Positions 1 to 54,088 of a stretch of DNA of 54,088 nt are shown one piece after another. Origin of the DNA: an uncultured Clostridia bacterium (GTDB taxonomy: Bacteria > Bacillota > Clostridia > Oscillospirales > Acutalibacteraceae); assembly GCA_944384995.1 (NCBI GenBank), contig CALWVN010000012.1, positions 1-54,088 of the forward strand, read 5' to 3'. Position numbers and translations under genes: made by a program. The first letter of the stretch is position 1; every line of letters begins with the position of its first letter. Under the pieces are notes generated by a model. The model saw only the letters and a program-made list of their open reading frames with translations, was not told where the DNA came from and did no database searches.

Positions 1-435
1 CTGCAAAAGGCGAAGGCGTCCATGGAGGGCGTAAAGATCAAGCTTAAAGAGGACGAGACGGACATCCCCTGCGAAAAATGCGGGCGGATGATGGTCATCA
101 AAACCGGGCGCTACGGCAAATTCCTGGCGTGCCCCGGCTACCCCGAGTGCAAAAATACCAAGCCGCTGGTTATCGAAACAGCGGCGCGCTGCCCGAAGTG
201 CGGCGGCAAGGTGATCCAGAAAAAGAGCAAGCGCGGCTACACCTTCTACGGCTGCGACAATTACCCGAACTGCAACTTCATGACTTGGGACGTCCCCACG
301 GACGAGGTCTGTCCGCAGTGCGGCAAATCGCTGTTCAAGCGGCGCGGCGGCTTAATTGTCTGCGAGGACGAGGCTTGCGGCTACCAGAAAAAGGCGGAGC
401 GCAAGCGGAAAAAGAAAGACGAAGCGGAGGCGTAA
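1..435 (+). CDS. topA: DNA topoisomerase I, C-terminal zinc-ribbon part (5' end outside window)
   Basis: The reading frame is open from base 1, so this is the last 144 codons of a longer gene. It shows three consecutive four-cysteine zinc ribbons: CEKCG...CPGYPEC, CPKCGG...CDNYPNC and CPQCG...CEDEACG. These are typical of the DNA-binding tail of bacterial type IA topoisomerase I, which relaxes negative supercoils behind RNA polymerase. The catalytic Toprim and active-site Tyr domains lie to the left of the window. The very basic, Lys/Arg-rich end is normal for the family. trmFO starts 3 bp downstream, so the two are probably co-transcribed, an order common in Firmicutes. Confidence 0.93.
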   Translation: MQKAKASMEGVKIKLKEDETDIPCEKCGRMMVIKTGRYGKFLACPGYPECKNTKPLVIETAARCPKCGGKVIQKKSKRGYTFYGCDNYPNCNFMTWDVPTDEVCPQCGKSLFKRRGGLIVCEDEACGYQKKAERKRKKKDEAEA

Positions 436-438
436 CGC

Positions 439-1755
439 ATGAAAGCAGCGGTCATCGGCGCGGGGCTTGCCGGCGTGGAAGCGGCGTGGCAGCTGCAAAA
501 GCGGGGCATCCCGGTCGATTTGTATGAGATGAAGCCGCAAAAGCGCTCACCCGCCCATCGTTCGGACGGCTTCGCGGAGCTTGTGTGCTCAAATTCCTTA
601 AAAGCCGAGCGCGTAAATTCCGCAGCGGGGCTTTTGAAAGCGGAAATGGCGGAATTTTCCTCCGTTTGTGTCGAAGCGGCATACAAGACCCGCGTGCCCG
701 CGGGCGGCGCGCTCGCCGTGGACCGCGAGCGGTTCTCCGCGTATATCACCGAAAAAATCGAGGGCTGTGCGGGCATCACGGTCATCCATAAAGAAGTCAC
801 AGAGCTTCCGATGGACGCGGATGTCGTGATCGTCGCCGTCGGTCCCCTTGCGAGCGACGCGCTCGCCGAAACGATCCGGAGGCTCACGGGCGAAGCGGGG
901 CTTTCGTTTTACGACGCCGCCGCACCCATCGTGACGGCGGAGAGCATTGATTTTTCCGAAGCGTTCACGCAGTCGCGCTATGGCCGCGGCGGGGCGGACG
1001 ATTATATCAACTGCCCGATGGACAAGGCGCAGTACGAGGCGTTTTACGAGGCGATCACCACCGCCGAACGCGCCGAAACGCACAGCTTTGACGAGCGGCG
1101 CGACGTGTATGAGGGCTGCATGCCCATCGAAGCGCTCGCTTCGCGCGGGAAAGATACCATGCGCTACGGGCCGTTAAAGCCTGTGGGGCTTGTGAACCCG
1201 AAAACGGGGCACCGCCCGTGGGCGAATTTGCAGCTTCGCAAGGAAAACAACGCCGGCACGATGTATAACCTCGTCGGCTTTCAGACGAATTTGAAATTCG
1301 GCGAGCAAAAGCGCGTGTTTTCGATGATCCCCGCGCTTAAAAACGCGCAGTTCGTGCGCTACGGGGTCATGCACCGCAACACGTTTTTGGATTCGCCCCG
1401 GCTTTTGTCGGCGGATTTCAGCCTGCGCGCTGACCCGCACATCTTCTTCGCAGGGCAGATCACCGGCGTGGAGGGGTACATGGAATCGGCTTCGTCGGGC
1501 ATTTTAGCGGGGCTGAACGCCGCGCGTGTGCTTTTGGGGGAAGAAACGCTTGTCCTCCCCGAGACGACTATGATGGGCGCGCTCTCAAGGTATATCAGCG
1601 ATGAAAGCGTCAAGGACTTCCAACCGATGGGTGCGAATTTCGGCATCCTGCCGCCGTCGGAGACGCGTATCCGCGACAAGGCGGCGCGCTATCAGGCGCT
1701 TGCCGACCGCGCACTTGCGGCGCTGCGCACAGAAAAGGAGAAAATAGGCTTATGA
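439..1755 (+). CDS. trmFO: tRNA (uracil-54-C5) methyltransferase, folate/FAD-dependent
   Basis: This 438-residue protein has the usual TrmFO length. It opens with the Rossmann FAD-binding glycine motif GAGLAG (residues 7-12). It contains the family block INCPMDKAQYEAFYEAI, with the Cys region, and ends with the C-terminal YFAGQ-like segment (FFAGQITGVEGYMES). TrmFO uses methylenetetrahydrofolate and FADH2 to make ribothymidine at position 54 of tRNA in the cytoplasm. An SD sequence GGAGG (426-430) lies 8 bp before the ATG. The stop codon overlaps the plsX start in an ATGA arrangement, so the genes are translationally coupled. Confidence 0.95.
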   Translation: MKAAVIGAGLAGVEAAWQLQKRGIPVDLYEMKPQKRSPAHRSDGFAELVCSNSLKAERVNSAAGLLKAEMAEFSSVCVEAAYKTRVPAGGALAVDRERFSAYITEKIEGCAGITVIHKEVTELPMDADVVIVAVGPLASDALAETIRRLTGEAGLSFYDAAAPIVTAESIDFSEAFTQSRYGRGGADDYINCPMDKAQYEAFYEAITTAERAETHSFDERRDVYEGCMPIEALASRGKDTMRYGPLKPVGLVNPKTGHRPWANLQLRKENNAGTMYNLVGFQTNLKFGEQKRVFSMIPALKNAQFVRYGVMHRNTFLDSPRLLSADFSLRADPHIFFAGQITGVEGYMESASSGILAGLNAARVLLGEETLVLPETTMMGALSRYISDESVKDFQPMGANFGILPPSETRIRDKAARYQALADRALAALRTEKEKIGL

Positions 1756-2768
1756 GAATTTTAGCAGACGCTTTCGGCGGCGATAACGCGCCGTCCGAGA
1801 TCTTAAAGGGCTGTGCGGCGGCAAGGCGCGCCTACGGCTATGACATCACGCTTGTGGGCGATACGCAAAAAATCAAAGCCTGCGCCGCGCACGACGGTAC
1901 GGATATTTCCGGCATGGACATTTTGCAGGCAGACGGCGTGTTCTCTATGGAGACGCAGCCGACCGAGATTTTAAAAGCGGGCAAGGACACCTCCATGGCG
2001 GTGGGGCTTCGCGCGCTGGCAAGCGGCGCGGGCGACGCCTTTGTTTCGGCGGGCAGCACGGGCGCGCTGCTTGTGGGCGCGACCTTCCTTGTCAAGCGCA
2101 TCAAGGGCGTCAAACGCCCGGCTTTGGGTGCTGTCATGCCGTCCGGCACCACGCCGTTTATTTTGGTGGACACGGGCGCAAACGCCGAAGGCACCGTGCC
2201 GATGCTCTGCAGCTTTGCGCGGCTCGGCGACATCTACATGCGCCAGATCCTCGGCGTGGAAAATCCGCGCGTGGGGCTTGCGAACATCGGGACGGAAGCG
2301 ACCAAGGGCACGAAATTGCAGATCGAAGCGTATCAGGCGCTCTCCGAGCTGCCCGGCATTCGCTTTACGGGCAACGTCGAGGTGCGCGACATACCCCTAG
2401 GCGCGGCGGACGTCGTTGTGGCGGACGGCTTTACGGGCAATGTGATCCTCAAAATGTACGAGGGCGTCGCCAAAATGATGTCCAACGAGATCAAAGCCAT
2501 GTTCAAGAAAAACCCGCTGACCATGCTTTCCTACCTCGGCGTCAAATCCGGCATGGACGGCTTTCGCAAAAAGCTCGACTATAAGCAGTACGGCGGCGCA
2601 CCGATCCTCGGCGTGCAAAAGCCGGTCATCAAAGCGCACGGCTCGTCGGACGCCTATGCGTTCCAAAGCGCGCTGCGGCAGGCGGCAGACTGCGTGAACG
2701 GCGATGTGGTGGGTAAGATCAGGGAGGCGATGCAGCATGAACCGCAATCTGAAAGCGCTGGAGAATGA
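1752..2768 (+). CDS. plsX: phosphate acyltransferase PlsX
   Basis: The 338-residue product matches PlsX in length. It begins with MRILADAFGGDNAP, the family's N-terminal signature, and has the glycine-rich segments SAGSTGALLVGA and DTGANAEGTVPML. PlsX converts acyl-ACP to acyl-phosphate, the first step of phosphatidic acid synthesis in Firmicutes, as a peripheral enzyme on the inner face of the membrane. The gene overlaps trmFO by 4 bp and its end overlaps rnc by 32 bp. In many Firmicutes fabD/fabG/acpP lie between plsX and rnc. Here plsX runs directly into rnc, so no acpP gene is visible at this locus. Confidence 0.95.
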   Translation: MRILADAFGGDNAPSEILKGCAAARRAYGYDITLVGDTQKIKACAAHDGTDISGMDILQADGVFSMETQPTEILKAGKDTSMAVGLRALASGAGDAFVSAGSTGALLVGATFLVKRIKGVKRPALGAVMPSGTTPFILVDTGANAEGTVPMLCSFARLGDIYMRQILGVENPRVGLANIGTEATKGTKLQIEAYQALSELPGIRFTGNVEVRDIPLGAADVVVADGFTGNVILKMYEGVAKMMSNEIKAMFKKNPLTMLSYLGVKSGMDGFRKKLDYKQYGGAPILGVQKPVIKAHGSSDAYAFQSALRQAADCVNGDVVGKIREAMQHEPQSESAGE

Positions 2769-3414
2769 GCTCGGCTATACCTTTCAAAACCCCGCCCTGC
2801 TCGACCGCGCGCTGACCCATTCGTCCTATGCCAACGAGCGCGCTTCCTCCGGCGACAACGAGCGTCTGGAGTTTTTGGGCGACTCGGTGCTGGGCTTCAT
2901 CACGGCGGAATACCTGTTCTCCGAGCACAAGGGCGTGCCCGAGGGGGAACTGACGCGTCTGCGCGCCTACGCCGTATGCGAAAAATCGCTGGACGTGTAC
3001 GCGCGCGAGATCGGTCTCGGTGACTATCTGCTTTTGGGCAAGGGGGAGGAGCGCACGGGCGGGCGCGAACGCGCTTCGGTGCTGTCCGACGCGTTTGAAG
3101 CGGTCATCGCCGCGATCTATCTCGACGGCGGCATGGAACCTGCCAAAAAATTCGTTCTGCGCTTTGTGCACCCGTATGTGGAGGCAAAGCCCGTGTTCAA
3201 GGATTACAAGACCATGCTGCAGGAGGTCACGCAGAAAAACCCCGGCGAGACGCTCGAATATGTGCTCGTCTCGGAATCGGGCCCCGACCACGACAAGCAC
3301 TTTGAGGTAGAGGTGCACTTAAACAGCAACGTCATCGGGCGCGGCAGCGGCCCGAGCAAGAAAAAGGCGGAACAGGACGCCGCGCGCGAGGCTCTCGCGC
3401 TCATGGGGCTATAA
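2737..3414 (+). CDS. rnc: ribonuclease III
   Basis: The 225-residue protein has an N-terminal RNase III domain with the signature NERLEFLGDSV (residues 41-51; Mg-binding Glu/Asp) and a C-terminal double-stranded RNA-binding domain ending in KKKAEQDAAREALALM. It cuts dsRNA in rRNA precursors and structured mRNAs. I chose the ATG at 2737 because AGGGAGG (2721-2727) is 9 bp upstream and the protein then begins at the family's usual point. A GTG/ATG further upstream (2704) would add 11 unlikely residues. The start lies inside plsX. rnc followed by smc and ftsY is a classic Firmicutes order. Confidence 0.94.
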   Translation: MNRNLKALENELGYTFQNPALLDRALTHSSYANERASSGDNERLEFLGDSVLGFITAEYLFSEHKGVPEGELTRLRAYAVCEKSLDVYAREIGLGDYLLLGKGEERTGGRERASVLSDAFEAVIAAIYLDGGMEPAKKFVLRFVHPYVEAKPVFKDYKTMLQEVTQKNPGETLEYVLVSESGPDHDKHFEVEVHLNSNVIGRGSGPSKKKAEQDAAREALALMGL

Positions 3415-3438
3415 ACTTCCCGAAAACACGAAAAGGCG

Positions 3439-3467
3439 TTGCAAGCGAAGGCGTTTCGTTGTAAAAT
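3439..3467 (+). promoter_or_regulatory. sigma-A-type promoter before smc
   Basis: TTGCAA at 3439-3444 and TAAAAT at 3462-3467 are separated by 17 bp, in the 103-bp gap between rnc and smc. This suggests that smc-ftsY can be transcribed separately from the upstream genes. Confidence 0.5.
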
Positions 3468-3517
3468 AAAGGGAAACCGGCGTTTTTGAGCGCCGAACGG
3501 ATAAAGGATACGGATAC

Positions 3518-6500
3518 ATGATATTAAAGTCGCTGGAAATGCAGGGGTTCAAGTCCTTCCCGGACAAGACCGTGCTGGAATTCAATCAGGGCATCACGGC
3601 GGTTGTCGGGCCGAACGGCAGCGGCAAAAGCAATATTTCCGACGCGGTGCGCTGGGTGCTGGGCGAGCAGTCCACCAAAAGCCTGCGCGGCTCGAAAATG
3701 GAGGACGTCATCTTTATGGGGACGGATCTGCGCCGCGCGAAGGGCTTTGCCGAGGTGACGCTGCGCTTTGACAACCGCGACCGCACGCTCCAAAAGGATA
3801 CGGACGAGGTCTCGGTCACCCGCCGCTACTATCGTTCGGGCGAAAGTGAATATATCATCAACGGCGAGACTTCAAGGCTTCGCGACATCAACGAGCTGTT
3901 TATGGATACGGGTCTCGGCCGCGACGGGTATTCCATCGTCGGGCAGGGGCGCATTGCCGATATGGTGTCCTCCAAAGCGGGCGAACGCCGCGAAATGCTC
4001 GAAGAGGCGGCGGGAATCTCGCATTTCCGCTACCGCCGCAACGACGCGAACAAACGCCTTGCCGCAGCCGAAGAAAATCTGCTGCGCCTGCGCGATATTC
4101 TGACCGAGCTTGAGGGGCGCGTAGGCCCTCTAAAAGCGCAGAGCGAAAAGGCGCAGAAATTTTTGGTGCTCGCCGAGGAGAAAAAGCAGCTGGAGATCGG
4201 GCTGTGGCTTCATACCATCGACCGCACGGACGACCGCCTGCGCGAGCAGTCGCACAAGATCGCGACCGCCGAAGCGGCGCACGGCGAGGCGGCGGCGCAG
4301 TTAGAGGATCTGGGCACGCAGATCGACAAGGCGGCCGAGGAGACGCAGGCACTGCTTGTAAAAATCGAAGAGGTGCGCGCCGAAAGTGCGAAGTTTGAAG
4401 AACAGGCGGCGGCGCTCGACGCGCAGGTGCAGGTCGAGGAGACCTCCATCCGCCATAACGAGGAAGCGATCGAACGCCTGATGCGCGATCGTGCCGAAGA
4501 AGCCCAGACGGCGGGGCACTTGGATGCGCGCATTGCCGAAGCGCAAAGCCGCATCGCCGAAAGCACCGCTTCACGCGACGCCTGCAAGCAAGAGCTTGCC
4601 GCACTTACCGCCGAGCAGGAGGCGCGCCTTTCCGAAAGCGCGCGCTTTTCCGAGGAGGCGGCGCAGCTTTCCGCCGCAGTCTCGGCGCTGTCCGTGCAGA
4701 TCGCAGACAACCGCGTGACCGCCGAAACGGCGAATTCCTCCGTGGAGGAGATCGAGACGCGCATCCGCGCCATCGACGAAACGCTCGGCACGCGCGAGGA
4801 AAGCTATCAAACGCTCGTCGCGGCGCACGACAAGGCAAAAGCCGCGCTGGAAGCGAGCGAAACGACGATCCGGGAGCTGCAAAATGCCATGGACGGCTAC
4901 ACCATGCGTTTTGCTTCGCGCTCGAAAAAGGCGGAGGAAATGCGCACGCGGCTTTCCGAAAAGGAACGCGAGCTTCAGAAAATGCAGGACCGCATCCGTC
5001 TGCTTTCCGACCTGGAAAAGAATATGGAGGGCTACCAGGGCGCGGTCAAGGCGGTCATGCGCGAGGCCTCGCGCGGGGCGCTTCGGGGCATCCACGGGCC
5101 GCTCTCGCAGCTGATCTCCGTAAAACCGAAATATACCACGGCGGTGGAAACGGCGCTCGGCGCGGCGGTGCAGCACATCGTGACCGACTCCGAAACCGAC
5201 GCGAAACGCGCCATCGCCTACTTAAAGGAAAACCGCGCCGGGCGCGCGACATTCCTGCCCATTTCCGCCATCCGCGCGCGGGAATTCCGTGAAACAGGGC
5301 TGGAGGATCAATACGGCTTCGTGAGCCTTGCTGCGGATCTCGTTTCCGCCGACGCAAAATATACGGAGATCATCCGCGCCCAGCTTGCGCGCACGGTGGT
5401 CGCCGAGGATATGGACTGCGCCATCGCGATGGCGAAAAAATACAATTACCGCTTCCGTATTGTGACGCTCGACGGGCAGGTCATCAACGCGGGCGGCTCG
5501 ATGACGGGCGGCTCTCGCGCGCAGAGCGTGGGCATTTTGAGCCGCGGCAACGAGATCGAAAAGCTCAAAACCGCCGAAAAGGCCGCGCAGACCGAGCTTG
5601 CCGCCATGCAGGCGGACTGCAAGCAGCTGACCGAAGACGCCGCCGCCGCGAAAGCCGACCTTGACGGTGCGCAGGGCGACCTTTTGCGTGCGGGGGAAGA
5701 AAAGATCCGCCGCGAGGGCGAATATAAATTGGCAGCCGAGCAGCTTTCCGCCGTTTCGGGCGCGGTGAAAGAGCTGGTCGAAGAAAAGGAGACGCTGCGC
5801 GCCCGCGCCGACCGCATTTTGCAAAATGCCGCCGAGGCGCGAGCTTCGCTTGAAACCTTAAACGGCGAACTGCACGAAAAGGAAACGGCGCTCGAAAAGC
5901 TGACCGGCGACCGTGCGGCGCTCGATTCGGCGCGCGAAGCACTTTCCGCGAAGGTCTCGGAGCTGAGCTTGCAAATTCTGACGCTCGAAAAAGATATGGA
6001 GACCGCTGCCGACGACATCACGCATTTGCAAAACCGCAAGGCGGGTCACGCGGACAAGCATACCGCGCTCGAGCAGGAGATCGCGGCATACAAGCAGAAA
6101 AACGAATCGCTTGCCGAAAATATCAAACACTTACGCGAAAACGCCGAAAAGCTGCGCGCCGGTACGGCTTCTTCACGGGGGCAGATCGACGCACTTATTG
6201 CGGAGCGCGACACGCTTACCAAACAGCAGAACGACCTGCGCGTGCTCGAACGCGCGAAATCCGAGGAACGCGAACGGTTAAGCGGTGAGCTTGCGCGCTT
6301 GGAAGAACGCAAGACCGCCATGCGCAAGGAATATGACGACCTGATCGCGAAGCTGTATGAAGAATACCAGCTCACGCGCCGCGAGGCGGCGGCAATGGAA
6401 ATTAAGATCGAGGACTATGCAAGCTCGAACAAACGCCTGACCGAGCTCAAAGGGCAGATCCGCGCGCTCGGCTCCGTGAACGTCGCGGCGATCGAGGAGT

Positions 6501-7087
6501 ACAAGGAAGTCTCCGAACGGTACGAATTTTTGTCCGGGCAGATCGCGGATGTTGAAAAATCGCGCGAGGAGCTGCACAGGCTCATCGGCGAGCTGACCGA
6601 AAAAATGGCGCAGCAGTTCCGCGACCGTTTCGCCCGCATCAACCGCGCGTTCGGCGAAACGTTTTCCGAGCTGTTCGGCGGCGGCAGCGCGCAGCTGCTG
6701 CTCTCCGATGAGCACGATATCTTGGAGTGCGACATCGAGATCAAGGTGCAGCCGCCGGGCAAAAACCTTAAAAGCATCGAGCCGCTTTCCGGCGGCGAAA
6801 AGGGGCTTTCGGCCATATCCCTGCTGTTCGCGATCTTGAAGGTCACGCCCGCGCCGTTCTGCATTTTTGACGAGGTCGAGGCGGCGCTCGACGATGTGAA
6901 CGTCTCGCGCTACGCGCAGTATGTGCGCCGCATGACGAAAAACACGCAGTTTATCCTTATCACCCACCGCCGCGGCACCATGGAGGAGGCGGACGTCCTC
7001 TACGGCGTGACCATGCAGGAAAGCGGCGTTTCCAAGCTCTTAGAGCTCAAGACCGCCGAAATGGCGAAACAGCTGGGCTTGGCGTAA
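3518..7087 (+). CDS. smc: chromosome segregation ATPase SMC
   Basis: This 1189-residue SMC protein has Walker A GPNGSGKSN (residues 31-39), long coiled coils (about 170-490 and 670-1000) around a globular hinge (about 500-660, with GGSMTGG), the ABC signature LSGGEKG near residue 1090, and Walker B FCIFDEVEAALDD near residue 1115. With ScpA and ScpB (not in this window) it forms the condensin that compacts and separates replicated chromosomes. The coding sequence is unbroken and of normal length. The start codon has a modest SD (AAAGGATACGG), preceded by its own promoter. Confidence 0.97.
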   Translation: MILKSLEMQGFKSFPDKTVLEFNQGITAVVGPNGSGKSNISDAVRWVLGEQSTKSLRGSKMEDVIFMGTDLRRAKGFAEVTLRFDNRDRTLQKDTDEVSVTRRYYRSGESEYIINGETSRLRDINELFMDTGLGRDGYSIVGQGRIADMVSSKAGERREMLEEAAGISHFRYRRNDANKRLAAAEENLLRLRDILTELEGRVGPLKAQSEKAQKFLVLAEEKKQLEIGLWLHTIDRTDDRLREQSHKIATAEAAHGEAAAQLEDLGTQIDKAAEETQALLVKIEEVRAESAKFEEQAAALDAQVQVEETSIRHNEEAIERLMRDRAEEAQTAGHLDARIAEAQSRIAESTASRDACKQELAALTAEQEARLSESARFSEEAAQLSAAVSALSVQIADNRVTAETANSSVEEIETRIRAIDETLGTREESYQTLVAAHDKAKAALEASETTIRELQNAMDGYTMRFASRSKKAEEMRTRLSEKERELQKMQDRIRLLSDLEKNMEGYQGAVKAVMREASRGALRGIHGPLSQLISVKPKYTTAVETALGAAVQHIVTDSETDAKRAIAYLKENRAGRATFLPISAIRAREFRETGLEDQYGFVSLAADLVSADAKYTEIIRAQLARTVVAEDMDCAIAMAKKYNYRFRIVTLDGQVINAGGSMTGGSRAQSVGILSRGNEIEKLKTAEKAAQTELAAMQADCKQLTEDAAAAKADLDGAQGDLLRAGEEKIRREGEYKLAAEQLSAVSGAVKELVEEKETLRARADRILQNAAEARASLETLNGELHEKETALEKLTGDRAALDSAREALSAKVSELSLQILTLEKDMETAADDITHLQNRKAGHADKHTALEQEIAAYKQKNESLAENIKHLRENAEKLRAGTASSRGQIDALIAERDTLTKQQNDLRVLERAKSEERERLSGELARLEERKTAMRKEYDDLIAKLYEEYQLTRREAAAMEIKIEDYASSNKRLTELKGQIRALGSVNVAAIEEYKEVSERYEFLSGQIADVEKSREELHRLIGELTEKMAQQFRDRFARINRAFGETFSELFGGGSAQLLLSDEHDILECDIEIKVQPPGKNLKSIEPLSGGEKGLSAISLLFAILKVTPAPFCIFDEVEAALDDVNVSRYAQYVRRMTKNTQFILITHRRGTMEEADVLYGVTMQESGVSKLLELKTAEMAKQLGLA

Positions 7088-7137
7088 AATAAAAACGCGT
7101 ACACAGCGGCAAAACGATACGAAAAGGATGAAAACGC

Positions 7138-8349
7138 ATGGGCATTTTCAGTAAGATCAATTTCGGGCTTTCCAAGACCCGCAACAAAATGGCGGGCGCC
7201 ATTGACAGCCTGTTTGCAGACGGCGGCGAGATCACCGACGATCTGTACGCCGAGCTCGAGGAAATTCTCGTGATGGGCGATGTCGGCGTGGTCACGGCGG
7301 TCGAAATCACGGAACGCTTAAAAAAGCGCGTTTCGGAAAAGCGGCTTCGCGGGGCAGATGCCGTCAAAAACGAGATCAAGGAGATCGTCGCCGAGCTTTT
7401 GGAGGGCGGCGAGGATATGGGGCTTGTCACCGTGCCGAGCGTGGTGCTCGTCATCGGCGTCAACGGCGTGGGCAAGACCACGACCATCGGCAAGCTCGCC
7501 GCGATGTATAAAGCCGAGGGCAAACGCGTCATTTTGGGCGCGGCGGACACCTTCCGCGCCGCGGCGATCGACCAGCTCGGCGTCTGGGCCGGGCGCGCGG
7601 GGGTGGAGCTTGTCAAGCACTCCGAGGGTGCAGACCCAGCCGCCGTGGTATTCGACACGGTCAATGCCGCGAAAGCGCGCGACTGCGACATCGTCATCAT
7701 CGACACCGCAGGCAGACTGCACAACAAGAAAAACCTGATGGATGAGCTTGCGAAAATTTACCGCGTCATCGACCGCGAGCTCCCCTATTCCGACCGCGAG
7801 GTGCTTCTGGTACTCGACGCGACCACCGGGCAGAACGCCGTCAACCAGGCGCGCGAGTTCATGAACGTCGCCGAGATCACGGGCATCGTGCTCACAAAGC
7901 TTGACGGCACGGCGCGCGGCGGCGTGGTGCTCGCCATCAAAAACGAACTGGGCATCCCCGTGAAATTCGTCGGCGTAGGCGAGCAGATGGACGATTTGCA
8001 GCCCTTCAATCCCCGCGCCTTTGCCGAGGGGCTGTTTGAGCAGAAAACGTATGACGAGGAGGAGAGCACGCATGCGCAAGTGGAGAAAGACGATGTGGCG
8101 GCTCGCGTTTCGGACGTTTCAGGCGTTCGACACCCCGCCGCAGCACGACCTGCACCCGAAAACGAACGCGCCGGCGCGGCGCCGGACGCTGCGGCATCCG
8201 AGACGGGGCGCACCGCTGCCGGTACACAAACAGATGAAAGCGGAATTTCGGAATTGGACACGGCTGCGGACGAAGTGACCGAAACGCAAGCGACCGAAAA
8301 GCCGAAAAAGGAGAAAAGACGTTTTGGATTTTTTAATCGCCACACATAA
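7138..8349 (+). CDS. ftsY: signal recognition particle receptor FtsY with an unusual C-terminal tail
   Basis: FtsY is the membrane-associated GTPase that receives SRP-ribosome complexes. The NG domain is complete in residues 1-302: G1 GVNGVGKTTT (about 108-117), DTFRAAA, DTAGR and TKLDG, ending at the normal family end FAEGLF. A further 100 residues follow. They are rich in Ala, Glu, Asp and Thr and finish with a basic-aromatic segment, KKEKRRFGFFNRHT. In most FtsY proteins the acidic domain and membrane-targeting helix are N-terminal; here the N-terminus is short (MGIFSKINFGLSKT). The tail uses the same GC-rich third codon positions as the rest of the gene, so it looks genuinely coding. The last 26 bp overlap rdgB. 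Confidence 0.93.
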   Translation: MGIFSKINFGLSKTRNKMAGAIDSLFADGGEITDDLYAELEEILVMGDVGVVTAVEITERLKKRVSEKRLRGADAVKNEIKEIVAELLEGGEDMGLVTVPSVVLVIGVNGVGKTTTIGKLAAMYKAEGKRVILGAADTFRAAAIDQLGVWAGRAGVELVKHSEGADPAAVVFDTVNAAKARDCDIVIIDTAGRLHNKKNLMDELAKIYRVIDRELPYSDREVLLVLDATTGQNAVNQAREFMNVAEITGIVLTKLDGTARGGVVLAIKNELGIPVKFVGVGEQMDDLQPFNPRAFAEGLFEQKTYDEEESTHAQVEKDDVAARVSDVSGVRHPAAARPAPENERAGAAPDAAASETGRTAAGTQTDESGISELDTAADEVTETQATEKPKKEKRRFGFFNRHT

Positions 8350-8911
8350 TCTGAAAAAACGGGATGAGTTACAGCGCATTTTAGCGCCTCTGGGCGTACA
8401 TGTACTGACCGCCGACGAAGCGGGCATTGATCTTTCGGATGTAGACGAAACGGGCACGACCTTTCTCGAAAACGCGCTGTTGAAAGCCCGTTCGGGCTGC
8501 AAAGAGAGTGGTATGCCCTGTATCGCCGATGATTCCGGCCTTTGCGTGGACGCGCTCGACGGCGCGCCCGGCGTGTATTCCGCACGCTTCGCGGGCGAGC
8601 ACGGCAACGACCAAAAGAACAACGATAAGCTTTTGGGGCTGCTCAAAAACGTCCCTGACGAAAAACGCACGGCGAAGTTCGTAAGCGCCGTCGCGTGCGT
8701 GTTCCCCGACGGGCGCGAATGCACCGTCGAGGGCGAATGCAAGGGCAAGATCGGCTACGCGCCGAAAGGCGAGGGCGGCTTTGGCTACGACCCGCTGTTT
8801 TTCGTGGGCGAGAAATCCTTTGCCGAGCTTCTCCCCGCAGAAAAAGACGCCGTCAGCCACCGCGGAAACGCCTTGCGCGCACTGGCGAAGGCTTTGCCCG
8901 CATACCTGTAA
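8324..8911 (+). CDS. rdgB: XTP/dITP pyrophosphatase (RdgB/HAM1 family)
   Basis: The 195-residue HAM1-family protein starts FLIATHNLKKRDEL. It carries the DDSGLCVDALDGAPGVYSAR block and ends with SHRGNAL, the typical substrate-binding residues. It hydrolyses non-canonical purine triphosphates such as dITP and XTP to monophosphates, keeping them out of DNA and RNA. The start appears to be TTG at 8324, preceded by AAAAAGGAGAAAAG. The alternative would lose the conserved first strand. Its first 26 bp are read in another frame as the end of ftsY. yhbY follows 21 bp downstream. Confidence 0.94.
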   Translation: MDFLIATHNLKKRDELQRILAPLGVHVLTADEAGIDLSDVDETGTTFLENALLKARSGCKESGMPCIADDSGLCVDALDGAPGVYSARFAGEHGNDQKNNDKLLGLLKNVPDEKRTAKFVSAVACVFPDGRECTVEGECKGKIGYAPKGEGGFGYDPLFFVGEKSFAELLPAEKDAVSHRGNALRALAKALPAYL

Positions 8912-8932
8912 ACGACGAAAGGAAATCGAACT

Positions 8933-9253
8933 ATGACCGGAAAAGAACGCGCCGCACTGCGCGCGCAGGCAAACGGGCTTGAGCCGCTGTTCCAAGTGGG
9001 CAAGGGCGGTGTTTCGGATTCGCTCATCAAACAGACCGACGACGCGCTGACCGCCAGAGAGCTCATTAAGCTCAAGGTGCTTTTGGAGACCGCGCCCGCA
9101 CGCCCGCGCGACATTGCAGACGAGATCGCCGCCGCAACAGGCGCCGAAGTCGTCTCCGTCGTGGGCGGCAGCATGGTATTTTACCGCTACAGCGAAAAGC
9201 TGCACGAAAAGGATAAGAAGGTCAAGGGCAATACGCCGAAAAGGAAAAAATGA
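8933..9253 (+). CDS. yhbY: YhbY/CRS1-type RNA-binding protein
   Basis: This is a 106-residue CRM-domain protein. It shows the ANGLEPLFQVGKGGVSDSLI block containing the family's GKGG-like loop, and a basic C-terminus (KGNTPKRKK). YhbY proteins bind pre-50S ribosomal particles and help large-subunit assembly. Placement just before nadD is common in Firmicutes (yqeI-nadD-yqeK-rsfS). AAAGGAAATCG supplies the SD. Its stop is 1 bp before the nadD start, suggesting coupled translation. Confidence 0.9.
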   Translation: MTGKERAALRAQANGLEPLFQVGKGGVSDSLIKQTDDALTARELIKLKVLLETAPARPRDIADEIAAATGAEVVSVVGGSMVFYRYSEKLHEKDKKVKGNTPKRKK

Positions 9254-9254
9254 A

Positions 9255-9890
9255 ATGCCTATGAAGATCGCACTGTACGGCGGCACGTTCAACCCACCGC
9301 ATTTCGGGCATGTGCGGCTGCTGGAAGCGTTTTGCAAAGAGATCGCATTCGATAAGGTGCTGATCGTCCCCGACAAGCGACCCGTCCACAAGATCTGTGA
9401 GGACTTGGCGCTCGACAGCGAACGGCTTGATATGTGCCGTCTCGCCTTCCCCGACCCGCGCTATGAAGTCAGCGACATGGAGATCACACGCCCGAGTGAC
9501 AGCTACACCGTGTATACCGTCCGCGCGCTCGACGCACAATATCCGCAGGCGGAGATTTTTCTGCTGATGGGCTCGGACATGTTTTTGTCGTTCCATAAAT
9601 GGTATCACTACCGTGAACTGTTGGAGCGCTGCACGCTGTGCGTCGCCGCGCGGCAAAATGCGGACGATCTGCAAAAAATGCGCAGCTACGCGTTTTCGCA
9701 TTTGCGCATTTATGTGCAGGACCACACGGCGCCGCACCTGCGCTTTTTGGACATCGAGCCGCTGGAGATCAGCTCCTCCGCCCTTCGCGAGGCGATCCGA
9801 AGCGGCGCGGACACACAAGTCTACCTGCCGCCGGCGGTGGAAGCCTATATACGGGAAAAGGGATTGTATGGATACCGAACGCAACGCTGA
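9255..9890 (+). CDS. nadD: nicotinate-nucleotide adenylyltransferase
   Basis: NadD (211 residues) joins nicotinate mononucleotide to AMP in NAD synthesis. The nucleotidyltransferase motif GGTFNPPHFGH (residues 9-19) and the C-terminal ISSSALREAI motif are both present. ATG at 9255 follows AAGGA (9241-9245) at 9 bp; ATG at 9261 is an in-frame alternative that would remove two residues. The end overlaps yqeK by 23 bp. Confidence 0.94.
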   Translation: MPMKIALYGGTFNPPHFGHVRLLEAFCKEIAFDKVLIVPDKRPVHKICEDLALDSERLDMCRLAFPDPRYEVSDMEITRPSDSYTVYTVRALDAQYPQAEIFLLMGSDMFLSFHKWYHYRELLERCTLCVAARQNADDLQKMRSYAFSHLRIYVQDHTAPHLRFLDIEPLEISSSALREAIRSGADTQVYLPPAVEAYIREKGLYGYRTQR

Positions 9891-10461
9891 ATTTTTGGAA
9901 GCGATAAAGCAAAAACTGAATCCACAGCGTCTGCACCACTCGCTGTGCGTCGCCGAAAGCGCGCGCGAGCTCGCGGTACAATACGGCGCAGACCCGGAAA
10001 AAGCCTACACGGCGGGGCTCGTGCACGACATCATGAAAAATACCCCGCCCGACGACATGTTGAAATTCTTTTGCGACAATGGTATAATGCTCACAAAAAC
10101 GCAGCGCCAAAGCCCGAAAACCTGGCACGCCGTTGCGGGGGAAGCGTATTTGAGAAGCCGCCTGCATGTCACGGACGAGGATATTTTGACGGCGGTGCGT
10201 TACCACACCACGGGGCGCGCGGACATGACGTGCCTTGAAAAGGTCGTTTTTATTGCGGACTTTGTTTCCGCCGACCGCGATTACCCCGAGGTCGAGCATA
10301 TGCGCGCGACCGCGAAACGCTCTTTGGAGGAAGCCATCGTCGAAGGGCTGCAATTCACGATCGCCGAGCTCGTTTCCGCCGGTGCGCTTGTAGACCCCGA
10401 CAGCATCGACGCATACAACGACGCGGTGCTGGTTGTGAGAGAAAAAGCGGAGGAGAAATAG
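9868..10461 (+). CDS. yqeK: HD-domain hydrolase YqeK (diadenosine tetraphosphatase type)
   Basis: The 197-residue HD-family metal phosphohydrolase has the metal ligands RLHHSLCV, GLVHDIMK and, further on, WHAVAGEAY and RYHTTGR. Family members of the YqeK type cleave Ap4A symmetrically, and the nadD-yqeK-rsfS order supports that assignment. I took ATG 9868, inside the end of nadD, because it gives the expected N-terminus just before the first HD helix. The upstream sequence GGGAAAAGGGATTGT provides a plausible SD. A repeat-filled gap follows. Confidence 0.9.
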   Translation: MDTERNAEFLEAIKQKLNPQRLHHSLCVAESARELAVQYGADPEKAYTAGLVHDIMKNTPPDDMLKFFCDNGIMLTKTQRQSPKTWHAVAGEAYLRSRLHVTDEDILTAVRYHTTGRADMTCLEKVVFIADFVSADRDYPEVEHMRATAKRSLEEAIVEGLQFTIAELVSAGALVDPDSIDAYNDAVLVVREKAEEK

Positions 10462-10796
10462 GCATAATCGGAAAATGTGCAGCTTAGGCGACGTGGTTAT
10501 TCTTCCTCCCTCTGATGAGGGAGGTGGCACGCGCTTTGCGCGTGACGGAGGGAGAGACAAAGTAGCATTTATAACGGAAAACGCGGTGTTACTTCTCTCC
10601 CCCAGTCTCGCTGTGCTCGACAGCCCCCTCGTCAGAGGGGGCAAAAAGAGAACCGAGGGTTTGTGCGAGATCGTTCTTCCACGGGAAGAGCGGGACAACA
10701 ACACGCGCAAAAGGGTTGCCGTTCAACTCTCTCCAAAAGCGAATTATTTTTAGAGAAAGTATAATGGGATAAAACAGAAAGGATGAAACGCCTTAC
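10462..10796. other. gene-free gap yqeK-rsfS holding repeat copy A
   Basis: This 335-bp gap contains the dispersed element at 10503-10644 and a TATAAT at 10760-10765 without a clear -35 box. I see no protein-coding potential other than spurious frames across the repeat. Confidence 0.7.
10503..10644. repeat. dispersed element copy A (about 140 bp, imperfect terminal inverted repeats)
   Basis: The left arm (10503-10557) begins with the hairpin CCTCCCTCTGATGAGGGAGG. A second, variable hairpin follows (acgcgc-ttt-gcgcgt, 10529-10543), then GACGGAGGGAGAGA. After a 36-bp AT-rich centre, the right arm (10594-10644) reads TCTCTCCCCCAGTC, another variable hairpin, and GCCCCCTCGTCAGAGGGGGC. The right arm is an imperfect reverse complement of the left. 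Six further full or partial copies lie at 52.9-54.1 kb. Confidence 0.9.
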
Positions 10797-11150
10797 ATGG
10801 AACCAAAGGCCATTCTTGAAAACGCCGTAAAAATTCTGGACGCGAAAAAGGGTATGGATTTAACTGCGCTGGAGATCACGGAGGTAAGCGCCGTCGCCGA
10901 TTATTTCCTGCTCGTGACGGGTACGTCGTCTACGCATGTGCGCGCGCTTGCCGATGAGCTCGAGGAAAAGCTCGCAGAGCTCGGCGTGCGCCCCGACCAC
11001 ATTGAGGGCAAAACCACGGGCTGGATCTTACTCGACTACAAAAGCGTGGTCGTGCACGTGTTCACTGCCGCCGACCGCGCGCTGTTCGCACTCGAAAAGC
11101 TCTGGGGCGACGCAAAACCGGTCGATCTTTCGGCGTGGGTCACGGAATAA
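10797..11150 (+). CDS. rsfS: ribosome silencing factor RsfS
   Basis: RsfS (117 residues) binds L14 on the 50S subunit and blocks subunit joining when nutrients are short. The protein shows the family blocks KKGMDLTALEITEVSAVADYFL, GTSSTHVRALADELEEKL and GWILLDYKSVVVHVF. It sits after yqeK, as in many Firmicutes, but is separated from it by repeat copy A. It lies 47 bp before leuS. An SD (AGAAAGGATG) precedes the ATG. Confidence 0.95.
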   Translation: MEPKAILENAVKILDAKKGMDLTALEITEVSAVADYFLLVTGTSSTHVRALADELEEKLAELGVRPDHIEGKTTGWILLDYKSVVVHVFTAADRALFALEKLWGDAKPVDLSAWVTE

Positions 11151-11197
11151 TTTTACAATAGTTAAAAATCATCTACCGCATACAAAGGGTGAAAGCA

Positions 11198-13609
11198 ATG
11201 GAGTACAATTTTAAGGCTGTGGAGCCGAAATGGCAGAAAAAGTGGGAGGATGCGGGCGTGTTCCACGCCGCCGACAAGTCCGACAAGCCGAAGTATTACG
11301 CGCTGGTCGAATTCCCGTACCCGTCGGGCGCGGGCATGCACGTCGGGCATATCAAGGCATACAGCGGGCTGGAGGTCCTCTCGCGCAAGCGGCGCTTGCA
11401 GGGCTACAACGTTCTGTTCCCCATCGGGTTTGACGCTTACGGCCTGCCGACCGAAAACTACGCCATCAAAACGGGCATCCACCCGCGCAAGGTGACCGAC
11501 ACGAACATTGCGAAATTCACCTCGCAGCTTAAAAAAGTCGGCTTCTCGTTCGACTGGACGCGCGTCATCGACACGACCGAGGAAGGCTACTACAAGTGGA
11601 CGCAGTGGATCTTCTTAAAGATGTTTGAAAACGGGCTTGCGTTCCGCGACAAAACGCTTGTCAACTACTGCCCGTCGTGCAAGGTCGTTCTTTCCAACGA
11701 GGATTCCCAGGGCGGTAAGTGCGACATCTGCCACAGCGACGTGGTGCAGAAGTCCAAGGACGTCTGGTACCTGCGCATCACCGAATACGCCGACAAGCTG
11801 CTGGAGGGCTTGGAAACGGTGGATTACCTGCCGAACGTCAAGCAGCAGCAGGTCAACTGGATCGGCAAATCGCGCGGCGCGTTTGTGAATTTCCAACTGA
11901 AGAACATACCCGAAACGCTGCGCATCTACACCACCCGTCCCGACACGCTGTTCGGCGTGACCTTTATGGTCATGGCGCCGGAGCATCCGCTCATCGATCA
12001 GTACGCCGAAAAGATCGGCAACATGGGAGAAGTGGAAAGCTACCGCGCTGAATGCGCGAAAAAGACCGAGTTTGAGCGCACGCAATTGGTCAAAGATAAG
12101 ACCGGCGTGAAGCTCGAGGGCTTCACCGCCGTCAATCCCGTGAATGGGAAAGAGATCCCGATCTACATTTCCGACTACGTGATGATGGGCTACGGCACGG
12201 GCGCTATTATGGCGGTGCCCGCGCACGACCAGCGCGACTATGAATTTGCCAAAAAGTTCGGCATCGACATTATCGAGGTCATCAAAGGCGGCGACATCTC
12301 CAAAGAAGCCTACACGGGCGACGGCGAGATGGTCAACTCCGGCTTTTTGAACGGGCTTACGAACAAGGCGGATTCGATCGCCAAAATGATCGAGTACCTG
12401 ACCGAAAAGGGCATCGGCGAAGGCGGCGTGCAGTATAAGATGAAGGACTGGGCGTTCAACCGCCAGCGCTATTGGGGCGAGCCCATCCCGATCGTCCACT
12501 GCCCGCACTGCGGCATGGTCGCCGTGCCGTATGAGGAACTGCCGCTCAAGCTCCCCGCCGTCGAAAACTTCGAGCCCGGCTCGGACGGCGAAAGCCCGCT
12601 TGCCAAGATCGACAGCTTTGTCAACTGCAAGTGCCCGAAATGCGGCGGCGACGCCAAGCGCGAGACCGACACCATGCCCCAGTGGGCGGGGTCGTCGTGG
12701 TACTTCCTGCGTTATGTCGATCCGCACAACGACAAGGCGCTTGCCGATTATGATAAACTGAAATACTGGATGCCCGTCGACTGGTACAACGGCGGCATGG
12801 AGCACGTCACCCGCCACCTGATCTATTCGCGGTTCTGGCACCGCTTCCTGTATGACATCGGTGTGGTGCCCTGTGCGGAGCCGTATGCGAAGCGCACGGC
12901 GCAGGGGCTCATTTTAGGCCCGGACGGCGTGAAGATGTCGAAATCCCGCGGCAACGTCATCGACCCCAACGAGGTCGTCGAAAGCTACGGCGCGGACGTG
13001 CTGCGCACCTATGTGCTCTTTATGGGCGACTATGAAAAGGCCGCACCGTGGTCGGAGAGCAGCGTCAAGGGCTGCAAGCGCTTCATCGACCGCGTTTGGA
13101 ATTTGCAGGAAATGCTTACCGACGGCGATGCGTATTCCGAAAAGCTCGAAAGCGCGTTCCACAAAACCGTCAAAAAGGTCTCGGAGGACATCGAACAGCT
13201 GAAATACAACACGGCGATCGCCGCGATGATGACGCTCTTAAACGCGATCTACGATGCGGGCAGCATCAACCGCGCAGAGCTGCGCACGTTCCTTTTGATG
13301 CTCAACCCCTTCGCCCCGCACGTCACCGAAGAGATGTGGGCAACGCTCGGCTACGGCGAAATGCTCGCAAAAGACGGCGTATGGCCGGACTTTGACGAAG
13401 CGAAGTGCGTGGACGCGACCATTGAGATCGCGGTGCAGGTCAACGGCAAGCTGCGCTCGAAGCTGACCGTTCCCGCGGACATTGCCTCCGCCGACGCCAT
13501 TGCCGCGGCGAAAGCGGACGAAAAGACGCAGACGTTCTTGGACGGCAAGACCGTCGTAAAAGAAATTTACGTTCCCGGCAAGCTCGTGAACCTTGTTGTC
13601 AAGGGCTGA
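11198..13609 (+). CDS. leuS: leucyl-tRNA synthetase
   Basis: This 803-residue class I synthetase charges tRNA-Leu. Visible parts are the HIGH-type motif MHVGH (about residues 46-50), the CP1 editing domain (about 220-410, with TTRPDTLFG and GTGAIMAVPAHDQRD), a CxxC zinc pair (CPHCG, CPKCGG), KMSKS near residue 579, and the anticodon-binding C-terminal domain ending in FLDGKTVVKEIYVPGKLVNLVVK. ATG 11198 follows AAAGGGTGAAAGC. An upstream in-frame GTG (11189) lies within the SD region and is less likely. Confidence 0.97.
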   Translation: MEYNFKAVEPKWQKKWEDAGVFHAADKSDKPKYYALVEFPYPSGAGMHVGHIKAYSGLEVLSRKRRLQGYNVLFPIGFDAYGLPTENYAIKTGIHPRKVTDTNIAKFTSQLKKVGFSFDWTRVIDTTEEGYYKWTQWIFLKMFENGLAFRDKTLVNYCPSCKVVLSNEDSQGGKCDICHSDVVQKSKDVWYLRITEYADKLLEGLETVDYLPNVKQQQVNWIGKSRGAFVNFQLKNIPETLRIYTTRPDTLFGVTFMVMAPEHPLIDQYAEKIGNMGEVESYRAECAKKTEFERTQLVKDKTGVKLEGFTAVNPVNGKEIPIYISDYVMMGYGTGAIMAVPAHDQRDYEFAKKFGIDIIEVIKGGDISKEAYTGDGEMVNSGFLNGLTNKADSIAKMIEYLTEKGIGEGGVQYKMKDWAFNRQRYWGEPIPIVHCPHCGMVAVPYEELPLKLPAVENFEPGSDGESPLAKIDSFVNCKCPKCGGDAKRETDTMPQWAGSSWYFLRYVDPHNDKALADYDKLKYWMPVDWYNGGMEHVTRHLIYSRFWHRFLYDIGVVPCAEPYAKRTAQGLILGPDGVKMSKSRGNVIDPNEVVESYGADVLRTYVLFMGDYEKAAPWSESSVKGCKRFIDRVWNLQEMLTDGDAYSEKLESAFHKTVKKVSEDIEQLKYNTAIAAMMTLLNAIYDAGSINRAELRTFLLMLNPFAPHVTEEMWATLGYGEMLAKDGVWPDFDEAKCVDATIEIAVQVNGKLRSKLTVPADIASADAIAAAKADEKTQTFLDGKTVVKEIYVPGKLVNLVVKG

Positions 13610-13721
13610 CGCGCCGAAAAATCATTTTTGCCGCAAGACGGAAGCGACGGCGATTTGCGCGGCTCGGCTTCCCTTGCAAAGGGATATTGCCGCTTACTGC
13701 GGCAGAACGGAGAGAGGAAAC

Positions 13722-13844
13722 ATGAAAACCCTGCGTGACCGCGTGGAGGATATCTCCAACTACTTCCGTAACCGCCGCAGCTCCGACTTTTTCCTGCTGG
13801 TCGGCTCGCTGTTCGCGGCGCTGTTTCAGGGAAAAGCGAAGTAA
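13722..13844 (+). CDS. 40-residue small protein, hydrophobic C-terminal half
   Basis: A short frame begins MKTLRDRVEDISNYFRNRR, with a charged, probably helical N-terminus. It continues into the hydrophobic stretch FFLLVGSLFAALF and ends GKAK. AGAGAGG lies 6 bp before the ATG, and a terminator follows at 13865-13892, so the unit looks like a real, separate small gene. No family is recognised. The shape (amphipathic helix plus short hydrophobic helix) suggests membrane association, but this is inference. Confidence 0.55.
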   Translation: MKTLRDRVEDISNYFRNRRSSDFFLLVGSLFAALFQGKAK

Positions 13845-13864
13845 ACGGATAGATAAAACGCACC

Positions 13865-13892
13865 CCGCCCGCATCCAAACGGATGCGGGCGG
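13865..13892 (+). terminator. hairpin after the leuS/small-protein unit
   Basis: CCGCCCGCATCC (13865-13876), loop AAAC, and GGATGCGGGCGG (13881-13892) form a perfect 12-bp stem. It is followed by only a weak T stretch (TGGTTTAG). Confidence 0.7.
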
Positions 13893-14031
13893 TGGTTTAG
13901 AAAGAAATAAATACCAAAAGAGAGGGATGTTTCGTAGCTTACGCATGATTTGCGTATAAGCGGTAAAGACAAGAAAAACGGAACTTCGGTTATTCCAAAT
14001 GCAAGGCAGATCGCATGCGTCGGTCTGCTTT

Positions 14032-14364
14032 TTATTTATCGCGTTCAGCGAGTAGCAATGAAACCAAACCGTCTATAAGGCGTTTTTCTTTTGGCGTACA
14101 TTGATTGATTTTGTTTTGCAGCTCATCGCCCATGTATTGCTTTGAATGCGTGGAAGTGCCTAACAAAATGTCGTTTGGTGTGACTTCTAAAGCCTCACAG
14201 AGCTTCATCAATGTTTCTAAGCTGGGGATAGAACGATGGTTTTCAATGTTCGAAATATAGTTGTTAGCAAGATTTGTCATTTCTGCGAGCTTCTCTTGCG
14301 TTATTTTTTTGCTTTTCCGTATTTCAGCTAAACGTTTTCCTAACAGCGTGTAATCAATAATCAT
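14032..14364 (-). CDS. XRE-family transcriptional regulator
   Basis: The 110-residue protein has an N-terminal Cro/C1-type helix-turn-helix: RLAEIRKSKKITQEKLAEMTNLANNYISNIENHRSIPSLETLMKLCEAL. The C-terminal half is short and unassigned. ATG 14364 is preceded by AAGGAAGTG at 7 bp; a TTG one codon upstream is possible. The gene diverges from a membrane-protein gene (14650). The shared upstream region has palindromes overlapping that gene's promoter, so it probably represses its neighbour and perhaps itself. Base composition here is richer in A and T than the flanking core genes, consistent with acquired DNA. Confidence 0.88.
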   Translation of the reverse strand: MIIDYTLLGKRLAEIRKSKKITQEKLAEMTNLANNYISNIENHRSIPSLETLMKLCEALEVTPNDILLGTSTHSKQYMGDELQNKINQCTPKEKRLIDGLVSLLLAERDK

Positions 14365-14422
14365 CAAATATCACTTCCTTTTATTAGGATAAAAGAGAGA
14401 AAAAGCTAATTTAAGAAACTAA

Positions 14423-14438
14423 AAGTGTAAATACACTT
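14423..14438. promoter_or_regulatory. candidate XRE operator (AAGTGT-AAAT-ACACTT)
   Basis: A perfect 6-bp inverted repeat with a 4-bp spacer overlaps the first two bases of the -35 box at 14437. A further ACACTT half-site at 14466-14471 follows the -10 box, and a second palindrome (CATAAT...ATTATG, 14441-14459) lies between the boxes. The layout fits repression by the adjacent XRE protein. Confidence 0.5.
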
Positions 14439-14465
14439 GACATAATAAAAATAATTATGTAAAAT
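14437..14465 (+). promoter_or_regulatory. promoter of the 14650 membrane-protein gene
   Basis: TTGACA (14437-14442) and TAAAAT (14460-14465) have 17-bp spacing. A roughly 175-nt leader follows before the ATG at 14650. It includes a small hairpin, GTCTTT-TTAGC-AAAGAC, but no riboswitch class that I recognise. Confidence 0.65.
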
Positions 14466-14649
14466 ACACTTATAATATAAAAATCCTCCAATAAATAACC
14501 TCTTTGCCAAGAACGAGAGATGGCTTTCCGAACGCGCACGGTCTTTTTAGCAAAGACATAGGTAAGGTTTGCGGGTACAGGCATGAGAAAAAGAATTGTG
14601 TGCATGGCGATAAAAAGCACGTACGGTAATAAGCAGTAAGGGCTATGAA

Positions 14650-15141
14650 ATGAGTACGACTACTCAGAAGAAGAATCAAAAAAAGAACATCGTAATTTGG
14701 GTGGCACTGCTGATTGCTGTTATCTGCTTTTGCGTCAGCGCAGGAATCGTTTTATTCAGGCAAAATACGCCGGTGCTTATACGCGGGGGCGGAGCCGCGA
14801 CGGAGAACGCCGCAGCAGAAGAAAACAGCGACTCCATCGCCGTTCCGGGATATGAGGGGCTTACATTAAAAGCAAATTCATTACAACAGGAGATTGCGTT
14901 ACGCAATCCCCCGCAAAACACTTGTTATTTTGTAATTTCTCTATATTTAGAAGACGGAACTTTGCTGTGGGAATCCGATTATATTATGCCCGGAAGCGAC
15001 TCGGATCAAATCGTATTGACGCAGGAATTGCCGCAGGGAACATATCCGAACGCCGTCTTAAAATATTCTTGCTTCAAAATGGACAAGACGAAAACCCCAT
15101 TAAACAGTGCTGAAACGAAGTTGACACTTCGTGCAAAATAA
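14650..15141 (+). CDS. membrane-anchored protein with extracytoplasmic beta-type domain (module 1)
   Basis: This 163-residue protein has a basic N-terminus, one transmembrane helix (about residues 14-36), a low-complexity linker, then a domain of about 95 residues from IAVPGYEGLTL to the end. The domain has the pattern NPPQNTCYFVISLYLEDG, LLWESDYIMPG, LPQGTYPNAVLKY and TPLNSAETKLTL. The C-terminal domain of the protein at 52057-52872 shows the same pattern in the same order, so the two are paralogous. The topology predicts the domain outside the cell. It lies 21 bp before a secreted-protein gene, probably in one operon. Function unknown. Confidence 0.8.
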   Translation: MSTTTQKKNQKKNIVIWVALLIAVICFCVSAGIVLFRQNTPVLIRGGGAATENAAAEENSDSIAVPGYEGLTLKANSLQQEIALRNPPQNTCYFVISLYLEDGTLLWESDYIMPGSDSDQIVLTQELPQGTYPNAVLKYSCFKMDKTKTPLNSAETKLTLRAK

Positions 15142-15162
15142 AACTCCGAAAGGAAGAAAACT

Positions 15163-15720
15163 ATGAAAAAATTCATCTCAATCGCTATGGCTCTAACGCT
15201 TTGTTGCTCTTGCATTACGATCGCTTCGGCTGCCGATGCGACTACGCTTACCACAACGGTGCCGGATGCCACATATACGCTGAACATTCCGGCTGACCAG
15301 GAAATTCCGTTTGGAGCGACCGAAACGGATATCGGCAGTGTAACTGTTACGGAAGCGGCGGGATTTGCCGAAGGAAAAGATTTACGAGTTACACTTACAT
15401 ATGACGGATCTTTCTCTGCTGATGATGTTTCAACAAGCATTCCGTATACCATAAACAAGGCTGCCATGCAGAGCTCTACCATAGGCGGTCCTAGCGACGC
15501 GCCGATAAAATATCCGGTTTCATCAGGTGATTATCTTGTGTTCAAAGGTTATTATAACGGCTCTGTTGCAGAAGGCTTCGCAATTGATGCGGATGGATAC
15601 AATGTAACAAATAAACATCTTGAAGTAGTGATTTTAAGCGAAGACTGGGGGAAGGCGCTTGCAGGGGACTATTCCAGCACGATAACATTCACAGCGGAAG
15701 TTGTTGTTTCTGAGTCGTAA
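15163..15720 (+). CDS. secreted beta-strand-rich protein
   Basis: The 185-residue protein has a clear signal peptide (MKKFISIAMALTLCCSCITIASA, cleavage likely after ASA). The mature part is rich in alternating hydrophobic and Thr/Ser residues (TYTLNIPADQEIPFGATETD, KDLRVTLTYDG, SSTITFTAEVVV), which suggests a beta-sandwich. No transmembrane tail or sortase signal is seen. An SD (AGGAAG) precedes the ATG. Its pairing with the membrane-anchored protein upstream suggests that the two act together on the cell surface, but no family function is known to me. Confidence 0.82.
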   Translation: MKKFISIAMALTLCCSCITIASAADATTLTTTVPDATYTLNIPADQEIPFGATETDIGSVTVTEAAGFAEGKDLRVTLTYDGSFSADDVSTSIPYTINKAAMQSSTIGGPSDAPIKYPVSSGDYLVFKGYYNGSVAEGFAIDADGYNVTNKHLEVVILSEDWGKALAGDYSSTITFTAEVVVSES

Positions 15721-15796
15721 GGATTAAGGCGGTTTTGCTATACATTAATAATTACAGAAGATAAAACTTAAATTTCTATTTGAATGACAAGACAAA

Positions 15797-15830
15797 AACC
15801 GTGCAGCCCGAAACGGGTTGCACGGTTGCA
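15797..15830. terminator. bidirectional terminator between converging genes
   Basis: AACCGTGCAGCCCG, loop AAA, and CGGGTTGCACGGTT form a stem of about 13-14 bp. It is flanked by GCATTTTT on the + side and by a T-run on the opposite strand (GACAAAAACC). It can therefore serve both the 15163 gene and the leftward 15898 gene. Confidence 0.8.
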
Positions 15831-15897
15831 TTTTTGCTTGTGTGATTTTTGTCAAACATCCAGCTCGCGTCAATTTCGCTTTGCCGGCTCGGTTTGT

Positions 15898-16464
15898 TTA
15901 CACCGTCTTGAAGTCGAAGATCTGAATAATATTTTCGACCTCTTCCTGCGTGAGGTTGAAGATGCGCTTGCCCAGCTCCACAAATCCCGCTTCGTCCTCT
16001 TTGCCGCAGAGCATCGAAAACGTCCGCCCGATCTCGAGGATCACGTTCGGCGTATCCTTGCGCATGGCGAGGTAATAAAAGCTGTATTCCCCGCCGTCGG
16101 AAAATTCCTCATAAAACGCCGCGTCGCCGTATTTGATGTTGCCGTACAGGGCGTTGATCGCCGTACTTTTCAGGATCATGTTCGGCAGCTCGCGGTTGAT
16201 GCAGTATTCCGCTGCGAAAAACATCAGGATCTTGATCTGGTGGATGACCGCGGCAGGGTAATCCAGCGCGCCGACTTCTTCCGAAAGACGGCGCAGCAGC
16301 TCGTCCTCGTTCAAGAAGATATCCGAAAGGTAGTCGCCCAGCTTTGAAGCCTTGTCGATGTTGCCGTTTGCGCGCTGCGCTTCCATCAGGCGGATGAGCT
16401 GCAGCTCGTCCGTCTCGCCCGCTTTTGGCTCTTTGCCGAAAATTTTGATGTCGCTGTCTTCCAT
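15898..16464 (-). CDS. hypothetical protein (188 residues)
   Basis: The protein is acidic and predicted mostly helical, with no signal peptide or membrane helix. Notable segments are MEDSDIKIFGKEPKAGETDELQLIRLM, NEDELLRRLSEEVGALDYPAAVIHQ and LTQEEVENIIQIFDF. I do not recognise the family. It is the second gene of a leftward operon, 18 bp after the PHP-domain phosphoesterase. It probably has a cytoplasmic, possibly accessory, role, but no function can be assigned. Confidence 0.75.
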   Translation of the reverse strand: MEDSDIKIFGKEPKAGETDELQLIRLMEAQRANGNIDKASKLGDYLSDIFLNEDELLRRLSEEVGALDYPAAVIHQIKILMFFAAEYCINRELPNMILKSTAINALYGNIKYGDAAFYEEFSDGGEYSFYYLAMRKDTPNVILEIGRTFSMLCGKEDEAGFVELGKRIFNLTQEEVENIIQIFDFKTV

Positions 16465-16482
16465 AGCGTTCCTCCCGCGCGG

Positions 16483-17364
16483 TCAGCCCGCGCTCTCGCT
16501 CGCCGCTTTCTGCGCTTTTTTGGCAAGGCGCTTCTGCCGCGCCTTGTAGCCAAGCAGCTTTTGCAGCGCATCGTCGGGCGTTGTTACGTCGCCGACGCGC
16601 ACGCGCGACGTATTATAAAGCCCGCGGAAATCCGTCCCGCCGAGCATCAGCAGCTTGTGCTTTGTTGCGAGCTTCTTAAGCGCTGCTGACGTTTCTTCAT
16701 CCGCCGACGGGTGCCAGACCTCGATGCCGTCCAGCCCATGCTCCAAAAGGCGGGGCAGGGCATCCAGGTTGTCATCTAAAACCGGGTGCGCGAGCACGGC
16801 AATGCCGCCCGCCGCGTGCACGGCGTCGATCACCTCTGCCGCGTCCGGGAACTTCGGCGCAACGTAGATGCTGCCGGGTACGCCCGGATCAAACAGCCGG
16901 TGATAAAGCTCGCCGTACAACGAATCCGTACAGCCGCACTCCATGAGCGCCTGCATCATATGCGCGGGGAAGATATTGGTCGAACCCGTCGCGCATTTGA
17001 CGATAAATTCCGTGCTGACGGGGAAACGCTTTGCGATCTGCAGCATCATATAGTGCGCCGCCTTTTTGCGCGCCAGCGAATTGCGGTGGCAAAGCCCCTC
17101 GAGCCGGTCGGGAAACTCGCTTAAATACCCGAGAATATGCGCGCGTTTTCCGGTTTGGGTATCGATCGCCGAAAGCTCCACGCCGGGGATCACCCGCACG
17201 CCGAGGCGCTCGCCGATGATCCTGCCGCGCACCGTGCCCGCAAGGCAGTCGTGATCCGCGATCGCGATCGTATCCACGCCGCAGCGCTTTGCAAGTGCGA
17301 TCAGATCTTCAATCCCCAAAGAGCCGTCCGAAAGTTTGGTGTGACAATGTAAATCTCCGCCCAC
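16483..17364 (-). CDS. PHP-domain metal-dependent phosphoesterase
   Basis: This 293-residue PHP-superfamily protein starts GGDLHCHTKLSDG (first metal-binding His pair). It continues with IAIADHDCLAGT, VIPGVELSA, GIAVLAHPVL and LLMLGGTDF, matching the ordered PHP motifs. Relatives include RNase AM/TrpH, which trims nucleotides such as 3',5'-bisphosphates from RNA 5' ends. The exact substrate here is not determined. The C-terminal tail (QKRLAKKAQKAASESAG) is basic. It is first in a leftward operon with its own promoter at 17492-17520. Confidence 0.88.
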   Translation of the reverse strand: MGGDLHCHTKLSDGSLGIEDLIALAKRCGVDTIAIADHDCLAGTVRGRIIGERLGVRVIPGVELSAIDTQTGKRAHILGYLSEFPDRLEGLCHRNSLARKKAAHYMMLQIAKRFPVSTEFIVKCATGSTNIFPAHMMQALMECGCTDSLYGELYHRLFDPGVPGSIYVAPKFPDAAEVIDAVHAAGGIAVLAHPVLDDNLDALPRLLEHGLDGIEVWHPSADEETSAALKKLATKHKLLMLGGTDFRGLYNTSRVRVGDVTTPDDALQKLLGYKARQKRLAKKAQKAASESAG

Positions 17365-17491
17365 GGTATGGTCCTCCTTATCGATTTTTTACAAAAAGAC
17401 CCGTTTTAGCTGCGCGTATACGGCGCGCATCCCCCACGTTCAGGCTCTTTCGGCGCGCAAAATACCGCAATATACCATAAATAACATATCC

Positions 17492-17520
17492 ATTATACTC
17501 TTTTTCGACAGGCGTTGCAA
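17492..17520 (-). promoter_or_regulatory. promoter of the PHP operon, with a Spo0A-like box
   Basis: On the minus strand, TTGCAA (17515-17520) and TATAAT (17492-17497) are 17 bp apart. Between them lies TGTCGAA (17504-17510), an exact match to the Spo0A-box core TGNCGAA. A chance match is possible. The predicted leader is about 120 nt. Confidence 0.5.
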
Positions 17521-17643
17521 GCAGTTTTTGCCGCAAAAGCAGAAATGTGACGCGCATACCCATTCTCCTTATGCCCGCGTTTTGCGGAAAATATGCAGCG
17601 AACGGGATTTTTTTGGAAAAAAGCGAAGCAGCTCAAAAAAACA

Positions 17644-17672
17644 TTGACAAGCTGCGCGGGGGTTGGTATAAT
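17644..17672 (+). promoter_or_regulatory. tRNA-Thr promoter
   Basis: A consensus TTGACA (17644-17649), a 17-bp spacer, then TATAAT (17667-17672) preceded by TGG (extended -10). It lies 42 bp before the mature tRNA 5' end. Confidence 0.85.
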
Positions 17673-17713
17673 AATATCCGCCGCTACGGCTGGTGTCGGT
17701 CGCGCGGCAAGAT

Positions 17714-17789
17714 GCTGCTATGGCTCAGGTGGTAGAGCACGTCCTTGGTAAGGACGAGGTCACCAGTTCGAATCTGGTTAGCAGCTCCA
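17714..17789 (+). tRNA. tRNA-Thr (anticodon GGT)
   Basis: A complete cloverleaf is visible. The acceptor stem GCTGCTA pairs with TAGCAGC, the D-arm is GCTC...GAGC, the anticodon stem CGTCC/GGACG encloses loop TTGGTAA (anticodon GGT at 17747-17749), and the T-arm ACCAG-TTCGAAT-CTGGT is standard. The discriminator is T and CCA is encoded (17787-17789). It reads ACC and ACT threonine codons. Confidence 0.97.
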
Positions 17790-17792
17790 TAA

Positions 17793-17825
17793 AGAAGCCC
17801 GAATGCGGTTCGCGTTCGGGCTTCT
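17793..17825 (+). terminator. terminator after tRNA-Thr
   Basis: AGAAGCCCGAA (17793-17803) pairs with TTCGGGCTTCT across a GC-rich loop. It ends in CTTCTGCCTT rather than a long T-run. Confidence 0.65.
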
Positions 17826-17933
17826 GCCTTCCGGCGAAGCCGCCGGCGCGCGCAAGGGAAAGGCAGATAAGCGCACCGCAGGCGCAGCCGTTTCCCACGC
17901 CTAAAAATTCTTTGAAAAACTGTGTTTTTTCGG

Positions 17934-17962
17934 TTGACTTTTACAAAAAGGCTTGGTATAAT
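17934..17962 (+). promoter_or_regulatory. promoter of the 18023 secreted-protein gene
   Basis: TTGACT (17934-17939), a 17-bp spacer, and TATAAT (17957-17962) with an extended -10 TGG. Confidence 0.8.
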
Positions 17963-18022
17963 AGCGAAGGTAACATGGTGTATTACCCTATTCTTTTGTA
18001 TGCAGAAAGGATTTGGACAGAC

Positions 18023-18709
18023 ATGAAAAAGCTTTCGGCTTGCCTTTTGGCTTTGGTTATGATGGCGGCTCTGTGCGTGCCCTCCTTTGCGGGGAGCGCG
18101 GTCAATGCTTTGACGGACGCGAACGCTAAGGAGATCGGCGACAAGGTCGTTACATATGTGAGCGCCAACGGGGTGACTGCTTTTGAGGATGACGCGCAGC
18201 GCGCGCAGATGGTGACCGCCGTTGTGCGTGGGCTGAAAATTGACAATTACGGCGATGAGGCCGCCAATGCGACTTCTGTTGCACTCGCCGTAGAAGCGCT
18301 GCAGGCGGACTATCCAGAGGATTTGACGGCGGAAACCGCCGCGACGCTGCAGACCGAGCTGCTTGCCGCGATCGGGGATGCATATGCTGCGAGACCCGGC
18401 GTCAGCACCTTTGACCCGAGTCAGGTCGGCGACAATATCGCGTCCGGTTTCACGGACAGCGACCTTTCCGGTCTGTTTGATTCGCTGCGCAATGCGGTGA
18501 CCGACCTGGGCGACCGCCTTGAGGGCGTGTTCCGTCAGAACAGCGGCGGCGAGGAAACGCCTACCGAGCCGACGGAGGAGGAAAACACCGGCAACGGTTC
18601 GGATTATGAAGATGCGGCTACCGGCGACACGGCTGTGTTTGCAGTGGCCGGTGTAGCGGCTGTTTCGGCGATCGCGCTGGTGCTGACCCGCAAGAAAAAG
18701 AGCAAATAA
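18023..18709 (+). CDS. secreted, tail-anchored surface protein (228 residues)
   Basis: The signal peptide is clear (MKKLSACLLALVMMAALCVPSFA). The mature region is Ala/Asp-rich and helical, followed by a Glu/Thr/Pro linker (ETPTEPTEEENTGNGS). It ends with ATGD, a hydrophobic helix (TAVFAVAGVAAVSAIALVL) and RKKKSK. That ending resembles a cell-wall sorting signal or a simple C-terminal membrane anchor; a strict LPxTG is absent. ATG 18023 was chosen over upstream frames, which would run through the tRNA. It has its own promoter and terminator, so it is a single-gene unit. No domain family is recognised. Confidence 0.82.
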   Translation: MKKLSACLLALVMMAALCVPSFAGSAVNALTDANAKEIGDKVVTYVSANGVTAFEDDAQRAQMVTAVVRGLKIDNYGDEAANATSVALAVEALQADYPEDLTAETAATLQTELLAAIGDAYAARPGVSTFDPSQVGDNIASGFTDSDLSGLFDSLRNAVTDLGDRLEGVFRQNSGGEETPTEPTEEENTGNGSDYEDAATGDTAVFAVAGVAAVSAIALVLTRKKKSK

Positions 18710-18730
18710 AAACGGAAAACCATAGAAAAA

Positions 18731-18757
18731 CGCACCTCGTATGAGGTGCGTTTTTTT
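18731..18757 (+). terminator. rho-independent terminator
   Basis: CGCACCTC-GTAT-GAGGTGCG (18731-18750) is followed by seven T residues. Confidence 0.92.
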
Positions 18758-18806
18758 GTGGGCAAAATAAGCTTGCAGGCGTTCGGCTTTCCCTTTGCAG
18801 CGGCGG

Positions 18807-19070
18807 TCATAAAAGCAAGATCGCCGTGATGACCGCACCGCCCGCTGCGGCAGCCGCTGCGCCGAGCACGCGCAGTGCGATTTCCCGGATGCGGCGGCGT
18901 CTGGTACGCGGCAGCCGATCGGTGCCGGTGAGCGTTTCCTCCGCGGCACGGCGCAGCGTTTGCTCGCCCGTAAATGCGTATTCCGGTTTCACAAAGAAAA
19001 ATGCACGTTCAAAATACGGCGACCCCGGATCCCGAATTTCCAAAACCTGCCGATTGATGCCCTTCACCAT
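18807..19070 (-). CDS. small membrane protein (87 residues)
   Basis: The protein begins MVKGINRQVLEIRDPGSPYFERAF, continues with a basic stretch (RLPRTRRRRIREIALRVL), and ends with a hydrophobic helix (GAAAAAAGGAVITAILLL). This suggests a tail-anchored inner membrane protein with a cytoplasmic head. Codon use is GC-rich like the neighbours. The SD is weak and no promoter is obvious. I do not recognise a named family. It converges on the terminator of the 18023 gene. Confidence 0.6.
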   Translation of the reverse strand: MVKGINRQVLEIRDPGSPYFERAFFFVKPEYAFTGEQTLRRAAEETLTGTDRLPRTRRRRIREIALRVLGAAAAAAGGAVITAILLL

Positions 19071-20027
19071 ACCTGCGAGCCCCCGTATGCAAATTTTTGG
19101 GCGCGCTTGCGGCGAACCCGGATTTTAGTATGGAGCACGGTAGAGAAATTATGCGGGATGCAGAATGAAAAAGCGGCACATGTACGTTGATTTTTCGGCG
19201 CGAAATCTGTCAAGATGGAAAAATCCACAAACTTGTGTGCGTACAGAAGTATACAAACAGTATATTTTTTATTCGCACAAAAATGTTCAAAACCGTGTTC
19301 AAAATGTTAAAAAGTAGCCCAAATCGGACGCTAAATAAGGCAAAAAACGGGGTTTTGAACAATGTTTATAATTTTTGTGAAAAATTTAGCAAACTACGCA
19401 TTGTTGCTTGTTCTTTACAAAATATACAGTACGGAGCGCGGTGTAGTCAGAAATTAAGATTTTTTCTTGTGCATTTTGCCATTGTGAAAACTCCATAGTT
19501 TCTTAGTAAAATTTTGGCACAAACGCAGGATGCACGGCACTTATGCGTGTCGACGCACCGCTGCCGACGGGCGGCTGGGTTGATGATCGGAAACGCTGCC
19601 CGGCAAAGCACCGGAGAAAGGTGCGTATGCAGCATTTGGAAGGCGTTTGCTATAAATTATTAACAATATATTAAATATTGAAAAGTATATTGCATTATAT
19701 GGTAGCTGGTGTTATACTTTAGTCGTCCGAAAGCAGAACGCATGCTGGCGGTACTTGACGGGCAACGGGAAGTACCTCCCCACAAGAAGCGTTTGCCGGT
19801 GCGAGCGGCGCGGCACGGCTGCTGCGCAACCCGCGTGCAGCTTGCAAAAATCTGCGCATGCGTGGGCCCTTTCCCGCTTGCGCGGCTTCCTGCAAAAGTC
19901 CTGCGGAAAGCGGCGGCGCTGCGAGACCCATGTCATGCAAGACCCTGTGCAGAGCAGCGGAAAGCCGTGTGCGGCGGGTTCGGCTTTCAAAAAACAGGCG
20001 GCGCGTGCCGCCGGAAAGGAGCGCGTT
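19071..20027. other. long gene-free region before padR: AT-rich tract, promoter and long leader
   Basis: About 19190-19500 is strikingly AT-rich compared with its surroundings. It contains only a doubtful 103-codon frame (19187-19498) without a convincing SD. 19550-19680 has no recognisable feature. The padR promoter is at 19690-19718. About 300 nt of GC-rich, probably structured leader follows (19725-20027), including the hairpin GGTACTT...AAGTACC near 19750-19777. I cannot match the leader to a known RNA class. Confidence 0.5.
19690..19718 (+). promoter_or_regulatory. promoter of the padR operon
   Basis: TTGCAT (19690-19695), a 17-bp spacer, and TATACT (19713-19718), about 310 bp before the padR start. 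Confidence 0.55.
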
Positions 20028-20345
20028 ATGAACACACAATTCAAAAAAGGTGTGCTGGAGCTTTGCGTGCTGTCCCTTTTAAAGCAGGGCGACAAATACG
20101 GCTATGAGCTGGCGGACACGGTCGGGCGCGAGATCGACGTCTCGGAAGGTTCGATCTATCCATTGCTCAAGCGGCTGCGCGGCGAAGGCTATTTCGAAGT
20201 CTATCTGCGCGAATCGCCGTCGGGTCCCGCGCGTAAGTATTACCGATTGACGCAAAAGGGCGCGGATATGCAGGCGCATCTGGAAAGCGAATGGAAAGAA
20301 TTCACGCAAAGCGTTTCTACAATTTTAGGAGGTGAGCCGCAATGA
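20028..20345 (+). CDS. PadR-family transcriptional regulator
   Basis: The 105-residue winged-helix protein has the PadR pattern: KKGVLELCVLSLLKQGDKYGYEL, DVSEGSIYPLLKRLRGEGYFE and GPARKYYRLTQKGADM. PadR proteins usually repress the operon they head until a signal, often envelope-active, relieves them. AAAGGAG precedes ATG 20028. Its end overlaps the HAAS gene by 4 bp (ATGA). PadR plus HAAS-domain protein is a recurrent Firmicutes pair for sensing cell-envelope stress. Confidence 0.93.
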   Translation: MNTQFKKGVLELCVLSLLKQGDKYGYELADTVGREIDVSEGSIYPLLKRLRGEGYFEVYLRESPSGPARKYYRLTQKGADMQAHLESEWKEFTQSVSTILGGEPQ

Positions 20346-20908
20346 CAAAACAGGAATTTTTACAGCATCTTAACGTGCATTTGCAGCCTTTGCCTGCGGC
20401 GGAGCGCGAGGACATCCTCGCCGATTTTGAAGAGCATTTCCAGGCGGGCGCAGAATCCGGCAAGACCGAGGAGCAGATCTGCGCGGAGCTCGGCAATCCG
20501 TATACCTGTGCGTTGCAATATCTGCGCAGTGTACCAAATTACGGATCGAACGCAGAGGGGCAGGCCGCGAATCCCGTGCCGCCCGCCGCGCCGGTGCAGC
20601 CAGGCTCTGTAAATCCCGTGCAGCAGGCGAAGGAACGCAACGACACACGGCTCAACCGCACGCTTTGGGGGATCTTCTTCTTTGTGCTGGTGCTCATCGC
20701 CATCGGCGCGTACCCGACCTTTGCAGTGCTGATGCTCTCCCCGCTTATCGTACTGTTCATCGCGATCTTCGCAGTGGCGGCGGTGCCGACGGGGCTCATG
20801 GTCGCGTTCCTCATTTCGCTTTCCGCCTTTCTGTTTGTCGCGGGGCTGCAGGGCATTATAGAGCTGACGTGGCTTTTGAAATACAGCTACCGCCGCGCGG
20901 GCTTTTGA
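20342..20908 (+). CDS. HAAS/DUF1700-domain membrane protein
   Basis: The N-terminal 60 residues (MTKQEFLQHLNVHLQPLPAAEREDIL, DFEEHF, CAELGNPYTCALQYL) are a HAAS helical domain. A Pro/Val linker and two or three membrane helices (about residues 105-175) follow. HAAS domains commonly bind a partner PadR regulator and link it to the membrane. The gene is translationally coupled to padR by a 4-bp overlap. It precedes a DUF4097-type protein. Confidence 0.9.
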   Translation: MTKQEFLQHLNVHLQPLPAAEREDILADFEEHFQAGAESGKTEEQICAELGNPYTCALQYLRSVPNYGSNAEGQAANPVPPAAPVQPGSVNPVQQAKERNDTRLNRTLWGIFFFVLVLIAIGAYPTFAVLMLSPLIVLFIAIFAVAAVPTGLMVAFLISLSAFLFVAGLQGIIELTWLLKYSYRRAGF

Positions 20909-20926
20909 GAAAAGGAGACGCTTTCT

Positions 20927-21811
20927 ATGAAAAAGGCTATGATCATCACGACCGTTTTGCTGGTCGTTTCCTTTATTACAACGCTTTGCCTTGGGGCGGC
21001 GCTCGGCTCGCAGGGGCTTCGCGCGCTCTTCCGTGACGGCGGCATCGTGGATCGCTGGTCGCAGAACATTTCGGACCGCGCCGATGTTTCGCTGTACAAT
21101 GCGGATTGGGACGAAGAGGGCCGCCAATACATGTTCCAAAGCGACAGCGCCACGCTGGAGGGCACGCCTGACGCACTGACGGTCACAGCGAATGTGGGCA
21201 ACATCCGTGTGCGCACCTCCACGGGCGAAGCGATCGAAGTGGTGCTCGAGCAGTATTCACGCCGCTCAAACCCGATCTCCAAATATGATTTCACCGTAGA
21301 GGGCGGGGACATCGTGCTGACGGCGGCGGATGAACTGGACGGCACGACGGCGACCATGACAGTCTATGTGCCGTATGCGCTTACCTCTCTTTCGGTGAAA
21401 ACCGCGCTCGGGGATGTGGAGATCACGGACGTGAGCGCACGGACGCTTACGGCGCAGGCGGATACGGGCGAGCTGGATGTGGAGCGCGTGACGGCGGATA
21501 CCGCCGATCTGCGCGTTGCGCTCGGAGATATGGACATCGGCAGCGGCGTTCAGATCTCGCAGTCCCTGAAGGCGGAAAATGCCTGCGGCGACATCAGCCT
21601 TGACCTGCCCGCAAACGCGCCGTTCGCACTCACCTACACGGTGGAAACGGGCTCGGCAGACATTGACGAGGACATCCCCACCGCGTGGCTGCGCAATGTG
21701 CAGCGCGGCGGCGTCGGGGCATCCGGCACCCTGCAGCGCGACACAGGCGGCGCGCAGTATACGGTACACGTTACGCTCGGTGATTTTGAGCTTGACCGCG
21801 GCATCGACTGA
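20927..21811 (+). CDS. DUF4097-type beta-helical envelope protein
   Basis: The 294-residue protein has an N-terminal membrane helix (MIITTVLLVVSFITTLCLGAAL). A long repeat of short beta-strands follows: VTANVGNIRVRT, GDIVLTA, SVKTALGDVEITD, LTAQADTGELDVERV, ADLRVALGDMDIG and NACGDISLDL. This is the pattern of DUF4097/adhesin-like beta-helices that accompany PadR/HAAS genes. It probably lies outside the membrane as a fixed strand-rich surface. AAAGGAG precedes the start. Confidence 0.87.
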   Translation: MKKAMIITTVLLVVSFITTLCLGAALGSQGLRALFRDGGIVDRWSQNISDRADVSLYNADWDEEGRQYMFQSDSATLEGTPDALTVTANVGNIRVRTSTGEAIEVVLEQYSRRSNPISKYDFTVEGGDIVLTAADELDGTTATMTVYVPYALTSLSVKTALGDVEITDVSARTLTAQADTGELDVERVTADTADLRVALGDMDIGSGVQISQSLKAENACGDISLDLPANAPFALTYTVETGSADIDEDIPTAWLRNVQRGGVGASGTLQRDTGGAQYTVHVTLGDFELDRGID

Positions 21812-21861
21812 TTCAAGTGCAGTTTTTCGACAGGGTGAATTTTTCAATAGGAGTGAAATGT

Positions 21862-22065
21862 ATGCAAAAGAAATTGTATAGAAGCAATACGGATAAAATG
21901 CTTTCCGGCGTGCTCGGCGGCATTGCGGAATATTTCGGGATCGATTCGACGCTTGTACGCATCTTGTTCGCGGCGGTCGCCGTGTTCACGGCGGCGTTTC
22001 CGTGCATCATGCTGTATATCATCTGCGCGATCGTCATCCCCTCGCGCCCGATCGATATCGAATAA
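21862..22065 (+). CDS. PspC-domain envelope-stress protein
   Basis: The 67-residue PspC domain reads KKLYRSNTDKMLSGVLGGIAEYFGID, then a membrane helix (LVRILFAAVAVFTAAFPCIMLYIICAIVIP). PspC domains sense or stabilise the membrane in phage-shock and related responses. AGGAG (21849-21853) is 8 bp before ATG 21862, which fixes this start. It closes the padR-HAAS-DUF4097-PspC unit, supporting an envelope-stress role for the operon. Confidence 0.92.
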   Translation: MQKKLYRSNTDKMLSGVLGGIAEYFGIDSTLVRILFAAVAVFTAAFPCIMLYIICAIVIPSRPIDIE

Positions 22066-22087
22066 CACAGCAAATCCGAACCAACGG

Positions 22088-22111
22088 GGCGGCTTCCTTT
22101 TGGAAGCCGCC
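22088..22111 (+). terminator. hairpin after the pspC-like gene
   Basis: GGCGGCTTCC-TTTT-GGAAGCCGCC is a perfect 10-bp stem. The T-run after it is weak. Confidence 0.6.
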
Positions 22112-22253
22112 TCAGTCTGTTGAAAGGCTTTTTAAGGAGGGGGCACAAAAGTTTTCGCCCGCCTTTTACAAAAGGCGGCGGGGTCGAGGGGCGCGCCCTC
22201 GCCGCGTTCCGCAGGACGCGAAATCCATTGTCCTCATTGAGCGCAGGAGGGGA

Positions 22254-22282
22254 GATGAAACAGTCCTGTGAACTGTTTCATC
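22254..22282. repeat. 11-bp perfect inverted repeat within the composite element
   Basis: GATGAAACAGT (22254-22264) and ACTGTTTCATC (22272-22282) enclose a 7-nt loop. It lies within a longer GC-rich structured block (22140-22430), so it is probably part of a dispersed intergenic element rather than an operator. Confidence 0.6.
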
Positions 22283-22625
22283 CGGGGAACCCTCGCCGGG
22301 GGTATCGTCGCCGAAGCGCCGCCGGTGGCGGAAAAAGCGAGGCGAGGATGGCGAAGCGGTTAAAATTTGCCCGCGCCGAAAGCTCGGCAAATTTTGGGTT
22401 CCGCAAGAGGACGTCCCGAAAAGACACATTATGTCACCTTGGGCTGTTATATAGCTTTTCCCCTGCCGGGGAAATCACCCCCTACCCTACGGCATCCAGT
22501 ATTTGACATCCAACCTGTTCTTTTCTGCAAAACTCCGCGTTTTCAACAGCATGAAGCGACACAACGCGCGCACGAAACGCCGTATACTTTTTATAGTGCG
22601 GGCTTGTCCCGTGAAGAAATAAAAA

Positions 22626-24965
22626 GTGTGGTGGTTCGGTTTGCAGACGATGGCTTCTGCCGAGGAAAAAATGGTGCAGGCGGCGCGGACCCTGCCGCGC
22701 CCGATCAAGGGCGTGATCACCCATACGGCGTCGTTCCTCTGCGGGCTTCTGCTTTCCTCGGTGCGTTTGGGCGAAGCCGCGCCGTTCGGCGTGAGCTTTC
22801 TCGCCGCCGTGCCGGTGCGGTATTTGTTTTCGGCAGGCGCGGGTGCGGCGGCGGGCAGCCTTTTGACGCTCGACAGTGTATCGGCGCTGCGCTATATCGC
22901 CGCATTGCTGTCGACGGGGGTGCTTGTGCGCCTTTCACGCGAGTTTGAGCGGCTGCGCGACTTGCGTCTGCTGCCCGCCTGCATCGCGTTCCTCGTCTGC
23001 TTTTTGACGGGCGCGGCGGCTGCGGCGGCGACCGGATTTTCACTTGCGGTGTTCGCCTCCGTTTTGGGCGAAGCGGCGGCATCATTCGGCGCGGCGTGGA
23101 GCTTTTCGGCGGCTATGGCGGCGGGAAATCGTTTGTTCACGCGCGCGGCGCTTGAAACGCGTCTGCTGCCCGGTGTTTGCGTGACCGCCTTTTTATTGCT
23201 GCTCTCCGTAGCGGACGCCGCTTTGTTCGGCGTTTCGCCGACACGCATCGCTGCGGTGTATCTGCTGCTGTTGTGTGCGTGGCTGTTTCGGGAAACGGGC
23301 GGGGCGACGGCAGGCCTTGCGGCGGCGTGCGTGTTTCTGCTGGACGGCGACTTGGGATTTTCGGCGGTCGCCTACGGTGCGGCGGGGCTGATTGCAGGCG
23401 TCGTTATGCGCGAAAAGCGGTCAAACGGTACGGCGGCGCTGCTTTGCGCATATGCCGCAGGGCTTCTCCTGACGAGTGGCGGCTGGCAGCATGCGCTGGA
23501 GGCGCTTTTGGCGGCAGGGCTTTTCCTGGCGACACCGGCGCGGATCTTGCATGCCGCGCAGCGGGTTGTTTCCGAGACCGTGGGGTCTGCACAGGACAAT
23601 CCCCAAAGGCGGGAAATTTTGTCGCGGCTTTCGGGTGCGGTACACGCGGTAGACGAGATGGCGCAGTCCGTGAAATCCGTATCGGCCATGCTGGAAGTCC
23701 CCGTTACCGGGCAGAGCGGCGCGGTAACGGCGCGCGTGCACGAAGAAGTCTGCACCGCCTGCGGGCGGCACGCGCTTTGCTGGGAGCACCATCGGGACGA
23801 GATGCTTCGGGATTTCGCAGCCGTGTATCAAACGCTCGCAAACGGAGAGACGCTGTCCGCGCAGCGCCTGCCCGCCGTATTGCTCAGCAGGTGCATACGC
23901 CAGACCAGCCTTTGTGAGAGCTTTGCAAGACAATATATCCGCGCCACGGAGCGGGGCGCTGCGCAGGTGAAGATCAATGAGGTGCGGCAGGTCACCGCCG
24001 AGCAGTTCGACAGCCTGTGCGACATGCTGCGGGATTTTTCCACAGAGCTTTCCACAGAGCTTTGTTTTGACGAGACGGCGGCACAGCGTGCAAAGGACTG
24101 CCTGCGCACGCAGTTTGACATCACCCCGCAGGACGTGAGCTGCATTTGCAGCGAATCGGATCGTTTGCGGCTGCGCATCACCTTTGCGGATGCCGTCAAA
24201 ACGCCGCCGCAAAACGAGCTTCGCGAAGCGCTGGAGGAAGCGATCGGCCGTCCGCTGGAACCGCCCTGTTTACAGGCGGGCGAACAAGAACTGCTGGTCA
24301 CGTTCTGTGAACGGACGGAGTTCTGCGTGCAGGCGGGCGCTGCACGACGCGCGGCGGACAGCGAGCACCGCTGCGGCGACAGCTACGAGAGCTTTTACGA
24401 CGGGCGCGGCGGCTATGTCGCCGTGCTCAGCGACGGCATGGGGCAGGGCACGCGCGCAGCCGTGGACAGTACGCTTGCGGTAGCGCTGTTTACAAAGCTG
24501 TGCAAGGCGGGCGTGCAGTTTCACAGCGCCCTGCGGCTGGTCAACGCCGCGCTGATGCTGAAATCCGCCGAGGAGTCCTTGGCGACACTCGATGTGCTGC
24601 GTATAGATCTGTATTCGGGAAAGGCAGAGTTTTATAAGGCGGGCGCGGCGAAATCCCTGCTCCTGCGCGGGAACGCCTGCCGCGAGATCAAGCGTGCGTC
24701 GCTGCCCGCAGGGATATTAAAGGAGGCACGGTTCGCCGTTGCCGAGGGCAAGCTCTTGGACGGTGACATCGCGGTGCTTGCCTCCGACGGAGCGTTCGAC
24801 GCGGACGAGGGCGCGCTGCGCCGCGCACTTCCCGCGCTTCGGGAAAAGCCCTGCGACAAGATCGCCGAGCGCCTTTTGGAGATCGCCTTGCAAAAGAAAA
24901 TGCCGCACCGCGACGATATAACGGTACTTGTGCTGCGCATCCGCAAAAATCCGCGGGGCAGTTAG
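22626..24965 (+). CDS. spoIIE: stage II sporulation protein E (SpoIIE phosphatase)
   Basis: The 779-residue protein has about ten membrane helices in the first 310 residues, a middle regulatory region with Cys motifs (CTACGRHALCW), and a C-terminal PP2C-type phosphatase domain. The metal-binding motifs are SDGMGQG (near residue 603) and ASDGAFD (near 720). SpoIIE dephosphorylates SpoIIAA to release sigma-F in the forespore and also acts at the polar septum. Its presence is strong evidence that the organism is, or recently was, a spore former. The start is uncertain: GTG 22626, or ATG 22650; neither has a strong SD. A terminator follows. Confidence 0.93.
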   Translation: MWWFGLQTMASAEEKMVQAARTLPRPIKGVITHTASFLCGLLLSSVRLGEAAPFGVSFLAAVPVRYLFSAGAGAAAGSLLTLDSVSALRYIAALLSTGVLVRLSREFERLRDLRLLPACIAFLVCFLTGAAAAAATGFSLAVFASVLGEAAASFGAAWSFSAAMAAGNRLFTRAALETRLLPGVCVTAFLLLLSVADAALFGVSPTRIAAVYLLLLCAWLFRETGGATAGLAAACVFLLDGDLGFSAVAYGAAGLIAGVVMREKRSNGTAALLCAYAAGLLLTSGGWQHALEALLAAGLFLATPARILHAAQRVVSETVGSAQDNPQRREILSRLSGAVHAVDEMAQSVKSVSAMLEVPVTGQSGAVTARVHEEVCTACGRHALCWEHHRDEMLRDFAAVYQTLANGETLSAQRLPAVLLSRCIRQTSLCESFARQYIRATERGAAQVKINEVRQVTAEQFDSLCDMLRDFSTELSTELCFDETAAQRAKDCLRTQFDITPQDVSCICSESDRLRLRITFADAVKTPPQNELREALEEAIGRPLEPPCLQAGEQELLVTFCERTEFCVQAGAARRAADSEHRCGDSYESFYDGRGGYVAVLSDGMGQGTRAAVDSTLAVALFTKLCKAGVQFHSALRLVNAALMLKSAEESLATLDVLRIDLYSGKAEFYKAGAAKSLLLRGNACREIKRASLPAGILKEARFAVAEGKLLDGDIAVLASDGAFDADEGALRRALPALREKPCDKIAERLLEIALQKKMPHRDDITVLVLRIRKNPRGS

Positions 24966-25070
24966 AGCGCAGAGAGCAGATCTTAGAATTCCTAACAGCA
25001 GGGCAGCCACGGCTGACCGCAAAACTGCCGTTCCGCTTCTGCCCTCTGACCTCTCTCCTCTGACATCTGA

Positions 25071-25098
25071 AAATCCCCCGCCATGCGGGGGATTTTTG
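25071..25098 (+). terminator. terminator after spoIIE
   Basis: AAATCCCCCGC (25071-25081) and GCGGGGGATTT (25085-25095) have a 3-nt loop, then TT. Confidence 0.85.
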
Positions 25099-25120
25099 CC
25101 GTGCTGCGTAAAAATTTCGG

Positions 25121-25149
25121 TTGAGAAGTGCGCGCATTTATGCTATACT
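25121..25149 (+). promoter_or_regulatory. promoter of proBA
   Basis: TTGAGA (25121-25126), a 17-bp spacer, and TATACT (25144-25149), about 60 bp before proB. Confidence 0.7.
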
Positions 25150-25211
25150 GAATATACTTATAACTATGCCCGTCGGCAAAAGCTTTAGGGCATAACGGGG
25201 AGAGCAGGATT

Positions 25212-26006
25212 TTGGCGATTCTAAAGGATGTTAAGCGGCTGGTCGTCAAGGTGGGCACCTCTACCTTGACCTATGAGACCGGCAAAACGAATATCCGCCG
25301 CATGCACAAGCTCGTGTCGGTGCTGTCCGATATTGTGAATTCCGGCGTGCAGGTGACACTGGTCACTTCAGGCGCCATCGGCGTGGGCGTCGGGAAGCTG
25401 GGGCTTGCCGAACGCCCCGAGGACACCCCGGGCAGGCAGGCCGCCGCAGCGGTCGGGCAGTGCGAGCTGATGTTTATGTATGATAAGCTGTTCGGCGAAT
25501 ACGGGCACACGGTCGCGCAGCTTTTGATGACGAAAAGCGATGTGGAAAACCCGGAACGGCGCGAAAATCTCTCGAACGCATTCGAAAAGCTGCTGGAATA
25601 CGGGGCTGTACCCGTCGTCAACGAAAACGACTCGGTCGCCGTCGAGGAGATCGTCTACGGCGACAACGACAGCCTTTCCGCGATCGTGGCAAAGCTTATA
25701 GGGGCAGATGCGCTGATCATCCTGACCGATACCGACGGGCTTTATGACGCGGATCCCACGGAGAATGAGGATGCGCGGCTGATCCCCGAGGTGCGCGAGA
25801 TCACCGACGAGCTCCTGCATGTTGCGGGCGGGCGCGGTTCGCGCTTTTCGACGGGCGGCATGGTGACGAAGCTGCACGCTGCCGCCATTGCGACTGCTGC
25901 GGGCATCGACGTGATCGTGATGAACGGCACTTCGCCCGAGGCGATCTATAAGGCGCTCGACGGCAAGCAGGTCGGCACATTTTTCGTCGGGAAAAAGGAA
26001 TCTTGA
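25212..26006 (+). CDS. proB: glutamate 5-kinase
   Basis: The 264-residue kinase makes gamma-glutamyl phosphate, the first step of proline synthesis. Amino-acid kinase motifs are KVGTSTLT, TSGAIGVG, PVVNENDSVAVEE and FSTGGMVTKLHAA. The C-terminal PUA domain found in E. coli ProB (367 residues) is absent, as in many short ProB proteins. The start is TTG 25212, after GGGGAGAGCAGGA. proA follows after 16 bp, forming a standard proBA operon. Confidence 0.94.
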   Translation: MAILKDVKRLVVKVGTSTLTYETGKTNIRRMHKLVSVLSDIVNSGVQVTLVTSGAIGVGVGKLGLAERPEDTPGRQAAAAVGQCELMFMYDKLFGEYGHTVAQLLMTKSDVENPERRENLSNAFEKLLEYGAVPVVNENDSVAVEEIVYGDNDSLSAIVAKLIGADALIILTDTDGLYDADPTENEDARLIPEVREITDELLHVAGGRGSRFSTGGMVTKLHAAAIATAAGIDVIVMNGTSPEAIYKALDGKQVGTFFVGKKES

Positions 26007-26022
26007 GAAGCAGGTGAACGAT

Positions 26023-27267
26023 ATGACGAAGCTTGAGGCGCTCGGCGCGCGCGCAAAAGCAGCGGCACGCGTGCTGATGACCGCGACAACGGAAACGAAA
26101 AACGCCGCGCTCGAAGCGGCGGCTGCGGCGATCGAAGCGCAGACGGCGGAAATCCTTGCGGCAAACGAAAAGGATCTTGCGGCGGCGCGGGAAACCGGCA
26201 TGGCGAGCGCCATGCTCGACCGCTTGGCGCTTTCCGAAGAACGATTAAAAGGCATCGCCGACGGCGTGCGCGAGGTCGCACAGCTTCCCGATCCCGTGGG
26301 GGCGGTGCTGTCCGAAACGGTGCGGCCAAACGGTCTGAAGATCCAAAAGGTATCCGTCCCGCTTGGGGTCATCGCAGTCATTTTTGAGGCGCGCCCCAAT
26401 GTCTCGGCGGATGCGGCGGCGCTGTGCTTAAAGTCGGGCAACGCCGTGCTGCTGCGCGGCGGCAAAGAGGCGATCCACTCGAACACCGCCATCGTTTCCG
26501 CCATGCGCAGCGCGCTGGAAACGGCGGGGCTGCCCGCCGACTGCATCTGCCTTGTTGAAGACACCTCCCGCGAGAGCGCACGGGAACTGATGCGCTTAAA
26601 CGGCTACGTCGATGTGCTCATCCCGCGCGGCGGGGCGGGGCTCATCCGTTCGGTCGTCGAAAACGCGACCGTCCCCGTCATTGAAACGGGCGTAGGCAAC
26701 TGCCATGTGTATGTAGATAAAGACGCCGACATCCCCATGGCGGCGGAGATCGTATATAACGCCAAGACCTCGCGCGTGTCGGTGTGCAATGCGGCGGAAA
26801 GCCTGCTTGTGCACAGCGCCGTCGCCGAAAAAGCCCTGCCTGCGATTTACGCGCGGCTTGCTGAAAAACAGGTGACGCTGTACGGCGACGAACGCGCCTG
26901 CGCGATCCTGCCGGGGATCGAAAAGGCGACCGAGGACGACTGGGGCAGGGAATACCTCGACTATAAAATGTCCGTCAAGGTCGTCGATTCGCTCGACGAG
27001 GCGATCGCGCACATCGCACGGTATTCCTCCGGACACAGCGACTGCATCGTGACCGAAAACGCTTCGGCGGCGGGGCTCTTTTTAAACGCAGTGGATTCCG
27101 CGGCGGTTTATTGGAACGCGAGCACCCGCTTTACGGACGGCGGCTGCTTTGGCTTCGGTGCGGAGATCGGCATTTCCACGCAAAAGCTGCACGCGCGAGG
27201 TCCCTTGGGGCTGCCGCAGCTGACGAGCTTTAAATATAAAGTATACGGCGACGGGCAGGTTCGCTGA
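26023..27267 (+). CDS. proA: gamma-glutamyl phosphate reductase
   Basis: The 414-residue aldehyde-dehydrogenase-like enzyme reduces gamma-glutamyl phosphate with NADPH. It shows VIFEARPNVSADAAALCLKSG, ALCLKSGNAVLLRGG and the catalytic-Cys block SVCNAAESLLVH (Cys near residue 256). It ends with the family motif ARGPLGLPQLTSFKY. ATG 26023 follows AGGTGA at 5 bp; GTG 26014 would add three residues. It works with ProB upstream to channel the labile intermediate. Confidence 0.95.
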   Translation: MTKLEALGARAKAAARVLMTATTETKNAALEAAAAAIEAQTAEILAANEKDLAAARETGMASAMLDRLALSEERLKGIADGVREVAQLPDPVGAVLSETVRPNGLKIQKVSVPLGVIAVIFEARPNVSADAAALCLKSGNAVLLRGGKEAIHSNTAIVSAMRSALETAGLPADCICLVEDTSRESARELMRLNGYVDVLIPRGGAGLIRSVVENATVPVIETGVGNCHVYVDKDADIPMAAEIVYNAKTSRVSVCNAAESLLVHSAVAEKALPAIYARLAEKQVTLYGDERACAILPGIEKATEDDWGREYLDYKMSVKVVDSLDEAIAHIARYSSGHSDCIVTENASAAGLFLNAVDSAAVYWNASTRFTDGGCFGFGAEIGISTQKLHARGPLGLPQLTSFKYKVYGDGQVR

Positions 27268-27295
27268 TCGCGCCGACGCAAAACAGGGTTCGGTG

Positions 27296-28096
27296 ATGAT
27301 GATGGCCAAAACCAATACAAAGCATAAAAAAGGCGCGCGCCGCTGGGCGTTTCCCTTAGGGCTTGCCATTGCGGTGCTCGCCGTGATCGGCGCGGTCACG
27401 GTGATCGTCGCCGGCGTGACCGCCATTCGCCAGGCGGTCGAAAACAGCCGCAATTACGACGAATACAATACGCTGCTCACGCCTGTGGTGATGAACGACC
27501 CGGATGCGTTCGACGACCTGACGCAGGCGGATCCCGAACAGCTGATCGATATTTCGATCTGGTCGATCCTCAGAAGCGACCTTTCGCCCGACCAATACAC
27601 GTATGATGATAACGGCATGGTCATCCCCGAAGCGGACGTGACCGCTGAATTCCGGCGGCTGTTCGGCACGGAGGTGGAGCCGCAGCACGCCACGGTCGAA
27701 GGGTACGGCTATACCTTTGCCTATGATGCGACCAAGCAGACCTATTCCATCCCCTTGACGGGCGTCGTGCCGACGTACACGCCGCGTGTCGTGAACGCCG
27801 AAGAACGCGGGGATACGATCATTTTGACGGTCGGCTACATCGGCGGCGACCAGTGGACGCAGGACGCCGAGGGCAATATGGTCGCGCCCGAGCCCGACAA
27901 ATACATGCGCGTGACGCTGCGCGTGCGCGAGGACGGCTATTACATCAGCGCGCTGCAAAATACTTCTGTGCCCGAAACGGCGACGACCGCGGCTGCACCG
28001 CAGACTACAGCCGCCGAGACCACGACCGCCGTGACGACCGTTCCCGCGACCGAAGCGGCGACCGCCGCACCCGAAACGACCGCCGCCGCGCAGTAA
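27296..28096 (+). CDS. membrane-anchored extracytoplasmic protein with Thr/Ala-rich tail
   Basis: The protein (about 266 residues) has a basic N-terminus (KTNTKHKKGARRW) and a single membrane helix (about residues 20-42). A mixed domain of about 170 residues follows, with strands such as TYSIPLTGVVPTYTPRVV and TIILTVGYIGGDQW. The last 40 residues are almost only Thr, Ala, Pro, Val and Glu. The domain is predicted outside the cell and the tail resembles a flexible or glycosylatable stalk. Several ATG codons in a row (27296-27304) make the start uncertain. It lies between proA and rpe, probably co-transcribed. No family is recognised. Confidence 0.78.
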   Translation: MMMAKTNTKHKKGARRWAFPLGLAIAVLAVIGAVTVIVAGVTAIRQAVENSRNYDEYNTLLTPVVMNDPDAFDDLTQADPEQLIDISIWSILRSDLSPDQYTYDDNGMVIPEADVTAEFRRLFGTEVEPQHATVEGYGYTFAYDATKQTYSIPLTGVVPTYTPRVVNAEERGDTIILTVGYIGGDQWTQDAEGNMVAPEPDKYMRVTLRVREDGYYISALQNTSVPETATTAAAPQTTAAETTTAVTTVPATEAATAAPETTAAAQ

Positions 28097-28106
28097 AGGA
28101 GAACAC

Positions 28107-28775
28107 ATGAACCGTATTTCACCGTCTATTTTATCTGCTGACTACGGCCACCTTGCCGCCGCGCTCGAGCTTTTGACCGCATCGGGCGCGGATATGGTGC
28201 ACATCGACGTTATGGATGGGCATTTCGTGCCGAATATCACGATCGGGGCGCCGGTGGTGCGCTGCCTGCGCAAGTGTACTGCGCTCTCCTTTGATGTGCA
28301 TCTGATGATCGACGAACCGCTGCGCTACGTCGCGGATTTCGCCCAAGCGGGCGCGGACCGCATCACCTTCCATACCGAGGCAAAAAGCGATGTCGGGGAA
28401 ACGCTCGACGCGATCCTTGCGGCGGGGAAAGAGGCGGGGCTTGCCGTCAAGCCGGGCACGGACATATCGGAGGTCTACCCGTATCTCTCGAGGCTCGCCA
28501 TGGTGCTCGTGATGACCGTCGAGCCGGGCTTCGGCGGGCAGAGCTTCCGGGCGGACATGCTCCCGAAGATCCGCGCGCTGCGCAAGGAATGCGTACGGCG
28601 CGGGCTTCCCGAACTGGACATCCAGGTGGACGGCGGCATTTCGGCGCAGACTATCGGCGACGTGGCCGCAGCGGGCGCAAACGTGTTCGTTTCGGGCAGC
28701 GCGCTGTTCTCAAGCAAGGATATGGCGGCGGAGATCCGCCGGTTCAAGACGCTGGCGACTGCGGCGCAGATGTAA
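28107..28775 (+). CDS. rpe: ribulose-phosphate 3-epimerase
   Basis: The 222-residue TIM-barrel enzyme interconverts ribulose-5-phosphate and xylulose-5-phosphate in the pentose phosphate pathway. Signature blocks are ISPSILSADYGHL, HIDVMDGHFVPN, DVHLMIDEP, MTVEPGFGGQSF and QVDGGI. An SD (AAAGGAG) lies 8 bp before the ATG. Its last 32 bp overlap the 3' end of the leftward MecA-like gene. Confidence 0.96.
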   Translation: MNRISPSILSADYGHLAAALELLTASGADMVHIDVMDGHFVPNITIGAPVVRCLRKCTALSFDVHLMIDEPLRYVADFAQAGADRITFHTEAKSDVGETLDAILAAGKEAGLAVKPGTDISEVYPYLSRLAMVLVMTVEPGFGGQSFRADMLPKIRALRKECVRRGLPELDIQVDGGISAQTIGDVAAAGANVFVSGSALFSSKDMAAEIRRFKTLATAAQM

Positions 28776-29298
28776 ACTCTATGGCGCGTGCATGCTCGGC
28801 GAGATGCTGCGCGACCCTGCCGCGCGCGGGGCAGACTGTTCCGTATTCCGAAAGCAGCTGTGCGCCGCGCTCGGCGCTTTGTGCGTCGTCAAACGAAAAC
28901 AGTACTGCAAAGCCTGTTTGCGTACGGTAAAGCGTCCGTTCTACGCCGTAAAGCGGCGGGCGGGAAAGCAACTTCAGCAGATCTAAAAACGCGTCGGCAT
29001 CCTGTGTGCAAAACAGCAGCGTGCGCCCCGTATGCAGCACGCGCAGCCGCATTTTGCGCGCAGTAAACAGAAAAATGCAGCCGCCGCCGGGCTCGGGCAG
29101 CACGTCGATGCGCAGCCTTCTCCTTGCGGGAACGGCAAAATCGAGCGTGCGCCGCGCGCAATGCAGGATCTCGCGCACAACGCGCGCGGTCTGTGCGTTG
29201 TCGGCGGCAAGATCTTCAAAGGAAAGACGATAAGCGGAAAGCTCCTCGCGCGTGAGCGCGGCGAGCAGTACTGCGGCGGATGTTTTATGCAGTTCCAT
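28744..29298 (-). CDS. MecA-like adaptor protein
   Basis: The 184-residue protein resembles MecA/YpbH adaptors, which bring substrates to ClpC-ClpP. The N-terminal pattern ALTREELSAYRLSFEDLAADNAQTARVV, then VPARRRLRIDVLPEPGGGCIFLFT, parallels the MecA N-domain. The C-terminal part has the YRTQTGFAVLFSFDD strand pattern. The usual long acidic linker is short here. AGGGGG precedes ATG 29298. The gene diverges from the rnfD-like gene and its 3' end overlaps rpe. The client protein is unknown. Confidence 0.68.
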   Translation of the reverse strand: MELHKTSAAVLLAALTREELSAYRLSFEDLAADNAQTARVVREILHCARRTLDFAVPARRRLRIDVLPEPGGGCIFLFTARKMRLRVLHTGRTLLFCTQDADAFLDLLKLLSRPPLYGVERTLYRTQTGFAVLFSFDDAQSAERGAQLLSEYGTVCPARGRVAQHLAEHARAIEFTSAPQSPAS

Positions 29299-29447
29299 TC
29301 GGTAAAGCCCCCTTTATGCGCAGCATACCGCCCGTGGGCGTTGCCGCTTTTTGCGAAACCGCGAATGAAACAGCGGTCGCCTACTTCATCCTATTGCAAA
29401 GCCCCGGGTTTTGCAATGCAAAATTTATGGAAAACGAGGTGGTTTTT

Positions 29448-30521
29448 TTGCGTCAGGAAAGTCAGACCCCGACAGACGGCCGTCTGTTTACCCCTGAAAT
29501 GAAGGCGGAACTGCGCACGACGCAAAAGCAGATGCTCGACCGCCTGGTCATGTTGTTCGCGCCGACGGTCATGGCGTGGTATTATTATGGCTCGCGCGCG
29601 CTGTGGCTCGTGTGCATCGCGGTGCTGACCGCCGTGGTGTGCGAAGGGCTCGGCATGAAGATCCTGGGCCAGCATCCGACGCTGCGTGACCTTTCGGCAG
29701 TGGTCACAGGCGTGACCGTGGCGCTTTGTCTGCCCGCCTCTTCGCCCGCGTGGCTCATTGTGCTCGCCGTCTCGTTTGCCATCCTCGCGGCGAAGCTGCC
29801 GTTCGGCACGGCGCGCAGTCTCCTGTTTTCCCCTGCGGCGGCGGGGCTTGCCTTTGTGACGGTCTGCCTGCCGCAGTATGTGTTCGCCTACCCCGCGCTG
29901 CCTGCGGCTGGGGAGAGCGCACCGGTATTCGGCAGCTCCGCGTTTACGGAAGGCGTATCGTTGACGCAAATGCTGCAAAACCGCGCGTCTGTGGGCGGCG
30001 AGCTTGCCAATTATTTGGATATACTGCTTGGCGCGCATGCGGGTGCTATGGGCACGGGCTGCATGGTCGCGCTGTTCGGCGCGCTGCTCTATTTGCTGCT
30101 GCGCCGCCCGAAGCAGTTTACGGCCGCCGTCGGATTTTTAGTTGCGGCGGCAATTTTCGCACTGCTGTTCCCGCGCACCACGGCCGGACGCGGACAGTCC
30201 GTTGCCATGGAGCTTTGCGGCGGGATGCTGGTGTTCGGGGCGCTGTTCCTTTTGTCGGAGGAGCCGTTTTTGCCGAAAACCTTTTACGGCAGGCTTGCTT
30301 ACGGCGTCTGCGGCGGTGTGTTTTGCATGCTGTTCCGCAGATTTGGCGCGTTCGAGGAGGGCGTGATGTTTGCTGTGCTGCTCACGCAGGCGCTTTCGGG
30401 CGTGTTTGACCGCCTGCCCGACGCAGGGCTTACGCGGCGCTTGCAGGCGCACCGGCGGCGCAAAGACCGCTCCAGGACGGAAGCGGCACTGCCGGAAGAG
30501 GGAGGTGCTGCGGATGCATGA
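29448..30521 (+). CDS. rnfD: RnfD/NqrB-like membrane protein lacking a recognisable FMN site
   Basis: This 357-residue polytopic protein aligns with RnfD: SAVVTGVTVALCLPASSPAWLIVL matches the SAVVTGLLLAL..LP segment, and LFSPAAAGLAF matches the FNPALxGRxF segment. RnfD normally carries FMN linked to Thr in a D-G-x-(S/T)-x-A-T-P-L motif. Here the equivalent stretch reads TEGVSLTQML, one or more residues short and without A-T-P. The GETS segment is replaced by MGTGC. TTG 29448 was chosen as start because GAGGTGG (29436-29442) lies 5 bp upstream; ATG 29427 has no SD. It is the first gene of a D-E-A trio. Confidence 0.8.
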   Translation: MRQESQTPTDGRLFTPEMKAELRTTQKQMLDRLVMLFAPTVMAWYYYGSRALWLVCIAVLTAVVCEGLGMKILGQHPTLRDLSAVVTGVTVALCLPASSPAWLIVLAVSFAILAAKLPFGTARSLLFSPAAAGLAFVTVCLPQYVFAYPALPAAGESAPVFGSSAFTEGVSLTQMLQNRASVGGELANYLDILLGAHAGAMGTGCMVALFGALLYLLLRRPKQFTAAVGFLVAAAIFALLFPRTTAGRGQSVAMELCGGMLVFGALFLLSEEPFLPKTFYGRLAYGVCGGVFCMLFRRFGAFEEGVMFAVLLTQALSGVFDRLPDAGLTRRLQAHRRRKDRSRTEAALPEEGGAADA

Positions 30522-31656
30522 CCGTGGGAAAGAACTGCTGAAAGGGATCCGTGACAGCGCCGTCGTCAAAAACCCCGTGCTGTTTGAGGCGATCGGGCTG
30601 GCGCCTGTCGCGGCTATGGCGGTATCCTTAAAATCCGCGATCATTTTAGCGGTCGTTTCGTGCGCGGAGCTGGTCGTCATCGAGCTGCTCGCGTGCCTCG
30701 CCTTAAAACGCATCAAAAGCTATTTCCGTGTCGCCGTATATGCGGTGCTCGGGGTGCTGATCAATATCCCGATCTTCATGCTCTTTGAGCGTTTCGCGCC
30801 CAACGAGACGCAAAACGCCGGCATCTTCCTGCCGTTGCTCGCCGTCAATTCCTTAGTGGCGCTGCACTGCGAACGGTTCGCGGTGAAAAATCCGTTCGGC
30901 AAAACGTTTGTAGACGCGGTCTCCGCGAGTGCGGGCTATGCGCTGGTGGTGCTGCTGGTCGGCGTGGTGCGCGAGATTTTGGGCAGCGGGACGATCTATT
31001 CCGTCGATTTAAAGCTTCCCGTACAGCTGCCGGGCTTTTTGTACCCGTTCGGCGGGCTTCTGCTGCTGGGTCTCCTTGCGGCGGGCGTCAAGGCGCTGAT
31101 TTTGCGCCGTCACCCCGACGCACACCCCGAACGGGCGTTTGACATGCGCGAGATTTCGCAGTCGCACGTCGGGAAGCTGCGCAATTTGCTGGATGCGGAT
31201 TTCAACCCGTATGACGAGGAAGAGACGGCAGCGCCCGCGCCCCGCACACGGACGGAAAAGCAGCGCAAAAAGCAGGACGCGCCCGCATCAGAAGCGTCTG
31301 CACAAGCGCCTCAGGCGGAACCGTCGGAATCGCCCGAACGCCGGACGAAAAAGGCGGAAAAGAAAATGAAAAAGCGGGCAAAGCCCGAAAAAGCGCCGCG
31401 CGGCAAGGCGGCAAAAGCGGCAAAGACACCGTCGGACGTGCCGAAAGCCGCTGCGGCGGCCGAACAGCCGCAGCGGACGCGCCGTGCCGAACCCGAGGAC
31501 TATCTCTCGGAATTCGACGAGATTTTGTCGGAGCTTGACGCATACCGCGAAAAATACGGGATGCCCGATGGCGCGGACAAGGCAGACGGCGCACAAATAC
31601 CCGCATCCGGCGGCGCGGATGACGCGGAGGATCCGAAAGGCGGGGAAAAGCCATGA
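30514..31656 (+). CDS. rnfE: RnfE/NqrD-like membrane protein, no cluster cysteines, long charged C-terminal extension
   Basis: Residues 1-205 are RnfE-like with six membrane helices (KNPVLFEAIGLAP, GIFLPLLAVNSLVALHCERFA, VVREILGSGT). In RnfE/NqrD two Cys (GLCP and TNC) bind a [2Fe-2S] cluster with RnfA. Here they read GLAP (Ala30) and VNS (Ser113). About 175 extra residues follow, rich in Ala, Lys, Glu and Pro, ending in an acidic helix (SEFDEILSELDAY); RnfE proteins normally end near 200-230. The extension would be cytoplasmic. GGAGGTG (30501-30507) is 6 bp before ATG 30514, which overlaps rnfD by 8 bp. The 3' end overlaps rnfA by 4 bp. Confidence 0.8.
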   Translation: MHDRGKELLKGIRDSAVVKNPVLFEAIGLAPVAAMAVSLKSAIILAVVSCAELVVIELLACLALKRIKSYFRVAVYAVLGVLINIPIFMLFERFAPNETQNAGIFLPLLAVNSLVALHCERFAVKNPFGKTFVDAVSASAGYALVVLLVGVVREILGSGTIYSVDLKLPVQLPGFLYPFGGLLLLGLLAAGVKALILRRHPDAHPERAFDMREISQSHVGKLRNLLDADFNPYDEEETAAPAPRTRTEKQRKKQDAPASEASAQAPQAEPSESPERRTKKAEKKMKKRAKPEKAPRGKAAKAAKTPSDVPKAAAAAEQPQRTRRAEPEDYLSEFDEILSELDAYREKYGMPDGADKADGAQIPASGGADDAEDPKGGEKP

Positions 31657-32246
31657 GTATTTTAGGCAGCCTGTTTTCGGCGGCGCTGTATGCCTGCCTG
31701 TTTCAAAACCTGATCTTTTCGGGCGGTTACGGGGCGGATGAAGCGATCCGTATGGCGGCAAAGCCCAAGCAGCTTTTCCCGCTGACCATCTTCATCGTGT
31801 ATTTTTCGACGCTCGGGTCGCTCATCTGTGTGCTGTTGGAGCAAAGCGCCGCCGTGCGCGCGCTGAATATATTTTGGCACGCGCTCCTTTTCGTCGGCGT
31901 GCTCGTCGCGCTGTATCTTCTTACACTGTTTGTCGTGCTGCTTTTCTTCCGCGCAAAGCCGCGCACCGTGCGGCGGCTCGGCGTTGCGGCATTCAACACG
32001 CTGGTGCTTGCCGTTCCGTTCATCAACTATCGTGCGGCGTTCGGCGTGTTCGAGGCGATCGGCGCAGGTATCGGCGCGGGGCTCGCCTTTGTCATCGCCG
32101 TACTGCTTATCAACTTCGGTCTGCGCGCGCTTGACAAAAACGAGCAGATCCCGAAAAGCTTTAAGGGCACGCCTGCCGTGTTTATTTATGTATCCATTCT
32201 CGCGCTCGCGTTCACGGGGCTTACGGGCACGGGCCTCGGCGTTTGA
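31653..32246 (+). CDS. rnfA: RnfA/NqrE-like membrane protein lacking cluster cysteines
   Basis: The 197-residue, six-helix protein has RnfA length and hydrophobic pattern, with PKSFKGTPAVFIYVSILALAFTGLTG matching the family's PxxFxGxPxxFIxxGLxALAFxGF ending. RnfA normally has Cys in GLCP and TNC. The corresponding stretches here are GGYGADEA and FNTLVLAVPF. The only two Cys (15 and 59) fall elsewhere. It overlaps the rnfE-like gene by 4 bp (ATGA) and is followed 13 bp later by a putative glycoside hydrolase gene. No rnfB, rnfC or rnfG is next to it. Confidence 0.76.
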   Translation: MSILGSLFSAALYACLFQNLIFSGGYGADEAIRMAAKPKQLFPLTIFIVYFSTLGSLICVLLEQSAAVRALNIFWHALLFVGVLVALYLLTLFVVLLFFRAKPRTVRRLGVAAFNTLVLAVPFINYRAAFGVFEAIGAGIGAGLAFVIAVLLINFGLRALDKNEQIPKSFKGTPAVFIYVSILALAFTGLTGTGLGV

Positions 32247-32259
32247 AAGGGAAAGAGCC

Positions 32260-33444
32260 ATGTTCAAAAACCGGGATGTAAAGCCTCGGAAAAAAAGCTA
32301 TTATCCGTTTTCCAAAAACTATCCGAGCCGGCGCACGGGTACGACCTACGCCATCGGGGAAAGCCGTGCGCGCCGCGAAAAGGAACGGCACGCCAACGTC
32401 GCATACGCCGTGGCGCTCGTTGTGGTGTTCGTGGTGGTCTTTGCGGTGACGTTTGTCGCCATCTCGCTGTATGAGCGCCCCATCGACGACGGCAGCGACA
32501 CGGCGGTCAGCTTCGACGGCGATTACCGCGCGCAGTATATCACCGCCGACGAGCTCGGCGGCGGCATTGCGTTTGACCTGTTCTTCGGGCAGCTTTCGGA
32601 AAGCGGTGCGAATGCGGTGCTGCTGGATTACAAAAATGGATCCGGTCTGCTTTGCACCGATACGGGTGCAGATACATCCGGCGAGATCGGCGCCGCAGCG
32701 GCAAATACGGCGGCTGCGGACACGGTGGCGCGGCTCAAAGCGCAGGGCTACGGGATCATTGCACGCATCCATTGCTTTAAAGACCCCCTTGCGGCTTCGC
32801 AGCTTCCCGAAGCGGCAGTGACCGAGGCGGACGGTACGACCGTTTGGCTGGATGACAGCGCCCGCAACGGCGGGCAGCCGTGGCTCAACCCTTATTCCGA
32901 GACGGCACAGCTTTATTTGCTGGGCGTGATCAGGAGTGCAGTCGATTTCGGCGCGGACGTGGTGCTGCTCGACAGCGTGCAGTTCCCGACGGGCGACCTT
33001 GCCGCGCGCGCAACGTATCGCGGGGAAGCGGAAAGCACCTACAGCCGAAACGCGATCCTGCAAAGCTTCATCGAGCGTGCCAAAGCACAGGTGGGCGAGG
33101 TGCCTTTGGCGGTCGCCATGCCGCTTTCGGCGGCGCTGTTCGGCGACACGGCGGCGTACGGCGGCGGGATCTTCGACTCAGCGGCGGATATGGCGGCGGT
33201 CACGCTCACGCGCGCGGGGCTTCAAGACGGCGCCATGCTCGGGAGCACTGTCTATTCCGCCGACATGGACGAGGCTTCTTTCCTTTCCGCTGCCACGGCG
33301 GCGCTGGAAGCGCGGCTTTCGGAAAACTACCGCACGGAAGAGTACCTGCCCGTGCTCGAGGACGGGACGGATGTATCAAACCTCGAAAATGCGGGTATAC
33401 ATAAATATATATACCTGCGCACGGCAGACACCGATACGCAGTAG
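32260..33444 (+). CDS. membrane-anchored putative glycoside hydrolase (DUF4015-like)
   Basis: The 394-residue protein has a basic cytoplasmic N-terminus, one membrane helix (about residues 45-70: VAYAVALVVVFVVVFAV), then an extracytoplasmic TIM-barrel-like domain. Segments such as SGANAVLLDYKNGSG, YGIIARIHCFKDP, WLNPYSETAQLYLLGVIRSAVDFGADVVLLDSVQFP and VPLAVAMPLSA match the order of DUF4015 putative glycosyl hydrolases. The family's usual FDEIQFDYVRFP motif reads ADVVLLDSVQFP here, so activity is uncertain. AAAGGGAAAGAG precedes ATG 32260. The 13-bp gap to the rnfA-like gene makes it part of that operon. Confidence 0.72.
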   Translation: MFKNRDVKPRKKSYYPFSKNYPSRRTGTTYAIGESRARREKERHANVAYAVALVVVFVVVFAVTFVAISLYERPIDDGSDTAVSFDGDYRAQYITADELGGGIAFDLFFGQLSESGANAVLLDYKNGSGLLCTDTGADTSGEIGAAAANTAAADTVARLKAQGYGIIARIHCFKDPLAASQLPEAAVTEADGTTVWLDDSARNGGQPWLNPYSETAQLYLLGVIRSAVDFGADVVLLDSVQFPTGDLAARATYRGEAESTYSRNAILQSFIERAKAQVGEVPLAVAMPLSAALFGDTAAYGGGIFDSAADMAAVTLTRAGLQDGAMLGSTVYSADMDEASFLSAATAALEARLSENYRTEEYLPVLEDGTDVSNLENAGIHKYIYLRTADTDTQ

Positions 33445-33611
33445 GCGATAAAAGAGGGGGCGGCATGCAGATCCGGCTTTGCAACCGCGCCGGGGGCTTT
33501 GCATGCATCATGCCCGAGACGATCCTGGATGAATGCGCGCAAACTATAAAGATAACATATTTATAGAAAAGGAACTGCCCGCGTTCTTTTGAGCAGAGCA
33601 GATAAAAATAC

Positions 33612-33639
33612 TTGACAAGTGTTGATTTAGTGGTATAAT
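33612..33639 (+). promoter_or_regulatory. promoter of the riboswitch/P-type ATPase transcript
   Basis: TTGACA (33612-33617), a 16-bp spacer, and an extended -10, TGGTATAAT (33631-33639). Confidence 0.85.
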
Positions 33640-33806
33640 GAAAGCAGAAAAGCCCTCAGAAGGGGAGTAGCTTTCCGGCAAAGGTCTTTGCCTCTTTGCC
33701 GAAACCCGCCGGTCAACATCTTGCCGTTTTCGGCTGGCCGGCGAGCCTGGTTTTTGCAGGTAGCAAGACCTTCGGCAACGTTGTGCGTTTGCCTGAAGGT
33801 CTTTTT
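33640..33806 (+). promoter_or_regulatory. yybP-ykoY manganese riboswitch with terminator
   Basis: The leader contains the conserved yybP-ykoY features: CCCTCAGAAGGGGAGTAGC near the 5' end, a central CCGCCGGTCAACATC / GGCTGGCCGGCGAGCC arm, and the closing GTAGCAAGACCTT segment. Then comes a terminator stem, AAGACCTTCGGCAA with TTGCCTGAAGGTCTT, followed by T6 (33801-33807). This class binds Mn2+ and, when bound, normally lets transcription continue. It sits directly upstream of a cation-exporting ATPase, the expected target. Confidence 0.9.
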
Positions 33807-33835
33807 TCATATAACAAATTTCAGGAGGCGACAGT

Positions 33836-36505
33836 ATGCAATCCTATTTGCAGTCCCCGCAGGAGGTCTTTGACGCGGTGCAAAGCTCCCAACAGGGCCT
33901 TTCACGCGCCGAAGCGGAAAAACGTCTTGCCGAAAACGGTGAGAACAAGCTCGAAGAGGGGAAAAAGAAATCGCTTGCCCGCAGGTTCTTAGAGCAGTTT
34001 GCCGACCCGATGATCATCATCCTCATCGCGGCGGCGGTGGTCTCCGGGATCACGGCGGCAATGGAAAGCGAGTTTCCCACAGACGTCATCATCATCCTCG
34101 CGGTGGTCCTCATCAACGCGGTGTTGGGCGTCTATCAGGAGAGCAAAGCGGAAAAGGCGATCGAGGCGCTGCAGAAAATGGCGGCGGCGACCTCCAAGGT
34201 CCTGCGCGACGGCGAGGTCAAGCAGATCCCGAGCGCGGAGCTGGTCGTGGGCGATGTGATTTTGCTCGAAGCGGGCGACGCCGTTCCTGCGGACGCGCGT
34301 ATTTTTGAATGTGCGAGTCTCAAGATCGAGGAGGCCGCGCTGACGGGTGAATCCGTGCCGGTCAACAAGGCGATAAGTGCGCTTGGACTCGGCGACCGGA
34401 AGGACGTGCCGCTGGGTGACCGCAAAAACATGATGTACATGGGCTCCTCGGTTGTGTACGGGCGCGGTCGCGCGGTCGTGACCGCCACCGGCATGGATAC
34501 CGAAATGGGCAAGATCGCGGGCGCGCTTTCAGCGGCGCAGGAATCCCGCACGCCGCTGCAGCTGAAGCTCGCGCAGCTCTCCAAAATCTTAAGCTATATT
34601 GTTCTCGGCATCTGCGTGTTCATGTTCGTGTTCGACATTGTCCGCCGTTACGTGACGGGTGGGGTGCCGGATTTCGACTTTCTCTTGAATTCCTTTATGA
34701 TCGCCGTGTCGCTGGCGGTCGCCGCGATCCCCGAGGGCCTTGCGGCGGTGGTGACGGTGGTGCTTTCCATCGGCGTGACGAACATGTCGAAGAAGAACGC
34801 CATCATCCGCAAGCTGACCGCCGTCGAAACGCTCGGCTGTGCGCAGATCATCTGCTCGGATAAGACCGGCACGCTCACACAGAACAAAATGACCGTGGTC
34901 GAGCATTACGGCGAAGACGAAAAGCTGCTGGCGCAGTGCATGGCGCTTTGTACCGATGTGAGCGTTGACCACGACGGCAACCTGGTCGGTGAGCCGACCG
35001 AAGCGGCGCTCGTGGCGTACGCCATGACGCTGGGCATGAATAAGAACGACCTGCTTGCCGCCGCCCCGCGCGTGGGGGAAGCCCCGTTTGATTCCTCGCG
35101 CAAAATGATGTCCACCATCCACAAAACCGCCGACGGCGTTTTACAGTTCACCAAAGGCGCGCCCGACGTCGTGCTGGGACACTGCACGCACATCTTCAAA
35201 AACGGCGAATCCGTCCCCATGACCGAAGCAGACCGCGAAGCGGTGCTCGCCGCAAACAAGGCGTTTGCCGACCGCGCACTGCGCGTGCTTGCCGGGGCGT
35301 TCCGCACCCATGCTGCCGTGCCCGACGATCAAAGCCCCGAGGCGATCGAGCACGATCTGACCTTTGTAGGCTTAACGGGTATGATCGACCCCGTGCGCCC
35401 GGAGGTCAAGGCGGCGATCGAGGAATGCCGCAGCGCGGGCATCCGCCCGATCATGATCACCGGCGACCATAAGGATACCGCCGTTGCCATCGCGAAGGAG
35501 CTCGGCATCATTGAGGACGCATCGCAAGCCATTACGGGCGCGGAGCTCAACGACATTTCCGACGAGGAATTCAAGGAAAAGGTCACGCAGTATTCCGTTT
35601 ACGCGCGCGTACAGCCTGAGCATAAGGTGCGTATCGTCAACGCCTGGCGCGCACGCGGCATGGTGACCGCCATGACGGGCGACGGCGTGAACGACGCGCC
35701 GTCCATCAAGAGCGCGGACATCGGCGTGGGCATGGGCATCACCGGCACGGACGTAACGAAAAACGTGGCGGATATGGTGCTTGCCGATGACAACTTTGCG
35801 ACGATCGTCTCCGCCGTGGGCGAGGGCCGCCGCATCTATGACAACATCCGCAAATCCATCCAGTTCCTGCTCGCCTCCAATTTGAGCGAGGTTTTGGCGA
35901 TCTTCTTCGCGAACCTCATGGGCTTCACGATCTTAAAGCCCGTGCACCTGTTGTGGATCAACCTCGTGACCGACTCCTTCCCGGCGCTGGCACTGAGTAT
36001 GGAAAAGGGCGAGCGCGACATCATGAAGCGCCCGCCGCGCAAGACCTCCGACGGCATTTTCGCAGGCGGCGTGGGCGGCGACATCGCCTATCAGGGCCTC
36101 TTGGTTACGCTGCTGACCCTTGCGGCATACTTCGTCGGACATTTCATTGAAGCGGGGAAATGGGAAATTGTAGACAGTCCCGACGGCATGACCATGGCGT
36201 TCCTAACGATGTCGCTGTGCGAGATCTTCCACTCGCTGAATATGCGCTCGCAGCGCGGCTCGATCTTCTCGATGGGCGTGCACGGCAGCCATAACAAATA
36301 TCTGGCACTTTCGACGCTCGCTTCTTTCGTGACGACCACTGCGGTCATTTATATCCCGTTCTTGAGTGAGGCGTTTGAGTTCGAGCACATCAGCCTGCTC
36401 GAATACGTCATCGCTGTGGCACTTGCGTTTGCCATCGTGCCGCTTGTGGAAATCGTCAAGGCGTGTGAGCGCGCCGCAATCAAGCGGAAGAAAAACAAGC
36501 AATAA
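33836..36505 (+). CDS. P-type cation ATPase (type IIA; probable Mn2+/Ca2+ exporter)
   Basis: The 889-residue pump has the full P-type plan: an N-terminal cation-ATPase domain, actuator motif LTGES, IPEGL in M4, phosphorylation motif DKTGTLT (Asp342), KGAPD in the nucleotide-binding domain, TGDGVNDAPS, and M6 with WINLVTDSFPALAL. These residues place it with SERCA-like Ca2+/Mn2+ pumps in the cytoplasmic membrane. The manganese riboswitch upstream favours Mn2+ export as the physiological role, although sequence alone does not separate Mn2+ from Ca2+. AGGAGG precedes the ATG. A terminator follows. Confidence 0.94.
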   Translation: MQSYLQSPQEVFDAVQSSQQGLSRAEAEKRLAENGENKLEEGKKKSLARRFLEQFADPMIIILIAAAVVSGITAAMESEFPTDVIIILAVVLINAVLGVYQESKAEKAIEALQKMAAATSKVLRDGEVKQIPSAELVVGDVILLEAGDAVPADARIFECASLKIEEAALTGESVPVNKAISALGLGDRKDVPLGDRKNMMYMGSSVVYGRGRAVVTATGMDTEMGKIAGALSAAQESRTPLQLKLAQLSKILSYIVLGICVFMFVFDIVRRYVTGGVPDFDFLLNSFMIAVSLAVAAIPEGLAAVVTVVLSIGVTNMSKKNAIIRKLTAVETLGCAQIICSDKTGTLTQNKMTVVEHYGEDEKLLAQCMALCTDVSVDHDGNLVGEPTEAALVAYAMTLGMNKNDLLAAAPRVGEAPFDSSRKMMSTIHKTADGVLQFTKGAPDVVLGHCTHIFKNGESVPMTEADREAVLAANKAFADRALRVLAGAFRTHAAVPDDQSPEAIEHDLTFVGLTGMIDPVRPEVKAAIEECRSAGIRPIMITGDHKDTAVAIAKELGIIEDASQAITGAELNDISDEEFKEKVTQYSVYARVQPEHKVRIVNAWRARGMVTAMTGDGVNDAPSIKSADIGVGMGITGTDVTKNVADMVLADDNFATIVSAVGEGRRIYDNIRKSIQFLLASNLSEVLAIFFANLMGFTILKPVHLLWINLVTDSFPALALSMEKGERDIMKRPPRKTSDGIFAGGVGGDIAYQGLLVTLLTLAAYFVGHFIEAGKWEIVDSPDGMTMAFLTMSLCEIFHSLNMRSQRGSIFSMGVHGSHNKYLALSTLASFVTTTAVIYIPFLSEAFEFEHISLLEYVIAVALAFAIVPLVEIVKACERAAIKRKKNKQ

Positions 36506-36530
36506 ACGCGCGAAATGCGCAACGAAAAGA

Positions 36531-36558
36531 ACGCCCCCTCTTGCGAGGGGGCGTTTTG
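36531..36558 (+). terminator. terminator after the P-type ATPase
   Basis: ACGCCCCCTC (36531-36540), loop TTGC, GAGGGGGCGT (36545-36554), then TTT. Confidence 0.88.
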
Positions 36559-36630
36559 CGTGCCCAAAAGTGAGTTTCGCGTTTCCTGTCAAGGGGGCGA
36601 TTCCCTGCCCTGCGTTTATTCGGCAGCGTA

Positions 36631-36831
36631 TTACGCAATCTTCTGCATCCACGCGTTATATTTTTTAAACACCTTTTCGAGGATCTTGGGGCTGTCGGCG
36701 CTGACAAACAGCACCTTTACGCCGCTGCGTTCCCGCCGAATGCGTGCGCGCACCCGTTCGAAAATGCGTGCGCTCGGACGGTAGGCGTCCACCGCCGTGT
36801 TCAGTAATGCGTCCGTATCATGCAGGTTCAT
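36631..36831 (-). CDS. 66-residue protein coupled to the ECF sigma gene
   Basis: This small, basic, probably helical protein (TDALLNTAVDAYRPSARIFERV, SPKILEKVFKKYNAWMQKIA) has no membrane segment and no Cys or His of zinc-binding anti-sigma type. GGGAG lies 9 bp before ATG 36831. The start overlaps the end of the sigma gene by 14 bp, so production is coupled to the sigma factor. It occupies the position where an anti-sigma factor is often found. Whether it binds the sigma factor cannot be judged from sequence. Confidence 0.65.
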   Translation of the reverse strand: MNLHDTDALLNTAVDAYRPSARIFERVRARIRRERSGVKVLFVSADSPKILEKVFKKYNAWMQKIA

Positions 36832-37324
36832 CCGTCTTTGTCTCCCGTTCCAAATGTTCCGAAAATAAGCCCTTCGCCTTTTGCAGCCGCGTGCGCACGG
36901 CGGAAGCTGTCACGCCGAGCATCGCCCCGATCTCTTCGCTTTTAAAGCCGAAGCTTTTTAAAGTCAGCAGCTCGGCACAGTCTTTTGGCAGCGCCGCGAA
37001 TGCGCGCTGTACCGCCAGGCGTGTCATATCATCGGGTGCAGCGGAAAGGTCTTGCTGTGCTTCGTCGAGTGGCTGTGTCTCGCGCGAAGCATAAGCACGC
37101 CGCAAGAAGTCGTTTTTCAGGTTCACAGCGCAGCGGAATACCCATGCGCGCCAGTTGTCGGGTGTTTTGCCGTCTTGGATCGCGCGCCATACCCGCAGGA
37201 AGATCTCCTGCGCGAGGTCTTCCGCCTCCTGCGCGCCGAAGCAGACGTTGAAATAAGCATACACGTCTGAAAACAGCGCGTCGTAAACCGCGTCAAACGC
37301 TTCACTTTTCTCTTGCGCGTTCAT
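36818..37324 (-). CDS. ECF-type RNA polymerase sigma factor
   Basis: The 168-residue protein has sigma region 2 (YAYFNVCFGAQEAEDLAQEIFLRVWRAI, then NWRAWVFRCAVNLKNDFLRR) and region 4 (LPKDCAELLTLKSFGFKSEEIGAMLGVTASAVRTRLQKAKGLF), with no region 1 or 3. This is the ECF plan. It would redirect RNA polymerase to a specific promoter set under an unknown signal. It starts 4 bp inside the end of the upstream 291-residue gene and overlaps the 66-residue gene by 14 bp, so all three are coupled. No classical membrane anti-sigma gene is adjacent. Confidence 0.93.
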   Translation of the reverse strand: MNAQEKSEAFDAVYDALFSDVYAYFNVCFGAQEAEDLAQEIFLRVWRAIQDGKTPDNWRAWVFRCAVNLKNDFLRRAYASRETQPLDEAQQDLSAAPDDMTRLAVQRAFAALPKDCAELLTLKSFGFKSEEIGAMLGVTASAVRTRLQKAKGLFSEHLERETKTDEPA

Positions 37325-38196
37325 CGTCTCCGAATTTTTGCGACGTCGTGCGCCAAAAGCTGCACCACGTCAAACGTTTCCTTGGTCGCGCGAAGCTGCG
37401 CAACGTCCGAAATTAAGCAGACCTTTTCGAGCAGGAGCTCGGCGGTCACGTCCTTTTCAATATAGAGCTTCGCAATGTCCATCAGCACGAGCTTGCCGGG
37501 GACATTTTCCAAAAGCGCCTTCGTCACGCGGAATTCCGACAAATCCTTTTTGAAAAGGATGGTGCCGTCTGTATTCGAGTACACGACTTCGCCCGCGCTT
37601 AAAGAAAGCGCGCTTTTCTGCACGCTCGGGTGCGCGATGACCAGCTTTGCCGTTACTTCACCGTGCGCCTCTGCGGGGACTGCTTGCACAAAAACGAGCT
37701 TGCCGTAGTAGCGGTTCTTGCCGTCGCCTAAAAAGCGTTCGGCGGGCAGGATCGCCCCGTCAGGCAAAAATTCCACGCCGGAAAGGTCAATGGTATCCAC
37801 CTTGCCGTTGACGCATAACAGATTGATTTGCCCGCCGTTTCGGCTGCCCTTGTCACAGACCGCTTTGCCATTGACGATCAACGAAACCTGTTTGTTTTCG
37901 GAAAGCGGCAGAATGACGGCGGTGCCGTTGACGACGCAGATGCTGTCGCCGTCGGGCAGATTGTTGTCGCTCAAAACCGTTTCACCGTTGAACGTGAGCA
38001 AGGTGGTGTCCGCGTCCGCATAGACGGTGGATGCGACGTTTTTCATATCGATTTTCGCGAGCGCCGCACGGGTTTGTTCGTCACAGCCTTTCGGCAGGAT
38101 CACCAGCGCCGCATTGTGCACCGCCTCGACCGACGAAGCGGCTTCGGGCGTGTTGTAGCTGCGCAGATCGCAGATCGCCACATTTTGAAATTTCAT
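37321..38196 (-). CDS. 291-residue protein of unknown family heading the ECF sigma operon
   Basis: The protein lacks a signal peptide or membrane helix. The middle part repeats short beta-type stretches around Val-Asn-Gly or Leu-Asp-Gly turns (ICVVNGTAVILPL, VSLIVNGKAVCDKG, INLLCVNGKVDTIDLSG, LPDGAILPAERFL), which suggests a beta-helix or polymer-like fold somewhat like bactofilins. The N-terminus (KFQNVAICDLRSYNTPEAASSV) may be a separate small domain. AAAGGGGA precedes ATG 38196. It overlaps the sigma gene by 4 bp. A sensory or scaffold role for the sigma factor is possible but is inference. Confidence 0.8.
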   Translation of the reverse strand: MKFQNVAICDLRSYNTPEAASSVEAVHNAALVILPKGCDEQTRAALAKIDMKNVASTVYADADTTLLTFNGETVLSDNNLPDGDSICVVNGTAVILPLSENKQVSLIVNGKAVCDKGSRNGGQINLLCVNGKVDTIDLSGVEFLPDGAILPAERFLGDGKNRYYGKLVFVQAVPAEAHGEVTAKLVIAHPSVQKSALSLSAGEVVYSNTDGTILFKKDLSEFRVTKALLENVPGKLVLMDIAKLYIEKDVTAELLLEKVCLISDVAQLRATKETFDVVQLLAHDVAKIRRR

Positions 38197-38280
38197 CGTG
38201 ATCCCCTTTCAGACTTCAAAAGCCGGTTTCTGTAAAGTAAGACGCACGGTAAACAAAATTTGTCCGTTTTAGACGGCAGA

Positions 38281-38431
38281 GATTAGATGTTAGATTTTAG
38301 ATGTGCGATAGGGAGGTTTTGCGAAAAGCCGGTAAATTTGCCCGGGGAGGTGTAGGGGCGGGCATGGAAACCCGCCCGCACCATGTCTAATATCTAACGT
38401 CTAACGTCTAACATCTAACATCTAACATCTA
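38281..38431. repeat. inverted TTAGATG / CTAACAT heptad arrays flanking a GC hairpin
   Basis: GATTAGATGTTAGATTTTAG (38281-38300) on the left is matched by at least five head-to-tail CTAACAT/CTAACGT units on the right (38386-38431). Between them lies the hairpin GGGCGGGC-ATGGAAA-CCCGCCC (about 38356-38377), preceded by GTAGG. The right array runs into the stop codon of rlmH (TAG at 38429-38431). Related arrays lie at 42.8-43.16 kb and 50.6-51.2 kb. Confidence 0.8.
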
Positions 38432-38911
38432 CTTATGGTATTTCCCGCCGTTTTGGATTTGAAACGCGCGGTAGACCTGCTCTAAGAGCATCACGCGGGC
38501 GAGCCTGTGCGGAAAGGTCATTTCCGACATCGATAGCCGAAAATCCGCCCGCCGCTTGACCTCCTCGGAAAGCCCGTAAGAGCTGCCGAGCACAAAAACA
38601 AGCTCGCTTTTGCCGTCCAAAGCGAGCGTAGATATTTTTTGACTAAACGCTTCGCTGGAAAGCGTTTTCCCCTCGATGCAAAGCGCAAAGACGTAGGCGT
38701 TTTTCGGGATCTTTGCGAGGATCTGCGCGCCTTCGCGTTCGAGCGCTTTTTGGATCTGCGCCTTTGAGGGATTCTCGGACAGCGATTCGGGGGTAAGCTC
38801 GACCGTCCGCAGACGGCAAAATGCCGAGAGCCGTTTTTCGTATTCGGCGCAAAAGTCGCGAACATACTTTTCCCTGCATTTGCCGAGCGCCAAAATCGTT
38901 ACCGCGAGCAC
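38429..38911 (-). CDS. rlmH: 23S rRNA (pseudouridine-1915 N3) methyltransferase
   Basis: RlmH (160 residues; family 155-160) methylates pseudouridine 1915 in helix 69. The SPOUT knot motifs are FVLGSSYGLSEEVKRRADFRLSMSEMTFPHRLARVMLLEQVYRAFQI and the ending GGKYHK, both diagnostic. The start is GTG 38911, 13 bp inside the end of the MBL gene. This gives the family N-terminus (LAVTILALGKCREKYVRDFCAEY). The stop TAG is the first triplet of a TAGATGT repeat array. The gene is last in the leftward GDPD-MBL-rlmH operon. Confidence 0.94.
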   Translation of the reverse strand: MLAVTILALGKCREKYVRDFCAEYEKRLSAFCRLRTVELTPESLSENPSKAQIQKALEREGAQILAKIPKNAYVFALCIEGKTLSSEAFSQKISTLALDGKSELVFVLGSSYGLSEEVKRRADFRLSMSEMTFPHRLARVMLLEQVYRAFQIQNGGKYHK

Positions 38912-39702
38912 AGCTGCACCGCCTTTTGTGCCCAGACGGGGCTTGCCACTGTGAGGGTAAAATCCACATCCGCTTGCGCGCCGTGCGCCTGAAGCGCGTC
39001 CGACGTCACACGGTACGCGAGCGCGGGGAGGTTGTTCTGCTCGCTTAAATGCCCTAAAAACAGATGCTGCGTCCCGCTTTCCACCAGCGTGCAGGCAGCT
39101 TCGGCGCACGCATCGTTGCACAGGTGCCCATGCGTACCGAGAATGCGCTTCTTCAGCGGATACGGGTACTGTGGGTTGCTTTGCAGCATCCGCACATCGT
39201 GGTTGGATTCGAGCAGCACGGTTTCACAGCCCTTGAGTGCCGCCAGCACCGTGTCGGTCATCTCCCCGAGATCTGTTGCAACGGCAACACGCGAGCCGTC
39301 CTCCGCCGTGAGCACATAGCCGCAGCTCTCCCGGCTGTCGTGCGGCGTTCGGAACGACTGCACGAACAGCGCGCCGCAGTCCGTGCCCGCTTCACCCAAG
39401 ACGAACGCATCAAAGCGCCCGTCTAAAACACGCATATCGTCGAGAGCCTCCAGCGTACCCGCCGTCGCGTAAACGGGCGTATCGTATTTTGCGGCAAATA
39501 CGCGCAGCCCCGCGACATGGTCGGAATGCTCGTGCGTAACGAACACCGCGCGGATGCTGTCGGGTGCGACACCGATGTTGTGCAGCGCCGCTTCCGTTTG
39601 GCGGCAGGAACGCCCGACGTCCACAAGCACGCCGCCGCCCTCTGCGCCGATGTAAATGGAATTGCCTTTGCTGGAAGAAAACAGGGGACAAAATGTAGTC
39701 AT
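38899..39702 (-). CDS. MBL-fold metallohydrolase, YycJ/WalJ type
   Basis: The 267-residue metallo-beta-lactamase-fold protein has THEHSDHVAGL (metal-binding HxHxDH), VATDLGEMTD, LLESNHD and GHLSEQN. It starts CPLFSSSKGNSIYIG, as in YycJ/WalJ exonuclease-like proteins linked to DNA repair and the WalRK region. Association with rlmH is typical of Firmicutes. Here walR and walK are not nearby. It overlaps rlmH by 13 bp and begins 3 bp after the GDPD stop. Confidence 0.92.
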   Translation of the reverse strand: MTTFCPLFSSSKGNSIYIGAEGGGVLVDVGRSCRQTEAALHNIGVAPDSIRAVFVTHEHSDHVAGLRVFAAKYDTPVYATAGTLEALDDMRVLDGRFDAFVLGEAGTDCGALFVQSFRTPHDSRESCGYVLTAEDGSRVAVATDLGEMTDTVLAALKGCETVLLESNHDVRMLQSNPQYPYPLKKRILGTHGHLCNDACAEAACTLVESGTQHLFLGHLSEQNNLPALAYRVTSDALQAHGAQADVDFTLTVASPVWAQKAVQLCSR

Positions 39703-39705
39703 AAA

Positions 39706-40599
39706 TTATCTATTCTCCGCGGTCGAGACTTTTTCCCGCGCCGCAGCGCAGGGCAAAATGGAGTTGGTCGTGACATAGTGCACGCCTGCATCCATCATCT
39801 TTTCCAGAAGTTCTTTGGAGTCTACCGTCCAGCACGCGGCGGTAAGGCCCGCGTCGTGGATCTTCCCGATCGCCTCGGGGCGCGGGGAATTGTACTGCGC
39901 ACAAAATGCCACGCCGGCGTGGATCTCCTTGGCGGCGGCGATCTTCTTGTCGGTGATGTATTCCACGAGATACCACATTTCAAGGGCTTGGTCGATCTCG
40001 CGCAGCTTGCGCAGCACCGAGATGTGGAACGAAATGAGGATACAGCTTTTGAGGATGTCGTTTTGCACGAGCAGGTCATAAAGCGACTGCATTTTCTCGA
40101 TGCGCCGGTCCTTGACCTCGATCATCGGGCGGCAGCCGTAGGCCTTGCAGATGTCGATGTACTCCTGCAAGGTGCAGATGCGCGCGTCGGGGAAGTTCTC
40201 GATATTCGCACCGTTGACCATTTTCTTTTCGAGCATTTCGGGGTAAGAGTAGCTTTTTACGTCGCCCGTGCCGTCAAACATGGTCTTGATCTGCCCGTCG
40301 TGCAGCACCACCCAAACGCCGTCCGTCGTGCAGTGCGTATCACACTCAATCGCGTAAAAGCCCGCTTTGCCCGCCGCCGTGAACGCTTCGGCGGTGTTTT
40401 CGGGAAAGACGGCGGAAAGCCCGCGGTGCGCGGTCAAATGCAGCTCGCGCGTGTCGTCGGGGCGCAGTTCGTCAAACGCCTTTAAGGGCTTTGGCTTGAT
40501 CTTCCGGTAGCGCATGCGGCGGTAAATGACCCCGCCGAGCGCGCTGGATGCAACAGCAGCCATGCCCGTCATGGCAAGCTTCTTCCATACCGAACTCAT
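39706..40599 (-). CDS. glycerophosphodiester phosphodiesterase, membrane-anchored
   Basis: The 297-residue GDPD-family protein has AHRGLSAVFPENTAEAF and ECDTHCTTDGVWVVLHD (catalytic His and metal ligands), then MIEVKD and AACWTVDS. The N-terminus (KKLAMTGMAAVASSALGGVIY) is a likely membrane anchor. It splits glycerophosphodiesters to glycerol-3-phosphate and an alcohol, as in phospholipid turnover. ATG 40599 has GGGAGGT about 7 bp upstream. A leftward promoter is at 40657-40685. Confidence 0.93.
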   Translation of the reverse strand: MSSVWKKLAMTGMAAVASSALGGVIYRRMRYRKIKPKPLKAFDELRPDDTRELHLTAHRGLSAVFPENTAEAFTAAGKAGFYAIECDTHCTTDGVWVVLHDGQIKTMFDGTGDVKSYSYPEMLEKKMVNGANIENFPDARICTLQEYIDICKAYGCRPMIEVKDRRIEKMQSLYDLLVQNDILKSCILISFHISVLRKLREIDQALEMWYLVEYITDKKIAAAKEIHAGVAFCAQYNSPRPEAIGKIHDAGLTAACWTVDSKELLEKMMDAGVHYVTTNSILPCAAAREKVSTAENR

Positions 40600-40656
40600 A
40601 ACAGACCTCCCGATTCCTGCCGCCCGCAGACGGCACAACGTTTTTTGCCGTATACT

Positions 40657-40685
40657 ACTATACTACATTTTTCGGGAAAAGTAAA
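40657..40685 (-). promoter_or_regulatory. promoter of GDPD-MBL-rlmH
   Basis: On the minus strand, TTTACT (40680-40685), a 17-bp spacer, and TATAGT (40657-40662). Confidence 0.55.
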
Positions 40686-40915
40686 TGCTTGCAAAAGCAA
40701 ACCGGTAACCGCAACCGATCGAGCCGGACGCCGCACGGCCGTTCGGCTGTACGAAACTTCTTTCGGCACTTTTTGGGGATGCAGAAAGGATCTGCATGCA
40801 GCTCTGCCGCCTTGATCGATCCGAAAGGCGGGCGCAGCCAACGCTGCTTTACCGTGCCGGCACAGTGGGGAAAATCTCCATATCCATTATCAGTAAAAGT
40901 TCCTATTATTATTTA

Positions 40916-40944
40916 TTGACAAACCGGGAAAAATTCGGTATGAT
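40916..40944 (+). promoter_or_regulatory. promoter of the TPR/DUF4037 operon
   Basis: TTGACA (40916-40921), a 17-bp spacer, and TATGAT (40939-40944), about 110 bp before the TPR gene. Confidence 0.8.
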
Positions 40945-41054
40945 GAAAGGCGGAAAAGGCAAAGCCCGCTGTTTGTGTTTCCTAAGACGTGCAGGGCACC
41001 GCACAAAGCCGCAGAATACCGGAAAGGAGCGCGCCGCAGGGCGCGAAAAATACT

Positions 41055-41888
41055 ATGGCTGCGATCGATGCATTTGATTACAAGGAACCTGCCTGCCCGC
41101 TTTGTTCGGGCAAGGATTTTTATTACCCCGACCCCGAAGCGCCGGAGGGGCACATCCCCGTCGCGAATATCACGGATAAATTGGACAGCCTGCTTGCCCG
41201 CGAGGACTACGACGGCGCAAAGCGACTGCTGAAATACTGGGTAGACGAAGCCGTGGCGCTCAAGGATCGGCGCGGCGAGCTTTCGGTGCAAAGCGAGATC
41301 ATGGGGCTTGCGCGCAAGATGGGTGACCGCGACTGGGGCATGGGCGCGGTCGAACGGGGGCTCCAACTGATCGAAAAAGAAGGCCTTGACGGGCTTGTGT
41401 CCGCTGCGACTATTCTTTTGAACGCGGCGACGACCTGCAAGGCATTCGGCGACCCCGAACGCGCACTGACGCTGTATGCGCGCGCCGAAGCGGTGTATGA
41501 GAAAGAACTGCCCGCGCAGGATTTGCAGCTTGCGGGGCTTTACAACAACAAGGCGACCGCGCTCGCGGAGCTCGGTCGCTTTGACGAAGCCGAAGCGCTG
41601 TATGCGCGCGCGTATGCGATCTTGGAGCATAACGGGCATACCGAGCCCGACCGCGCCGTGACGAAAATCAATTTGGCGGATCTGTACGCCGCCGCAGGGC
41701 GGGACGAGGCGCAGGTGGAAGCCCTGCTTTTCGAGGCACTCGCACTGCTTGATGACGAGCACACCGTGCGCGACGGCTACTATGCCTTTGTCTGCCGCAA
41801 GGCGGCGCAGGCGTTCGGGTACTATGGATTTTTCAAGGTCCGCAAGGATCTCGACGAAAGGGCGAACCGCATCTATGCAGGGGCTTGA
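41055..41888 (+). CDS. tetratricopeptide-repeat protein with N-terminal CxxC
   Basis: The 277-residue helical protein contains at least four TPR-like pairs (ERALTLYARAEAVYEK, AGLYNNKATALAELGRFDEAEALYARAYAIL, NLADLYAAAGRDEAQVEALLFEALALL). The N-terminus has CPLCSGKDFYYPD, half of a possible zinc site. It is cytoplasmic and probably a protein-protein scaffold. Its end overlaps the DUF4037 gene by 14 bp, so the two are made together. ATG 41055 has no strong SD (GGGCGCGAAAAATACT). Confidence 0.85.
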   Translation: MAAIDAFDYKEPACPLCSGKDFYYPDPEAPEGHIPVANITDKLDSLLAREDYDGAKRLLKYWVDEAVALKDRRGELSVQSEIMGLARKMGDRDWGMGAVERGLQLIEKEGLDGLVSAATILLNAATTCKAFGDPERALTLYARAEAVYEKELPAQDLQLAGLYNNKATALAELGRFDEAEALYARAYAILEHNGHTEPDRAVTKINLADLYAAAGRDEAQVEALLFEALALLDDEHTVRDGYYAFVCRKAAQAFGYYGFFKVRKDLDERANRIYAGA

Positions 41889-42807
41889 GCTTTCGCGCCG
41901 CTATTTTGAAGCCTACGGCATCCCGCTTTTGGAAAACGACTTTGCCGCAGAGAAAACCCGCGTGGCGGCAGGCCTCGTGGGCTTGGGGTCGGAGTGCTTC
42001 GGCTATGACGACGATCTTTCGCATGACCACGATTTTGAGGCAGGCTTTTGCTTTTGGCTGACCGACGAAGCGGATGCCGAGTTCGGTTTCCGCCTGATGC
42101 GCGCATATAATAAATTGCCGCGGGAATTTCTTGGCGTCAAAATGCAGCAGCACAGCATTTACGGGAACAGCCGCGTCGGGGTGTTCCGCATTTCGGATTT
42201 TTACCGCACGCTTACAGGTATCCCGCGCGCGCCCGAAACGAACGAGGAATGGCTCTACACACCCGAATACGCGCTGGCGAACGCCTCCAACGGCGCGGTG
42301 TTTTACGACGGCGAGGGCGCGTTTTCCGCGATCCGTGCAACGCTTTTGCAGGGCTACCCGGAGGATGTGCGGCGCAAAAAGATCGCCGCCGCCTTGAGTT
42401 TGGCTGCGCAAAGCGGGCAGTATAATTTCAGCCGCTGCCTGCGCCACGGCGAGCCGGGCGCGGCGGCGCTCGCGCGCAACGAATTTGTAACGCACGCGCT
42501 GCACCTGCTCTTTCTGCTTGCGCGGCGGTACAGCCCGTTTTACAAGTGGCAGTTCCGCGCCGCACGCGAGACGGGGCTTTTGCCCGAAGTGCCCGACCGG
42601 CTGCTTTCGCTTTTGCAGTCGCCGGCGGACGAAAATGCGGGAAAAGAGATGGAGCAGATCGCCTCGCTTATCATTGAGGAGCTCGTTCGTCAGGGGCTTT
42701 GCGCCCGGAAAGCGGGAGAAAATTATTTAGAGCCTTACGCCTTTGCGGTGCAGGATTCGATCGGCGACCGCACCTTGCACGCCATGCATGTGATGGAAGG
42801 GGTTTAA
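41875..42807 (+). CDS. DUF4037-domain protein, nucleotidyltransferase-like
   Basis: The 310-residue protein begins LELSRRYFEAYGIPLLENDF. It carries GLGSECFGYDDDLSHDHDFEAGFCFW, which has the G-S and closely spaced Asp residues of nucleotidyltransferase-fold active sites. Later segments (EEWLYTPEYALANASNGAVFYD and FLLARRYSPFYKWQFRA) fit DUF4037. The substrate is unknown. ATG 41875 lies 14 bp inside the TPR gene. The coupling suggests that the TPR protein is its partner or regulator. Confidence 0.85.
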   Translation: MQGLELSRRYFEAYGIPLLENDFAAEKTRVAAGLVGLGSECFGYDDDLSHDHDFEAGFCFWLTDEADAEFGFRLMRAYNKLPREFLGVKMQQHSIYGNSRVGVFRISDFYRTLTGIPRAPETNEEWLYTPEYALANASNGAVFYDGEGAFSAIRATLLQGYPEDVRRKKIAAALSLAAQSGQYNFSRCLRHGEPGAAALARNEFVTHALHLLFLLARRYSPFYKWQFRAARETGLLPEVPDRLLSLLQSPADENAGKEMEQIASLIIEELVRQGLCARKAGENYLEPYAFAVQDSIGDRTLHAMHVMEGV

Positions 42808-43274
42808 TTTTTAGATATTAGATAGTAGACGCTAGATGCCGGATGTGGAACCGGGGGTATCGCGTAAAGCCAAAAGCCTGCGCAACCTTCTTAGCGGCAT
42901 AGCTTTCACGCCTGTCCCACGAAAAACGGAACAAACCGTAGGGACAGTCCTTGCGGCTGTCCGTTTGGCAAACAGCTTTTTCTTGCTTTCGGCTTTTCTA
43001 AAAACCTGCCTGTACTACGTCTAACATCTAACGCTAACTTCTAAAATCTAAAACGGACGGCGCGAGCAAGCCCGCGCCCTACGGTATGCGCACTCTTTCG
43101 GCTTTTCTTAAAACTTTCCTACCCCACGTCTAGTATCTAACATCTAACATCTAATACGCAACCCCCGGTTGCGGGAATTTTTGCGCTGCAACCCAAAGTA
43201 GGTGGCGTAATTTTGCGAAACGGTCTACTTTAAGAACGGAAGCGGCAAAAGCCGCCAAGAAAGGAGACCTTAAA
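42808..43274. repeat. 467-bp gene-free repeat block
   Basis: TAGATATTAGATAGTAGACGC (42812-42832) faces CTAACATCTAACGCTAAC (43021-43038) and CTAACATCTAACATCTAA (43137-43154) in the opposite orientation. Inside are hairpins beginning GTAGG (GGACAGTCCTTGCGGCTGTCC, 42942-42962) and ending CCCTACGG (around 43060-43084). A 7-bp stem CGCAACC-CCC-GGTTGCG (43157-43173) followed by a T-run may terminate the upstream operon. There is no coding sequence. Confidence 0.75.
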
Positions 43275-43946
43275 ATGGGCTATCTCGATAAGATCAAGCT
43301 GGCGAGCTATTCGCGCAGCGAGGACTGGCTCAATTCCATTTCCCACATGGTCGGGGGCGGGCTTTCCGTAATTGCGCTGATTTTGTGCTTGGTGCGTGCG
43401 ATTCTTGCACGGCGGTGGGATTATGCGCTTTTGGGGCTTGTATATGGGCTTACGATGATCGCGATGTATGCCTGCTCGTCCGTGTACCACGCCCTGCGCC
43501 CGAACCGCGGCAAGCGCGCCATGCGGCTGGTGGATCACGCTATGATCTACCCGATGATCGCAGGGACCATTACACCGTTCGCGGTGCTGGTGATCGTCCC
43601 CGTGCGCCCGGTGCTCGGCTGGGTGATCTTCGGCGTGGCATGGGCAGTCGTTGCGGCGGCGGTGCCCATCACGCTGACGCTTTTCAATAAGACCAAGGTT
43701 GTGCAGATGATCTTATATCTTGCACTCGGCTGGATGATCATCGTCGCGGTCAAGACGCTTTGGGAGCATTTTGACCGCACCGGCACCTATTTGATGATCG
43801 CGGGCGGCGTCGCGTACACGCTCGGCGCGATTTTATACGGTATCGGCGCGAAGCACAAATATTTCCACAGCGTTTTCCACTTCTTTGTGCTGGCGGGTTC
43901 CGTGCTGCATTTCCTTGCGCTGTACTTATATGTTTTTGTAAAATAA
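43275..43946 (+). CDS. hemolysin III / PAQR-type membrane protein
   Basis: The 223-residue, seven-helix protein has the family's conserved pieces: SRSEDWLNSISHMVGGGLSV, ACSSVYHALRPN, VDHAMIYPMIAGTITPFAV and HSVFHFFVLAGSVLHFLALYLYV. The conserved Ser, His and Asp residues form the membrane-embedded zinc site of the PAQR/YqfA family. Despite the name, a lytic role is not established for most members; lipid hydrolase-like activity is suspected. AAGAAAGGAG precedes the ATG. No promoter is obvious; it is a single gene after a repeat block. Confidence 0.93.
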   Translation: MGYLDKIKLASYSRSEDWLNSISHMVGGGLSVIALILCLVRAILARRWDYALLGLVYGLTMIAMYACSSVYHALRPNRGKRAMRLVDHAMIYPMIAGTITPFAVLVIVPVRPVLGWVIFGVAWAVVAAAVPITLTLFNKTKVVQMILYLALGWMIIVAVKTLWEHFDRTGTYLMIAGGVAYTLGAILYGIGAKHKYFHSVFHFFVLAGSVLHFLALYLYVFVK

Positions 43947-43976
43947 CGGGAAGTGCGCGCAAAACGCAAAAAAAGG

Positions 43977-44005
43977 TTGACAGGACGCGCGGACTTTGGT
44001 AAAAT
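43977..44005 (+). promoter_or_regulatory. promoter of the rplU-prp-rpmA operon
   Basis: TTGACA (43977-43982), a 17-bp spacer, and TAAAAT (44000-44005) preceded by TGG. Confidence 0.85.
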
Positions 44006-44010
44006 ACCAT

Positions 44011-44070
44011 GTGCCGCATAGGAAAGGTGCGCCCAATCGGCGCAGTAAGCAGTTTTGCACCTTTCATAGC
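44011..44070 (+). promoter_or_regulatory. ribosomal L21 leader
   Basis: GAAAGGTGC (44022-44030) pairs with GCACCTTTC (44057-44065), closing an inner GCGC...GGCGC hairpin and an AGTAAGCAG loop. Position and shape match the autoregulatory L21 leader found before rplU in Firmicutes. Confidence 0.75.
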
Positions 44071-44097
44071 GAGACTGATCGAAAGCAGGGAAAAACT

Positions 44098-44409
44098 ATG
44101 TACGCAGTAATCGAAACCGGCGGTAAGCAGTACAAGGTCCAGCCCGGCGACGTGTTGTACGTCGAAAAACTGGCTGTGGAAGCGGACGCCGAAGTCACCT
44201 TTGACAAGGTGATCGCAGTCGCCACGGACGACGGCTTAAAGGTCGGCAAGCCCTATGTCGAGGGCGCGGGCGTGACCGCCAAGGTTCTCAAGAACGGCAA
44301 GGCAAAGAAGGTCACGGTCTTCACCTACAAGCCCAAGAAGAACGAGAAACGCAAGAAAGGCCATCGTCAGCCGTATACGAAGGTCGAGATCACAGCCGTC
44401 AACGCGTAA
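44098..44409 (+). CDS. rplU: 50S ribosomal protein L21
   Basis: L21 (103 residues) shows [18 protein letters not shown] at the start and [21 protein letters not shown] at the end, both diagnostic. It is the first gene of the rplU-prp-rpmA operon and is probably under feedback control through the leader at 44011-44070. GCAGGG precedes the ATG. The Prp gene follows after 3 bp. Confidence 0.97.
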
Positions 44410-44412
44410 GGC

Positions 44413-44721
44413 ATGATCCGCATCCGTTTTACGCGCGACCGCGGCGGGATGCTCTCCGGCTTTTACGTGCGCGGGCACGCACAGTTTGCCGAAAGCGGGA
44501 AGGACATTGTCTGCGCGGCAGTTTCCTCCGCCGTTTACATGGCGGCGAACACCGTCACCGAGGTGCTGGGGCTTTCGCCCGAGATCTCGGAGTGCGACGG
44601 AAAGCTTTCGCTTTCGCTTTCCGAAAAGGAAGTGTCGGCGGCCCGGACGGTGCTGGAAGGCCTGCGGCTGCATTTGCGGGCGCTGTGTGAGCAGTATCCC
44701 GACTACATTACCATGGATTGA
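44413..44721 (+). CDS. prp: ribosomal-processing cysteine protease Prp
   Basis: The 102-residue protein has the catalytic pair in VRGHAQFAESGKDIVCAAVSSAVY (His and Cys). Prp removes the N-terminal extension of L27 in Firmicutes that encode such an extension. The neighbouring L27 has exactly this kind of start. The gene sits between rplU and rpmA as is normal. Confidence 0.95.
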   Translation: MIRIRFTRDRGGMLSGFYVRGHAQFAESGKDIVCAAVSSAVYMAANTVTEVLGLSPEISECDGKLSLSLSEKEVSAARTVLEGLRLHLRALCEQYPDYITMD

Positions 44722-44736
44722 AAGAGGTGCTTTGTA

Positions 44737-45021
44737 ATGCTTAAAGTCAACATTCAGCTTTTTGCGCATAAAAAAGGTATGGGCTCGACCAAGAACGGTC
44801 GTGACTCCGAATCCAAACGTCTCGGCGTCAAGCGCGCCGACGGGCAGTATGTGCTTGCGGGGAACATCCTCGTGCGCCAGCGCGGCACGCACATCCACCC
44901 CGGCGAGAACGTCGGTAAGGGATCGGATGATACCCTGTTTGCAAAGGTGGACGGCACCGTCCGCTTCGAGCGCATGGGCAAGGACCGCAAAAAGGTCAGC
45001 GTTTACGCCCTCGAGCAGTAA
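44737..45021 (+). CDS. rpmA: 50S ribosomal protein L27 (precursor with Prp-cleaved N-terminus)
   Basis: L27 (94 residues) begins MLKVNIQLF, then [23 protein letters not shown]. The first nine residues match the Prp-cleaved extension, with the cut expected between Phe9 and Ala10 to expose the mature N-terminus that reaches the peptidyl-transferase centre. The rest ([21 protein letters not shown]) is standard. An SD (GAAAGAGG) precedes the ATG and a terminator follows. Confidence 0.97.
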
Positions 45022-45042
45022 GCGCGCAGCAAACCGAAAGAA

Positions 45043-45074
45043 AAGCGGAACGGCACACAGCCGTTCCGCTTTTT
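45043..45074 (+). terminator. terminator after rpmA
   Basis: AAGCGGAACGGC, loop ACACA, GCCGTTCCGCTT, then TTT. Confidence 0.9.
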
Positions 45075-45249
45075 GCGTGTGTCAAAAAGTGTCTTTTGCT
45101 CCCCTTGTTAGGGCGATGCACGCAGCGCGGGGAAATGCCGTGCAGCGACAAAGGGGACGGCTGCCGGCAGCTTAGTCAAAAACCTTGCTTTCAAGGCCAC
45201 TCGCCTGCAACTCGGGAACAGCGCGCCGCACAGCACCGGGGGCGGCTTG

Positions 45250-45483
45250 TCAGCTTTTCTTGATGTTCTCCGCGCGCGGGTAAGGCTCCGGGCAGTCCGT
45301 AAGGCCGGCAAGATAATCCATGCTTGTGCCCAATGCGAGTGCGAGACGCCGGCACTGTTCCAAGGTGAAAAAACGTGTGCCGCGTTCGAGTTTGGAGTAG
45401 TCACTTTGATCGATGCCCGTAAGCATCTGCATTTTGACCTGTGTGTATCCGCGCGCCAGGCGCAGCGCTTTTAATCGTTCCAT
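45250..45483 (-). CDS. XRE-family regulator (77 residues)
   Basis: A compact Cro/C1-type DNA-binding domain: MERLKALRLARGYTQVKMQMLTGIDQSDYSKLERGTRFFTLEQCRRLALALGTSMDYLAGL. There is almost nothing else. It diverges from a second small HTH gene (45567). The 83-bp gap between them contains a perfect palindrome over the neighbour's -35 box, so it probably acts as a repressor of that promoter and possibly of its own. Downstream (45082-45249) is a repeat-like GC-rich block with no gene. Confidence 0.9.
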   Translation of the reverse strand: MERLKALRLARGYTQVKMQMLTGIDQSDYSKLERGTRFFTLEQCRRLALALGTSMDYLAGLTDCPEPYPRAENIKKS

Positions 45484-45515
45484 TGTAACACCTCATGAAA
45501 ATTATGGCAGATTGA

Positions 45516-45530
45516 CCTATTGACAATAGG
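45516..45530. promoter_or_regulatory. candidate operator CCTATT-GAC-AATAGG
   Basis: A perfect 6-bp inverted repeat overlaps the -35 box (45520-45525). A further half-site CCTATT (45541-45546) overlaps the -10 box, so a dimer bound here would block polymerase. Confidence 0.7.
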
Positions 45531-45548
45531 GCGAAATTGACCTATTAT
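45520..45548 (+). promoter_or_regulatory. promoter of the 45567 HTH gene
   Basis: TTGACA (45520-45525), a 17-bp spacer, and TATTAT (45543-45548). The predicted leader is only about 12 nt, with GGAGGT (45555-45560) close to the 5' end. Confidence 0.75.
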
Positions 45549-45566
45549 TCAAATGGAGGTGTTCTT

Positions 45567-45794
45567 ATGACCGAAAATTCAGAGTTAAAGAACCTGTGTA
45601 AAAATATAGCCGTGCTTATGCAAAAAAATGGCGATGCGGATGAAAAGACTTTGCAATGCATTGGCCTCTCCTATACGGATTTTCAACAAATACAGGACGG
45701 GATCTTGCCTGCACATATAGGGGTCGAAACACTGTTCCGGATTGCAAGGCGTTTCAAAATTCCGGTTTGCGCGTTGTTTGATGGCAAGCCATAG
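45567..45794 (+). CDS. small HTH (XRE-like) protein, 75 residues
   Basis: The protein starts MTENSELKNLCKNIAVLMQKNGD. It has an HTH-like core (EKTLQCIGLSYTDFQQIQDGILPAHIGVETLFRIARRFKIPVCALF) with the spacing of an XRE domain but a weak match in the recognition helix. GGAGGT precedes ATG 45567. It is divergent from the 77-residue XRE gene and shares its operator, so the pair may form a small regulatory switch. No other cargo gene is clearly attached. Confidence 0.78.
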   Translation: MTENSELKNLCKNIAVLMQKNGDADEKTLQCIGLSYTDFQQIQDGILPAHIGVETLFRIARRFKIPVCALFDGKP

Positions 45795-45874
45795 AAGCAG
45801 GCAGACCAAGCTCCCTTCCAAGTCTTGCCGTTTTATGTAAATCCAACAAACCGACAGAATGTCTAACATTTTGC

Positions 45875-45903
45875 TTGCTTTTTTTGCGGGTTACCTTTAT
45901 ACT
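45875..45903 (+). promoter_or_regulatory. promoter of the THUMP methyltransferase gene
   Basis: TTGCTT (45875-45880), a 17-bp spacer, and TATACT (45898-45903), 60 bp before the gene. Confidence 0.6.
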
Positions 45904-45962
45904 TGAGATACATTCGACGAAATTCGCGGCGTTGCTCGCGAAACGGGAAAGGAAGCGTGCCT

Positions 45963-47078
45963 ATGGAGCTGGAATTTGCCGCACCGTGCCTGTTCGGCTT
46001 AGAGAGTCTGGTCAGCAAAGAGCTCAAAGCGCTCGGCGCAGAAAAGGTTGCGGCCGAAAACGGGCGGGTGCGCTTTGCGGGCGACGAATACCTGTTGGCG
46101 CGCGCGAATCTCGGCGTGCGGTATGCCGAACGCATCTTCGTTGTACTCGGCAGCTTCACGGCGCATACCTTTGAAGAGCTGTTCCAAGGCGTGCGCGCCC
46201 TGCCGCTGGAAAACTGGATCGGACGGTACGACGCATTCCCCGTTGCGGGGCACACGCTGAATTCCGATCTGTTCAGTGTGCGCGACTGCCAGTCCATTAT
46301 CAAAAAGGCGGCGGTCGAACGATTGAAAGAAAAGTACGGTATTTCGTGGTTTGAGGAGACGGGCGCGCGGCGGCAGCTTCGCTTTTCGATCCTCAAAAAC
46401 CGCGTCGATCTGTATCTGGACACCTCGGGCGAGCCGCTGTACAAGCGCGGCTACCGCACGCAGGCGAACGAAGCGCCCATCCGCGAAACGCTTGCGGCGG
46501 CGATGTGCGCGCTCTCTCAGCTTCGCCCGTATCACACGCTGTATGACCCGATGTGCGGCTCGGGGACGATCCTGATCGAAGGCGCAATGCTCGCGCAGAA
46601 TATTGCGCCGGGGCTGCGGCGCCGGTTTGCCGCCGAGCGTTTTGAACAGATCCCCGAAACGGTCTGGAAAGAAGAACGTGCCCGCGCACTGGCCGAGATC
46701 CGCCCTGCGCCGGATTTCGCGGCGATCGGCTCGGATATCGACGAAGCCGCGCTCGAGATCGCACGCGAAAACGCGCGGCGTGCGGGTGTTTCGGAAGCCG
46801 TGCATCTGGCGCGCGCCGATGTGCGGGCTTTCGCTCCCGAAACACAGCACGGCACGGTCGTGACGAACCCGCCCTACGGGGAACGCATGCAGACGCGGCG
46901 GGCGGCGGCGGAGATCCTGCGCGCGCTCGGGCGGGTGTTCCCGCAGCGGCACGGCTTCAGCTACAGCGTCATCAGCCCCGAGCCCGATTTTGAAGCGCTG
47001 TTCGGTCGCCGCGCGGACAAAAGCCGCAAGCTCTACAACGGTATGCTCAAATGCCGATTGTATATGTATTATAAATAA
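45963..47078 (+). CDS. THUMP-domain rRNA guanine-N2 methyltransferase (YpsC/RlmL N-domain type)
   Basis: The 371-residue protein has an N-terminal THUMP RNA-binding domain (LEFAAPCLFGLESLVSKEL, DLYLDTSGEPLYKRGYR). A class I SAM methyltransferase domain follows, with PMCGSGTILIEGAMLA, IGSDIDEAALEIA and the catalytic VTNPPYGERM motif of N2-guanine methylation. It matches Firmicutes YpsC-type enzymes, about half the size of the two-domain E. coli RlmL, and probably modifies 23S rRNA. GGGAAAGGAAG precedes ATG 45963. The lipid-kinase gene follows 43 bp later. Confidence 0.93.
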   Translation: MELEFAAPCLFGLESLVSKELKALGAEKVAAENGRVRFAGDEYLLARANLGVRYAERIFVVLGSFTAHTFEELFQGVRALPLENWIGRYDAFPVAGHTLNSDLFSVRDCQSIIKKAAVERLKEKYGISWFEETGARRQLRFSILKNRVDLYLDTSGEPLYKRGYRTQANEAPIRETLAAAMCALSQLRPYHTLYDPMCGSGTILIEGAMLAQNIAPGLRRRFAAERFEQIPETVWKEERARALAEIRPAPDFAAIGSDIDEAALEIARENARRAGVSEAVHLARADVRAFAPETQHGTVVTNPPYGERMQTRRAAAEILRALGRVFPQRHGFSYSVISPEPDFEALFGRRADKSRKLYNGMLKCRLYMYYK

Positions 47079-47121
47079 GAAAGCCGAATTCTGCATATTG
47101 TGCATAAGGAAGGTGTAAACC

Positions 47122-48078
47122 ATGCAGCATATTTTTATCGTGAACCCTGCCGCAGGGAAGGGCAAAGCCAAAGCGCGCATCGTCCCCGAGATCGAGGCGT
47201 ATTTTGCCGCCCACCCGCAGCTTTCCTATGAGATTTATGTAACCACCGAGGCCGGCGACGGACAGCGCTTTGTCGCCGAGCGCGCGCAGACGGGCGAACC
47301 GGTGCGGTTTTACGCCTGCGGCGGCGACGGCACGCTGTACGAGGTCGTCAACGGCGCGTACAAGTACCCGAACGCCCAGGTTGCCATCATCCCGCTTGGC
47401 TCGGGCAATGATTTTGCACGCATTTTGGGCAAGAGCGAGAAGCTCTACGACATCGGCGCGCAGGTGGAGGGCGAAACGCGCTGCTTTGACCTGATTCAGG
47501 CGGGCGGGCAGGTTGCCATCAACCAGTGCTCCATGGGCCTTGATGCCGAGGTCTGCGCCAAGCAGACCTATTTCAAGCATCTGCCGGGCGTTTCGGGCGA
47601 GCTTGCCTATACGCTCTCGCTCGTGTACTGCCTGTTCCGGCGGCTCAACAGCGAGTTCCGCATCACGATCGACGACGAGCAGGTCTATGAGGGCAAAATG
47701 CTCTTTGCCCTTTGCGCGAACGCCCGCTGGTACGGCGGCGGCTACAAGGGCGCGCCCAAGGCCGTGCCCGACGACGGGCTATTGGACTTTGTGATGGTGC
47801 GCAAGGACTTCGGTCGGCTCAAGCTTGCAAGCTTGGTGGGCAAATACAAGCGCGGGGAGCACCTCGGCTGGGATTTTACCACGTTTGTGCGCGGCAAAAA
47901 AATGGTGATCGAAAGTAAAAAACCCGCCGCAGTCAATGTGGACGGCGAGTGCGAATACGTGACGGAAAGCACGTTTACCCTGCTGCCGGGCGCCATACGC
48001 GTCGTGGTGCCGGACGTACAGGCGTATGAGCAGATCGTAGGCGCAGACCGCGACCCGGAAACGGTCACGTCTCGTTAA
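47122..48078 (+). CDS. diacylglycerol/lipid kinase (DagK/YegS-like)
   Basis: The 318-residue DAGK-catalytic-domain protein begins HIFIVNPAAGKGKA. It has the nucleotide-binding GGDGTLYEVVNG, PLGSGNDFARILGK and the later DGLLDFVMVRK. It phosphorylates diacylglycerol or a related lipid at the membrane, recycling it into phospholipid synthesis. AGGAAGGTG precedes the ATG. Mild internal oddity: none seen. It is probably co-transcribed with the methyltransferase gene. Confidence 0.92.
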   Translation: MQHIFIVNPAAGKGKAKARIVPEIEAYFAAHPQLSYEIYVTTEAGDGQRFVAERAQTGEPVRFYACGGDGTLYEVVNGAYKYPNAQVAIIPLGSGNDFARILGKSEKLYDIGAQVEGETRCFDLIQAGGQVAINQCSMGLDAEVCAKQTYFKHLPGVSGELAYTLSLVYCLFRRLNSEFRITIDDEQVYEGKMLFALCANARWYGGGYKGAPKAVPDDGLLDFVMVRKDFGRLKLASLVGKYKRGEHLGWDFTTFVRGKKMVIESKKPAAVNVDGECEYVTESTFTLLPGAIRVVVPDVQAYEQIVGADRDPETVTSR

Positions 48079-48118
48079 AATGCTGTAAATCAAATGTAAA
48101 ATTTGTGTAAAATGCGTA

Positions 48119-48147
48119 TTGCATGATATACGAATGAGATTTATAAT
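48119..48147 (+). promoter_or_regulatory. promoter before the transporter gene
   Basis: TTGCAT (48119-48124), a 17-bp spacer, and TATAAT (48142-48147). The predicted transcript would start near 48154, just before the hairpin at 48162-48188. Confidence 0.65.
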
Positions 48148-48161
48148 TATACATTGAACGG

Positions 48162-48188
48162 AAAAGAGTGTCCGAGCGACACTCTTTT
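48162..48188 (+). terminator. hairpin with T-run: dagK terminator or leader attenuator
   Basis: AAAAGAGTGTC, loop CGAGC, GACACTCTTTT: a perfect 11-bp stem. It lies downstream of the predicted promoter at 48119-48147, so it may also act at the very start of the transporter transcript. Confidence 0.75.
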
Positions 48189-48230
48189 CTATTTCCTGCC
48201 GAAGCGCGGCTTCGGAGAAGCGAGGCATAC

Positions 48231-49688
48231 ATGAAAAAATACATGAAACGGTCCGAGGTCTGGACTTACGGCATCGGGCTGTTCGGCATCGCGCTTTTGA
48301 CGGGCTGGATGCCGGACTATTCCTACACGTTTTTCAATGACTTTGCCTTTAAGGGAACGGGTATCGACTCGGCGCGCATCATGAACATCCTGCCTTACGT
48401 CACGGGCGTGGCAGGCATCGTCGGCGCGGCGTGCGAGCTGGTCATCGGTATTCTTGTGGACCGCACGCGTACCAAGTGGGGCAAGATCCGCCCGTGGATC
48501 GGGTTCGGCATCCTCCCGCTTGCGGTCGTTGCGATGCTCGTATTCATCGCGCCGAACACCAACAGCTACCTCGGCGCGGTCGTTTGGATGTTTGTGATCT
48601 ATTCGCTGTATACGGCGGTCAGCTGTGCGGTCGAAAGTCCCGCCAACTGCTTCGGCGCGTGCTGCACGCCGAACCCGTCGGAGCGCAGCGATGCAATCTC
48701 GATCGCGAGCATCTTCCGTTCCGTCGGGCAGTCCGGCGGGCTGGTGGTGCTGCCGGTCGTGGGCTTTATCATGAAAGCCGCCATGGGCGAGCAGCAGTTC
48801 AAAACTGCGGAAGGGCAGGGCCTTGACCTTATGCTCTCGACGGCAGTCTGCGTGCTGGGCCTTGTGCTGTTCGGCATGATCTTTTTCACGAACAACCGCG
48901 AGCGCGTGCCCTATACGGCTGAAAAGGTCAGCCTGTGGGAAAGCCTGAAGTTCGTGTTCACGAACAAAAACCTGCTGATGGTCTCGCTTACGAAATTCAC
49001 GGGCTTCGGCCGCGGCGTTTACAGCACCGTGAGCATTTACATAGCCGTTTACATGCTGGGCTCGAAGGATCTCAAGCTCGGGCTGCTTTTGCCGATGGGC
49101 GTCGGCACGGCGGTCGGGATGCTGATTGTCAAAAAGCTTCTCAAAATGTGGGACACGCGCAAGGTGTATATCGTCTGCTGCCTGTATGGATCGGCGAGTC
49201 TTGCGATCCTGTATGTTGTTTCGCGCGTCATCGGCTTCAACCCCGACGTGCTGATGATCCCGTTTTTGATCATCAATTTCTTTGTCGGCCTCCAGCACGG
49301 CAACACCAATCTGACGCCGAACGTCATGATCGCCGACTGCGTGGACGAGATCGAATGGAAGACCGGCAAACGCCAGGAGGGGCTTTGCTACGCGGGCTAC
49401 GGCTTCTTCTCGAAGGTCGCGGCGGCGCTGACCAAATCCTTCGGCCCGGCGCTGGTCATCTGGTCGGGCTATGTGCAGTCGCAGGATATGAACATTGCCT
49501 ATGCGACGCAGTCGGACGATACGCTGAACAAGCTGCTGCTCATCTATACGCTGATCCCGGCGATTTTCGTGATCGGGCAGATGCTGCCGATCCTGTTCTA
49601 TGACCTGACAGGGAAGAAGAAAGAAAAGATCACCAAAGAGCTTGCCGAGCGCCGTGCGCTTGCCGCAGCGAACGGGGAGGAGGCGTAA
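48231..49688 (+). CDS. GPH-family (glycoside-pentoside-hexuronide) MFS transporter
   Basis: The 485-residue, 12-helix transporter starts EVWTYGIGLFGIALLTGWMPDYSYTFFNDFAF. It has the GPH loop GILVDRTRTKWGKIRPWI between helices 2 and 3 and a later DCVDEIEWKTGKRQEG. GPH transporters move glycosides and related solutes with Na+ or H+. The substrate is not readable here and no sugar enzyme is adjacent. GAGGC lies close to ATG 48231, giving a modest SD. The next gene begins 2 bp after the stop, so both are in one operon. Confidence 0.92.
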   Translation: MKKYMKRSEVWTYGIGLFGIALLTGWMPDYSYTFFNDFAFKGTGIDSARIMNILPYVTGVAGIVGAACELVIGILVDRTRTKWGKIRPWIGFGILPLAVVAMLVFIAPNTNSYLGAVVWMFVIYSLYTAVSCAVESPANCFGACCTPNPSERSDAISIASIFRSVGQSGGLVVLPVVGFIMKAAMGEQQFKTAEGQGLDLMLSTAVCVLGLVLFGMIFFTNNRERVPYTAEKVSLWESLKFVFTNKNLLMVSLTKFTGFGRGVYSTVSIYIAVYMLGSKDLKLGLLLPMGVGTAVGMLIVKKLLKMWDTRKVYIVCCLYGSASLAILYVVSRVIGFNPDVLMIPFLIINFFVGLQHGNTNLTPNVMIADCVDEIEWKTGKRQEGLCYAGYGFFSKVAAALTKSFGPALVIWSGYVQSQDMNIAYATQSDDTLNKLLLIYTLIPAIFVIGQMLPILFYDLTGKKKEKITKELAERRALAAANGEEA

Positions 49689-49690
49689 GG

Positions 49691-50500
49691 ATGGCGAAGA
49701 AAGCAAAAAAACCGGCGGAAGAGATCGTCGAAAAGGACATGACCACCGCGCGCTTTGACAAAGGCTATATGGCTGTGGCGATCCTCCTGGTCGTCGCGTT
49801 TCTCGTCACCGTGAGCGCGACCTATTTCCGTTCGCGGTACATCATGTTCTATCCCGAGCGTGTCGCCGAGCAGTATTGTGCTTCGGCGGTCGTGGGCAAG
49901 GACGACTTCAACTCGCTGAAATACACGACGCTTATCCAAAATCTGTATCTCGGCAATTATTTCCGGGACAATTACATCAAGCCCGTCCTGCCTAAGGGCG
50001 AAAGCACAACAGAGCGCACGCCCGAAGAGCTCGGGGCGCTCGAGCATCAGATGTCTGATGTGATGGACGCGTATTATGCCGACATCATCGTGAGCAACAC
50101 CGACAAGACACTGGACACGGTGCTGACGCTGTATGTGGCAAAATATGTTGAGACCTATGAACAGGTGTTCGGCGAGCCGGCGCTGAGCGCGGTGGAGGAT
50201 GACCTTGTCACCTGCTTTGAAGCGAGTGTGGCCGTCTACAGCGCCGCAAACGGCGCGGACGCCGAAGAGACTTCTTCGGAAGTGACACGCGAATATTCCG
50301 ACGAAGAAGTCGCCGCGTACCGCGATGCGCTCTCCGGTGAAGCGCGCGCGACCTACGAACGGGTCGGCGTTTCGCCCGACGCGGTCGAGGATGTGTGCGA
50401 GGTCACATACAGCTATACGGCAGACGGCGAGGCGTATGACTACACCTGTACGCTTGTGAAGATCGGCATGCAGTGGTACGTGGACATCACGACGCTGTAA
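49691..50500 (+). CDS. membrane-anchored protein of unknown function (269 residues)
   Basis: A charged N-terminus (MAKKAKKPAEEIVEKDMTTARFDKGY) and one membrane helix (about residues 28-47) precede a long soluble domain of about 220 residues, predicted outside. It is acidic and helical at first (ERVAEQYCASAVVGKDDFNSL, MSDVMDAYYADIIVS) with strands at the end (CEVTYSYTADGEAYDYTCTLVKIGMQWYVDI). No family is recognised. Tight coupling to the GPH transporter (2-bp gap) suggests a joint function. A strong terminator follows. Confidence 0.8.
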   Translation: MAKKAKKPAEEIVEKDMTTARFDKGYMAVAILLVVAFLVTVSATYFRSRYIMFYPERVAEQYCASAVVGKDDFNSLKYTTLIQNLYLGNYFRDNYIKPVLPKGESTTERTPEELGALEHQMSDVMDAYYADIIVSNTDKTLDTVLTLYVAKYVETYEQVFGEPALSAVEDDLVTCFEASVAVYSAANGADAEETSSEVTREYSDEEVAAYRDALSGEARATYERVGVSPDAVEDVCEVTYSYTADGEAYDYTCTLVKIGMQWYVDITTL

Positions 50501-51446
50501 GCGGAAAGCAGTCGAAATACAATATACGCATAAAGCAAAGGACGGTTTGTGTCAGAGACGACACAAACCGTCCTTTTTAGATCTCAGAAGGCAGAGGTTA
50601 GAGATGAGAAGCGCGATGGGAAAAATTGCCGAAAAAACAAAAATCCGTTCAGACGCGGAGTGGCAGTGATTCCCCTGATCGGGGAAATGTCGCGAAGCGA
50701 CAAAAGGGTGCCCGCTTTCGGAGAAAATTCCATGCCTGCCCGGGCACGTAGTGGCAGGCTTCCACGCCTGCCTAAGGCATGTATAGATTCCAAACGACCT
50801 ACGTCTATACTTGAATCCTAATATTTTATGTCGTAGGGGCGGGTTTCCACGCCCGCCCGAGCAAAGTGCGGAAAGAAAACAACCTGCGTCTGTTATGAAA
50901 ACCGCAATTCTGTTTTTCGCGCAGCCGATTACAAAAACCAACTTCCTTGCGGGCGGGCATGGAAACCCGCCCCTACAGGATTGTAGAGATTTTTCGTTAC
51001 TTTCGCAGCCGAAAAATTATACGAACGCTCGGTTTTCATAAAATCTTCCTGCGCCGCTTCTGACATCTAACATCTGTATTCTGAGCTCTGTCCGCGGGCG
51101 GGCGCTTAAGCCCCGCCCCTACCACTATAAATTTTATTCTTTCTGCACAGCCGCAGTAACGCGTAAAACCCGCCGATACCACATCTGTTTTCTAATATCT
51201 GCCATCTGAATTCTGCAATGTGCTTTTCACCCTGCAAACATGACATTTCGTCCCGAACCCCTTGCAAACCTTGCGGCAAGGGGTTAAAATGCAAAATATA
51301 TGTGGGGAAAAATATGGAAACACACAAGCCCCCCGCGCCGCGAGCAATGTCCGGCGCACTTGTAAACGGCACGCAGAGCGGAGAAATAAGCACGCGGAAT
51401 ACTTGCACATCGATCCGCTGCCCTGCGCAATGCGCAGCACGCTGCA
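50501..51446. repeat. 946-bp gene-free repeat-rich region
   Basis: After the operon terminator there are degenerate TAGA/CTGA heptad stretches (50576-50612, 51058-51090, 51176-51219). At 50670-50710 the block ATTCCCC...GGGGAAATGTCGCGAAGCGACAAA is shared with repeat copy C near 53.1 kb. At least four hairpins of the GTAGGGGCGGGC / GCCCGCCCCTAC type occur (50750-50772, 50833-50858, 50950-50976, 51093-51122). I see no gene. A hairpin CCCCTTGCAAACCTTGCGGCAAGGGG sits at 51260-51285. Confidence 0.75.
50537..50578 (+). terminator. strong terminator of the transporter operon
   Basis: A perfect 17-bp stem (50537-50553 with 50560-50576), loop AGAGAC, and a T-run TTTTT at 50574-50578. Confidence 0.93.
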
Positions 51447-51671
51447 TCAGCGCTCGGGCGGGTCGGGATGCTTCTTTTGGAATTCGTGCCCTGTAATCAG
51501 ATAGTGAATGGACACGTCGAAGTATTCCGACATGCGTATGAGCATTTTCTGCCCCGGTTCCCGCTTGCCGTTTTCGTATTGCGAAAGGGCTTCGCGTGTG
51601 ATATTCAAGTCCAGGGCGACCTTCTGCTGATTCAATCCCCGGCGCTTACGGATTTCTTTTAGCCCATCCAA
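51447..51671 (-). CDS. XRE-family regulator (74 residues)
   Basis: The protein is essentially one Cro/C1-type HTH: LKEIRKRRGLNQQKVALDLNITREALSQYENGKREPGQKMLIRMSEYFDVSIHYLI. The start is most likely TTG 51671, because AAGGTG (51678-51683) is 6 bp upstream and the frame then begins as is usual for the family; GTG 51680 overlaps the SD. Two tandem palindromes immediately upstream are likely operators. It diverges from the membrane-protein gene at 52057, repeating the layout seen at 14.0-14.7 kb. Confidence 0.85.
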   Translation of the reverse strand: MDGLKEIRKRRGLNQQKVALDLNITREALSQYENGKREPGQKMLIRMSEYFDVSIHYLITGHEFQKKHPDPPER

Positions 51672-51690
51672 ACATATCACCTTGACTTTA

Positions 51691-51733
51691 TTGTAACGAT
51701 TTGTTACAATAAAAACGTAACGTTTTGTTACGT
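51691..51733. promoter_or_regulatory. two tandem palindromic operators (GTAAC-5 bp-GTTAC)
   Basis: TTGTAAC-GATTT-GTTACAA (51691-51709) and ACGTAAC-GTTTT-GTTACGT (51715-51733) have centres 24 bp apart. They share the core GTAAC-N5-GTTAC and lie 20 bp before the XRE start, which is typical of autoregulation. Confidence 0.75.
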
Positions 51734-51959
51734 TTCTTGCTCTTTTGCCGGTACCGGGCACAAATGTCCGATGCTGGGCGCAAACCGGCGGCGGTACGCC
51801 CAACCCCCTGCGGCGCGCGCTGCCGGTTTGTGTGCATAAAATGCAAGGCGTTTGAATGATTTGTGAAAAAACTTCATCGAACTTTGTGCAAATCGCTCAG
51901 TTAGAAACGACAATCCGCGAAAAATAAGTGTTTTTTTCCGATAAATTTTTAATATTTTA

Positions 51960-51989
51960 TTGACAAATTGTTTCCGCAGACGGTATAAT
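51960..51989 (+). promoter_or_regulatory. promoter of the 52057 gene
   Basis: TTGACA (51960-51965), 18 bp, TATAAT (51984-51989). The leader of about 60 nt ends in GGAGGT. Confidence 0.8.
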
Positions 51990-52056
51990 AATACATCCCT
52001 AATTATAGGGTTATTGTCGCAATTTTCTATTTTCACCGAATTCGGAGGTATTCAAC

Positions 52057-52872
52057 TTGGCAGAACCCCTGTTGTTTCATGCAGATTATTCGGGCGCGGG
52101 CGAGGCGCGCGGGACGTATAACAATTCTTCCGCAAACTTTACCGTTTCCTATATCAAGCGCAAGGATATGAAGGCGCTGTACCCGTCGGGCGGGTTCAAT
52201 GTTCGCGGGCAGATCGGCGCGGGACGCGAGCAGCTCGGTACGCTTTCATCGGGCGGCGAGGGCGAGGAGATCGTCTACAGCGTCGCGAAGCTCGCGCACA
52301 AGCGCGTGGCGGGCTATGTGCCCGTCGGCGGCAACGATTATATCGCCGTTATGCGCGACACGCTGCTTTTGTGGATCCTGTTCGCGCTGCTGGCGCTGGC
52401 GCTCATCGCAGGGCTTGCGTTCGGCATCCGTGCGGCGGTCTTGACGAGCACGGAACCGGAGACCACCACCGCGCCGCTGGGCGTGGTCGACCCGAACGCG
52501 CAGCTCGGCGAAGGGGAACTGGATGTCCCCGAGCATATCGACACGGCCGGCGCGAACATCAAGTTCTCCGGCATTACGGAAATGCACTTCGTCGCAGGGC
52601 AGCGGGAACAGAATTACATCTTCTCCAACCCCGAGGTCAATCCCTGCTATTTCCAAATCACGATCACTCTGTCCGACACGGGCGAAACGATCTATACGTC
52701 GGATCTGCTGCCGCCGGGCTATTCGATTTCCCGCTTCACGCTGAACCGGGCACTCGACGCGGGCGAATATGACGTCGTGGTGCATTTTGATACCTTCAGC
52801 TTTGACAGCGAGCAGCGCCCCTTGAACAAAATGGACTTCAAGACGGTGATCATCGCGGAAGAAGCGGAGTAA
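52057..52872 (+). CDS. membrane protein with N-terminal cytoplasmic and C-terminal extracytoplasmic domains (module 2)
   Basis: The 271-residue protein has a soluble N-terminal part of about 100 residues (MAEPLLFHADYSGAGEARG...), one membrane helix (about residues 103-127: TLLLWILFALLALALIAGLAF), a Thr/Pro linker, and a domain of about 110 residues from LDVPEHIDTAGANIKF. That domain has the same order of motifs as the 14650 protein: NPEVNPCYFQITITLSDTG, YTSDLLPPGYSIS, LDAGEYDVVVHF and PLNKMDFKTVII. The start is TTG 52057, with GGAGGT 9 bp upstream. Function unknown; the divergent XRE gene is its likely regulator. Confidence 0.8.
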   Translation: MAEPLLFHADYSGAGEARGTYNNSSANFTVSYIKRKDMKALYPSGGFNVRGQIGAGREQLGTLSSGGEGEEIVYSVAKLAHKRVAGYVPVGGNDYIAVMRDTLLLWILFALLALALIAGLAFGIRAAVLTSTEPETTTAPLGVVDPNAQLGEGELDVPEHIDTAGANIKFSGITEMHFVAGQREQNYIFSNPEVNPCYFQITITLSDTGETIYTSDLLPPGYSISRFTLNRALDAGEYDVVVHFDTFSFDSEQRPLNKMDFKTVIIAEEAE

Positions 52873-52894
52873 GGCGGGACGAAGCCCTGCGTCT

Positions 52895-53027
52895 TTCCTC
52901 CCTCTGATGAGGGAGGTGGCAAAACGGCGTATGCGCCGTTTTGACGGAGGGAGAGACAAAGAGAAACAAAACGAATCTCTCCCCCAGTCTCGCTGGCGCT
53001 CGCCAGCCCCCTCGTCAGAGGGGGCAA
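52895..53027. repeat. dispersed element copy B
   Basis: Left arm hairpin CCTCCCTCTGATGAGGGAGG, variable stem aaaacggcg-TAT-gcgccgtttt, GACGGAGGGAGAGA; centre of about 19 bp; right arm TCTCTCCCCCAGTC, variable stem ctggcg-CT-cgccag, GCCCCCTCGTCAGAGGGGGC. Same plan as copy A at 10.5 kb. Confidence 0.92.
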
Positions 53028-53061
53028 GGGAAAGCGATGACCGACAGCTTTTCGTCTACCG

Positions 53062-53173
53062 TTCCTCCCTCTGATGAGGGTGATTCCCCGCAGTGCGGGG
53101 AAATGTCGCGAAGCGACAAAGGGGACGGCGCCGTTGGCGGTGGCGCGGCGGAACGCCGTGCCGGAGGGAGAGA
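53062..53173. repeat. dispersed element, lone left arm variant (copy C)
   Basis: It starts TTCCTCCCTCTGATGAGGG like the others but carries an inserted ATTCCCC-GCAGTGC-GGGGAAAT / GTCGCGAAGCGAC segment. It then has a long variable stem and ends CCGGAGGGAGAGAC. No matching right arm precedes or follows the DUF559 gene. Confidence 0.8.
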
Positions 53174-53203
53174 CGTGGGGATAAGAAAAAATCGGAGTGT
53201 TCT

Positions 53204-53563
53204 ATGTTACCGTATGATAAAGAGTTAATTGTACGAGCAAAAGAACTCCGAAAACACATGACGCCATGGGAAATCAAATTGTGGACGCGCTTTTTACGCG
53301 GATACCCGGTTCGATTCCAAAGGCAAAAAGTCATTGGTTCATATATAGTGGATTTCTACTGCGCGAAAGCGCGCTTGGTCATTGAGCTTGACGGCGGCGG
53401 ACACTATGCGGAAACGCAGAAAGCATATGATGCACAGCGAGAAGAAACGCTGAAAAAGCACGATTTGAAAGTTTTGCGATTCTGTAATTTAGATATAGAT
53501 AACAACTTTTATGAAGTGTGCGCTTGCATTGATCGTGCGGTGAAACAAGCGATGCCGCCGTAA
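53204..53563 (+). CDS. DUF559 (PD-(D/E)XK endonuclease-like) protein
   Basis: The 119-residue protein has the DUF559 pattern: ELIVRAKELRKHMTPWEIKLW, VRFQRQKVIGSYIVDFYCAKARLVIELDGGGHY, YDAQREETLKKHDLKVLRF and NNFYEVCACIDRAV. The Asp of VDFYC, the Glu/Asp of IELDG and the following region resemble a Vsr-like PD-(D/E)XK nuclease site. GGAGTG lies 5 bp before ATG 53204. The gene lies between a lone left arm of the dispersed element and a tandem array of complete copies. It may be a passenger or an actor of that element; this is inference. Confidence 0.85.
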   Translation: MLPYDKELIVRAKELRKHMTPWEIKLWTRFLRGYPVRFQRQKVIGSYIVDFYCAKARLVIELDGGGHYAETQKAYDAQREETLKKHDLKVLRFCNLDIDNNFYEVCACIDRAVKQAMPP

Positions 53564-54088
53564 GATGCAAAGAACCGCCAACCGTTCCTCCCTCTGATGA
53601 GGGAGGTGGCAAAACGGCGAATGCGCCGTTTTGACCGGAGGGAGAGATGGGAAAAATAAAAAGAAATCTCTCCCCCAGCCGCCTTGCGGCGGCAGCCCCC
53701 TCGTCAGAGGGGGCAAGGAGAAAGGCTGAAAGTCTGCACAAACCGTTCCTCCCTCTGACGAGGGAGGTGGCACGCGCGAGAGCGCGTGACGGAGGGAGAG
53801 ACAAAGATAAGCAAAATATTTCTCTCCCCCAGTCTCGCTGGCGCTCGCCGGCCCCCTCGTCAGAGGGGGCAAGGAGAAAGGCTGAAAGTCTGCACAAACC
53901 GTTCCTCCCTCTGATGAGGGAGGTGGCAAAACGGCGAATGCGCCGTTTTGACCGGAGGGAGAGATAGAAAAAATAAAAAGAAATCTCTCCCCCAGCCGCC
54001 TTGCGGCGGCAGCCCCCTCGTCAGAGGGGGCAAGGAGAAAGGCTGAAAGTCTGCACAAACCGTTCCTCCCTCTGATGAGGGAGGTGGC
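53564..54088. repeat. tandem array of dispersed elements D, E, F and G (G cut by the window edge)
   Basis: Copies begin at 53585, 53746, 53902 and 54063, giving periods of 161, 156 and 161 bp. D (53585-53716) and F (53902-54033) are almost identical, with right stem gccgc-CTT-gcggc. E (53746-53872) has left stem acgcgc-GAGA-gcgcgt and right stem ctggcg-CT-cgccgg. The linker AGAAAGGCTGAAAGTCTGCA recurs after D, E and F. The array runs off the right end. Confidence 0.93.

Follow-up and report, generated by a model that had tools for sequence, protein, structure and literature searches.

The window, the whole stretch of 54,088 nucleotides analyzed here, carries three overlapping genes for RnfD-, RnfE-, and RnfA-like membrane proteins and raises the question of whether an Rnf membrane core can be kept after the loss of its redox centers. 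In Rnf, four cysteines hold a [2Fe-2S] cluster between RnfA and RnfE, and a threonine of canonical RnfD carries covalent FMN. The initial annotation of this DNA had proposed that the trio lacks all of these centers and is a non-redox descendant, perhaps a transporter or an ion-coupled membrane scaffold. If true, a genus of gut Clostridia and its neighbors would have retained the core of an energy-converting pump for a different purpose after removal of its chemistry, with relatives caught at several stages of loss.

Trio genes, their neighborhood, and the canonical rnf set

The locus comprises the following features.

28107..28775, + strand: rpe, ribulose-phosphate 3-epimerase (TIGR01163 over cut-off), a conserved upstream neighbor outside the complex
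28744..29298, - strand: MecA-like gene between rpe and the RnfD-like gene (PF05389, 34.2 bits), a neighbor in many loci
29427..30521, + strand: RnfD-like gene, 364 aa from ATG 29427, with TTG 29448, the start in the initial annotation, as an alternative and the frame open back to 29280
30514..31656, + strand: RnfE-like gene, 380 aa from ATG 30514 (PF02508, 101.3 bits)
31501..31536, + strand: YLSEFDEILSEL motif, seen in an alignment, within the extended and charged C-terminal tail of the RnfE-like protein
31653..32246, + strand: RnfA-like gene, 197 aa (PF02508, 49.1 bits)
32260..33444, + strand: likely partner, a one-TM protein of 394 aa with a DUF4015 glycosyl-hydrolase-like domain (PF13200, 83.6 bits)

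As initially read, the D, E, and A genes overlap; their frames are all open, and their products score above the Pfam cut-offs (for the RnfD-like protein, PF03116 at 201.8 bits is the only Pfam domain). They fall under the NCBIfam cut-offs for rnfD (141 versus 207 bits), rnfE (72 versus 213), and rnfA (42 versus 229). Homologs of the RnfD, RnfE, and RnfA membrane subunits are present in the window according to Pfam and, for D and A, also by predicted fold, with AF2 models that match RnfD (mean pLDDT of 86; TM-scores of 0.71-0.73, normalized by query length, against the top three RnfD chains) and RnfA (mean pLDDT of 75; TM-score of 0.73 to 7zc6_A). Sites were counted in the 45 closest trio genomes, i.e., that of the window, 37 of the same genus, and 7 of the same family, with 23 canonical copies aligned alongside. 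The core of the YLSEFDEILSEL motif, searched as a regular expression, occurs in 39 of these 45 genomes, including all 38 of the genus.

Based on gene order and co-occurrence, the one-TM protein is likely the usual downstream partner of the trio. It has a basic N-terminus with a motif (YYPFSKNYP, encoded from 32299), which is conserved among relatives and placed on the cytosolic side, and a membrane helix judged by eye; in most relatives, as here, an extracellular DUF4015 domain follows. It is the sole DUF4015 match in the genome, and 4s1a_A matches the domain. The motif, as a regular expression, was found in 41 of the 45 trio loci and in two D-only loci, and the trio is present without it in L063 and L068. 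Hydrolase activity of DUF4015 was rejected as a constant feature of the partner, since the counterparts in L065, L066, L200, and L203, 98-155 aa long, still have the N-terminal part and the helix but give no DUF4015 match. A LytR-CpsA-Psr-type protein was also considered as a general partner, and L066 and L068 are the only loci where a match next to the trio passes the Pfam cut-off. Among the other loci, this family matched only weakly, with 24.6 bits in L053 and 18.2 bits in L094, a canonical locus.

RnfB, RnfC, and RnfG had been described as missing beside the trio. When the window was searched with the canonical RnfB, RnfC, and RnfG of this genome (E up to 1e-4), no RnfB-, RnfC-, or RnfG-like ORF of at least 60 aa was found. 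A second, canonical set, the existence of which the initial annotation had left to be checked, was found in the same genome: a single rnfCDGEAB cluster with apbE on contig C5, in which RnfB was identified as an ORF. The genome contains a single match each to RnfC_N, FMN_bind, and ApbE, and all three lie inside this cluster. The idea that the canonical B, C, and G proteins serve the trio thus appears unsupported, given that the single RnfC_N and FMN_bind matches sit in a complete canonical operon.

Redox and ion-site positions

The positions that correspond to cofactor ligands in the window are listed below (all on the + strand).

29958-29960: RnfD-like Ser178, at the position of FMN-Thr153 (7zc6_D alignments)
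30601-30603 and 30850-30852: RnfE-like Ala30 and Ser113, at the cluster cysteine positions (alignments to 7zc6_E, 9eri_E, and 7xk3_D)
31737-31739 and 31998-32000: RnfA-like Asp29 and Thr116, at the cluster cysteine positions (profile alignment to 7zc6_A, 9eri_A, and 8ahx_A)

The two replacements read earlier in the RnfE-like protein are thereby confirmed, as is the lack of cluster cysteines in the RnfA-like protein, whose only cysteines are Cys15 and Cys59. Shifted cysteines in E or A were rejected: pairwise and profile alignments to the 7zc6, 9eri, 7xk3, and 8ahx chains fix the ligand columns, and no shifted cysteine emerged from profile comparisons or from the fold comparisons of D and A. 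The window retains 0 of the 4 cluster ligands, and at most 1 of 4 is kept in any of the 45 trio genomes. The first RnfE column contains Cys in 25 genomes, Ala in 19, and Phe in 1 (Cys in 23/23 canonical copies), and the second contains Ser in 42, Ala in 2, and Pro in 1 (Cys in 22/23 canonical). The first RnfA column contains Ser in 34, Asp in 9, and Thr in 2 (Cys in 22/23 canonical), and the second contains Thr in 43 and Ser in 2 (Cys in 23/23 canonical). Three cluster cysteines are therefore gone in all 45 trio genomes and the fourth in 20, and an RnfA glutamate in the region of NqrE-E95 is present in 0/45 trio genomes versus 22/23 canonical copies. Because these losses are common to the 45 closest trio genomes and affect residues kept in nearly all of the 23 canonical copies, they are not due to chance.

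In the RnfD-like protein, the sequence TEGVSLTQML was confirmed to occupy the place of the FMN-threonine motif. Numbered according to 7zc6_D and PMC9588780, positions N90, N124, R130, E185, and D248 are C101, S135, L141, T210, and E278 in the window. None of the 45 trio genomes has N90, N124, R130, or E185, versus 20, 23, 23, and 23 of the 23 canonical copies, respectively, and D248 is found in 9 (lost in 36) versus 23/23. The T153 column contains Ser in 40 trio genomes, Ala in 4, and Gly in 1, versus Thr in 21 and Ser in 2 canonical copies; it is the least sure column, with L088 and L204, both outside the claim, possibly misaligned by a few residues with a Thr-Pro nearby. Serine is so frequent in this column, and also occurs in canonical copies, that the D motif by itself is the least convincing loss. 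The FMN threonine and its pocket are absent (R130 and E185, 0/45), and the serine leaves a small opening for flavinylation. PMC10979944 reports both serine and threonine flavinylation sites in other ApbE substrates. Against a non-redox reading, the serine could in principle be flavinylated, two canonical copies also having Ser there, and a non-covalent flavin is conceivable.

The proposed Na+/riboflavin site formed by Asp248 and Asn124 is likewise absent from the window, which has Glu278 and Ser135. Since the Na+-site residues are mostly gone in the window's branch, the ion coupling suggested by the initial annotation is unsupported in the Rnf sense. Judged from sequence, the trio has its cluster ligands, FMN threonine and pocket, and most proposed Na+/riboflavin residues replaced, in intact genes that have fixed residues of their own. 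The losses co-occur across the 45 trio genomes in the same gene neighborhood, an rpe-linked operon in which rpe precedes D (52 of 56 loci).

Selection, ancestry, and deeper branches

The tree separates rpe-type D proteins from canonical D with a branch support of 98/92, and the trio has acquired residues of its own, including the following (+ strand).

30868-30870: RnfE-like Cys119, a new invariant cysteine (45/45 trio genomes)
31740-31742: RnfA-like Glu30, invariant
31827-31829: RnfA-like Cys59, conserved (44/45 trio genomes)

Conserved in 44-45 of the 45 trio genomes are Q18, E30, R33, and Y88 of A, Cys119 of E, and P125 and S258 of D, all found in 0/22 canonical copies (L090, an odd canonical copy, is included in the 23-copy site counts and lies outside this comparison). 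F248, P249, and R250 of D reach the same level in the trio and also occur in 6, 3, and 4 of the 22 canonical copies. The cysteines offer a possible basis for an electron carrier with unusual cofactors, in which E Cys119, A Cys59, and D Cys147 (43/45) would form a metal site, or D would hold a non-covalent flavin. All three are absent from the 23 canonical copies, and Nqr/Rnf-like complexes without the RnfD threonine are still thought to carry electrons (PMC10979944, in part). However, the three cysteines sit on three different subunits, the flavin-pocket residues are lost, and the window's operon contains no electron donor or acceptor subunit, so that we regard such a carrier as improbable.

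Whether the trio is a decaying, functionless duplicate can be judged from its rate of evolution. It does evolve faster than canonical rnf, and parts of it are undetected in some branches. Nevertheless, dN/dS values of D, E, and A are well below 1 (0.04-0.21 in five pairs, plus one inflated value of 0.41; canonical rnf, 0.01-0.05 in a single pair), a pattern indicative of purifying selection. A strong RnfA-like match is present in 37 of 38 same-genus relatives; the TAA in the RnfA-like genes of G029 and G032 is the protein's end, leaving frames of 192 and 191 aa, and that of G014 ends at a contig edge. Together with the trio's own conserved residues and conserved gene order, these data make decay very improbable and already largely refute it.

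The deeper branches record a stepwise loss, some of them keeping D248, N124, single cysteines, or an RnfC-like protein. The deep loci are few and diverged and their alignment columns less sure: of 11 deep D proteins, 9 retain D248 and 4 retain N124; five further loci keep both residues; L221 and L223 have Thr at the T153 position; and L221, L222, and L225 keep the second RnfA cysteine. The proposed loss of all redox centers holds for the window and is incomplete in more distant loci, some of which keep the threonine, Asp248, Asn124, or a single RnfA cysteine. In 8 of 56 loci, and also in L222-L224, a gene upstream of D encodes an RnfC-like protein with [4Fe-4S] motifs, so some members of the family may have retained the ability to move or sense electrons. 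In the five of these proteins that were compared, Fer4-type matches still pass the cut-off, and Complex1_51K declines from 165 bits in the canonical protein to 56, 30 (under the cut-off), or none. Such a protein could sense redox or iron state, with D-E-A relaying the signal across the membrane and the window's branch keeping the relay only. Yet none of the 45 closest trio loci, the window's among them, has this protein; the loci that do have it yielded no RnfG-like ORF, and for RnfB nothing beyond weak, ferredoxin-like matches in L055 and L080 that lie outside the operon. We therefore give a redox or iron-sulfur sensor little credence.

In other loci, only part of the trio was detected. L200-L203 and L205 have D with E and A undetected, and L201, L202, and L205 among them keep C and D with neither the partner motif nor a detected E or A; L084, left out of the counts, has A only. 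In G046 (95% complete), a single degenerate D remains and PF02508 gives no hit at E 0.01, so that D survives there without Rnf E/A. A D protein on its own would suit a solute channel or transporter resembling a urea/ammonium channel, with E and A as accessories. Foldseek places urea transporters (E from 5e-3; TM-score of about 0.4), and also Rh/ammonium channels, next after RnfD/NqrB among solved structures. This likeness is weak, though, and NqrB shares it, as it closely resembles urea and ammonium transporters (PMC10643135, in part). Furthermore, no substrate-pathway gene was seen beside the trio in the window, and the DUF4015 domain of the partner suggests a role at the envelope more than one in uptake. 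A channel of this kind is unlikely, if less so than the sensor.

In 299 genomes of the phylum, two matches to the RnfA-like profile at E 1e-10, a threshold that strongly diverged copies would escape, were found only in G000, G077, G147, and G200; in G077, both copies read as canonical, one of them odd. A PF03116 search of 291 genomes of the class identified the rpe-linked type in G536, G576, G594, G611, and G629 among those followed up, with G645, G660, and most second copies in other families outside the follow-up.

Proposed function and comparison with known systems

The co-occurring losses, the second canonical set, and the lack of shifted cysteines support the proposed non-redox descent from the Rnf core. 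We lean, by a narrow margin over doubt, toward the trio in the window's branch being a neofunctionalized paralog of the Rnf membrane core, one that carries no electrons and works as a small pore or a conformational coupler. In Nqr, the counterpart of the RnfA/RnfE pair shifts between two access states. In the trio, the RnfD fold and the RnfA/RnfE inverted pair would keep such mechanics and lose the chemistry, and D, E, and A would act at the cell envelope. The one-helix partner would occupy the place of the single helix of RnfG and join the core to an extracellular hydrolase-like domain, and the long RnfE-like tail may recruit a cytosolic partner. The RnfD-like protein would be the hub: each of E, A, C, and the partner is absent from some loci and D from none, although the constancy of D is partly by construction, as the deep loci were found via D. 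More tentatively, and with slightly less than an even chance, these parts would make up an Rnf-built membrane machine without electron transfer, having a mostly polar A/E site (Ser/Asp29, Thr116, and Ser113), and an RnfD-like pore or mechanical hub that is coupled through the one-helix partner to an extracellular wall-polymer domain.

We know of no earlier non-redox member of the Rnf/Nqr superfamily, of which the trio would be the first, if true, and no description of a cofactor-free Rnf core was found in the literature searched, which lay mostly outside subscription journals. Such a core would be a natural test separating the mechanical from the redox parts of Rnf, bearing on electron-ion coupling in Rnf and NQR. 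Genes of the trio type also risk annotation as rnf, which could inflate genome-based predictions of energy metabolism.

Among known systems, urea and ammonium channels share a distant fold resemblance with the RnfD-like protein, the similarity being weak. Nqr/Rnf-like two-gene systems also have an RnfD-like part without the flavinylation threonine (PMC10979944, in part), but there it is fused to a NAD-binding domain and accompanied by an RnfG-like protein that is flavinylated. The trio locus has neither of these, as D consists of PF03116 only and no FMN_bind match occurs. The Rnf complex is homologous to the trio by sequence and, for D and A, by predicted fold; it has the same D-E-A order and a paralog in the same genome. 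It differs in that the window's trio lacks the cluster ligands and FMN threonine, has changed flavin- and ion-site residues, and has no RnfB, RnfC, or RnfG at the locus. For Na+-NQR, no NqrA, NqrC, or NqrF was noticed on reading the ORFs beside the trio, and the single FMN_bind match (NqrC/RnfG type) is in the canonical rnf set. Na+-NQR differs in retaining the [2Fe-2S] cluster, FMN, and Na+ pumping (PMC10643135, in part). Nonetheless, NqrB, NqrD, and NqrE are homologous to the trio, and NQR itself arose by rnf duplication followed by a new function (PMC4014512 and PMC12174285, both in part), a course that the trio would have taken as well.

Locus and distribution of the trio

The window is contig C12 of a genome (1.89 Mb, 86% complete) that carries on contig C5 a canonical cluster in which apbE, rnfC, D, G, E, A and B lie together with the expected motifs present. 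RnfC_N, FMN_bind and ApbE each gave a single match genome-wide, inside this cluster. The features of interest in the window are as follows:

29427-32246: three overlapping genes for RnfD-, RnfE- and RnfA-like proteins (the trio; D, E and A)
starting 13 bases after the trio: gene for a DUF4015-domain protein of 394 residues

The RnfA-like protein gave a strong match in 37 of 38 same-genus relatives, the exception (G016) being 81% complete. According to a PF03116 search read from the score table, a degenerate RnfD occurs in 56/98 genomes, our own included, i.e., 38/39 in the genus, 13/21 in the rest of the family, and 5/38 in the rest of the order. Five (L221 to L225) of eight additional loci fetched are of the type linked to rpe, which lies upstream of D in 52/56 loci. 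A MecA-like gene (window 28744-29298, opposite strand) sits between rpe and D and recurs in many loci. When 79 D proteins were placed in a maximum-likelihood tree, the 56 noncanonical and the 23 canonical sequences fell on opposite sides of a branch supported at 98/92; because of very long branches, the order of the seven deep rows is unsure. In another genome (G077), the second of two rnf sets (L090) has six genes and altered motifs, with Gly at the positions of the second RnfE and first RnfA cysteines.

Cluster, flavin, and ion-site residues

We aligned the 56 noncanonical and 23 canonical D proteins, along with E and A from those loci, and read off the relevant columns using the numbering of Clostridium tetanomorphum RnfD (7zc6_D). 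Across the 45 trio genomes, which comprise the window's own, 37 others of its genus and 7 of its family, the second [2Fe-2S] cysteine of RnfE and both of those of RnfA are lost in all 45 and the first of RnfE in 20; canonical copies retain each in 22/23 or 23/23. The FMN-binding Thr153 of RnfD (PMC9588780) is lost in all 45, being Ser in 40 (canonical copies, Thr in 21 and Ser in 2). Arg130 and Glu185, which adjoin the flavin, Asn124, which together with Asp248 marks a proposed Na+/riboflavin site, and Asn90, which with Glu185 marks an outer-side site (PMC9588780), are also lost in 45/45; canonical copies retain N90, N124, R130, and E185 in 20, 23, 23, and 23 of 23. Asp248 is lost in 36/45 and retained in 23/23 canonical copies. 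NqrE-E95 is described as required for pumping, with NqrD-R71 as its partner residue (PMC10643135); matched by motif region rather than superposition, the glutamate is lost and the arginine retained in all 45. As read from sequence, the evidence for a nonredox core in the window's branch is strong.

In single-chain AlphaFold2 models (mean pLDDT of 86 for D and 75 for A), Foldseek placed RnfD chains nearest to D (TM-score by query length of 0.71 to 0.73 for the three best and 0.64 for 8rbq_D), followed by NqrB (0.59 to 0.68) and then urea transporters (about 0.4, with E above 0.001). RnfA/NqrE were nearest to A (0.65 to 0.73 for the first seven).

The trio is very unlikely to be decaying. The dN/dS of D, E, and A was 0.04 to 0.21 across five pairs, except for E of L040-L041 (0.41), for which the frames used reach upstream of the likely start; it was 0.12 for rpe in the two window pairs also used for the trio and 0.01 to 0.05 for canonical genes (one pair). 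The trio also has conserved residues of its own, present in 44 to 45 of 45 genomes and in 0/22 canonical copies: Q18, E30, R33, and Y88 of A, Cys119 of E, and P125 and S258 of D. F248-P249-R250 of D is similarly conserved (44 to 45 of 45), these residues being found in 6, 3, and 4 of 22 canonical copies. New cysteines lie at position 119 of E (45/45), 59 of A (44/45), and 147 of D (43/45).

The likely one-helix partner and RnfC-like proteins

The partner gene, downstream of A, encodes a basic N terminus with a YYxFSKxYP-like motif, followed by a hydrophobic stretch and in most cases by DUF4015. A regular expression recovered the motif and subsequent hydrophobic stretch in 43/56 loci, namely, 41/45 trio loci plus L200 and L203, where D is present and E and A were undetected. 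Among the four missed trio loci, L044 has a variant recognized by eye, L207 reaches the contig edge, and L063 and L068 lack the motif. LytR_cpsA_psr-type proteins lie beside the trio at L066:12796-13662 (41 bits) and L068:8336-9214 (37 bits), the latter occupying the partner's position, and a CAP-family gene (PF00188, 83.7 bits) lies between D and E at L065:5418-6188 (G056). The partners of L065, L066, L200, and L203 are short (98 to 155 residues) and gave no Pfam match to DUF4015, which points to the N terminus and helix as the portion that accompanies the complex. Since RnfG consists of a single helix and an extracellular domain (PMC9588780), the partner may fill RnfG's place.

An RnfC-like gene precedes D in 8/56 loci and likewise in L222 to L224. 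The RnfC-like proteins of L080, L201, L204, L206, and L222 have [4Fe-4S] matches over the cutoff. Complex1_51K scored 165 bits in canonical RnfC but 56 in L204 and 30 (under the cutoff) in L222, with no match in the rest of the five. At L201, L202, and L205, only RnfC-like and RnfD-like genes were present, E, A, and the partner motif being undetected at the locus; the RnfC-like proteins of L201 and L202 have a very long tail (894 and 784 aa). At the deeper and RnfC-like loci, the canonical protein as query found no RnfG-like ORF; for RnfB, the only matches, in L055 and L080, were weak and lay outside the operon. Another partial Rnf comes from a separate family within the class (L219:6904-10750 of G443 and L220:7315-11104 of G606), in the order of a sigma-factor-like gene, RnfC-like and RnfD-like genes, and a gene for a 444- to 450-aa protein; PF02508 had no matches in these two genomes.

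Order of loss and proposed role

In 11 D proteins from deeper noncanonical loci, outside the 45 genomes, Asp248 is retained in 9, Asn124 in 4, Glu185 in 1, and Thr153 and Arg130 in none, and six deeper E/A pairs retain no cluster cysteine. L221 to L225 all retain Asp248 and Asn124, with Thr at the Thr153 position in L221 and L223. Of the four cluster cysteines, these five loci retain only Cys2 of RnfA, and that only in L221, L222, and L225. The cluster is thus broken in all aligned noncanonical E/A pairs, and these counts indicate that the flavin and ion sites were lost after it, and not in all loci. The rpe-linked D proteins of L088, L204, and L221 to L225 are less diverged, retaining Asp248 and Asn124 and in some cases a Thr near the FMN site; they are possible intermediates of the loss.

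For the window's branch, our leading guess is a core that would serve at the envelope either as a pore or as a conformational coupler. This guess draws on D being constant, on ion-site residues having been lost, on a partner that faces the envelope, and on a cytosolic tail of E whose core motif is present in 39/45 trio genomes. A plain transporter ranks next. In the literature searched, we found no D-E-A core described as lacking every redox center. NQR is described as a duplication of the rnf operon with a new function (PMC4014512, PMC12174285), and two-gene Nqr/Rnf-like systems are described as having lost the RnfD threonine, yet they retain other redox parts (PMC10979944).
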